Below, in pieces: positions 1-36,809 of a DNA stretch of 36,809 bases (position 1 is its first letter; each line of letters starts with the position of its first letter). Below the pieces are notes generated by a model that was not told the DNA's origin, did no database searches, and worked only from the letters and a program-made list of their open reading frames with translations. The stretch is from Treponema sp. (GTDB taxonomy: Bacteria; Spirochaetota; Spirochaetia; Treponematales; Breznakiellaceae). Where the stretch lies: NCBI GenBank assembly GCA_031283725.1, contig JAITBG010000157.1, positions 1 through 36,809 of the forward strand. The letters run 5' to 3'. Made by a program: the position numbers and the translations under genes.

Positions 1-125
1 TCCGTCAGTGCCGCCTGGGGAATAGTCCAGTCGGTTTTCCTGGCGGAACAGACCGTAATCCAGCCCGCGGCCATGGCGAGAATGGCGTCCCTGCCGCTGG
101 GGAGCCAGTCTTTTGTTACTGTCAT
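1..125 (-). CDS. Hypothetical protein, N-terminal fragment running off the left edge
   Basis: Reading the minus strand from an ATG at 125 gives an open frame to the window edge (about 41 residues seen), beginning MTVTKDWLPSGRDAILAMAA and containing W-x-I-P-x-A-A-L. An AAGGAG ribosome site lies at 133-138, seven bases before the ATG, which supports this start. It is too short for the ORF track. The pattern 'KDWLP...LAMA..W...W.IP..AL' resembles an uncharacterised helical protein family I associate with treponemes, but this is recollection. Function is unknown. The 21-bp repeat array at 188-362 lies directly upstream of this gene. Confidence 0.6.
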   Translation of the reverse strand, partial: MTVTKDWLPSGRDAILAMAAGWITVCSARKTDWTIPQAALT

Positions 126-187
126 TGCGTTACTCCTTCTATGTATACATTGGGGCTGTTTTGTTCCCTGAAACCGGTGGACGCGCA

Positions 188-362
188 CCCGTTTGGGTTA
201 AACGGGATCCCCTTTGAGTTGAACGGGTTCCCGTTTGAGTTGAACGGGACCCCGTTTGGGTTGAACGGGACCCCGTTTGGGTTAAAAGGGACCCCGTTTG
301 GGTTGAACGGGCTCCCGTTTGGGTTAAAAGGGCTCCCGTTTGAGTTGAACGGGCTCCCGTTT
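188..362. repeat. Tandem array of 21-bp imperfectly palindromic units, about 8.3 copies
   Basis: Eight full 21-base units start at 188, 209, 230, 251, 272, 293, 314 and 335, with a partial ninth from 356. The consensus is CCCGTTTGRGTTGAACGGGNY. Most units hold the inverted repeat CCCGTT-N7-AACGGG, so each could form a small hairpin or a two-fold-symmetric protein site; units carrying AAAAGGG break the symmetry. Units differ mainly at three or four positions. Because 21 is a multiple of three, the plus-strand ORF at 141-410 reads as a heptapeptide repeat (PFGLNGT-like). No convincing ribosome site precedes that ORF, so I treat this primarily as a DNA repeat. Confidence 0.9.
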
Positions 363-410
363 ATCGTGGTTTTAGCGGTATTGAGAAAACAGTGGGGAAA
401 GAATCGGTAA

Positions 411-648
411 TTTTGATAAACCGAAAGGAAATTCGGCGTTAGGTACTTAACGCGCCATCCACGGCGGCCGGCTTTGTCGAAAGCATGGAATTATGGGGGC
501 TCTTTCGGAAACCTTGTGCAAGTAATTCGTGGGAAAATTATATACATGAGCAATTAGCAGGTGGGGGATGGCAGGGAACCATCTCAGGGGAAACAAAAAT
601 ATACCTTTGTTACTTGCAGTTCAATGGTGCACGGCTTAGAATTATTAT
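411..648. other. Intergenic stretch, no supported gene
   Basis: Between the repeat array and the MEMO-family gene the only ORF is 485-673 (62 codons). It has no ribosome site, no recognisable motif and runs into the next gene. I see no terminator or clear promoter. The promoter of the gene at 649 presumably lies here, but no convincing -35/-10 pair could be picked by eye. Confidence 0.4.
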
Positions 649-1491
649 ATGGGGGTTCCTGCCGCATTCCTAAAATATAGAGGCCGTTGTCCGGTGGTGT
701 CGGGATTGTTTTATCCCGATGACAGGAAAGAGATGAGGACCCGGATTCGTTCCTTTGGACTGGAACGCGGCGTTGGAGGGAGGGCCGCAGCGATTATCGC
801 TCCCCACGGAGCCTGGGACCTTTCCGGGTCTGTGGCGGCCACGGCGTTTTCAGCCGCCTCCGGCCGGGCCGATGAAATAAGGCGGGTGGTGATCCTGGGA
901 AATGTCCATCGCCCTAAGGAGCATGGGGTGTTTTTTTCGGATTCCTTCTATTTTGAAACCCCCCTGGGGAGGCTGCCGGTGGATCCGGAGCTCACCGAAT
1001 CCCTGGCGTCCTGTAGTACCCTCTTTGAAATCAACGATATTCCCCACCTGCAGGAACCTTCGGTAGAGGTTCTGCTCCCGCTGGTACAGTTTTGTTTTCC
1101 CGACGCAGCAATCGTCCCCATCCTCATGGGCGGGGCTCAGCCCAGGCTGATATCGGCCCTGGCCAGGGCGCTGAGGATAATCCTCGACCCCTTTATGGGC
1201 AGCACCCTCCTGGTGATTTCCGCCAATGTTTCCGTTAATGATGATGAACAAAAGGCCCGTTTAAGCGCGGAAACCTGTATTCAGCTGCTGAAAGACAACC
1301 GGGTAGGTGATTTCATTTCCGGAATATACGACGGCCGGATAAGTGCCTGCGGCGGCCCCCTGATAGCGGCCCTTCTGGAAAGCGGCTTGATGGCCGACAA
1401 AACCGCCCGCCTTGTGACGGATCCCCTGCTAAGCGCCCGTGGAGAATGGGGCGATACCACCTTTTACGCCGGCATCGCCTTCTTCCCATAG
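649..1491 (+). CDS. MEMO1-family protein (AmmeMemoRadiSam system protein B-like), diverged
   Basis: This 280-residue protein matches the MEMO family in length and order of motifs: an N-terminal R-x-P-V-x-x-G-x-F-Y-P segment, a PHGAW segment (family PHAG[YW]), G-N-V-H (family GPxH), EPSVEVLLPL (family HSxExxLPFL), and a late S-A-C-G-G-P followed by small residues. The three vestibule residues known from human MEMO1 (two His, one Cys) therefore appear present. The family's central S-S-D-x-S-H motif reads S-A-N-V-S-V, so an Asp and a His are missing. The biochemical role of bacterial members is unresolved. The AMMECR1 and radical-SAM partners are not in this window. The start has no clear ribosome site, but there is no room for a much shorter product. 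Confidence 0.75.
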   Translation: MGVPAAFLKYRGRCPVVSGLFYPDDRKEMRTRIRSFGLERGVGGRAAAIIAPHGAWDLSGSVAATAFSAASGRADEIRRVVILGNVHRPKEHGVFFSDSFYFETPLGRLPVDPELTESLASCSTLFEINDIPHLQEPSVEVLLPLVQFCFPDAAIVPILMGGAQPRLISALARALRIILDPFMGSTLLVISANVSVNDDEQKARLSAETCIQLLKDNRVGDFISGIYDGRISACGGPLIAALLESGLMADKTARLVTDPLLSARGEWGDTTFYAGIAFFP

Positions 1492-1535
1492 TCTTTGCGA
1501 TGGATAATGTCTTAGTGTTTTTATCATATATTTTC

Positions 1536-1564
1536 TTGACAAACCTTCAAAGTAACTGCAAAAT
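1536..1564 (+). promoter_or_regulatory. Putative sigma-70 promoter of the meta-cleavage operon
   Basis: A perfect TTGACA (1536-1541) is followed after 17 bases by CAAAAT (1559-1564), a four-of-six -10 match. It lies about 60 bases before the first operon gene, which has a strong AAGGAG site at 1614-1619. The inverted repeat just downstream (1571-1586) would fall at or just after the transcription start. Confidence 0.5.
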
Positions 1565-1570
1565 TAGAGT

Positions 1571-1586
1571 TTCTCCTAAGAGAGAA
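1571..1586. promoter_or_regulatory. Small inverted repeat, possible operator of the meta-cleavage operon
   Basis: TTCTC-N6-GAGAA sits immediately downstream of the putative -10 element, where a bound repressor would block initiation. It is short, so chance is possible. No regulator gene is adjacent to the operon. Confidence 0.3.
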
Positions 1587-1626
1587 TTAGATTAATGAAA
1601 TTCAGTAATGGGTAAGGAGATGTAAA

Positions 1627-2451
1627 ATGGCGGAGCAAAGACCTGAGATTGCGAATACTATTCAAACCGGCGTATTCAAAACCAATTATCACGATGTGGG
1701 TGGGGGTTTTCCGGTAACTCTGCTCCACGGTTCCGGTCCGGGGGTAACCGCCTGGGCAAATTGGAATAAGCTTTTTCCATTATTAAAAGATGAATTCCGG
1801 ATTATCGCGCCGGATATGTCCGGTTTTGGCTTTACGGAGCGGGTTGCCGGCAGGGTAGAGACTATGAACGGCTGGGTTCAGCAGACCATCGATCTGCTGG
1901 ACGCTCTGAAAATTGAAAAAACCAACCTGGTGGGTAATTCCTTTGGCGGAGCTCTGGCCCTGTCCCTGGCGATAAAACACCCCCGGCGGATAAACAAACT
2001 GGTCCTCATGGGGGCCATGGGAGTAAGCTTCCCCATCACCTACGGCCTGGATCAGGTTTGGGGTTACGAGCCTTCGGTGGAGCACATGGAAGAACTGCTG
2101 GAAATTTTCACGTATGACCACAGTTTTGCTACCAAGGAACTGGTCAGGACCCGGTACGAGTCCAGCATACAGCGGGGGTTCCAGGAAAGCTTCCACGCCC
2201 TGTTCCCCGAGCCCCGGCAGAAAGGGGTGGAGGCCATGGCGGGAAACCAACGCTATATCCGGAACATCCCCCACGAGACCCTTATCGTCCACGGCCGGGA
2301 AGACCGGGTTATCCCCTTGGAGAATTCCTTTAGGCTGCTTCAGCTGATAGACAATGCCCAGCTTCACGTGTTCGGCAAATGCGGTCACTGGACTCAGATT
2401 GAACATACCCAGGAATTCGCGGACCTGATCCGTGCCTTCTTCAAGAGATAA
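1627..2451 (+). CDS. xylF: 2-hydroxymuconate-semialdehyde hydrolase (XylF/DmpD-type alpha/beta hydrolase)
   Basis: This 274-residue alpha/beta hydrolase cleaves the C-C bond of the ring-fission product of catechols, giving 2-oxopent-4-enoate (2-hydroxypenta-2,4-dienoate) plus formate or another acid. Visible signs are the oxyanion segment HGSGPGVTAWANW (about 34-46), the nucleophile elbow GNSFGG (Ser105), the acid in GREDRVIP (Asp226) and the catalytic His254 in CGHW. Length and motifs match XylF/DmpD/TodF. It is the first gene of the operon, with AAGGAG at the ideal distance, and the next gene starts two bases after its stop. The order hydrolase-hydratase-dehydrogenase-aldolase equals xylF-J-Q-K of the TOL plasmid. 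The precise acyl side-chain preference cannot be read from sequence. Confidence 0.9.
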   Translation: MAEQRPEIANTIQTGVFKTNYHDVGGGFPVTLLHGSGPGVTAWANWNKLFPLLKDEFRIIAPDMSGFGFTERVAGRVETMNGWVQQTIDLLDALKIEKTNLVGNSFGGALALSLAIKHPRRINKLVLMGAMGVSFPITYGLDQVWGYEPSVEHMEELLEIFTYDHSFATKELVRTRYESSIQRGFQESFHALFPEPRQKGVEAMAGNQRYIRNIPHETLIVHGREDRVIPLENSFRLLQLIDNAQLHVFGKCGHWTQIEHTQEFADLIRAFFKR

Positions 2452-2453
2452 TT

Positions 2454-3236
2454 ATGGATGCCGCAAAGATCAAGGCTTGCGCCGATAAGCTTTTTCAGGC
2501 GGAACGGAACCGTAAGGCTATTGCGCCTCTGACCGATCATGATAGTAGTATTACTGTGGACGATGCTTATCGGATTCAGTTGGAGAACGTAAAAACCGTC
2601 CTCGCCATGGGGCATACTATTTCCGGGAAGAAGATCGGCCTTACCTCTCCGGGTATCCAGAGGCAGATGGGGGTCAGCGAACCCGATTACGGTCACCTCT
2701 ACGCCGCCATGGACTGCAAAGACGGGAGAATCAATACCGCGGCTCTGCTTCAGCCTAAGATTGAAGGGGAGATAGCCTTTGTTCTCAAGGCGGATCTTTC
2801 GGGCGGCAAGGTTACCAGAGAAGATGTGGTCAGGGCTACGGACTATGTGGCTGCGTCCTTTGAAATTGTGGACAGCCGTATTGCGGATTGGAAGATTAAG
2901 CTGCCGGACACCATATCCGATAACGCTTCCTCAGGGCGTTACATCCTGGGGGCGGGGAAGTTCAAGCTCAGCGAGGTGGATCTGCCCACGGTGACTATGA
3001 AGCTCTACAAGAACCGGGGCGAGCCGGCCGGCGAAGGTACCGGCGCGGCGGTTATGGGAGACCCCTGTATTTCCGTGGCCTGGCTTGCGAACCGGCTCTG
3101 GTGTTACGGAGTAACCCTCAAGGCCGGGGAGGTGATCCTCTCCGGGGCTTTCTCCGCGGCGCCCCCGGCGGCCAAGGGCGATAGTTTTAGGGCGGAATTT
3201 TCTACCCTTGGCGTGGTCGAAGCGCAGTTTATCTAA
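2454..3236 (+). CDS. xylJ: 2-oxopent-4-enoate hydratase (XylJ/DmpE/MhpD family)
   Basis: It adds water to 2-oxopent-4-enoate to give 4-hydroxy-2-oxovalerate. The protein has 260 residues, as usual for the family. The divalent-metal ligands appear as E-x-E in EGEIAF (Glu104, Glu106) and Glu137 in SFEIVDSR. Other family signatures are GKKIGLTS, the GVSEPDYG segment, the DTISDNASSG loop and VAWLANRL. The related 4-oxalocrotonate decarboxylase (XylI/DmpH) shares this fold. The hydratase is preferred because the operon holds a hydrolase and no dehydrogenase or tautomerase. It starts two bases after the hydrolase stop, implying translational coupling. Confidence 0.87.
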   Translation: MDAAKIKACADKLFQAERNRKAIAPLTDHDSSITVDDAYRIQLENVKTVLAMGHTISGKKIGLTSPGIQRQMGVSEPDYGHLYAAMDCKDGRINTAALLQPKIEGEIAFVLKADLSGGKVTREDVVRATDYVAASFEIVDSRIADWKIKLPDTISDNASSGRYILGAGKFKLSEVDLPTVTMKLYKNRGEPAGEGTGAAVMGDPCISVAWLANRLWCYGVTLKAGEVILSGAFSAAPPAAKGDSFRAEFSTLGVVEAQFI

Positions 3237-3260
3237 TCTGAAGAAAAAAGGCGTGGGGGG

Positions 3261-4130
3261 ATGGAGAAAATAAAAGTAGGCATCATCGGACCGGGAAATA
3301 TCGGCAGTGATTTGATGTATAAAGTCATGAAGAGTAAGTATCTCCAAATGCGCCTGATGACCGGCATAGTAGAGTCCGAGGGTATCAAGCGGGCCGCAGC
3401 CCTGGGGTTTAAGACTTCCATTAAAGGTGTGGACGCCGTGGCGGAGGATCGGGAGATCAGGTTTGTTTTCGATGCCACAAGCGCCAAGGCCCATATCCAC
3501 AATTCGGCTGTCCTCAAGGCTGCGGGAAAGATCGCCATCGACATGACCCCGGCGGCGGTGGGGCCCTACGTGGTGCCCTGCGTGAACCTGGACAAACTTA
3601 CCGACGAGGTGGACTTTAACATGGTTACCTGCGGAGGCCAGGCCACGGTGCCCATTGCTTACGCTATTAACCGGGCGGCGGACGTGGAGTACGTGGAGAT
3701 CGTTTCCTGTATTTCCTCCAAGAGCGCCGGACCCGGGACCCGGGCAAACATCGACGAATTTACCGAAACGACTTCCAAGGCCCTCCGTGTGGTGGGCGGT
3801 GCGGATCGCAGTAAAGCTATCATCGTGCTGAATCCCGCGGAACCGCCTCTAATGATGACCAATACGGTCTACGCCCTGGTAAAAAACCCGGACGTGAAGA
3901 ACATTACCGAATCGGTGAACGATATTATCCGGGAAGTACAGGGTTATGTTCCTGGGTACCGCCTGCGGCTGCCTCCGGTGATTGACGGCAACAAGGTAAC
4001 GGTGATAGTGGAAGTTGAGGGCGCGGGGGATTTTCTGCCCGCATATTCGGGGAACCTGGATATCATCAATCAGGCGGCAGTGGCGGTGGCGGAAAAGCTG
4101 GCAGTAAAACTGCTGTCAGGGAAGGCATAA
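3261..4130 (+). CDS. xylQ: Acetaldehyde dehydrogenase (acylating), XylQ/DmpF type
   Basis: It oxidises acetaldehyde with NAD+ and CoA to acetyl-CoA. The N-terminus is a Rossmann nucleotide site ([13 protein letters not shown], about 6-18), and the catalytic cysteine is in [11 protein letters not shown] (Cys124). The product, 289 residues, is slightly shorter than DmpF (about 310). It is followed with zero spacing (TAAATG) by the aldolase gene. In the Pseudomonas enzymes these two proteins form a complex that channels acetaldehyde, and the tight coupling here fits equimolar production. The start is supported by a G-rich GGGGGG just before ATG 3261. Confidence 0.92.
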
Positions 4131-5150
4131 ATGGGCGGCGCGAAAATAAACATAGTGGATACCACCCTGCGAGATGGCAGCCATGCGGTAAGCCATTCCT
4201 TTACCGTCGAACAGGCCGGGACCATAGCCCGCGGCCTGGATAAAGCCGGAGTTGATATTATTGAGATTAGCCACGGGGACGGTATCACCGGCTCGTCGAT
4301 TAACTACGGATTTTCCAAGGTGGATGAGTTGGAACTAATCGAAGCGGCGGGGAAGGTGATAAAGAACGCCAAGTTGGCGGTATTGCTCCTGCCGGGGATA
4401 GGGACCATTGAGGATTTGAAAAAAGCCCGTGAGCGGGGCGCCAACGCGGTACGGGTAGCCACCCACGTTACGGAAGCGGATATCGCCATCCAGCATATCG
4501 CCTGGGCAAAACAGGCGGGGATGTTTACCGTGGGCTTTCTCATGATGGTCCACATGGCAAGCCCTGAAAAGATCGTGGAACAGGGGAAGATTTTTGTCGA
4601 TGCCGGAGCGGACTATATCAATCTGGCGGATTCATCGGGATACATGGTTCCCGAGGAGGTCCGCGCCCGGATCGGGGCGCTTAAGGAGGCGATTAGTATC
4701 CCTGTGGGCTTTCATTCCCACAACAACCTTGGGTTAGCGGCAGCCAATTCTTTGGCGGCGGTGGAGGAAGGCGCCCTGTACATCGACGTCACCTGCCGGG
4801 GGCTGGGCGCCGGCGCGGGAAATACCCAGGGAGAGGTTTTCTGCGCGGTACTGGAACGGCTTGGTTACAATACCGGGGTGAAAAGCTACGAGTTGATGGA
4901 CCTTGCGGAGGATGTGGTAGAGCCCCTGATGCAGCGGCCCCAGGTGATTCGCACGGATTCTCTCATGCTGGGGTATGCGGGGGTGTATTCCAGTTTCCTG
5001 CTCCATACCCGGAGGGCGGCGGAAAAATTCGGCATACCTCCCCGGGACATCCTGGTGGAGCTTGGTAAGCGCCGCATGGTGGGGGGCCAGGAAGATATGA
5101 TCGTTGATGTGGCTTACGAGCTTTCTCAGAAGAAAAAACAGGGAGAGTAG
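4131..5150 (+). CDS. xylK: 4-hydroxy-2-oxovalerate aldolase (XylK/DmpG type)
   Basis: It cleaves 4-hydroxy-2-oxovalerate to pyruvate and acetaldehyde and belongs to the DRE-TIM metallolyase fold. Visible residues: VDTTLRDGSHAV (Arg14, Asp15, His18), metal-binding GFHSHNN (His195, His197), and CRGLGAGAGNTQGE. Its 339 residues match the family. The C-terminal part is the communication domain that contacts the acetaldehyde dehydrogenase in DmpFG. The pyruvate and acetyl-CoA formed by the pair would enter central or acetogenic metabolism of the host (inference). The ATG directly abuts the upstream stop codon. Confidence 0.93.
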   Translation: MGGAKINIVDTTLRDGSHAVSHSFTVEQAGTIARGLDKAGVDIIEISHGDGITGSSINYGFSKVDELELIEAAGKVIKNAKLAVLLLPGIGTIEDLKKARERGANAVRVATHVTEADIAIQHIAWAKQAGMFTVGFLMMVHMASPEKIVEQGKIFVDAGADYINLADSSGYMVPEEVRARIGALKEAISIPVGFHSHNNLGLAAANSLAAVEEGALYIDVTCRGLGAGAGNTQGEVFCAVLERLGYNTGVKSYELMDLAEDVVEPLMQRPQVIRTDSLMLGYAGVYSSFLLHTRRAAEKFGIPPRDILVELGKRRMVGGQEDMIVDVAYELSQKKKQGE

Positions 5151-5157
5151 GGCTGTC

Positions 5158-5447
5158 TTGGCACGGGTCTGGCAGGTGTCGGTACCGGAAACGGGGAAAC
5201 AGTTTTCCTGCAAGGAAGATGAATCGGTTTTTGCCGCCATGATCCGCGCCCGTACCGGTCCGGTGAGTTATGGCTGTGCCGGTGGAGGATGCGGCGCCTG
5301 CCGTATGCGGATAAGTTCCGGGGAATGGTTTAAAACATGAGCGCCGCCCATGTTACGGAGGATAATAAAAAAGAGGGGATAGTTCTTTTATGTTGTGTTC
5401 AACCCCGCGGTAATCTTACGATTCGGCGGGTGGAAACAAATATTTAG
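5158..5447 (+). pseudogene. XylT-like 2Fe-2S ferredoxin, split by a -1 frameshift
   Basis: XylT-type plant-like ferredoxins reduce the oxidised active-site iron of catechol 2,3-dioxygenase. The first part (TTG 5158 to TGA 5340, 60 residues) carries C-x4-C-x2-C in YGCAGGGCGACRM but stops after SGEWFKT. The expected second half is intact in another frame, from ATG 5337 to TAG 5447 (36 residues, MSAAHVTEDN... LLCCVQPRGNLTI), and supplies the fourth cysteine. One added base near TTTAAAACATGA would restore a normal protein. The stop and the second ATG overlap as ATGA, so re-initiation of the second half is also possible. The track ORF from 5104 is extended by overlap with the aldolase gene; TTG 5158 is my start. 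Position just before the dioxygenase matches xylT-xylE. Confidence 0.8.
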
Positions 5448-5463
5448 CGCATGGAGGTTTGAT

Positions 5464-6390
5464 ATGGGATTTACTGGGACACTGCGTCCAGGACTCGTCC
5501 AGTTGCGGGTGCTGGATTTGGACAAGACCCTGGATTGCTACAAAAACGTTGTCGGATTGGACGAAGTTGGCCGGACCAGCGATGGCCGGGTAATGTTGAA
5601 ATGCTTTGATGAATTCGATCATCACAGCGTGGTACTCCGCAAGGCCCCTGAGGCCGGACTTGATTACGTGGCCTTTAAAGTTGCGGACGAGAAGACCCTG
5701 GAAGATATCAAGACAAAGACCGAAAAATTCGGTTACAAAGTAACGGAGCTCAAGGCTAACGATGAACAGCCCGGTTTTGGCAAACGGTATGCCTTTACCA
5801 TTTGTACCGGGCATCAGCTGCAGATTTACAGCGAAGTGGAACTGGCAAAGAAGTTTCCCCCGATCAAGAATCCCGACATCTGGCACGAATCACCCCGGGG
5901 CATGCGGGCTTCCCGGTTGGATCACTTCCTTCTCTACGGACCCGGTATTGAGGAGGCGGAACGGTTCATGAAGGAAGTCTTCGATATGTATGTTCCCGAA
6001 GTGTGTAACACTCCCGACGGGAAACGGCTCGCCGCCTGGATCACCGGCTCCAACAAAGCCCACGATTTGGCCTTCGTGGAATATCCCAAGTCTGGCAAGA
6101 TGCACCACTTTGCGTTCCTGCTGGAGACCTGGCAGGACATACTCAACGCTGCGGACCTGATCGCCATCAATCACCTGAAGCTGGACATCGGTCCCACCCG
6201 GCACGCCATCACCCGGGGTACCACCATCTACTTCTGGGAGCCCTCGGGCAACCGGATCGAGACCTACTGCGGCGGCTATACCGCCTATCCTGACAATCCT
6301 CAACGGGTATGGGATGCGGACCAACTCGGCCGCGGGCTTTTCTACTTCTCCGGGGAAATGATCCCCAGCTTCCTGGAAGTGGTTACCTAA
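5464..6390 (+). CDS. xylE: Catechol 2,3-dioxygenase (extradiol, XylE family)
   Basis: It opens catechol next to the two hydroxyls with O2, giving 2-hydroxymuconate semialdehyde. From ATG 5464 (GGAGG at 5453-5457) the protein has 308 residues against 307 in Pseudomonas XylE. The key residues line up with a constant offset of one: Fe ligands His154 (RLDHF), His215 (MHHFAF) and Glu266 (RIETY), and second-sphere His200, His247 and Tyr256. Two vicinal-oxygen-chelate domains are visible. All catalytic residues are kept, so I expect activity if oxygen is available. The longer track start at 5395 lies inside the ferredoxin remnant and lacks a ribosome site. It is the last gene of the operon and is followed by a terminator. 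Confidence 0.95.
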   Translation: MGFTGTLRPGLVQLRVLDLDKTLDCYKNVVGLDEVGRTSDGRVMLKCFDEFDHHSVVLRKAPEAGLDYVAFKVADEKTLEDIKTKTEKFGYKVTELKANDEQPGFGKRYAFTICTGHQLQIYSEVELAKKFPPIKNPDIWHESPRGMRASRLDHFLLYGPGIEEAERFMKEVFDMYVPEVCNTPDGKRLAAWITGSNKAHDLAFVEYPKSGKMHHFAFLLETWQDILNAADLIAINHLKLDIGPTRHAITRGTTIYFWEPSGNRIETYCGGYTAYPDNPQRVWDADQLGRGLFYFSGEMIPSFLEVVT

Positions 6391-6411
6391 TTTCGTAGTT
6401 TAAGCGGCAGG

Positions 6412-6450
6412 CCCGCCGGATCGTAGTAATACTGTTCCAGCGGGTTTTTT
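6412..6450 (+). terminator. Probable rho-independent terminator of the meta-cleavage operon
   Basis: CCCGC (6412-6416) pairs with GCGGG (6440-6444) and is followed by six T residues. The loop is long (23 bases), so the structure is weaker than ideal. Position between convergent genes fits. Confidence 0.45.
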
Positions 6451-6455
6451 CCGTT

Positions 6456-7814
6456 TTACTCCGTCAGCGCCGCCACGCCTGCGCCGAAGAGACTGGCCTG
6501 TTCCACCGGGGATATGACGCAGAACCGGGGTTTGTCCGCGGCCAGCATGGTGTGCAGGTAGGATTCCAGGCTTTCCCGCATGCCCTTGTATCGCACGTAG
6601 GTGGTTCCTTCCACGGCGATCCGTACCGGGGCGAGGGGGTCATGGCCCGCGTCCATCCGTTCCACCGTAGCGGCGAGCACCCCCGCGGAAAGCAGGGCCG
6701 CCCGCTCCGTAATAATGGAACTGAGGTAGACAAGCGAGGCCAGGGCATCCCGTTCATCCTTATCAAAAAGTTTTCCCAGCGGGCCCTCCATAGCCAGGGG
6801 AGCGCGTAAAAAGGCGTTGAGATCCTGGGTTTGCAGGGTAGGCCAGGCGAGGAATTCGCCGGACTTTTTGAATTTCAAAACGCCATCCCTAACAGCCTGC
6901 TTGAGAATATGAAAACTGAGGGGACCCAGGTAAGCGCCGGCGGAGGCTTTTTCCTGGGTATAGGTCCCGGGGTTTTTTGTGGTGGCATCGTATTCTTTGT
7001 CCAGGTATCCCAAGTAGCGGGGGAAAAAGGTACCGGTCTCACAGACTACAATCTGGGGGGATGTTTCGGACTGAAAGCCAATCTTGGGGATGCTCTTTTC
7101 TGGGTATGCGGTGTTGACTCCGGTTCCCAGAATAAAGCCGATCACCGGGCCGCCGGCTATACCATACTCGTCCAGCCCATCCCCTCTGCCAATGTTCGGG
7201 GAGATCTCCACCGTGCCGCAGAGCAGGGTAGCCACAGTATCGTTGAGGAGTACGATTTTTTCCGGTACCTTTAGTTTTTTTCGTACCAATGCGTCCCGGA
7301 GTCCCTGGCCTATGGACTTGCCATGTACCTCAGGAGCGTCCACTTCCTTACTGAAGGACATGAGTATCCCGTCCGCTTCCCTGGTTATCTCCATGGGGTA
7401 TGAAAAACAAAATCCGATGCCTTCAACCTTTCTCTCCCCCGCAAGAAGGGGTTCGGTAACATCGGCGATTGCGTCGAAAAACTGTTCCGCGCTCACCCGG
7501 CCATTAGTGCCGGGCATGGGGACCTTCCGGGTCCCTTCCGCAAGAGCCTTGCCCTTTTCGTCAAACCGTACCCTGGCTGCCCGGAGGTTTGTTCCCCCGG
7601 CGTCCAGGGCTATCACGGTTCTCCCCACAGGTATCCTGCTTCCACTGTTAATATAGGCTGGGATCATGGGGAGACTGGAACTCTGACCCCGCAGGCCCCG
7701 TTCAATATCAAAAAGGATATCCCGTACCAGGCAAAGGGGGTCGATAATATCATAATGAAACCCGTGGTATCGGGCAAACTCGGCTAATTCTTTAGGATTA
7801 AATGACGAACTCAT
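6456..7814 (-). CDS. hxk: Hexokinase (spirochaete type)
   Basis: It phosphorylates glucose or a similar hexose with ATP at the entry to glycolysis. The 452-residue protein shows the hexokinase/actin-fold motifs in order: ALDAGGTNLRAARV (phosphate 1, about 68-81), a sugar-binding FCFSYPMEI segment, LLNDTVATLL (connect region with the catalytic Asp) and FILGTGVNTAY. These are features of the eukaryote-like hexokinase family also found in Treponema pallidum, not of the ROK glucokinases. GGAGG lies nine bases before the ATG at 7814. It ends just after the meta-operon terminator and is convergent with it. Confidence 0.88.
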   Translation of the reverse strand: MSSSFNPKELAEFARYHGFHYDIIDPLCLVRDILFDIERGLRGQSSSLPMIPAYINSGSRIPVGRTVIALDAGGTNLRAARVRFDEKGKALAEGTRKVPMPGTNGRVSAEQFFDAIADVTEPLLAGERKVEGIGFCFSYPMEITREADGILMSFSKEVDAPEVHGKSIGQGLRDALVRKKLKVPEKIVLLNDTVATLLCGTVEISPNIGRGDGLDEYGIAGGPVIGFILGTGVNTAYPEKSIPKIGFQSETSPQIVVCETGTFFPRYLGYLDKEYDATTKNPGTYTQEKASAGAYLGPLSFHILKQAVRDGVLKFKKSGEFLAWPTLQTQDLNAFLRAPLAMEGPLGKLFDKDERDALASLVYLSSIITERAALLSAGVLAATVERMDAGHDPLAPVRIAVEGTTYVRYKGMRESLESYLHTMLAADKPRFCVISPVEQASLFGAGVAALTE

Positions 7815-7835
7815 ACAAGCATACCTCCGCTCTAA

Positions 7836-8705
7836 TTATGTCCGGGAAAGTCTATCTTCGCAAGGTTCGCCGGATTTTTTTAAGTCCGCCGGAAAAACGA
7901 GCTCCATGCCGTCATAGGCCGGTTCCATGACCATCCCCTCCAAGCCCCGCTTTTCCCGAAAGCGATTACAGTAGGCGCTGATTTCCCGGTGGGAATGGTT
8001 ATGGCAGATATGGGTAAGATACACCCTGGGGGAGCGAATTTCTGTTCCCGCATTCAGGGCCTGCTCAAAACTGAAATGGGTTTCATGGGGCCGCTCTCGC
8101 AATCCCCCAATGATGAGGAATTCCGGTCCCCGAATCAGCCCTAAGGTTTGGGGGGGAATAAAACTGGTGTCCGTAAGGTAGACCCCGAAGGATCTTTGGT
8201 CTCCCGCTTCCTCCCCCCGGCCGATCTTCCAGCCCAGAATATCCAGGATACCGTGTTTAACCGGGACCGGGGTCATGGTAAGCCCGCCGATGTGCACGGG
8301 GCCGTTTACGGCGTTTAGGCTTATCCGGGGCTTTCCCCCTCCGCGCTGGGTGTTTTTGAAAACATAAGAAAACCGCGATTCCATTTCCGTCATAGTTTCG
8401 GCATTTCCGTAGATCGGTATTTCATGTTCGTAGCTTAATGATCGTACATCGTCCAGGCCGTGAACATGATCCGCATGACCGTGAGTCAGAAACACCGCAT
8501 CCAAGGCTGTAATCCCCGCCCGTAATGCCTGAATCCGGAACTCCGGCCCGGTATCTATCACCACCCGCTCGCCCTCATCGCCTTCGATATAAACGGATGC
8601 CCGCATACGATTATCCCTGAGATCTTCGGAACAACACACCGGGCAGGAACAGCCTATAACGGGAATCCCATGGGAAGTACCGGAACCGAGAACGGTTAGC
8701 TTCAT
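7836..8705 (-). CDS. MBL-fold metallo-hydrolase, PhnP-like phosphodiesterase
   Basis: It belongs to the metallo-beta-lactamase superfamily: THGHADHVHGLDDVR is the H-x-H-x-D-H metal motif, with VIDTGPEFR before it. An early cysteine cluster, GCSCPVCCSED (starting near residue 15), followed by NRMRASVYI, matches the structural zinc site and start of PhnP-like proteins, which hydrolyse cyclic phosphodiesters such as phosphoribosyl 1,2-cyclic phosphate. The substrate here is unknown; no C-P lyase genes are nearby. The start MKLTVLGSGTSHGIP at 8705 is chosen because the family begins there; the track start at 8741 (TTG) adds twelve unlike residues. It lies upstream of hexokinase on the same strand, a probable two-gene unit. 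Confidence 0.8.
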   Translation of the reverse strand: MKLTVLGSGTSHGIPVIGCSCPVCCSEDLRDNRMRASVYIEGDEGERVVIDTGPEFRIQALRAGITALDAVFLTHGHADHVHGLDDVRSLSYEHEIPIYGNAETMTEMESRFSYVFKNTQRGGGKPRISLNAVNGPVHIGGLTMTPVPVKHGILDILGWKIGRGEEAGDQRSFGVYLTDTSFIPPQTLGLIRGPEFLIIGGLRERPHETHFSFEQALNAGTEIRSPRVYLTHICHNHSHREISAYCNRFREKRGLEGMVMEPAYDGMELVFPADLKKSGEPCEDRLSRT

Positions 8706-8781
8706 ATAATAAGTATGGGGTAAAATACGGCGAGTTGCCAACCGGTACCTGCCGACATAGGGTGAATGAATAGTGATACTA

Positions 8782-8827
8782 TATTTTCATAAAATTATTT
8801 TTTATGAAAAATAATTTTATGAAAATA
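8782..8827. promoter_or_regulatory. Perfect 21-bp inverted repeat with 4-base centre, candidate operator
   Basis: Both arms are identical over 21 bases (8782-8802 and 8807-8827) around TATG. Each arm contains TTTTCATAAAATTA or its complement. It is AT-rich with no GC stem or T-tract, so it is not a terminator. It abuts the -35 box (TTGACA, 8829) of the kinase gene, an ideal place for a regulator, most simply the RpiR-type protein encoded two genes along. Confidence 0.75.
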
Positions 8828-8828
8828 G

Positions 8829-8857
8829 TTGACAGTCAATAGACCAGATGATAAGCT
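8829..8857 (+). promoter_or_regulatory. Putative promoter of the kinase-RpiR unit
   Basis: TTGACA at 8829-8834 is followed after 17 bases by TAAGCT (8852-8857), which is weak but preceded by TG at 8849-8850 (extended -10 context). The kinase ATG is at 8880, giving a short leader. The ribosome site is poor (AGGA only one base from the ATG). Confidence 0.45.
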
Positions 8858-8879
8858 TACTACATAGTGGGTTTAGGAT

Positions 8880-10574
8880 ATGGCAACGCGTAAATATGTT
8901 ATCGGTCTGGATTTTGGAACTAAATCATGCCGTGCCCTTGTGGCGGACGCAAAAACCGGGGCAGTTGCCGCCCTGGGTGTCCAGGATTATGTACACGGGG
9001 TGATGGACAGGGTATTGCCCGATGGAACTACGCGCTTAGGCGCCGATTGGGCCTTACAGGATCCCCAGGACTATATTGAAGCGCTGGAACATACGGTACA
9101 TGAGGCGCTTACGCAGGCTGCCTTGAGCGGAGATGACATTATCGGTCTTTCTGTGGATTTTACCGCTTCTACCATCCTGCCCATTGACGCGTCGGGGGTT
9201 CCGCTTTGTACCTGGGAAAAATACAGCCGCCGGCCCCATGCTTATGTAAAATTATGGAAGCACCATGCGTCGGAACCTCAGGCCAGGCAAATTAACAGAC
9301 TTTTAAGGGAAAAGCAGGTATTGGATCATCCGCGTTACGGTGGCAAGGTCTCTTCCGAGTTGATGCTGCCCAAGGTTTTGCAAATCCTCCAGGAGGACCC
9401 TGAAATATACGAAGCGGCGGATAAAATTCTTGAAGCGGCGGATTGGCTCACCCTGCTCATGACAGGGGAGGAACGGCGTTCCGGCAGCACCGCAGCGTAT
9501 AAAGCCATGTGGAGTGAAGAGGAAGGGTACCTGCCCTCTGAATTATTGAAAGCCCTGGACCCCAGGCTTGAACATTTTGTGGAACAGAAGTTGAGAGGCG
9601 CTGTCTGGCCCGTGGGCAGTAAATTAGGGGAACTAAACGCGGCCTGGGCGGAGCGGCTGGGCCTTTTACCGGGTACCGCCGTGGGGACGAGCATTATTGA
9701 TTCCCATGCGGGAATGCCCGGATGCGGTATTGCTAAACCCAGGCAGATGATGCTTATCATCGGAACCTCCAGTGTGCAGGCGGTGTTGAGCGAACAACCC
9801 TATTCCGGCAAAGGTATCATGGGCGGAGTAAAGGGCGGTATCATTCCCGGTTATTATGCTCTGGAAACGGGCTTGGCCGGGGTGGGGGATATATTTGAGT
9901 GGTTCATCAATACTTCCGTCCCCGCTTCGTACAAAGCCAAGGCTGATGAAGCGGGTCTTAATCTGTTCCGGTATCTCAGCAATCTGGCTCAAAATTCCAA
10001 ACCCGGCGAAAGCGGTCTTTTGGCGCTGGACTGGTGGAGCGGAAACAAGACCCCCTTTGTAAATGCCAATCTTTCCGGCCTCATTCTCGGACTGTCTCTG
10101 ACCACGAAGCCCGAGGAGATCTACCGGGCCTTGGTAGAGACTACCGGATTCGGTACCCGGATGATTATGGAAGCCTTTGAAACTGCGGGAGTTCCCGTCG
10201 ACGAAATTTATGCCTGCGGGGGCATTGCCGAAAAAGATCCCTTTCTTATGCAAATTTTTGCGGATATAGCTAACCGGGAAATAAAAGTATCCGCCGTGGA
10301 ACAGACCGCGGCCTTTGGGGCTGCCATGTACGCATCGGTGGCCGCCGGATCGGAGCGGGGCGGCTGCAATCATATTACCGAGGCGGTGTCGGCCATGAGC
10401 CGGGCCAGGGGCCAAACTTACCGGCCGAACCCGGCCCATGCCGCAAAGTATTCGCTGCTGTATGGGATATACGAAGAACTCTGCGGCTACTTTGGTGAAA
10501 GAAGTGATACAATGAAACAGCTCAAAGCCCTGCGTGTGCAGGGGATCAGCCAAACGAAAAAAGGGTCCTTATGA
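8880..10574 (+). CDS. araB: Ribulokinase-like FGGY carbohydrate kinase
   Basis: This 564-residue FGGY kinase has the length and features of ribulokinase (E. coli AraB is 566): IGLDFGTKSCRALV at the N-terminus, KLWKHHASEPQA, a C-terminal FGGY signature region, DWWSGNKTPF and the ATP-binding GGIAEKDPFLMQIFAD. The family reaction is ATP-dependent phosphorylation of L-ribulose (some members accept related ketopentoses). The arabinose isomerase and ribulose-phosphate epimerase genes are not adjacent, so the substrate assignment rests on family resemblance only. The gene overlaps the RpiR regulator by ATGA and is followed by a monosaccharide importer, pointing to a pentose-use locus. Confidence 0.82.
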   Translation: MATRKYVIGLDFGTKSCRALVADAKTGAVAALGVQDYVHGVMDRVLPDGTTRLGADWALQDPQDYIEALEHTVHEALTQAALSGDDIIGLSVDFTASTILPIDASGVPLCTWEKYSRRPHAYVKLWKHHASEPQARQINRLLREKQVLDHPRYGGKVSSELMLPKVLQILQEDPEIYEAADKILEAADWLTLLMTGEERRSGSTAAYKAMWSEEEGYLPSELLKALDPRLEHFVEQKLRGAVWPVGSKLGELNAAWAERLGLLPGTAVGTSIIDSHAGMPGCGIAKPRQMMLIIGTSSVQAVLSEQPYSGKGIMGGVKGGIIPGYYALETGLAGVGDIFEWFINTSVPASYKAKADEAGLNLFRYLSNLAQNSKPGESGLLALDWWSGNKTPFVNANLSGLILGLSLTTKPEEIYRALVETTGFGTRMIMEAFETAGVPVDEIYACGGIAEKDPFLMQIFADIANREIKVSAVEQTAAFGAAMYASVAAGSERGGCNHITEAVSAMSRARGQTYRPNPAHAAKYSLLYGIYEELCGYFGERSDTMKQLKALRVQGISQTKKGSL

Positions 10575-11488
10575 TCACAGTACAGCCCACGCCGCTGATA
10601 ATGCTCCAAATAAAGAACCGGTATTCTGAATTCAACCCGGCCATGAAACAGATAGCGGACTATCTGTTTACGGCTGACAGACAGGTACTGTATATGGGGA
10701 TAAGCGAGCTGGCAGCCGCAAGCGGGGTCAGCGAAGCCTCTGTAACCCGTTTTGTCCGCTTACTCAAATTTGACAGCTTTAAAGCTTTCCAGTTTGAGTT
10801 GGCAAAATCGCTGATGCAGGTTGAGGAAAACGGTAAGATCGGCATGATAAACAACAGAATCGCTTTTGAGTATGGCGGTGTTTCTCTCAGCGATTCGGCG
10901 GAAGAAGTGGGGAAAAAGGTGTTTCAAAGCAATATCCAAATGCTCCAGGATACCATGCGGACCATTGATTATAAAAAAGTCGAATATGTGACGAACCTTA
11001 TCACCAATGCCCGGAATCTGGTATTCCTGGGAGTTGGCCGATCTTATATCACCGCGGAAAGTGCGAGGATTCGGTTTAACCGTTTGGGGATCAATTCCTT
11101 TTCATATTCCGATACCCAGGAGCAGATTGTTGCTGCCACGACCTGTACCGGGCAAGATGTGTTTTTCGGCATCAGCAATTTCGGCCGTTCGGCGGCGGTG
11201 GTGAACAATCTCTATCAGGCAAAAATGCGGGGAGCGGCCACCGTAGGGATCACCAGTGCAGACGGTTCTCCCCTGACCCGGATTGCGGATACCTGTTTTC
11301 TTGTCGCCTTCAACAGCGCAAATATGGAGTATCATACCCACAAACAGGTTTTTGAACCGGCCTCCGAAACTATAGCCCAGATGGTGCTGCTGGACTGCAT
11401 TTATATGAACGTTGTTTCAAAACAGGACGAGTCCTGTTTTGAAATGTTTTACAATACCGTCAAGGTACTCTCCGATGAGCGGCTCTGA
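10571..11488 (+). CDS. RpiR/MurR-family transcriptional regulator (HTH + SIS)
   Basis: The N-terminal HTH domain (about residues 12-85) contains the typical N-P-A-M-K-Q-I-A-D-Y and ISELAAASGVSEASVTRF segments. The C-terminal SIS sugar-phosphate-binding domain (about 130-270) contains NLVFLGVGRSYITAESA and ISNFGRSAAVVNN. Such proteins sense phosphorylated sugars, which fits an autoregulatory role controlling the kinase and the importer. Its start overlaps the kinase stop (ATGA), so the two are co-translated. A perfect 14-bp inverted repeat lies in its last 75 bases (11415-11444). Confidence 0.92.
   Translation: MITVQPTPLIMLQIKNRYSEFNPAMKQIADYLFTADRQVLYMGISELAAASGVSEASVTRFVRLLKFDSFKAFQFELAKSLMQVEENGKIGMINNRIAFEYGGVSLSDSAEEVGKKVFQSNIQMLQDTMRTIDYKKVEYVTNLITNARNLVFLGVGRSYITAESARIRFNRLGINSFSYSDTQEQIVAATTCTGQDVFFGISNFGRSAAVVNNLYQAKMRGAATVGITSADGSPLTRIADTCFLVAFNSANMEYHTHKQVFEPASETIAQMVLLDCIYMNVVSKQDESCFEMFYNTVKVLSDERL
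11415..11444. promoter_or_regulatory. Perfect 14-bp inverted repeat inside the 3' end of the RpiR gene
   Basis: TTTCAAAACAGGAC at 11415-11428 is exactly repeated in inverse at 11431-11444, separated by GA. It encodes part of the C-terminal SKQDESCFEM segment. It lies about 70 bases upstream of the putative importer promoter. Its outer half (TTTCAAAACA) matches eight of ten bases of the arm of the 8782-8827 palindrome (TTTCATAAAA), suggesting binding of the same regulator. Confidence 0.6.
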
Positions 11489-11514
11489 TGGTATAGTTAG
11501 TGTGCAAATCTGGC

Positions 11515-11543
11515 TTGAATAAATTTTCAGGACAGTATATAAC
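11515..11543 (+). promoter_or_regulatory. Putative promoter of the sugar ABC importer operon
   Basis: TTGAAT (11515-11520), 17 bases, then TATAAC (11538-11543). The spacer contains ATTTTCAGGACAG, resembling the half of the 11415-11444 palindrome. The binding-protein ATG follows 33 bases after the -10, with an AAGGAAGG ribosome site. Confidence 0.5.
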
Positions 11544-11576
11544 AGCCACGCGGGCTTTAAACGCAAAGGAAGGAAT

Positions 11577-12665
11577 ATGAAGGGAAGAAAGGCATTGTGT
11601 ATGATGCTGCTGGCATTGGCATTCTTCATGACGGGAACACTGGCTAACGCTAAAGGAAAGAGTGACTCTTCCGGTGAGAAAGTGTACATTGGCTTCAGCA
11701 TGGTTTCAATGGAAAACGAAGCGTGGGCTACTATGGCCGCCGGAGCCAAGGCTTTTGTTGAAAGCCTGCCTCCGGGAGCGGCGGAACTGGTAATCATGAC
11801 CGGCAGGGAAGCTCCTGTACAATGGGACAACATCCAAAATTTTGTTGCCAAATATGGTTCAAGCGGGATACTGTGGGTTGACCCGATTACTATCGGTATT
11901 ACCCCAAACATTGCGGCATTGTGTGAACAGGAAGGTGTTTTTTATGTTAATCTGTTCAACAAGGAAGCAAGCATAGTCCCCACGGATTATTCCAAATGGG
12001 TGGTATTCATGACCCAGGACGACGAAGCGAACGGATACCTTGCCGCAAAAACGCTCTTTGATTCCATTGGCGGAAAAGGCAATGTGCTGGAGCTGTACGG
12101 CGTACAGGGTAACGATGCTTCCTTTAAACGGAACCTGGGTCTGAAAAGGGCCTTAAGTGAATATCCGAACATTACGCTACTGGATACTCAGATTGGCGAT
12201 TTCTCCGGTCCTGCGGCGCAGACGGTTACGGAAAACTGGCTTACTAAATATCAGGCGGCGGGCACGACCATTGACGCCATATTCTCCGCCGGCGATACCA
12301 TGGCCCTGGGCGCTATTGAAGCGCTAAAGCAGAAAGGTCTTGCCGGCACGGTTAAGGTATGCGGCATTGACGGTATTTCCGCCGCCCTTGACGCCGTAAA
12401 AGAAGGCACTTTGGTCAGCACCATCTATTACGATGGGTATCTTACCGGCGGCTATGGGGTATCTTATGCCTATGCGGCAAAGACCGGACGGCTCGATCCT
12501 AAAACCATGGATCAGAAACGGCGCATGTTTTATACCAAAACCATTCTGGTAACCAAAAATAATGTGGATGACATAATAACGAACTATATTAAAAACGTTC
12601 CGAAATATGATTATGCCAACCTGGATGCTGCCGTAGACAGCATAATTTCTAATCCGAAACTTTAG
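11577..12665 (+). CDS. Periplasmic sugar-binding protein of an RbsB-like ABC importer
   Basis: The first 25 residues form a signal peptide (MKGRKALCMMLLALAFFMTG... ANA-KG); no lipobox cysteine is present at the junction, so type I cleavage is likely. The mature part (about 337 residues) is a periplasmic-binding-protein type 1 fold of the ribose/galactose/arabinose group: VYIGFSMVSMENEAWATM at the start, IFSAGDTMALGAIEAL and VCGIDGISAALDAVKEG towards the end. It captures a monosaccharide in the periplasm. It leads the importer operon, and the neighbouring ribulokinase suggests a pentose ligand (inference). Confidence 0.88.
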   Translation: MKGRKALCMMLLALAFFMTGTLANAKGKSDSSGEKVYIGFSMVSMENEAWATMAAGAKAFVESLPPGAAELVIMTGREAPVQWDNIQNFVAKYGSSGILWVDPITIGITPNIAALCEQEGVFYVNLFNKEASIVPTDYSKWVVFMTQDDEANGYLAAKTLFDSIGGKGNVLELYGVQGNDASFKRNLGLKRALSEYPNITLLDTQIGDFSGPAAQTVTENWLTKYQAAGTTIDAIFSAGDTMALGAIEALKQKGLAGTVKVCGIDGISAALDAVKEGTLVSTIYYDGYLTGGYGVSYAYAAKTGRLDPKTMDQKRRMFYTKTILVTKNNVDDIITNYIKNVPKYDYANLDAAVDSIISNPKL

Positions 12666-12686
12666 ATCAGATTAGCAAAAGATTCT

Positions 12687-12710
12687 GCGGAGGGCAGCAG
12701 TGCCCTCCGC
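12687..12710 (+). promoter_or_regulatory. Intercistronic GC hairpin between binding protein and permease
   Basis: GCGGAGGGCA pairs perfectly with TGCCCTCCGC around a GCAG tetraloop. No T-tract follows. A stable stem at this spot is typical of binding-protein operons, where it protects the 5' mRNA from 3' decay or partly terminates transcription, so that binding protein is made in excess. Confidence 0.75.
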
Positions 12711-12734
12711 CTCCGATAAAAAAGGAGGGATGCG

Positions 12735-13754
12735 ATGCAGAACACAACAGCATATACGGATGGACATGATACTGTAGCAGTACAGTTTGTGCAGAAGGTA
12801 AAAAATGACGCAAGAAGGGCCGTTGTCCGCAGATTTGCGCCGGTCATAGTGCTTGTTGTAATGACTGTTTTTTCCATGATATTTGTACAGGGCTTTATGA
12901 CATGGGATAATCTTGTAAACCTGATGTTTCAAATGTCCCTGCCTCTCATATTAGCAACGGGTCTTACCTTTGTATTGCTGATTGGCGGGATTGATTTATC
13001 CCTGGAAGGAGTCATGGGATTTTCAGGCGCTGTATTTGTGCTTATGATCCCGAATTCAGTGAACAATAACAGTTTTGGATTTTTTTCTGTTATAATCATC
13101 CTGTTGTTCGGAACCTTTGTGGGCTTTATCAACGGGATTATCCATGTAAAACTGCGTATTCCTTCATTTATGGTCACCTTTGCTGTTGGCGTAATCGTGC
13201 GTGGATTTGGTATCTTGAGCTATAATTCAATACCTCCCAGCATCAGAAGCGAAGGGATTATTGCCTTTTCCAGAGGATCCGTATTAGGCATCCCTAATAT
13301 TACGGTTGTTGCTTTCGTAATCTTTTTTATTGGCTGCATTATTCTGAATTATACTGCTTTCGGACGGGCGGTATATGCAATTGGCGATAATGAAGTCAGC
13401 GCACGTACCGCAGGAATCAAAATTGAGCGGGTTAAAATCATGATATTCATGCTCTGTTCTGCCATGGTCAGCGTTGCGGGTATCATGGGAGCTGTCCGGT
13501 TGAAGCTTGGACTTGTGGGCATTGGCGATAATATGCTGTTCCCTACCATAGCGGCGGTAACCGTTGGTGGTATAACTCCGGGAATCGGCGGTATGTTTCA
13601 AACCTTTGTAGGCATAATGATCTATACAGAGCTGATTAATTATCTGACCCTTATGGGCGTTGATGCTTCTTACAAGCAGGCCATACAGGGTATCATCATT
13701 TTGATAGCCGTTGCGCTTTCCGCTACAAGAAACCGGAGAGTAATAGTTAAATGA
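12735..13754 (+). CDS. Sugar ABC importer permease 1 (RbsC family)
   Basis: This 339-residue inner-membrane permease carries multiple hydrophobic helices and the family's conserved segments: LATGLTFVLLIGGIDLSLEG in the first half and FGRAVYAIGDNEVSARTAGIKIERVKI (cytoplasmic coupling loop) in the middle. A GGAGG lies six bases before the ATG. It overlaps the ATPase gene by ATGA. A second permease follows the ATPase, so the channel is probably a heterodimer. Confidence 0.88.
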   Translation: MQNTTAYTDGHDTVAVQFVQKVKNDARRAVVRRFAPVIVLVVMTVFSMIFVQGFMTWDNLVNLMFQMSLPLILATGLTFVLLIGGIDLSLEGVMGFSGAVFVLMIPNSVNNNSFGFFSVIIILLFGTFVGFINGIIHVKLRIPSFMVTFAVGVIVRGFGILSYNSIPPSIRSEGIIAFSRGSVLGIPNITVVAFVIFFIGCIILNYTAFGRAVYAIGDNEVSARTAGIKIERVKIMIFMLCSAMVSVAGIMGAVRLKLGLVGIGDNMLFPTIAAVTVGGITPGIGGMFQTFVGIMIYTELINYLTLMGVDASYKQAIQGIIILIAVALSATRNRRVIVK

Positions 13755-15295
13755 ATACCAGTACGGATAATCGGATTCTGTTTAAGATGCGTGGTATAGG
13801 CAAGACCTACGGATCAACAGACGTCCTTGAAGACATAGACATGGATATTTATCGAGGAGAAGTAATCGGCCTGATTGGAGAGAACGGCGCGGGAAAATCC
13901 ACCCTCCTTAAAATTATTGCGGGGGTTGAGCAGGCTTCAAGCGGCACAATAGAAATGAATGGGGCTCCTTATAATGCGAAAAATGTTCTTGACGCTAACC
14001 GGCAGGGGGTCGGTATGGTGTTTCAGGAGCAATCCCTTATTCTTAACCTGACGGTGGCGCAAAATATTTTTCTGGGAAGAGAGAAATCATACTCCATAGG
14101 AAAACTAATCAATTGGGGTAAAATGAACGCCGATGCAGAGGCAGTCCTGGCCCGTATCGGTATCGATAAACACATACCGCCAAATAAAAAGGTATATGAT
14201 CTGAATTTTGTTTCCCGGCAGATGGTGGAAATAGCAAAGGTAGTGAATATAATAATACTTTCAAGCGGGTCGGGGGCGCTTCTTTTGCTGGATGAACCAA
14301 CCACGGTACTTTCAAGTGATGAAATCGAAGTGCTTTTCAAAGAAATACGCCAAATCACGCAGAATGGCGTATCGGTCATTTTTGTCTCCCATCGCCTGGA
14401 TGAAATATTGGAAATATCCAACCGTATTTATATTTTTAAGGACGGCAGAAACGTCGGCTCGGTGAATACCAAAGATGCTGATATCAATATGCTTTATGAA
14501 CGAATGGTAGGCCGGGTTACTTCCGGTATGTATTATCTTATCAACGAGCAGACTATTCCTTCGGATGAGATTGTTCTATCAGTCAATAATTTGGGCAAAT
14601 TTGGCTATTTTAAGGATGTTACGTTTGATCTTAAAAAGGGGGAAGTGCTTGGGATTTGCGGTGTTGAAGGTTCCGGCAAGGAAGAACTCTGTGCTGTGTT
14701 ATGCGGCGATGAGCCTTACACAGCAGGTACTGTAGCGGTACGGGGGAAAAAAATAAAATCGTTGGAGTCCCCCGCTGTGGCCCTTAGAAAAAGTATTCTA
14801 TCCATTCCGCGGGATCGCCGTAGGGAAGGAATGCTTGGCATGATGCCAATAAGCGATAATATCATTGTTTCGAGCTTTGCAAAAATAGCAGCACACGGTG
14901 TTTTTTCCGGTAAAAAGGTCAACAGAATCGCCTCGTACTGGGTGGATAAAATGAAAGTAAAATGTACGGGAATTAAGGAAAGAATTGATCGCCTGTCGGG
15001 TGGAAACGCGCAAAAGGTAATTTTTTCGCGGGTCATAGGCAGTGGTAGTGAGGTACTGATCCTCAACCATCCAACCCGGGGCGTTGATATCGGTGCGAAA
15101 GAAGATCTTTATAAAGCGATCCGGGAGATAACAAAAGAGGGAAAATCGGTCATTCTTCTAGGCGATACTCTGGATGAATGTATCGGCCTTTCGAGTAAAA
15201 TTTTTGTCATGAAAGACGGAATCGTGCAAAAAGAATTTCCTGCCTCTGCTGAGGCAAAGCCCGAACAAGTTGATATTGTAAAGTACATGATGTAA
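13751..15295 (+). CDS. Sugar ABC importer ATPase, RbsA/MglA-type tandem domain
   Basis: Two fused nucleotide-binding domains in 514 residues. Domain 1 has Walker A GLIGENGAGKST and Walker B LLLLDEPTTVLS, but the signature segment reads DLNFVSRQMVEIAK rather than a clear LSxGQ. Domain 2 has the usual degenerate P-loop GVEGSGKEEL and a good signature, RLSGGNAQKV. Its Walker B and catalytic glutamate are altered: LILNHPTRGVDIG in place of LILDEPTRGVD. Only one composite ATP site is likely to turn over. It powers import by the flanking permeases. Confidence 0.9.
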   Translation: MNTSTDNRILFKMRGIGKTYGSTDVLEDIDMDIYRGEVIGLIGENGAGKSTLLKIIAGVEQASSGTIEMNGAPYNAKNVLDANRQGVGMVFQEQSLILNLTVAQNIFLGREKSYSIGKLINWGKMNADAEAVLARIGIDKHIPPNKKVYDLNFVSRQMVEIAKVVNIIILSSGSGALLLLDEPTTVLSSDEIEVLFKEIRQITQNGVSVIFVSHRLDEILEISNRIYIFKDGRNVGSVNTKDADINMLYERMVGRVTSGMYYLINEQTIPSDEIVLSVNNLGKFGYFKDVTFDLKKGEVLGICGVEGSGKEELCAVLCGDEPYTAGTVAVRGKKIKSLESPAVALRKSILSIPRDRRREGMLGMMPISDNIIVSSFAKIAAHGVFSGKKVNRIASYWVDKMKVKCTGIKERIDRLSGGNAQKVIFSRVIGSGSEVLILNHPTRGVDIGAKEDLYKAIREITKEGKSVILLGDTLDECIGLSSKIFVMKDGIVQKEFPASAEAKPEQVDIVKYMM

Positions 15296-15313
15296 GGAGG
15301 GCGGGGAAGAAAC

Positions 15314-16306
15314 ATGAATACGCCAATAAGTGTTTTTATAAAAGAAAATAAATATGCCAATGCGGCGTCAAAAATCTTTGCAAGATATTCTGTTGTGCTT
15401 GGCATGCTGGTAATCATGTTGGTATTTAGCTTTTTTAGTGAAAACTTCATGACCATCCGGAATCTTATCAATATTCTTTCTGCGGCTACGCCGATATTTT
15501 TTATGGCCATGGGGCTCTTTTTTGTTATCCTGACCGGCAGCATAGATCTTTCAACGGGATCGATATGTACCTGTACCTGCGTTTTTGCCGGCATTTATAT
15601 CGGCCAAATGGGAAATGCCGTGTTTTTAGCGGTCATTCTGATTGGCGTTTTTGCAGGCCTGTTGAATGGAGTCCTGGTTTCAACGCTTAAAATGCCGTCC
15701 TTTATCGTTACCCTCTGTACCACAAGCATCTGGAAGTGTGCCGCGTTGATACTTTCAGGCGGCAGCAGCAGAAGTATTCCTATTGAATTCTGGCCGATTT
15801 TCGACTGGTCACGGATTAATTTGTTTATATTTCCGCTCACCTATGTATTCGCCCTGGCAGTTTGGGTTATTTTTATTTTTATTGAGCGGTTTACAAGCAT
15901 GGGCAAGAGCATTTATGCGGTGGGAGTGAATGTCGGCGCGGCGCGCATGGCAGGGATACAGATAGGTAAAGCCCAGATTACCGCCTATCTGCTTTCGGGT
16001 GTGGGCAGCGCTATTTCGGGCGCCTTTTACGCCCTGCGCCTGCGTGCAAGCGCTCCAACCGTAGGCGATAGCCTGACATTGATAGCCATTGCCGTTATTG
16101 TGTTAGGCGGTACCTCACTTGCCGGAGGCAAGGGGACTGTGGCAAATGTTCTTCCAAGTGTCATAACTGTGGTCATTCTGCAATCCACGCTGAAAGTTAT
16201 CGGGTTAGACGCTTATTGGCAGGATATAGTCTTTGGAATAGTTCTGATTGCGGCTATTTATATCAATTCAGATCGTTCCGCATTAAAGGATATGGTTGTC
16301 AAATAA
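15314..16306 (+). CDS. Sugar ABC importer permease 2 (RbsC family)
   Basis: This 330-residue permease is homologous in layout to the first: FMAMGLFFVILTGSIDLSTGS, the coupling loop FTSMGKSIYAVGVNVGAARMAGIQIG and a late GGTSLAGGKGTV. GGAGG precedes the ATG. It is the last gene of the operon, convergent with the NAD synthetase gene. I see no good terminator in the 31-base gap. Confidence 0.88.
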   Translation: MNTPISVFIKENKYANAASKIFARYSVVLGMLVIMLVFSFFSENFMTIRNLINILSAATPIFFMAMGLFFVILTGSIDLSTGSICTCTCVFAGIYIGQMGNAVFLAVILIGVFAGLLNGVLVSTLKMPSFIVTLCTTSIWKCAALILSGGSSRSIPIEFWPIFDWSRINLFIFPLTYVFALAVWVIFIFIERFTSMGKSIYAVGVNVGAARMAGIQIGKAQITAYLLSGVGSAISGAFYALRLRASAPTVGDSLTLIAIAVIVLGGTSLAGGKGTVANVLPSVITVVILQSTLKVIGLDAYWQDIVFGIVLIAAIYINSDRSALKDMVVK

Positions 16307-16337
16307 TTTCAGCGTCAATACGCAGTGTGTTTTCCCA

Positions 16338-18110
16338 TCAGTTCCGCTCCCCAATTTCGTATACGCTCCGCGCAATCGGCATTCGCCGTCCCATTCCGAA
16401 AGCCCGAGGGCTTACCTTGAGCACCGGCGGGGCCTGGCGGCGTTTGAACTCCGCTCGGGCAACGGTGCGGATGATCCGGCTTACCAGTTCTTCCTCCCAG
16501 CCCTGTTTGACGATACCGTCTTTGGAGAGGTTTTCGAACAGGTAGAGCTTGAGGATCTCGTCTAATACTTCGTAGGGGGGGAGGCTGTCCTGGTCCTTCT
16601 GGTCCGGCCGTAGTTCCGCTGAGGGGGGCTTGGTAATGATTGCCTCGGGGATGATCGCCTTAGCGCCGGCTGCGAGGGAACGTTCGTTGATGCGCTTGCA
16701 GAGGGCGAATACTTCGATTTTGAACAGATCGCCGATGACCGCCAGGGCGCCGTTCATATCACCGTAAAGGGTACAGTATCCCATGGCGAGTTCGCTTTTG
16801 TTGCCCGTGGTGAGGAGCATGGAGTCAAACTTATTCGAATAGGCCATGAGCAGGGAGCCGCGGATACGGGCCTGGAGGTTTTCTTCCGCAATATCAAAGG
16901 GACGCTTCTCAAAGACCTCTTCCAGGGTGGAGAGGAAACTGGTGAATACCGGTTCTATGGGGAGCACTTCGTAACGGCAGCCTAAGTTTTCCGACAGCTC
17001 ACGGGCATCGTCCTTGGAGCCCTGGGAGGAAAAGCGGGAGGGCATGCTGAAGCAGACGATTTTGTCCTTGCCTATGGCCTTGACACCCAGATAGGCTACC
17101 AGCGCAGAATCAATGCCCCCGGAAAGGCCCAGGTGGGCCCGCTTAAAGCCGCACTTGACCATATAGTCCCGTATGCCCATCACCAAGCCTTCTTCCAGCA
17201 TATCCAGTTCGTACCGGGTCAAGCCCACCTTGAAAAAATTATCCGTACCGGTCTGGGCAGCAACTGTGGTGCTTCCGGCTGCCGCCTTCGTTCTTGGAGT
17301 CCTCAAGGCGTCCCCGGAATCCCAGGTAACGAGGTCCTCCGCAAAAGCTTTTGCGTCGAGCTGTACGGGGTAGTTTTTTACCGAAGCGGATGCGGCGGCT
17401 TCCGCGGTGGGCGCTACCACAAAAGAGCGGCCGTCGAAAAGGATAGAATCGTTGGCGCCCACCGCGTTTATGTAGACCAGGGGGATATTGCCCCGAATTG
17501 CTATGCGTTCCGCCAGCGCCCGGCGCACCTTGAGTTTGCCCGCCACATAGGGGGATGCGGAGGGTACGCAGAGAAGGCTGATCCCCTGGTCCAGCAGTTC
17601 CCGTACCGGGTCCCGGATATAACTGGTACCGGGTATGTCCGTTTCCCGCCATACATCTTCGCAGATCGCAAAGCCTATGCGTTCCCTCTTGTACTCAAAG
17701 GCGGACCATTCCCGGCTGGGCTCAAAGTTCCGGGCTTCGTCAAATACATCGTAGGTGGGGAGCAGGGTTTTTAACTGTTCAAAGACCAGCTTCCCGTTCA
17801 ACAGGATGCCGTATTCGTTAACCAGGGACTTGCCCCGGGAATAGGGGTTCCGGTTCACAAAGCCAAGCCCCACCGCAATGTCTGGGGGTAAATCCCGCTG
17901 GAGCATGTGCAGGGTGCGGATATTCATTTCCACAAAGCTGTCCTGATCCAGCAGGTCCATGGGGGGATACCCGCAGATCGCCAGTTCCGGAAACAGGATC
18001 AGATCGGCCTGTCGTTCCTCCCGGGCTCTTTTGGTAAAGGCCAATATTTTTTCCCGGTTCCCGAAAAAATCTCCGATGGTAGAATTAATCTGAGCTATTG
18101 AAATACGCAT
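16338..18110 (-). CDS. nadE: Glutamine-dependent NAD+ synthetase
   Basis: It makes NAD+ from deamido-NAD with ATP and glutamine-derived ammonia. The N-terminal nitrilase-type glutaminase domain (about 1-260) shows the Glu-Lys-Cys triad context: LFPELAICGYPP, EQLKTLLPTYDVFDE and GFAICEDVWRE. The C-terminal synthetase domain starts near residue 310 with the PP-loop LGLSGGIDSALVA and includes LLTTGNKSELAMGYCTLYGDMNG. The length of 590 fits the two-domain form. It appears to be a single-gene unit. Codon use and GC content resemble its neighbours. Confidence 0.94.
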   Translation of the reverse strand: MRISIAQINSTIGDFFGNREKILAFTKRAREERQADLILFPELAICGYPPMDLLDQDSFVEMNIRTLHMLQRDLPPDIAVGLGFVNRNPYSRGKSLVNEYGILLNGKLVFEQLKTLLPTYDVFDEARNFEPSREWSAFEYKRERIGFAICEDVWRETDIPGTSYIRDPVRELLDQGISLLCVPSASPYVAGKLKVRRALAERIAIRGNIPLVYINAVGANDSILFDGRSFVVAPTAEAAASASVKNYPVQLDAKAFAEDLVTWDSGDALRTPRTKAAAGSTTVAAQTGTDNFFKVGLTRYELDMLEEGLVMGIRDYMVKCGFKRAHLGLSGGIDSALVAYLGVKAIGKDKIVCFSMPSRFSSQGSKDDARELSENLGCRYEVLPIEPVFTSFLSTLEEVFEKRPFDIAEENLQARIRGSLLMAYSNKFDSMLLTTGNKSELAMGYCTLYGDMNGALAVIGDLFKIEVFALCKRINERSLAAGAKAIIPEAIITKPPSAELRPDQKDQDSLPPYEVLDEILKLYLFENLSKDGIVKQGWEEELVSRIIRTVARAEFKRRQAPPVLKVSPRAFGMGRRMPIARSVYEIGERN

Positions 18111-18149
18111 AGAGGAATTCTAGCATTTTCATATAGAAGAGTGAAGAGC

Positions 18150-18240
18150 GTCTGCAATCACAGGAACAAAGGAAAACTAACCATAGGAACACAGAGAATT
18201 TACGCAGAGAGGACTTTACCCCAAGCGGAAAACACTATAA
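18150..18240. repeat. Degraded 'cacaaagga'-type dispersed repeat
   Basis: The stretch CACAGGAACAAAGGAAAACTA followed by GGAACACAGAGAATTTACGC resembles the run ACCACAAAGGAACGGAAGGC at about 22740. Such A-rich, period-like 'cacaaagga' sequences are scattered in many bacterial genomes. Two copies in this window suggest a dispersed element, although both are decayed. Confidence 0.35.
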
Positions 18241-18249
18241 GGGCGGTGG

Positions 18250-18400
18250 TATGTTCCGCCTCCATGCCGTATCGCAAGGTCCATCACGGTGGTCAGATAC
18301 ACAAAGGCCCCGGCTATGCGCAGATACGTCATGTCCGATACCCCTTTCTGGCTGCCCATGTCGGCGTGGAAATCCCTGTTTTACAGGCCGAACGGCCGCG
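18250..18400 (-). pseudogene. Remnant of an IS3-family transposase (integrase core)
   Basis: The minus-strand frame after a TAA at 18381-18383 reads NRDFHADMGSQKGVSDMTYL and continues RIAGAFVYLTTVMDLAIRHG. This matches the start of the IS3-type OrfB integrase core (family pattern N-R-[DN]-F...W-V-[ST]-D-[IM]-T-Y-[IL]...G-[FW]-[VL]-Y-L...V-[ML]-D-L). The first catalytic Asp is in SDMTY. In-frame stops and loss of the flanks show it is dead. I cannot find inverted repeat ends. The overlapping ORFs 18141-18603 are not supported as genes. Confidence 0.5.
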
Positions 18401-18649
18401 ATTCGGCGCGAAGGTCCGTCTTTTTCGATTTGCCTGCCGGATGGGGTCAGGTCCGCCCTTTCAAATACCCGCTTTTCAACAGAGTCCCAAACCACAGCAG
18501 GCGAACAAAGCTCTTCCTTTTTCTCCCTCCGCCCGTTCTTTGCCGGTTAGCCCGGGGAAAGAAAACCGTTTCAGTATTACTAAATGATAGAAAGTCTCTC
18601 TAATTTCTTCATTTCTCTTCATTTTTTTTCAAATAAATAGTATAAATAC

Positions 18650-18678
18650 TTGACTAAATAAATTTACAATGTTATAGT
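18650..18678 (+). promoter_or_regulatory. Sigma-70 promoter of the HTH/basic-tail gene
   Basis: TTGACT (18650-18655), a 17-base spacer and TATAGT (18673-18678), in AT-rich flanks. AAGGAG at 18698-18703 precedes the ATG at 18713. This is among the best promoters in the window and suggests high expression. Confidence 0.7.
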
Positions 18679-18712
18679 TATATTATCAAACAATTTTAAG
18701 GAGAGTATCCAA

Positions 18713-19255
18713 ATGGCAAAAGCCGTCAAAACACCTGGGGAAGTGATAAAAGCCCAGGCAACCGCGTACAATCTTTCTATTACCCAGTTAGCTGAAGGAA
18801 TCAAGATCAGCCCTTCTGCAGCCCGTTTGTTAATCAACAACAAGCTGCGGATCAGCGTTCCCTTCGCACAGCGTCTTTCCAAATATTTCGGGAAAACTCC
18901 CGAATATTGGATTAATTTACAAACCGCTTTCGAGCTGAGCGAATTAGCTAAGGACAAGAAAAACGCTACGGTCCTTAAGTCAATTTCCAAAGCCGTAAAG
19001 GTGGCGGCGAAAGCTCCGGCAAAGAAAGTTGCCGCTAAGAAAGCTTCCAAAAAAACTGCCCCTAAGAAGGCTGCGGCTAAAAAGGCTCCGGCGAGGAAAG
19101 CTGCAGTTAAAAAGGCTGCTCCCAAGGCCAAGGCCCCGGTCAAAGCCAAGGCTCCCGTTAAAAGGCCGGTCAGAAAAACCGCGCCGAAGCCTGCTTCCAA
19201 GCCGGCAGCCCCGGCCCCGGTAGTGTCCTGGACTCCCTCGTCGGATAGTAATTAG
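18713..19255 (+). CDS. HigA/VapI-like HTH protein with histone-H1-like Lys/Ala/Pro tail
   Basis: Residues 1-85 match HigA-type XRE antitoxins: TPGEVIKAQATAYNLSITQLAEGI, ISPSAARLLINNKLRIS (recognition helix region) and the family hallmark TPEYWINLQTAFEL. Residues about 93-180 are a low-complexity basic tail of KKAAAKKAP-like repeats, like bacterial histone-H1-like and AlgP-type tails that bind DNA without sequence specificity. No HigB toxin gene is next to it and it has its own strong promoter and terminator. I infer a nucleoid-associated or global DNA-binding protein built from an antitoxin-type HTH, not a functioning toxin-antitoxin pair. Confidence 0.8.
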   Translation: MAKAVKTPGEVIKAQATAYNLSITQLAEGIKISPSAARLLINNKLRISVPFAQRLSKYFGKTPEYWINLQTAFELSELAKDKKNATVLKSISKAVKVAAKAPAKKVAAKKASKKTAPKKAAAKKAPARKAAVKKAAPKAKAPVKAKAPVKRPVRKTAPKPASKPAAPAPVVSWTPSSDSN

Positions 19256-19271
19256 TAAAAGCCGTTTGACT

Positions 19272-19296
19272 AACGCCGTTTTATGCGGTGTTTTTG
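19272..19296 (+). terminator. Rho-independent terminator after the HTH/basic-tail gene
   Basis: AACGCCG pairs with CGGTGTT (one G-T wobble) around a 7-base loop, running into five T residues. It starts 17 bases after the stop codon. Confidence 0.7.
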
Positions 19297-19321
19297 TTAA
19301 TTTTTCTCTGGAAAATACCGG

Positions 19322-19353
19322 ATACAGTAAATCCAGCAATGGGTTTACTGTAT
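19322..19353. repeat. 13-bp inverted repeat upstream of the GGDEF gene
   Basis: ATACAGTAAATCC pairs with GGGTTTACTGTAT with one wobble and a six-base loop (AGCAAT). No T-tract follows. It may be an operator or an RNA hairpin in the space between the terminator and the cyclase gene. Confidence 0.55.
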
Positions 19354-19491
19354 TGATTTCTGCGTTTACCATCTCTACCATTACTTTTAGTTCGAAGGAT
19401 TTTAGGTAAAAATCATAAGGAAAATGGCGAAAATTTAGTTATTTTTCTTAAAATTATGGTAGAATTAATAAAGATTCGCTGGGGTTGACGC

Positions 19492-20915
19492 ATGGAGAAG
19501 ACGGTGGAGCCTAATTTACATATTGACGAACAGGGACAGGAAAAGGATCTGTTCGTCCGTATATATTCAGACAGTTAAGCGCCTACAAGGACCCTTATCA
19601 GTCTATTTCGAGTATTTTAAAGGATACCTGTGATTTTTTTGGGTTTTTTGGCGCCTTTGTTTATGAGGTCGATCATACAAGGGTATTCCACCTCTTTGAA
19701 CACTACCGCGCTCCCGAGGCGGGGCTGCGGGAAACCCTGGTCCTTTCGGAACATCTGAGCGGACATGATATAAAAGAATTGGCCCGGAACCCCGGGGAAA
19801 TTGTCTACCTAAAGTCCAAAAAAACCAAATTAGGGACGAAATTTCTGGAGCTGTTTTCCGCTAAGTCCCTGATTATGATCCCCGTTATTATTGAGCAGAA
19901 GGAACCCACTGCTTTTATCGGTATGCTGGACAGGCGGCATCCTATACGGCTGACCAAGCGGGAAATTGTTGACGCCGATGCGATACTTTCGGTGTTCGCG
20001 GGGCATATCAAGATGCGGGTTTACCAGAAACGGCTGGAATATGCCTATTCATCCCTGCGGAATATGATCGATAATGCGGGGATTGATATGTACGTCAACG
20101 ATTTCTATACCCATGAACTCCTCTTTATCAACGAATCCCTGGCTGCTCCCCGGGGCGGAGTAGAGGCGCTTCTGGGAATGCCCTGTTGGAAAGCCCTGTA
20201 TCCCACACAAAAAGAAAAATGCGATTTCTGTCCAAAGGAAAAATTGGTGGATGATAAGGGGAACCCAACCCAGGTCTATACCTGGGATTTGCAGCGCCCC
20301 TCCGACGAGTCCTGGTTTAGGGTGGTGAATGCCGCCATCAAATGGGTGGACGGCAGGCTTGTCCACGTGGTGAGTAGTATCAATATCACGGAAAATAAGT
20401 ATAATGAAATGCTGGTACGCCGCTTGGCGGAATGTGATGTATTGACTTCCTTGCCGAACCGGGGAAAACTCGTGGAGGATCTAAATAAATTTCTGACCAA
20501 ATCGAAACAGAAGACGGATAGGGGTTACTTGATATTCATGGATCTGGATGACTTCAAAAATGCAAACGATTCCTACGGGCATCTCATAGGGGACGCCCTG
20601 TTGCGGCAAATCGGTCATTTCCTGCTGAACGAAAGTACGGTCCTGGGAATGCCCTACCGTTATGGCGGGGATGAATTTGTTATTGTGGCCGCGGACAAGT
20701 CGGCGGAAAATCTTGACCGTATTCAGGAGAAGTTACTGGAACGTTTTTCTAAAGAATGGCGGATAGATGGCAATTCAGTTTACTGCGGGATCAGCGCCGG
20801 AGCGGTCCCTTTGGGGGACAAAACGGCGGAAGAGCTCATTCACGCTGCGGACATGGCCATGTATGAAGTTAAAAAGAGCGGGAAACACGGGTTTCGTCTG
20901 GGTTGCCTGGATTAA
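19492..20915 (+). CDS. GAF-PAS-GGDEF diguanylate cyclase, frameshifted near its 5' end
   Basis: The GGDEF domain (LTSLPNRGKL, FMDLDDFKNANDSYGH, RYGGDEFVIV) synthesises cyclic di-GMP; the catalytic motif is intact and no RxxD inhibitory site precedes it. A PAS-like segment comes before it (NMIDNAGIDMYVNDF... with CDFCPKEKL), and a GAF-like region before that. The track ORF starts at TTG 19779, but the same frame stays coding-like back to about 19565 (AYKDPYQSISSILKDTCDFF) with no ATG/GTG/TTG. A plausible start, ATG 19492 with GGGG upstream, opens MEKTVEPNLH... DLFVRIYSDS and stops at 19578. One missing base near 19565-19578 joins the two into a protein of about 474 residues. Confidence 0.8.
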
Positions 20916-20916
20916 A

Positions 20917-22680
20917 ATGATGCTTAAACCTGAGGATTATATCGCCGATTGGCCCGACATGCCCTATCTCAATTTTTCTACGTGGCTGGAGGATTTATCT
21001 GTCCGTTGGGACAGTAAAACCGCTATTTTTTACCGTTCCGGTAAGCAAAAGGAATTTACCCGATGGTCTTTTGCCCGGTTGGCTATGGAAAGCCGGCGCG
21101 TAGGCCGAGGGCTTCTGGCGGCGGGGCTGGTCAGGGGGGATCGGGTTGCCCTTTGGTCGGAAAACCGGCCTGAGTGGATCGCCGTCTGGCTCGGCGCGGC
21201 GGTGGCGGGGCTGGTAATCGTGCCCATCGACTTCCTCCTCTCCGAAAAGGAATGTTCCAATATCCTGCAAATTACCGGTGCGAAGGCCTTTTTTTATTCC
21301 GGCCGGAAGCGGGATTATGCGGCGGAACTCCTCGCCTCGGGGGGCGCCCAAAAAATCTCCCTTAAAGCCGCGGTGTGTATCAGCCAGGAGGGGGAGAATT
21401 TTTTTGAAGCCTTTGGCGCGGAAGCTGCAGATTATCTGCTCCCGAAGGCGGAGGAAATCGCCGGAACCGATCCGGTATCCATCGCCTTTACTTCCGGGAC
21501 CACCGGGTTTGCCAAGGGTGTTACCCTGAGCCATAAGGGGATCATCGCCAATTCCAACGCCGCTATCCGTTCTTTGCGGGCCTACCCCCAGGATGTGTTC
21601 GTCAATGTGCTTCCCCTGCACCATACCTATCCTACCACCTGTTCCTTTGTTTCCCCCCTTTCCGTGGGGGCCGCCACAATCATTGTGGATAAACTGGTGG
21701 GGAAGGTGGTGATCGACGATATCCGCGAAGCCGGGGGAACCTTTCTTATCGCGGTACCTTTGCTCTACGACAAGGTGATGGCGGGGATACAGCAGGGCTA
21801 CAATGCCCTGCCGCGTATCTTGCGGGCAGTTCTGGATCCTCTGCGGGAAATAGCCCTGGCTAAGGCCAAGAAGGGCAATTATCAATTTGGTCAGCGGGTC
21901 TTTAAGTTTATCCGCAAAAAGACAGGGCTTGTATCCATACGGATGATGGTCGCCGGCGGCGGTCCCCTGAACCCTAAAACCGCGGACTTTTTCGACTCTT
22001 TCGGCTTTAACATCGTTCATGGCTACGGAATGAGCGAGAACGGCCCCTTAATCAGTGTGAATACCCCCTGGCATAAGAACAATGTTTCTGTGGGCCTGCC
22101 GGTGTTATATACCGAAGTGAATATCTTCGATAAAAGCGAAGAGGGGATCGGGGAGATTGCGATAAAATCCCCTTCAATCATGCTTGGTTACTTCAATAAC
22201 CCCGAAGCTACCGCAGAAATCTTCGCTTCCGACGGGTTTCTCAAAACCGGAGACCTGGGGTATATCGACGAACAGGGTTTTATCTACATCAACGGCAGGA
22301 AGAAGAACCTCATTGTCAGTTCCGGGGGTAAAAATATCTACCCCGAAGAAATAGAAACCCATTTCGACGGGTCCCGGGTTGTGGCCGAGATACTGGTGTT
22401 GGGCAGGAGGGAGCCCGACTATGGCGGGGAGGAGATCTTCGCCGTGGTGGTTCCCAACCTGGAAGCCCTGGGGCAGGATTATCCGGATAGGGAATTGGAT
22501 GATGAATTTATTCGTGGCCTGGTGAAAACCGAAATAGGCGAGGTGAACCGCCGCCTGCCGGGGTACAAGAAAATAAGCGATTTTACCCTGCGCCGGGAAC
22601 CTTTTGAAAAAAATGCCCAGATGAAGATACGCCGCTTCCTGTACAAAAGCTACGAGAATGGGGCGTCTAAACAAAGATAG
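20917..22680 (+). CDS. Long-chain acyl-CoA synthetase (AMP-forming)
   Basis: It activates a fatty acid as acyl-AMP and transfers it to CoA. From ATG 20917 the protein has 587 residues. Adenylate-forming signatures are in order: IAFTSGTTGFAKGVTLSH (P-loop), YGMSENGPL, KTGDLGYIDEQGFIYINGR and the C-terminal hinge with KKNLIVSSGGKNIYPEEIE. The track start at 20767 is an out-of-frame run through the end of the cyclase gene and is rejected. The ATG lies one base after the cyclase stop, so the two may be co-expressed. Substrate length is not readable from sequence; O-succinylbenzoate-type ligases are less likely given the FadD-like C-terminus. Confidence 0.88.
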   Translation: MMLKPEDYIADWPDMPYLNFSTWLEDLSVRWDSKTAIFYRSGKQKEFTRWSFARLAMESRRVGRGLLAAGLVRGDRVALWSENRPEWIAVWLGAAVAGLVIVPIDFLLSEKECSNILQITGAKAFFYSGRKRDYAAELLASGGAQKISLKAAVCISQEGENFFEAFGAEAADYLLPKAEEIAGTDPVSIAFTSGTTGFAKGVTLSHKGIIANSNAAIRSLRAYPQDVFVNVLPLHHTYPTTCSFVSPLSVGAATIIVDKLVGKVVIDDIREAGGTFLIAVPLLYDKVMAGIQQGYNALPRILRAVLDPLREIALAKAKKGNYQFGQRVFKFIRKKTGLVSIRMMVAGGGPLNPKTADFFDSFGFNIVHGYGMSENGPLISVNTPWHKNNVSVGLPVLYTEVNIFDKSEEGIGEIAIKSPSIMLGYFNNPEATAEIFASDGFLKTGDLGYIDEQGFIYINGRKKNLIVSSGGKNIYPEEIETHFDGSRVVAEILVLGRREPDYGGEEIFAVVVPNLEALGQDYPDRELDDEFIRGLVKTEIGEVNRRLPGYKKISDFTLRREPFEKNAQMKIRRFLYKSYENGASKQR

Positions 22681-22724
22681 GACCGTCTCCAATGCTTGGC
22701 CAGGGCAACCGCATTATACCTCTT

Positions 22725-22780
22725 AATTAAGGAGAAAAAACCACAAAGGAACGGAAGGCACACAAAGGAAGGAATGACTT
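22725..22780. repeat. 'cacaaagga'-type dispersed repeat, second copy
   Basis: ACCACAAAGGAACGGAAGGC is followed by ACACAAAGGAAGG between the acyl-CoA synthetase and aspS. It is similar to the decayed stretch at 18150-18240. No coding potential. Confidence 0.35.
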
Positions 22781-22824
22781 GGCCTTCGGGGAGTGCCTTG
22801 GATTCCTGGGAATCTGTGTTGGAT

Positions 22825-22853
22825 TCCCCGGAGAATGACTTATTCTCCGGGGA
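22825..22853. repeat. Perfect 12-bp inverted repeat in the aspS leader
   Basis: TCCCCGGAGAAT and ATTCTCCGGGGA flank GACTT. A smaller stem, GATTC-CTGG-GAATC, lies just before (22801-22814). No T-tract follows, so a simple terminator is unlikely. It lies 72 bases upstream of the aspS start and could fold in its leader mRNA. I see no T-box consensus. Confidence 0.6.
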
Positions 22854-22924
22854 GAAACTTCATCATGCGGCTGCCCTGAATGCTTGGCTTGCCACGGTTC
22901 CCCCATACTGGCTATAGTCATTTT

Positions 22925-24802
22925 ATGGAAATAATGAGGCGAACAACAAATTGCGGCGCCATTGGAAAGGCTGATACGGGGAAAACGGTTGTTTTAAACG
23001 GCTGGGTACACCGGAAAAGGGATCACGGGGGCATTTCCTTTATCAATCTCCGGGACCGGTACGGGATAACCCAGGTGGTAGTCGATTCGGATGCCGGCGT
23101 TTCGGCGGAATTGGCCGCCCTGACAGCGGAATTGCGGAACGAATTCTGCATTGCCGTGGAAGGAACCGTCCGTACCCGGCCGCCTTCAATGGTAAATCCC
23201 GATATGCCCACCGGGGAGATCGAGGTTCTTGCCAAAAAGCTGCTTATCCTGAGCCGGTCCGAGGTGCTCCCCTTCCAGATTGATGAGGAATCGGAGGCCA
23301 AGGAGGAACTGCGTCTTAGTTACCGTTACCTGGACCTCCGTTCCGCCGGAATGCAGCGACGGATAAAACTGCGAAACGATGTGGCTTTTGCGGTTCGGGA
23401 ATGGATGACCGGCCAGGGCTTTTATGAGATCGAGACCCCCACCTTTATTAAATCAACCCCCGAGGGCGCCCGGGATTACCTGGTCCCTTCCCGCCTATAC
23501 CCGGGCAAATTTTACGCCCTGCCCCAGTCGCCCCAGCTCTACAAGCAGATCCTCATGGTTGGGGGCTTCGACAAGTATTTCCAGATTGCCCGGTGTTACC
23601 GGGACGAGGACGCCCGGGGGGATCGCCAGCCCGAATTTACCCAGATTGATATTGAGATGTCTTTCGTAAGCCGGGACGACATTCTCACCATGACCGAAGG
23701 GCTCATGGGCCACGTCTTTAAGAAGACCGTTGGTCAGGAACTGCCCGCCCAATTCAAGCGTATCAGTTATGAGGATGCCCTGGAACGCTACGGTTCCGAC
23801 AAGCCGGATCTCCGCTTCGATTTGGAACTGCAGGATTTCGGCCCCTATGTTGATAGCGGCGGTTTTCAGGCTTTTAAGGATGCCCTGGCCGCCGGCGAAG
23901 CCGATAGGGCCGCTGCGGCTGCCAGGGGGGTAAGCCTTTCCGGGGGCGCCGTTAAAGTTCTTGTGGTTCCCGGCAAGGCGATGGGTGAAGCCTCGTATTC
24001 CCGGAAGCAGATCGAAGAGCTGGAAGCCCAGGCGAGGATCTACAAGGCTAAAGGATTAGCCTGGATGAAGGTCGCCGGCGCCGAAGCCGTCCCGGTCCTG
24101 GAGGGCGGGGTTGCCAAGTTTTTTGAGGAGAGTGCTCAGAAGATTTGCGCTGGTCTTGGCGCAAAATCCGGGGACCTCCTCCTCCTGGTTGCCGATCCCC
24201 GGCGGAAGATTGCCAACATCGCCCTGGGAGCGGTCCGTTCCAAACTTGGCCGGGATTTAGGGCTTATCGGCTTCGATCCGGAGAGAAAACTGCGCTTTGA
24301 ATTTGTCTGGATAGTGGACTTTCCTCTCTTTGAATTCAATGAGGAGGAAAACCGGTGGGAAGCGGCGCACCATATGTTTTCCTGGCCCCAGGATAAGTAC
24401 CATGCTACCTTGGAACAGGACCCCGGTTCGGTAAAGGGGGACCTTTACGATCTGGTTCTCAACGGCTATGAACTTGCCTCGGGTTCCATCCGTATCCACG
24501 ATCCGGAATTGCAGAAGCGGATCTTTAACATAGTGGGATTTGATCCCGCCGAAGCGGAACAGAAGTTTGGGTTCTTGATCCAGGCATTCAAGTACGGCGC
24601 CCCGCCTCACGGTGGTATAGCCCCCGGACTGGACCGGCTGGTGATGCTCATGGCCGGGGAGACCTCCATTAAGGAAGTTATCGCTTTCCCGAAGAATTCC
24701 TTCGCAGTAAGCCCCATGGATAACTGTCCCGGTGAGGTTGACCGGAAACAGCTTGATGAACTGCACCTCTCGGTGGTGCAGCCGAAAAAGAACAGCCCAT
24801 GA
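22925..24802 (+). CDS. aspS: Aspartyl-tRNA synthetase
   Basis: It charges tRNA-Asp. The start MEIMRRTTNCG at 22925 fits the family N-terminus; the track start at 22880 adds 15 foreign residues. Domains: N-terminal OB-fold (GWVHRKRDHGGISFINLRDR, about 20-40), class II catalytic core with motif 1 region FYEIETPTF, QSPQLYKQ, motif 2 FQIARCYRDEDARGDRQPEFTQ, the bacterial GAD insertion (about 270-420) and motif 3 GGIAPGLDRLVML. At 625 residues it is of bacterial type and slightly long. The C-terminus overlaps the next gene by ATGA. Confidence 0.95.
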   Translation: MEIMRRTTNCGAIGKADTGKTVVLNGWVHRKRDHGGISFINLRDRYGITQVVVDSDAGVSAELAALTAELRNEFCIAVEGTVRTRPPSMVNPDMPTGEIEVLAKKLLILSRSEVLPFQIDEESEAKEELRLSYRYLDLRSAGMQRRIKLRNDVAFAVREWMTGQGFYEIETPTFIKSTPEGARDYLVPSRLYPGKFYALPQSPQLYKQILMVGGFDKYFQIARCYRDEDARGDRQPEFTQIDIEMSFVSRDDILTMTEGLMGHVFKKTVGQELPAQFKRISYEDALERYGSDKPDLRFDLELQDFGPYVDSGGFQAFKDALAAGEADRAAAAARGVSLSGGAVKVLVVPGKAMGEASYSRKQIEELEAQARIYKAKGLAWMKVAGAEAVPVLEGGVAKFFEESAQKICAGLGAKSGDLLLLVADPRRKIANIALGAVRSKLGRDLGLIGFDPERKLRFEFVWIVDFPLFEFNEEENRWEAAHHMFSWPQDKYHATLEQDPGSVKGDLYDLVLNGYELASGSIRIHDPELQKRIFNIVGFDPAEAEQKFGFLIQAFKYGAPPHGGIAPGLDRLVMLMAGETSIKEVIAFPKNSFAVSPMDNCPGEVDRKQLDELHLSVVQPKKNSP

Positions 24803-25389
24803 CAAATAAAGTTAAAAAAAATATGAAAGGTTATGGTGACTTGCTGATGACCTTTTTTAAACTCGGGGTGCTCACCTTCGGCGGGGGATATGCCATGATT
24901 CCCGTGGTGGAACGGGAGCTTATAAAAAAGAGAGGCTGGACCAACATGGACGAGGTGATGAATTATTACACCATCGCCCAGGTAACTCCCGGTATCATCG
25001 CGGTAAATCTTTCTACTTTTATCGGCTATAACCGAAAGGGGCCTTTGGGGGGCGCTCTGGCTACCATTGGCTTTGTGCTTCCCGGTGTGACTCTTATCAC
25101 TATTATCGCCGTCGTTCTTACTAACGTCATGGATTTTTCCGCGGTACAGCACGCCTTTACGGGCATACGGGTTGCGGTTGGGGCGCTGATCCTGGATACG
25201 GTGATCAAGGTGGGGAAGGGGGTATTCAAGAACCGGAAGGCTCTGGTGATCTCTGTCATCGCCTTTGCGCTTTCCTTTTTCCGGAACGTCTCCCCAGCGC
25301 TGCTGGTTATCACTTCCGGATTTGTGGGGCTTTTGATATTTCCACCGGCTAAACAGAATGATTCCACGGATGGGGGGGAAAGCAAATGA
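24799..25389 (+). CDS. Chromate-transporter-family protein, half-size, first of a pair
   Basis: This 196-residue protein is a single CHR domain (Pfam chromate_transp): FKLGVLTFGGGYAMIPVVERE near the N-terminus, then IAQVTPGIIAVNLSTFIGY, followed by about five membrane helices. Half-size CHR proteins normally occur as adjacent pairs that work together. Known pairs export chromate or related oxyanions, but many family members have unknown substrates. Translation is coupled to aspS (ATGA) and to the next gene (ATGA). Confidence 0.85.
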   Translation: MTNKVKKNMKGYGDLLMTFFKLGVLTFGGGYAMIPVVERELIKKRGWTNMDEVMNYYTIAQVTPGIIAVNLSTFIGYNRKGPLGGALATIGFVLPGVTLITIIAVVLTNVMDFSAVQHAFTGIRVAVGALILDTVIKVGKGVFKNRKALVISVIAFALSFFRNVSPALLVITSGFVGLLIFPPAKQNDSTDGGESK

Positions 25390-25937
25390 AATTACTTTAC
25401 CTCTTTATCCAATTTTTTAAGATCGGGCTTTTTTCCATCGGCGGGGGATACGCCACACTGCCCTTTCTCTACGAGATAGCGGCCAAGGAAGGTTGGCTCA
25501 GTGCGGAAAAGATTGGGGATATGTTGGCGGTCTCTCAATCCCTGCCGGGGGCTATCGGGACAAACCTTTCGGCTTATGCAGGCTTCCAGTATGCCGGCAT
25601 ACCCGGCAGCGTGATTGCGTTCCTGGGTTTGGTGAGCCCTTCCATCATCATCATTATTATCATTGCCCGGATTCTCAATATTTTTAAGGAAAGCAAAATT
25701 GTAGCATCCCTTTTTGCCGGGTTTCGCCCTGTCGGCGCCGGGCTTCTCGCCGCGGCCGCATTGGGAGCCCTTACCGTCTCCTTGTATAACCCTGATGCCG
25801 AAGTCTGGACCGCAATGCTGCGTTGGCGGGAATGTATCCTCTTTGCGGCGATATGCCTGCTTATCAAGGTGTTTAAGAAACATCCCGTGGTATATCTTGC
25901 CATTGCCGGCGCCGCGGGTGTAGTTATGGGTTTATAA
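25386..25937 (+). CDS. Chromate-transporter-family protein, half-size, second of the pair
   Basis: This 183-residue partner has the same CHR pattern: FKIGLFSIGGGYATLPFLYEIA and VSQSLPGAIGTNLSAYAGFQYAG. It overlaps the first half by ATGA. The two halves differ enough to form a fixed heterodimer with opposite topology, as proposed for short-chain CHR pairs. It is the last gene coupled to aspS; floA follows after 30 bases with its own GAGGAG site. Confidence 0.85.
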   Translation: MKLLYLFIQFFKIGLFSIGGGYATLPFLYEIAAKEGWLSAEKIGDMLAVSQSLPGAIGTNLSAYAGFQYAGIPGSVIAFLGLVSPSIIIIIIIARILNIFKESKIVASLFAGFRPVGAGLLAAAALGALTVSLYNPDAEVWTAMLRWRECILFAAICLLIKVFKKHPVVYLAIAGAAGVVMGL

Positions 25938-25967
25938 ATGTGTTATCATTGAAGAGAGGAGATATCT

Positions 25968-26954
25968 ATGCCTTATCTTATTGTTCTGATTGTAGCCGGC
26001 TTATTCGTTCTTGGGTTCCTGTTTCTGTTTTTCCGTTTCTTCGGGCTTTGGTTCCGAGCCCTCCTTTCCGGGGCCTATGTGGGACTGGGGAAGCTGATCG
26101 GTATGTGGCTGCGGCATGTAAACGCCGGGATCATTGTGGATTCCCGGATCATGCTCACCAAGGCGGGGATAGAGGTGGATTCGGATATGCTGGAAACCCA
26201 CTTTCTTGCCCGCGGGGACGTGATTAAGGTAAGCCGCGCCCTAGTGGCGGCAAACAAGGCTAATATCCCTTTGCCCTTCCAACGGGCGGCGGCTATCGAT
26301 CTGGCAGGCCGGGATGTGCTGGAGGCGGTTCGTACCAGCGTTAACCCCAAGGTGATTGATTGCCCCGATACAAGCAAGGGGAAGCATACCATTGATGCGG
26401 TAGCCAAGGACGGGATTCAGCTCCAGGTTAAAGCCCGGGTAACGGTACGGGCGAACCTTGAACGCTTGGTGGGCGGCGCCACTGAGGAAACCATTATTGC
26501 CCGGGTAGGGGAGGGCATTGTTACTACCATTGGTTCCTCCGAATCGTACAAGACGGTACTGGAAAATCCCGACATCATCTCTAAGCGGGTTCTGGAAAAG
26601 GGCCTGGATGCGGGTACCGCCTTCGAGATCCTCTCCATAGACATTGCCGATATCGATGTGGGTGAAAATGTGGGCGCCAAACTCCAGGCCGACCAGGCGG
26701 AAGCGGATAAACGTCGTTTTCAGGCGGAAGCGGAAAAGCGCCGCGCCGCAGCCCAGGCCCGTGAGCAGGAAATGATCGCCCTGGTCCAAGAAAACCGCGC
26801 CAAGGTGGTTCTGGCGGAAGCGGAGATCCCCCTGGCTATTTCCGAAGCCTTTAAGCAGGGCCATCTGGGTATCATGGATTACTACCGGCTCAAGAATATT
26901 CAGGCCGATACCGATATGCGATCCTCCATTGGTTCCGCTCCCGGCGGGAAGTAG
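25968..26954 (+). CDS. floA: Flotillin-like protein FloA (UPF0365/YqfA family)
   Basis: The N-terminal membrane anchor ([19 protein letters not shown]) is followed by an SPFH-type domain with [17 protein letters not shown] and [21 protein letters not shown], then an Ala/Glu-rich helical region ([20 protein letters not shown]) near the C-terminus. The length (328) and sequence match FloA, which organises membrane microdomains in Bacillus. In many genomes floA follows an NfeD-type gene; none is seen here. Ribosome site GAGGAG precedes the ATG. Confidence 0.92.
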
Positions 26955-26957
26955 CGC

Positions 26958-27557
26958 GTGGAAAGATTCCTGAGTTCTTTTTTCCCTATTCTTATTCTTA
27001 TCGCTGTTGTCGCTTTGCGGATAGTTAGCATGGTTAAGCGGCGGAAGCGTAAGCAGGAACAAAAAACCGATAGGGGTTTTAACCCCTGGGCGAATAACCC
27101 TCCGGCTCCCCCCAACCCCGCCGCGGTATTGCATACAGAACAGGCGCTAAACCAAGAAGAAGAGTTTTCCGCCTGGAACTTATCGGTAGACGAATATATC
27201 CCGCCAAAACCTGTTCCGGTTCCGACGATGCCCGAGCCCCGGTCAGGGGAGATACGCCTCGCGGTATTTCCGGCGAAGCTTCCCGTGGAAACACCGGCGC
27301 CTGTCATAACGGTTCCGGAAGACTACGTCCCTGAAACCGCCAAGGCCGGTGACTCCGGTATTTCCGGCGAAGTTTGTTCCGATACGCCGAACCCCGTGGT
27401 AAGCCGCATCCGTTCCCTGCCGGCCCTGCAGCAGGGGATTATTTGGGCGGAAATCCTGGGTACTCCCAAGGGGAATGCTAAAATAGAGTTGTTCGGAAAC
27501 CTCAAGCTCCCGAACAAGTCCAAGGATACAGATCCCGCAGCCTGGAGTAACGATTAA
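26958..27557 (+). CDS. Membrane-anchored protein of unknown function
   Basis: It begins at GTG 26958, three bases after the floA stop, with GGGAAG upstream. The 199-residue product has an N-terminal helix (FFPILILIAVVALRIV), a basic cluster (KRRKRKQEQK) fixing the body in the cytoplasm, a long Pro-rich low-complexity linker (about 40-150) and a short conserved-looking C-terminal segment, LPALQQGIIWAEILGTPKG. The last resembles a short motif I associate with small membrane proteins next to flotillin-like genes, though I cannot verify this. It may be a FloA partner. The stop overlaps the next gene's ATG by one base (TAATG). Confidence 0.65.
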   Translation: MERFLSSFFPILILIAVVALRIVSMVKRRKRKQEQKTDRGFNPWANNPPAPPNPAAVLHTEQALNQEEEFSAWNLSVDEYIPPKPVPVPTMPEPRSGEIRLAVFPAKLPVETPAPVITVPEDYVPETAKAGDSGISGEVCSDTPNPVVSRIRSLPALQQGIIWAEILGTPKGNAKIELFGNLKLPNKSKDTDPAAWSND

Positions 27558-28285
27558 TGGCGCCAAACAATTCAATTTTGACCGACTATGCTTATAATGA
27601 AATCTTACGGATGATATTATCTACAGAAATAGCGCCGGGGAGTAGGATTCGGGAAGATTTTTTGGCGGAACAGTTGGGTATCAGCCGTACCCCGGTCCGG
27701 GAGGCGGTTAACCGCTTAATCCAAAATGGATTTATCATCAATATTATCCGAAAGGGGCTCTACTGTGTCAATTTTTCCCGCCGGGATCTGCTTAATCTGA
27801 CGGAACTCCGGCTTGCCCTGGAATCCCTCTCCTTTGAAAAGTGTATAGATTTGGCAACCGATGAGGATATTGCGGGGTTTCAACGTATTATCGACGACTT
27901 TCAGGCACAGCTCTCTATCATAGTGGGTCATGATGAAAACGTTATTGGCAAGGAAATTGCCATGCTCCATAATGAATACGATATCCGTTTTCATGTGGGT
28001 GTCGCCCAAATCTCCGCATCCACCCGGCTGATCCGGTATGTGAATGAAGTTGAAAATATGCTCCTGATCGCCCGGCAACGGATATATAGCAATAGTAATC
28101 GGGTCGAGATTGTTCAGCTTTCCTGGGAACAGCATCAACGGATGTGCTATGCCATCCGCTCCCGGGACAAGGATGCCGCCCGGGATCTATTGGGGGAACA
28201 TCTCAAGCTGATGATAAAAACCCAGATCAATATTGTTGATAGCGCCGATGAGATTGTCGAATCTGTTCATAAATCGGATGTTTGA
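27557..28285 (+). CDS. GntR-family regulator, FCD (FadR-type) subgroup
   Basis: It has an N-terminal winged HTH (ILSTEIAPGSRIREDFLAEQ and LGISRTPVREAVNRLIQNGF, about 15-60) and a C-terminal all-helical FCD ligand domain. The metal-binding pattern is visible as YDIRFHVGVAQIS (Asp, His), WEQHQRMCYAIRSRD (His) and LGEHLKLM (His), so it probably binds an organic acid through a metal. Target genes are not evident; it sits at the end of the floA unit. Its 3' end overlaps the convergent flavodoxin gene by 19 bases. Confidence 0.9.
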   Translation: MAPNNSILTDYAYNEILRMILSTEIAPGSRIREDFLAEQLGISRTPVREAVNRLIQNGFIINIIRKGLYCVNFSRRDLLNLTELRLALESLSFEKCIDLATDEDIAGFQRIIDDFQAQLSIIVGHDENVIGKEIAMLHNEYDIRFHVGVAQISASTRLIRYVNEVENMLLIARQRIYSNSNRVEIVQLSWEQHQRMCYAIRSRDKDAARDLLGEHLKLMIKTQINIVDSADEIVESVHKSDV

Positions 28286-28770
28286 AGTAAACGGACCCAC
28301 TCCTCAATCTTTTTTACCACCACCGCCCGATCCTGCTTTGCGGGATTTACAAAGTCGATCTCGCCGGCAATGGTGTTCCCCGTGAGCAGGGCCTTGAGTT
28401 TATCCTGGGCTTTTCCCTTGCCGCCGGCGTGGCAGCAGAACAGGCCGAGCTTTTTGCCGTTGATCTTCGTTTCACCAATGAAACTTTGCAAGGCCGGAGC
28501 GGGGGTTCCCGCCCAGACCGGAGCGCCGAGGATGATAAGGTCGTATTCCTCAATAGTAACCGTATAGGGCTTGAGTTGAGGTTTTTTATGGGAAAAGACC
28601 TGCTTCCCGCCCCAGAAGTACTTTGAAAGGCCGGTCCGCTTAATATCGTCTGCGGTCTTAAGCTCCAGGATGTTGCAGACCGAAGATATGGCTTCGGCAG
28701 CCTTTTTTAGTTCCTCCGCAACCAAGGCACTGTTTCCTTCGTAGGAATAATAAACAATCAAGGTTTTCAT
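28267..28770 (-). CDS. Flavodoxin-family protein
   Basis: MKTLIVYYSYEGNSALVAEEL gives the FMN phosphate loop (SYEGN, family S-x-S/T-G-N-T), and LIILGAPVWAGTPAPALQSF gives the second FMN-binding loop with its aromatic residue. The 167-residue length fits a flavodoxin-like oxidoreductase that carries electrons or reduces small molecules. A GGGGG stretch lies before the ATG at 28770. It is divergent from the ABC exporter (52-base gap) and tail-to-tail overlapping with the GntR gene. Confidence 0.88.
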   Translation of the reverse strand: MKTLIVYYSYEGNSALVAEELKKAAEAISSVCNILELKTADDIKRTGLSKYFWGGKQVFSHKKPQLKPYTVTIEEYDLIILGAPVWAGTPAPALQSFIGETKINGKKLGLFCCHAGGKGKAQDKLKALLTGNTIAGEIDFVNPAKQDRAVVVKKIEEWVRLLQTSDL

Positions 28771-28822
28771 AGTAGCCCCCCATCATGACTTATGATAAAT
28801 TATATAGGGAGTGTTAGCAAGC

Positions 28823-30574
28823 ATGAATAAAAGCAAATCGCCCCTGAGGATTTTCGCCTCCTATTACTGGCCCCATTTTAAGCTTTTTGCAGCGGATATG
28901 TTCGCAGCTTCTTTAATCGCCGCAGTAGATTTAGCCTTCCCCATGATGACCAAGTATACCATTGAGCATTTCCTGCCCAGGGGGTTGTTCAAGTTTTTTT
29001 TCGTCATGATCGCCGCCATGGGGATCATGTATCTGCTCCGTATGGCCTTTACCTATTTTATCACCTATTGGGGACACACCGTTGGGGTGTATCTTGAAGC
29101 GGATATGCGCCGGGACCTCTTTAGCCACCTTCAGAGGCTTCCCTTTTCTTTTTACGATAACCACCGCACAGGGCAAATCATGTCCCGGGTAACTACCGAC
29201 CTCTTTGATGTAACCGAGCTTGCCCACCATGGCCCGGAGGATCTGTTTATTTCTGTTATCACCTTTGTGGGTTCCATCATTCTGGTTTTTTCCATCCGTT
29301 GGGAAATGGCATTGGCACTGTTGGTTTTTGTACCCTTTATGATATTTCACATACTCCGGTCTCGGTCCAATATGATGAAGACCGCCCGGAAGGTAAAGGA
29401 ACGGACCGCTGAAATAAACGCCGATCTAGAATCGAGCATTTCCGGAGCCCGGATAGCTAAGGCTTTTACCAACGAATCCTATGAAACCATCAAATTCCGC
29501 GGGGGGAACGAAAATTATAAGACCGCCCGGAAATTTTACTATCGCTCCATGGCGAATTTTCAGAGCCGGCTGGATTTCCTGCTCCTCCATATACTCAACG
29601 TGGTGGTGATCGCCGCCGGAGGATTCCTGATCATGAAGGGCAGGATGACCTTGCCGGAACTTATTACCTGTAATCTTTTTGTGGCCGCATTCCTCCAGCC
29701 AATCTGGCGACTGCAAAATTTTGTGGAGCAGTACACCACCGGTATGGCCGGGTTTAGCCGTTTTTTAGAGATCATGCGGCTCCAAAGCGATATCATAGAT
29801 AAGGATGGCGCCGTGGCCCTGGATACGGTTCGCGGGGATATAGTATTTACCGATGTGAGTTTTTCCTACAATAACGATATTACGGTCCTGAGCCACATTA
29901 ATCTGACCATTCCGGCCGGGAAGACCATCGCCCTGGTGGGCCCCTCCAGCGGCGGCAAGACCACCCTCTGCCATCTCATCCCCCGGTTCTATGAAATTAG
30001 GGAGGGCAGTATTACTATTGATAGTACGGATATTCGTGATGTTACCCTGGAATCGCTGCGGCGTAATATCGGGATAGTCCAGCAGGATGTGTTTCTCTTT
30101 GCCGGAACCATCGGGGACAATATTAAATACGGCAGGCTCGACTCGTCTGACAGCGAGATGATTGAGGCCGCCAGGCGGGCGGATATCCACGATGATATCA
30201 TGAAACTTCCCGAGGGCTACGACAGCCTGGTGGGAGAACGGGGGGTCAAACTTTCCGGCGGCCAGAAACAGCGGGTCAGCATAGCCCGTATCTTCCTGAA
30301 AAACCCGCCTATCCTGATCCTGGACGAGGCGACCTCCGCGCTGGACACCGCCACGGAGCTGAAGATACAACGCGCCCTGGAGGAACTTTCCCGAGGCCGT
30401 ACCACCCTGGTCATCGCCCACCGGCTTTCCACCATCCGTGGGGCGGATTCAATTGTGGTGATCACCGACGACGGCATTCAGCAGCAGGGCTCCCACGAAG
30501 AGCTCCTGGCCCGGGGCGGGCTTTATGCAAAACTGTACGTAGCGCAGTTTACTACGACAAAACTGGGAGCTTAG
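28823..30574 (+). CDS. ABC exporter, MsbA/multidrug-type half transporter
   Basis: From ATG 28823 (AGGGAG at 28806-28811) the 583-residue protein has an N-terminal six-helix transmembrane domain (about 1-310), with the coupling helix region YLEADMRRDLFSHLQRLPFSFYD, and a C-terminal ATPase domain: Walker A ALVGPSSGGKTT, Q-loop NIGIVQQDVFLF, signature VKLSGGQKQRVSIAR and Walker B ILILDEATSALD with H-loop VIAHRLSTI. All catalytic residues are present. It probably works as a homodimer exporting lipid or a hydrophobic compound. The substrate is unknown. Confidence 0.9.
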   Translation: MNKSKSPLRIFASYYWPHFKLFAADMFAASLIAAVDLAFPMMTKYTIEHFLPRGLFKFFFVMIAAMGIMYLLRMAFTYFITYWGHTVGVYLEADMRRDLFSHLQRLPFSFYDNHRTGQIMSRVTTDLFDVTELAHHGPEDLFISVITFVGSIILVFSIRWEMALALLVFVPFMIFHILRSRSNMMKTARKVKERTAEINADLESSISGARIAKAFTNESYETIKFRGGNENYKTARKFYYRSMANFQSRLDFLLLHILNVVVIAAGGFLIMKGRMTLPELITCNLFVAAFLQPIWRLQNFVEQYTTGMAGFSRFLEIMRLQSDIIDKDGAVALDTVRGDIVFTDVSFSYNNDITVLSHINLTIPAGKTIALVGPSSGGKTTLCHLIPRFYEIREGSITIDSTDIRDVTLESLRRNIGIVQQDVFLFAGTIGDNIKYGRLDSSDSEMIEAARRADIHDDIMKLPEGYDSLVGERGVKLSGGQKQRVSIARIFLKNPPILILDEATSALDTATELKIQRALEELSRGRTTLVIAHRLSTIRGADSIVVITDDGIQQQGSHEELLARGGLYAKLYVAQFTTTKLGA

Positions 30575-30583
30575 TAACGCCCT

Positions 30584-31807
30584 TTAAAACCGCAGCCGGG
30601 CCTTAAGGGTACTGTTGAAGCGGCTCCCCATCTCAGCGCCTGGCGCCTGTCCCGGCGGGATGGGCCCGAATTCTCCGGGATCCCCTCCGGCATAACTTCT
30701 ATCCAGGGGAATGCGGCAGTTTAGGCTTACGGTAAAGCCCTGAAACAACTCATGCTCCGCCCCCAGGGTAGGCACAAAGGAGGAGTCTTCCAGTCCCGCC
30801 ATGCAGCCCAGGCTAAAATTGGTGTAATCGCTGTAACGGTACATTCCCTGGGCGTAGAAATAATGATTATGTGTAAAACCATTCGCTAGGGAAGTAGAAG
30901 AACTATCACCGGAGTAAAGATATTCAGCCAGAATATAGATTTTGCCGTCCCAAAAAGAATAGTCGGCCCCAAAGGAAACAGCGAGGCCGTCCTCTCCTGT
31001 CTGCTCATGGGGATCGTAGATATAGAGAGCCTCCGCCGCCAGACCCAGCACCAGGTCCCCCTTTGCGGAAAGGCCGAAGCGGTGAAGCCCGTCGGGGGTT
31101 TCCCCGCCGGGAGTGCTGCCGGCCATGCCGTCCTGGGGGGACTCAAACACATAAAGCCCCTGAACGCTCACACGGTCTCCGTGGTACTCCCCGGACAAAC
31201 CTGCCGGGATTCCTCTCCCGGTCTCATTAAAGGGGTCCCGGGATGCCGCGGTAAACCCCCGGATTTTTAGTCCGTCTATCGGATACAAAGCCAGGTCCGC
31301 CCCCAGTACCGCCCGAGGCCGGGCGTCGGGTTTTAGGGGGTTCCGCGGATTAAGAAAATCCATGGGCCCAAAGGCAAAGCCGTAACCAAAGGCCAGCCGC
31401 GTGAGCCCTCCCTGGAAATCCAGTTTTTCCCCGGAAATCTTAAAATAAAGCCGTTCCAGCTCCAGGGCGGCGGCATAGTTTTCCCCTCCCACAAAGGCAG
31501 TAGGAGTAAGCCCTGGAAAAGCAGCTGTATTCGCCGTACCCAGACAAGCGGCATCCCGGGCATAAGTCCCTGAAGCGGCAATAAAATTTAAAGCCCCATA
31601 AAAAGCTGCCTCATTCCAGACCTTCGCCTGCATGCGCAGATTGAAGAATTCCTCCAGGCCGTAACTAAACGAGGAACTATCCCCGGCACCGGCGCCCATG
31701 GTAAAGGTGCTGTCCAACAGCCCGGAAAACTCCAAGCCGTCGGCAAATGCAAAGGACCCTGCCAATAGTATACTTAAAGCCGCTGATACAAGAAAATTTC
31801 CTCGCAT
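30584..31807 (-). CDS. Outer-membrane beta-barrel protein of the envelope operon
   Basis: The signal peptide MRGNFLVSAALSILLAGSFAFA is followed by alternating hydrophobic/polar strands rich in Gly, Tyr, Phe and Ala, and the chain ends in phenylalanine (LKARLRF), the usual C-terminal signal for barrel assembly. The segment LTRLAFGYGFAFGPMDFLNP and NPRNPLKPDARPR recalls barrels found next to LolA-like proteins and MMPL or FtsX-type transporters in other bacteria (by memory, not searched). It is last in the five-gene operon, seven bases after the LolA-like gene, and would be the outer-membrane end of the system. Confidence 0.75.
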   Translation of the reverse strand: MRGNFLVSAALSILLAGSFAFADGLEFSGLLDSTFTMGAGAGDSSSFSYGLEEFFNLRMQAKVWNEAAFYGALNFIAASGTYARDAACLGTANTAAFPGLTPTAFVGGENYAAALELERLYFKISGEKLDFQGGLTRLAFGYGFAFGPMDFLNPRNPLKPDARPRAVLGADLALYPIDGLKIRGFTAASRDPFNETGRGIPAGLSGEYHGDRVSVQGLYVFESPQDGMAGSTPGGETPDGLHRFGLSAKGDLVLGLAAEALYIYDPHEQTGEDGLAVSFGADYSFWDGKIYILAEYLYSGDSSSTSLANGFTHNHYFYAQGMYRYSDYTNFSLGCMAGLEDSSFVPTLGAEHELFQGFTVSLNCRIPLDRSYAGGDPGEFGPIPPGQAPGAEMGSRFNSTLKARLRF

Positions 31808-31813
31808 AAAATC

Positions 31814-32557
31814 CTACCGTTCCAAATTCCGCTGACTAAAAACAGAATCCGCAATGGGCTGATCCATGACCACGTTCCGCATGATCATCGTAGTTTTACT
31901 GCCCTTACGTAACAAGTCCCTGATTTCAATTTCTACCGGGAAACGGCGGCCTCCAAAGGTATCAACCCTATTTAGATTGTATTCCTTGAGCTTAGCGCCG
32001 GAGAGGGCAAAAAGTTCGTAGTGCAGACAGTCCCCGGTTTCCTTATCGATCCAGAGCTTTTGCTTAGGGTAGCTTTCGGTCCGCTTTTTTGCGGTTAAGT
32101 CTAAAATCCAGCAATCCCGGCCTGCCCAGGTTGCCGAACCCCCAAGGGAAGGATCATAACGGGCCGATAATTTTTCATTTTCGATGGTATCCTCGTAGGA
32201 CATATCGGAACCCATCATACTTTCTTTCAGCATGTGGCCGGAAATAAGCATGACCTCCTCGGTATCCGGGGAATATACATAGAGCCGTCCGCTCTTTTTA
32301 AGGTACTTGGTCCCTCGGTCCTCGGAATTGGTAAACTCAATAAAGCTGTCGGAATTTTCCCGGGCCCAGGCCTTCATGTTTTTCACAAAACGCCGATTCT
32401 GGTACTCAATGATCATCTCCCCATCGTACTGGATAGTGGAATAAATCTCATTATCATCCACCCGCTGTAACAACTCCGCCGCTGATGGTGCCTGTGCGGA
32501 CATCACCGCCGATACCAACACAGTCAACATAGCTGTCAATACTTTCGTTTTCATCAT
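31814..32557 (-). CDS. LolA-like periplasmic protein (outer-membrane lipoprotein-sorting type)
   Basis: The product starts MMKTKVLTAMLTVLVSAVMS-AQA, a signal peptide, and continues as a LolA-like half-barrel: SAAELLQRVDDNEIYSTIQY, then MKAWARENSDSFIEFTN, LYVYSPDTEEVMLISGHML, KLWIDKETGDCLHYELF and FPVEIEIRD. These match the 'outer membrane lipoprotein-sorting protein' family (Pfam LolA-like) rather than classical LolA. Such proteins ferry lipid-like cargo across the periplasm. AGGAG lies four bases before ATG 32557 and seven before ATG 32554, so either may be used. The track start at 32584 is rejected because it lies before the ribosome site. Its position between permeases and barrel fits a shuttle. 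Confidence 0.8.
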   Translation of the reverse strand: MMKTKVLTAMLTVLVSAVMSAQAPSAAELLQRVDDNEIYSTIQYDGEMIIEYQNRRFVKNMKAWARENSDSFIEFTNSEDRGTKYLKKSGRLYVYSPDTEEVMLISGHMLKESMMGSDMSYEDTIENEKLSARYDPSLGGSATWAGRDCWILDLTAKKRTESYPKQKLWIDKETGDCLHYELFALSGAKLKEYNLNRVDTFGGRRFPVEIEIRDLLRKGSKTTMIMRNVVMDQPIADSVFSQRNLER

Positions 32558-32595
32558 AACTCTCCTAAGGCGGCTTACCGCCAATGATTGAGGCG

Positions 32596-33897
32596 CTAGC
32601 GCCGCAACGCTTCCACCGGCTCCACAAACGCGCTTTTCAGACTGGGGATTAGCGTACAGATTGACGCTGTCACCACACCGAAGATAAAGCCCTGTAGTAG
32701 AATTGCCGGATCGAAGGCAAAGATAATCGTACCCGCCACGGGGAATTCTTTGAAGCCGCCGCCCATCATGGCGTTAAAGTCGATGGGGAAGAAAGAAAGA
32801 ATAAAAGTGCTTATACCCCCGACAAGGCAGCCCGCCAATGATCCGAGGACGCTGAGAAACACCGCCTCGAAGAAAAAGACCCGGACGATCTCGGCGCGGG
32901 TCATCCCCAGGCTTCCCATCATACCGATTTCCTTAACCCGCTCGTGGATGATCATTACCACCGTGTTGACGATGAGAAAACTCGCCACGATGAGGAACGT
33001 CAGGGCTACCACCATCATGATCATCATGCTTTGCTGCATGATGGCTACAAAATAATTATCCCGCCAATCCTGAACAACGATCTCTTCTCCCAGAAGTGTC
33101 CTGACCTCTCGCGCAATGGCCCGGCTTTGGGAAGAATCATCGCCATAGATAAAAAGCTGCTGGGTTCCCTCCCCCAGGACCAGGAGACGCTGGAGCCGGT
33201 TAAAATCCACGATAATGGCGTCTTCATCGTATTTAAGGTAATCGAATTTAAAGATCCCGGTGATGACCGGACTCCACATCTTGTCGGAAAATTGGGCGGA
33301 TATGGTTTTCAGGGGAACACGGTCGCCGATCTTGAATCCCGCCTTTTCGGCCATCCTTACTCCGACGGCACATTCGTTGCTGTCGAATTCGGGAAAACGG
33401 CCTTCCACAAGGCCGCTCGTCCGGTCGGTAAGGTTGAAGTTATTCAGCGCCAGTTCCTCGTTTACTTTAATGCCCCACAGGAGTGCATGTTTGATGGTAC
33501 TGTCTTCGAGGGTGGCAATGGTCGTGATCCGGGGAAGCGCCGCCTTTACCCCGGGAATACCGCAGGCGCGGCTTTCCAATTCGGTAACAGAAATTACATC
33601 TCCGTTGTTTTCACCATCCCCAGCGGGATAACTGATGGGAAACTGAACCGGTAAATATTCTTTCTCCATTTCGTATTCGGCGGATACCACATTCACATGC
33701 CCCGTGTCAAACACCCGAACCACTTCTTCCATATTGTTGATCATGCCCGCCATCATGGCCTGCATAAAAACTAAAAAAAATACCGCAATGGCCACGGCGG
33801 AGATACAAAAAATCGTCCTCCTCATATTCCGCCAGATATTCCGATACGCGATGGTTACCAGGGCAAAAAACCCGCCCCATTTGGTATTGTTTTCCAT
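32596..33897 (-). CDS. FtsX/MacB-type ABC permease (LolC/E-like), 433 aa
   Basis: Architecture of the MacB/LolCE group: one N-terminal membrane helix (TIFCISAVAIAVFFLVFMQAMMAGM), a large periplasmic domain (about 50-280), then three C-terminal helices with IHERVKEIGMMGSLGMTRAEIVRVFFFEA, the cytoplasmic coupling segment. These permeases drive extraction of lipoproteins or lipids from the outer leaflet by mechanotransmission rather than import. It follows the larger permease after 14 bases. Confidence 0.88.
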   Translation of the reverse strand: MENNTKWGGFFALVTIAYRNIWRNMRRTIFCISAVAIAVFFLVFMQAMMAGMINNMEEVVRVFDTGHVNVVSAEYEMEKEYLPVQFPISYPAGDGENNGDVISVTELESRACGIPGVKAALPRITTIATLEDSTIKHALLWGIKVNEELALNNFNLTDRTSGLVEGRFPEFDSNECAVGVRMAEKAGFKIGDRVPLKTISAQFSDKMWSPVITGIFKFDYLKYDEDAIIVDFNRLQRLLVLGEGTQQLFIYGDDSSQSRAIAREVRTLLGEEIVVQDWRDNYFVAIMQQSMMIMMVVALTFLIVASFLIVNTVVMIIHERVKEIGMMGSLGMTRAEIVRVFFFEAVFLSVLGSLAGCLVGGISTFILSFFPIDFNAMMGGGFKEFPVAGTIIFAFDPAILLQGFIFGVVTASICTLIPSLKSAFVEPVEALRR

Positions 33898-33911
33898 AAT
33901 AGTTCCCCCTC

Positions 33912-35639
33912 CTATTCAAAACGCAGGCTTTCGGTGACCGGCATCTTTAGGGCGCGCCGGGTGGGGAAGAAGGCCATGCAGGCCGCCAGAACCGTGGCGA
34001 TGATTCCGGAACCGAAAATGACCGGAATGTTCCATGCCGACCGGAAAATGCCGGTAACCCGGTAGCCTATGTCGCCCCCCATGGTTTCGGTCATGGCGGT
34101 AAAGTCTATGCCGTACTTGACCATGGGGATATTGATAAGACAGCCCAGGATGATGCCGAAAACCGATCCGAAGAATCCTACCATCCCCGCCTCGATCATA
34201 TAGGTCATGATCAACTGGCCGTCGGTCATGCCCATGGCCCGCATCATGCCGGTTTCTTTGGTCCGTTCCAGAATGGCCAGAAGCATGGTATTGGCAATAC
34301 ATAAGAAGGAAAGGATGAAGAGGATGATCACCATGATTCGCGTCGAAACATTGTCCCCTTTGGAGGCTCCCAGATAATCTTGTACATAACCCTGCCAGGG
34401 GAAAATATCCTGTCCCGGCGGAAGAGTATAGCCTGTTCCGGCAAGAGCAGCCTTGATCGTCCCGGGACTTTCCGCCTTGCCGGGAACCGCCGAATCTTCG
34501 GCGTCCTTTATCCTGATTAGCAGTTCTGTCACATGGCCTTCCAGCATAAGCCCCGTGTCGTCCTGCAGCACATCCAGGGGAATCCACGCGGTGTTGTTGT
34601 TGGTTTTGGGATTGGGGGAATTGACCAGCCCCACCACCACCGCTGAGATCAACTGATTCACATGACGTATGGCCCCTGCGTAATCCACCCGGACCATGGC
34701 GGTCAAAACCTGCGCCTGTAAAGCCTCGTTGCCGGAGATAAGATACCAGGTTTCGGTAAGATCGTCAAATTGATAGGCCATGTAAAACAGCGCCAATTCG
34801 TCGGCGCTTAATACCGGGGCAAGGTCCATGTCGAATTTGTTCTTCCGTACCGACTCGGGGGCCGCCTTAATATCAATCACCGTGGAGATCCGCACGTTCA
34901 TCCGTCCCGTATCAGCGAGAAGTTTCCAGTACCGGTCCATATCCGCCTGGGGGATATTTTTTTTCAAAACCCATCGTTCCTTCCCCGGCAGAGGCGCTTC
35001 TTCTTTCGGCGCAAACGCACCACCGCTTTTCACCGGAGCGGCTTCGTAAAGATTTTCCACGAAGCCCCTATCCTCCGGAAGAAGAACGGCGAGAATATCC
35101 TCATCCAGTTCATTTCGAGTGGGACGCCGGGGAATTCCCACTTTGAGTTTATCCGCGGTTATCGCCCCCAGAACAATTTCGAAAGCGCTGTTTCTGATAT
35201 ACCGCCCGGACTCGATGTAATCCGCGTAACGGAGGACCCGGATCTCCGAGGCAGGATCGCAGCCTATAAATTCCATGGGTGCCGAAGCGGTTTCGGAATA
35301 AAGGGTCCCGCTGAATACAAACCGAGGGGCGCTGTTAAAGCCCGCCTTGCCCAGAGCGGCGGCGCTTTGTTCCCAGTTTTCAAAATTTTCATACATTGGA
35401 AGATCGTCTTTTTTATCGTAATACGCGCCGGTCTGGAGTTTCGCCGCGCCGGTTTCAAAATTGGCGATATTTCGCAGGGAATCAATATTCATCCCCAAAA
35501 GCCAGCCGTCCGCCGCAACATACACGGTTACGCTGATCGTTACCGCCGCAATGGTGAGGATGCTTTTCATCTTATGCCGCGCCAGGTTGCGGAAGGCCAT
35601 GCGTTTTAATTCAACCACGGCGGAAAATGTACCGGTCAT
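33912..35639 (-). CDS. FtsX/MacB-type ABC permease, 575 aa with enlarged periplasmic domain
   Basis: Same fold order as its neighbour: N-terminal helix (SILTIAAVTISVTVYVAADG), a long periplasmic region (about 45-420, unusually large), and three C-terminal helices with AILERTKETGMMRAMGMTDGQLIMTYMIEAG. With the 433-residue permease it should form a heterodimer around the LolD-like ATPase. The gene start overlaps the ATPase stop by ATGA. Confidence 0.88.
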   Translation of the reverse strand: MTGTFSAVVELKRMAFRNLARHKMKSILTIAAVTISVTVYVAADGWLLGMNIDSLRNIANFETGAAKLQTGAYYDKKDDLPMYENFENWEQSAAALGKAGFNSAPRFVFSGTLYSETASAPMEFIGCDPASEIRVLRYADYIESGRYIRNSAFEIVLGAITADKLKVGIPRRPTRNELDEDILAVLLPEDRGFVENLYEAAPVKSGGAFAPKEEAPLPGKERWVLKKNIPQADMDRYWKLLADTGRMNVRISTVIDIKAAPESVRKNKFDMDLAPVLSADELALFYMAYQFDDLTETWYLISGNEALQAQVLTAMVRVDYAGAIRHVNQLISAVVVGLVNSPNPKTNNNTAWIPLDVLQDDTGLMLEGHVTELLIRIKDAEDSAVPGKAESPGTIKAALAGTGYTLPPGQDIFPWQGYVQDYLGASKGDNVSTRIMVIILFILSFLCIANTMLLAILERTKETGMMRAMGMTDGQLIMTYMIEAGMVGFFGSVFGIILGCLINIPMVKYGIDFTAMTETMGGDIGYRVTGIFRSAWNIPVIFGSGIIATVLAACMAFFPTRRALKMPVTESLRFE

Positions 35640-36322
35640 TCTTTCACCTCGTCCCTTTCGATCATGCCGTCGCGGATATGGACGATCCGGCGGGCGTGAT
35701 CCATGACCATCTGATCATGGGTAGAAAATATGAAGGTGGTTCCCTCGGTTTTATTCAGGACCAGCATCAGTTCCAGAATTTCCCGGCCAATTTTTGAATC
35801 CAGGTTTGCCGTGGGTTCATCCGCCAGGATCAGCGCGGGTTTCTTCACCAAGGCCCGGGCGATGGCCACCCGCTGCTGCTGGCCCCCGGACATCTCCTTG
35901 GGCCGCCGCTTTTCCATACCCTCCAGCCCCACCTGTTTCAGCATCTGTCCCGTCCGCTCCCGGATTTCCCTTTTGTCCACTCCCAGGAGCGTGAGGGGGA
36001 AACCGATATTTTCCTCTATCGACAATACGGGAATCAAGTTGTACGCCTGAAAAATAAAACCGATGTTGTACCTTCTGAGAAGTGCAAGCTGTTTTTTGGA
36101 AAGGTTCGCCACGTCCTGCCCTCCGATAACCATGGTCCCCCCGGTGAGGGTATCTAGGCAGCCCATTAAATGGAGAAATGTTGACTTCCCGCTTCCCGAA
36201 GGCCCGGCAATGGCGGCAAACTCCCCGCCTTCAAAACTTAAATTCACTCCCCGCAGGGCATGAACCGTCTGGCCGTTCAACCCGTAATCTTTCACCACAT
36301 TTTCCGCTTTTACTACCGTCAT
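35636..36322 (-). CDS. LolD/MacB-type ABC ATPase
   Basis: From ATG 36322 (GGAGG upstream at the right distance) the product is 228 residues: Walker A IAGPSGSGKSTFLHLMGCLD, Q-loop NIGFIFQAYNLIPVLSIEEN, signature MSGGQQQRVAIARAL, Walker B LILADEPTANLDS and H-loop STHDQ. This is the LolD/MacB/FtsE group that works with FtsX-type permeases. It is the first gene of the five-gene operon. The track start at 36352 lies before the ribosome site and is rejected. Confidence 0.92.
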   Translation of the reverse strand: MTVVKAENVVKDYGLNGQTVHALRGVNLSFEGGEFAAIAGPSGSGKSTFLHLMGCLDTLTGGTMVIGGQDVANLSKKQLALLRRYNIGFIFQAYNLIPVLSIEENIGFPLTLLGVDKREIRERTGQMLKQVGLEGMEKRRPKEMSGGQQQRVAIARALVKKPALILADEPTANLDSKIGREILELMLVLNKTEGTTFIFSTHDQMVMDHARRIVHIRDGMIERDEVKE

Positions 36323-36354
36323 ATAGGTCCTCCTTATGTCATGGGATGCCATAT

Positions 36355-36404
36355 TTGTACTATTTATCTAGTACAATCATAAATAAACTAGTACAATATG
36401 TCAA
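36355..36404 (-). promoter_or_regulatory. Promoter of the envelope operon with overlapping palindromic operator
   Basis: On the minus strand TTGACA (36399-36404) and TATGAT (36376-36381) are separated by 17 bases, nearly consensus. The palindrome TTGTACT-N8-AGTACAA (36355-36376) overlaps the -10 and the start point, and a second copy of its half-site, CTAGTACAA (plus strand 36388-36396), lies in the spacer 20 bases away. This layout is typical of repression by a dimeric regulator such as TetR or MarR types. No such gene is in the window. Confidence 0.75.
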
Positions 36405-36479
36405 GTGTAATTTGTAAAAAAGTGGTTTTTTTGTTTTTGAAAATTTTTCACCGTTTGGGTGTATTTCGTTCGGTTTTAT

Positions 36480-36578
36480 ATGGCAATAATTAGATTACAT
36501 AAGAAACCGATACAGGTTCAAGGACAGATTATTGAAAATTTATTTAAAAATAATTTAAAAAAAGCCCTTTCTACATGA
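36480..36578 (+). CDS. Possible small protein, 32 aa
   Basis: ATG 36480 opens a frame ending at TGA 36578 that encodes a short basic peptide (begins MAIIRLHKKPIQ, ends NNLKKALST), with a possible amphipathic helix in its second half. A strong terminator begins one base after the stop. No good ribosome site or promoter is visible, so it may instead be an untranslated transcript or chance. It is too short for the ORF track. Confidence 0.25.
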   Translation: MAIIRLHKKPIQVQGQIIENLFKNNLKKALST

Positions 36579-36579
36579 A

Positions 36580-36613
36580 AACGCCGGAATCGATGAGAGC
36601 CCGGCGTTTTTTT
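36580..36613 (+). terminator. Strong rho-independent terminator
   Basis: AACGCCGG and CCGGCGTT form a perfect 8-bp stem (13-base loop) followed by seven T residues in total. On the minus strand only four T residues follow, so it works mainly for plus-strand transcription. No recognised gene lies upstream on this strand for several kilobases except the possible 32-aa ORF. Confidence 0.85.
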
Positions 36614-36692
36614 ACGGCGTTAAACTAAATCACAATAACCGGTGATGAATGGCAGCGGTCATCACTATGACTATAATTTTTGAAAATTGACA

Positions 36693-36809
36693 ATCGAGTA
36701 GGAGGCTACCCATTAACTGAGTAGCCGTCCTCTCACACCACCGTGCGTACCGTTCGGTACACGGCGGTTCAATAGGTAGGGATAAGGGCTTGTATCTTCA
36801 GCATCCGCC
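36693..36809 (-). mobile_element. Group II intron, 3' end (domains V and VI), truncated by the window edge
   Basis: Read on the minus strand, a domain V-like hairpin CCGCCGTGTACC-GAAC-GGTACGCACGGTGG (written as two short arms) is followed by GTGTGAGAGGACGG and a domain VI-like stem GGCTACTCAGTTAATGGGTAGCC with an unpaired A region, ending CTACTCGAT at 36693. This is the familiar 3' end of bacterial group II introns. The reverse transcriptase ORF and 5' end would lie beyond the window. The 3' exon starts TGTCAATTTTC. Confidence 0.7.

Follow-up and report, generated by a model that had tools for sequence, protein, structure and literature searches.

The operon and its split ferredoxin gene

The window, the whole stretch of 36,809 nucleotides that we analysed, is contig 28 of a draft genome of a Treponema-type termite-gut spirochaete (2.49 Mb in 231 contigs, 79% complete). 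It carries an operon in which genes for a hydrolase, a hydratase, an acetaldehyde dehydrogenase and an aldolase are followed by a ferredoxin gene and a catechol 2,3-dioxygenase gene (Table 1). Our main comparison was with G004, a closed genome of the same genus (4,059,867 bases), which we take to be probably Treponema primitia. The five genes other than the ferredoxin gene are full length, free of stops and collinear with those of G004 at 82-94% protein identity; the dioxygenase, which has its own Shine-Dalgarno sequence (GGAGG, 5453-5457), is 94% identical. Beside this intact dioxygenase gene, the ferredoxin gene is split into two overlapping ORFs.

Table 1. Coordinates of the operon genes and of the ferredoxin junction in the window
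Feature	Position	Strand	Basis or detail
Alpha/beta hydrolase, meta-cleavage product hydrolase-like, intact	1627..2451	+	Pfam and NCBIfam
2-Oxopent-4-enoate hydratase-like (DmpE type), intact	2454..3236	+	TIGR03220, 281 bits, under the NCBIfam cut-off of 409
Acylating acetaldehyde dehydrogenase (DmpF type), intact	3261..4130	+	TIGR03215
4-Hydroxy-2-oxovalerate aldolase (DmpG type), intact	4131..5150	+	TIGR03217
Ferredoxin ORF1, N-terminal two thirds, 60 aa, three cluster cysteines	5158..5340	+	TTG start, TGA stop
Junction TTTAAAACATGA	5329..5340	+	net 7 bases shorter than in all relatives
TAA stop in the ORF2 frame, just upstream of the ORF2 ATG	5331..5333	+	read directly
Ferredoxin ORF2, C-terminal third, 36 aa, fourth cluster cysteine	5337..5447	+	-1 frame
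Catechol 2,3-dioxygenase, intact, 308 aa	5464..6390	+	TIGR03211, 364 bits, cut-off 320

ORF1 starts at the TTG at 5158, downstream of a Shine-Dalgarno-like GGGAGAG (5141-5147), holds the C-x4-C-x2-C cysteines and stops at the TGA at 5338-5340. It matched Pfam Fer2 above the cut-off (E 1.8e-9), as far as profile position 52 of 77. ORF2 starts at the ATG at 5337, the conserved Met of the family, stops at 5445-5447 and contains the motif LLCC. Searched alone against Pfam, it had no family match; it shares 77-81% identity with the C-terminal third of the intact G004 ferredoxin, directly abutting ORF1. At the level of sequence, the likeness of the two ORFs to an intact ferredoxin is far beyond chance. 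The initial annotation had placed a XylT-type ferredoxin beside a catechol 2,3-dioxygenase, an assignment that the Fer2 and TIGR03211 matches and the operon context uphold. It had also described three cluster cysteines in the first ORF and the fourth in an ORF in the -1 frame, and the resemblance of ORF2 to the intact C-terminal third confirmed this division. The gene thus has the fold, sequence and dioxygenase neighbour of the XylT type, but its four cluster cysteines do not lie in one chain, and its reading frame is disrupted relative to intact orthologues, as in a pseudogene.

The intact G004 protein was modelled (pLDDT 86) with the fold of a plant-type ferredoxin and matched PDB structures at a TM of about 0.75. 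The part of it that corresponds to ORF2 comprises the fourth cysteine, the last helix and the strands that follow this helix. In this model, the usual position of the fourth cluster ligand is one that ORF1 alone cannot fill. Ferredoxins of the XylT kind reactivate oxidised extradiol dioxygenases (PMC2590616). We found no second stand-alone ferredoxin of this type in the assembled genome, which is 79% complete; most of the other Fer2 matches in the assembly belong to long open frames (583-917 codons), and one to a frame of 162 codons. An intact copy may lie in the unassembled fifth of the genome.

The junction in relatives

We gathered relatives by a dioxygenase search and a ferredoxin search, which returned termite-gut Treponema/Spirochaetaceae and a few ruminant-gut Firmicutes. 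Base-by-base comparison of 23 relative loci revealed no split ferredoxin, as all 23 were in one frame, and in a family search across 200 genomes the window ferredoxin was the only copy of its type with an internal stop. Among the loci from these searches, some genomes occur under two different labels, which leaves about 25 independent copies. In the ruminant-gut Firmicutes (L031, L033, L034 and L035), the dioxygenase is 68-72% identical to that of the termite-gut spirochaete and is adjoined by the same ferredoxin, which suggests gene transfer between gut bacteria.

Intact relatives read W/Y/F-x-x-F-K/R-x-M-S through the junction in a single frame, whereas the window reads W-F-K-T, a stop, and M-S in the -1 frame. 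The window ferredoxin is therefore seven bases short, equal to two whole codons and one base, and it is alone in missing both these codons and the frame. The two lost residues fall in a short strand (57-59) of the G004 model. The loss may have been a single 7-base deletion or separate 6-base and 1-base events; a one-step loss of seven bases is exact only with an ancestral Trp-Phe, as found in L020 and L021, whereas G004 has Trp-Glu. A further genome, G021, seemed at first to be a second split case, stopping at the same point, but there its reading frame runs open to the end of the contig. This contig end (L069, G021 contig 65) falls exactly at the same ferredoxin junction (GEWAGFK), which is probably a coincidence, although the site may be hard to assemble.

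The ATGA at 5337-5340, where ORF1 ends and ORF2 begins, is also found at this spot in 20 of the 23 intact relatives, in which it encodes Met-Ser as ATGAGC or ATGAGT. By this sequence comparison, the overlap is inherited from a conserved Met-Ser and did not evolve as a coupling site. Whenever a shift upstream leads into that frame, translation terminates at the TGA within the Met-Ser codons, so the overlap needs no selection for coupling, and its inheritance means that it provides no evidence for a designed stop-start arrangement. The case illustrates that an ATGA overlap may give the appearance of design although it descends from a conserved Met-Ser.

Accounts of the split

Most probably, the window holds an ordinary broken gene: a recent frameshift lesion has inactivated the ferredoxin gene of the catechol meta-cleavage operon. 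Of the four options offered in the initial annotation, an inactivating deletion fits best, with seven bases missing relative to all relatives. Through the net loss, the ribosome would leave the frame immediately ahead of the conserved ATG-AGC (Met-Ser), and ORF1 would then end at the TGA inside the ATGA. From the sequence and the model, its product would be a truncated protein of 60 aa, missing the C-terminal strands of the fold as well as the fourth cluster cysteine. A ribosome that terminates there may start again at the overlapping ATG and yield the 36-aa tail; reinitiation at such overlaps is documented, so ORF2 may be made. The pair would probably hold no stable cluster, so that the dioxygenase would lack the partner that usually reactivates it; the other operon genes are intact.

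The lesion appears to be young. Between the window and G004, dN/dS was 0.155 for the ORF1 part, 0.136 for the ORF2 part and 0.048 for the dioxygenase, at dS values of 0.7-0.9 that are near saturation. Long neutral decay would leave many more replacements, so the gene was either broken recently or still functions; signs of constraint remain in both halves, and selection may never have lapsed. The argument that the conserved second half speaks against long decay holds for both halves, at a dN/dS of about 0.15. When replacements were polarised with outgroups, four in the C-terminal part were attributable to the window lineage, two of them at columns where all other sequences of the set agree; in the N-terminal part, none could be so attributed. 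The ancestral stop has been lost, adding four codons, and the gene starts with TTG in the window versus ATG in the aligned relatives. Together with the C-terminal replacements, these changes are weak hints of relaxation.

It is unlikely, though the most credible of the alternatives, that the gene is in frame in the organism and that the consensus is wrong, through an assembly or sequencing artefact or a mixture of strains. The genome is a draft in 231 contigs and 79% complete, a metagenome consensus can hide strain variation, and frameshifts occur elsewhere in the same genome, one of them at a run of seven A, whereas the reciprocal test in the closed same-genus genome returned none. However, the difference at the junction is seven bases and includes two codons present in every relative, so a single miscounted A cannot account for the whole of it; the remaining A run is only four long, and some of the other lesions in the genome are nonsense codons, not run-length errors. 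An extra base in the A/T run would reopen the frame, yet the two residues common to all relatives would still be missing. Sequencing error, as initially proposed, could therefore account for the one-base component but not for the two missing codons.

To gauge the background of broken genes, we used G004 proteins to search for frameshifts. Two candidates emerged from the first pass: one is, in our judgement, probably an antisense ORF, and the other looks like two neighbouring genes that are fused in G004. A looser pass over about 118 matched genes returned five frameshift-type matches: the gene-fusion case, the ferredoxin region via an antisense ORF, and better candidates on contigs C55, C29 and C19, the last of them weak (41-43% identity). 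The in-frame stops of this pass are uncurated and include antisense ORFs. On contig 55 of the window's genome (L217, G000; 9319-10041 and 12531-13902), an ABC transporter operon is interrupted twice, by a TAG in the region of the ATPase signature (SGGQQ*RVGIARA) and, in a neighbouring gene, by a frameshift; these lesions suggest real gene loss in the organism. Contig 29 (L219, minus strand, about 7690-7710) holds the gene of an ABC ATPase of the branched-chain amino acid type, whose frame shifts at a run of seven A. Two neighbouring small genes of the window's genome (L102, 1526-1981, compared with L212, 9963-10411) are apparently fused in G004, or have been separated by indels. The other disrupted genes fit ongoing gene loss and also leave room for assembly errors.

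A functional two-chain ferredoxin, in which an accidental break fell on the conserved ATG-AGC and both pieces are co-translated via the ATGA overlap and re-associate around one cluster, is very unlikely; it alone among these readings would be a real surprise if true. Both halves remain conserved, ATGA overlaps are well documented to support termination-reinitiation in bacteria and archaea (PMC6728339), and ferredoxins that were split by design function once a ligand-binding domain is fused to them (PMC6680619, PMC9969829). Against this, two residues are missing at the seam, the ATGA is merely the inherited Met-Ser, and the GGGAGG that lies, like a Shine-Dalgarno sequence, 11 bases before that ATG in G004 is absent from the window. 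The overlapping stop and start are thus present, but no relative keeps the ferredoxin as two genes (0 of 23 split), and stop-start coupling that yields two chains, another of the initial options, is not supported.

Least probable of all is the proposed rescue of a fused ferredoxin by programmed -1 frameshifting or transcriptional slippage: TTTAAAAC looks like slippery motifs, but the zero frame reads TTT AAA ACA TGA with no X-XXY-YYZ heptamer in register, a -1 slip would be confined to two codons by the TAA of the ORF2 frame, the downstream sequence folds no better than shuffles (z -0.53) and so offers no stimulatory structure, polymerase slippage needs a longer run than A4, and the arrangement is not conserved in relatives; canonical -1 frameshifting is ruled out by the register, the upstream TAA and the unremarkable folding.

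If the ferredoxin gene is simply broken, the lesion suggests that the dioxygenase of this gut symbiont can manage without the ferredoxin that usually reactivates it, or that decay of the pathway has begun.

Comparison with known ferredoxin systems

G004, probably T. primitia, has an intact, fused ferredoxin. A catechol meta-cleavage operon of T. primitia is attributed to Lucey and Leadbetter (2014, as cited in PMC6486533), and the operon in the window is of the same kind. The locus also resembles those of the XylT-type ferredoxins (Pseudomonas xylT/dmpQ and the fdx of the Geobacillus phe operon; PMC2590616) in its neighbourhood of dioxygenase, aldolase and acetaldehyde dehydrogenase genes, its cysteine pattern and its plant-type Fer2 fold; on a Stutzerimonas plasmid, too, a XylT-kind ferredoxin gene lies near aldolase and dehydrogenase genes. 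Unlike these, the window copy lies in two frames, and a reactivation role would be assigned here by analogy. Like the engineered split ferredoxins (Atkinson et al., 2019, as cited in PMC6680619), it would comprise two chains; those were designed with added binding domains, whereas the pair in the window would be a frameshift product that lacks them.
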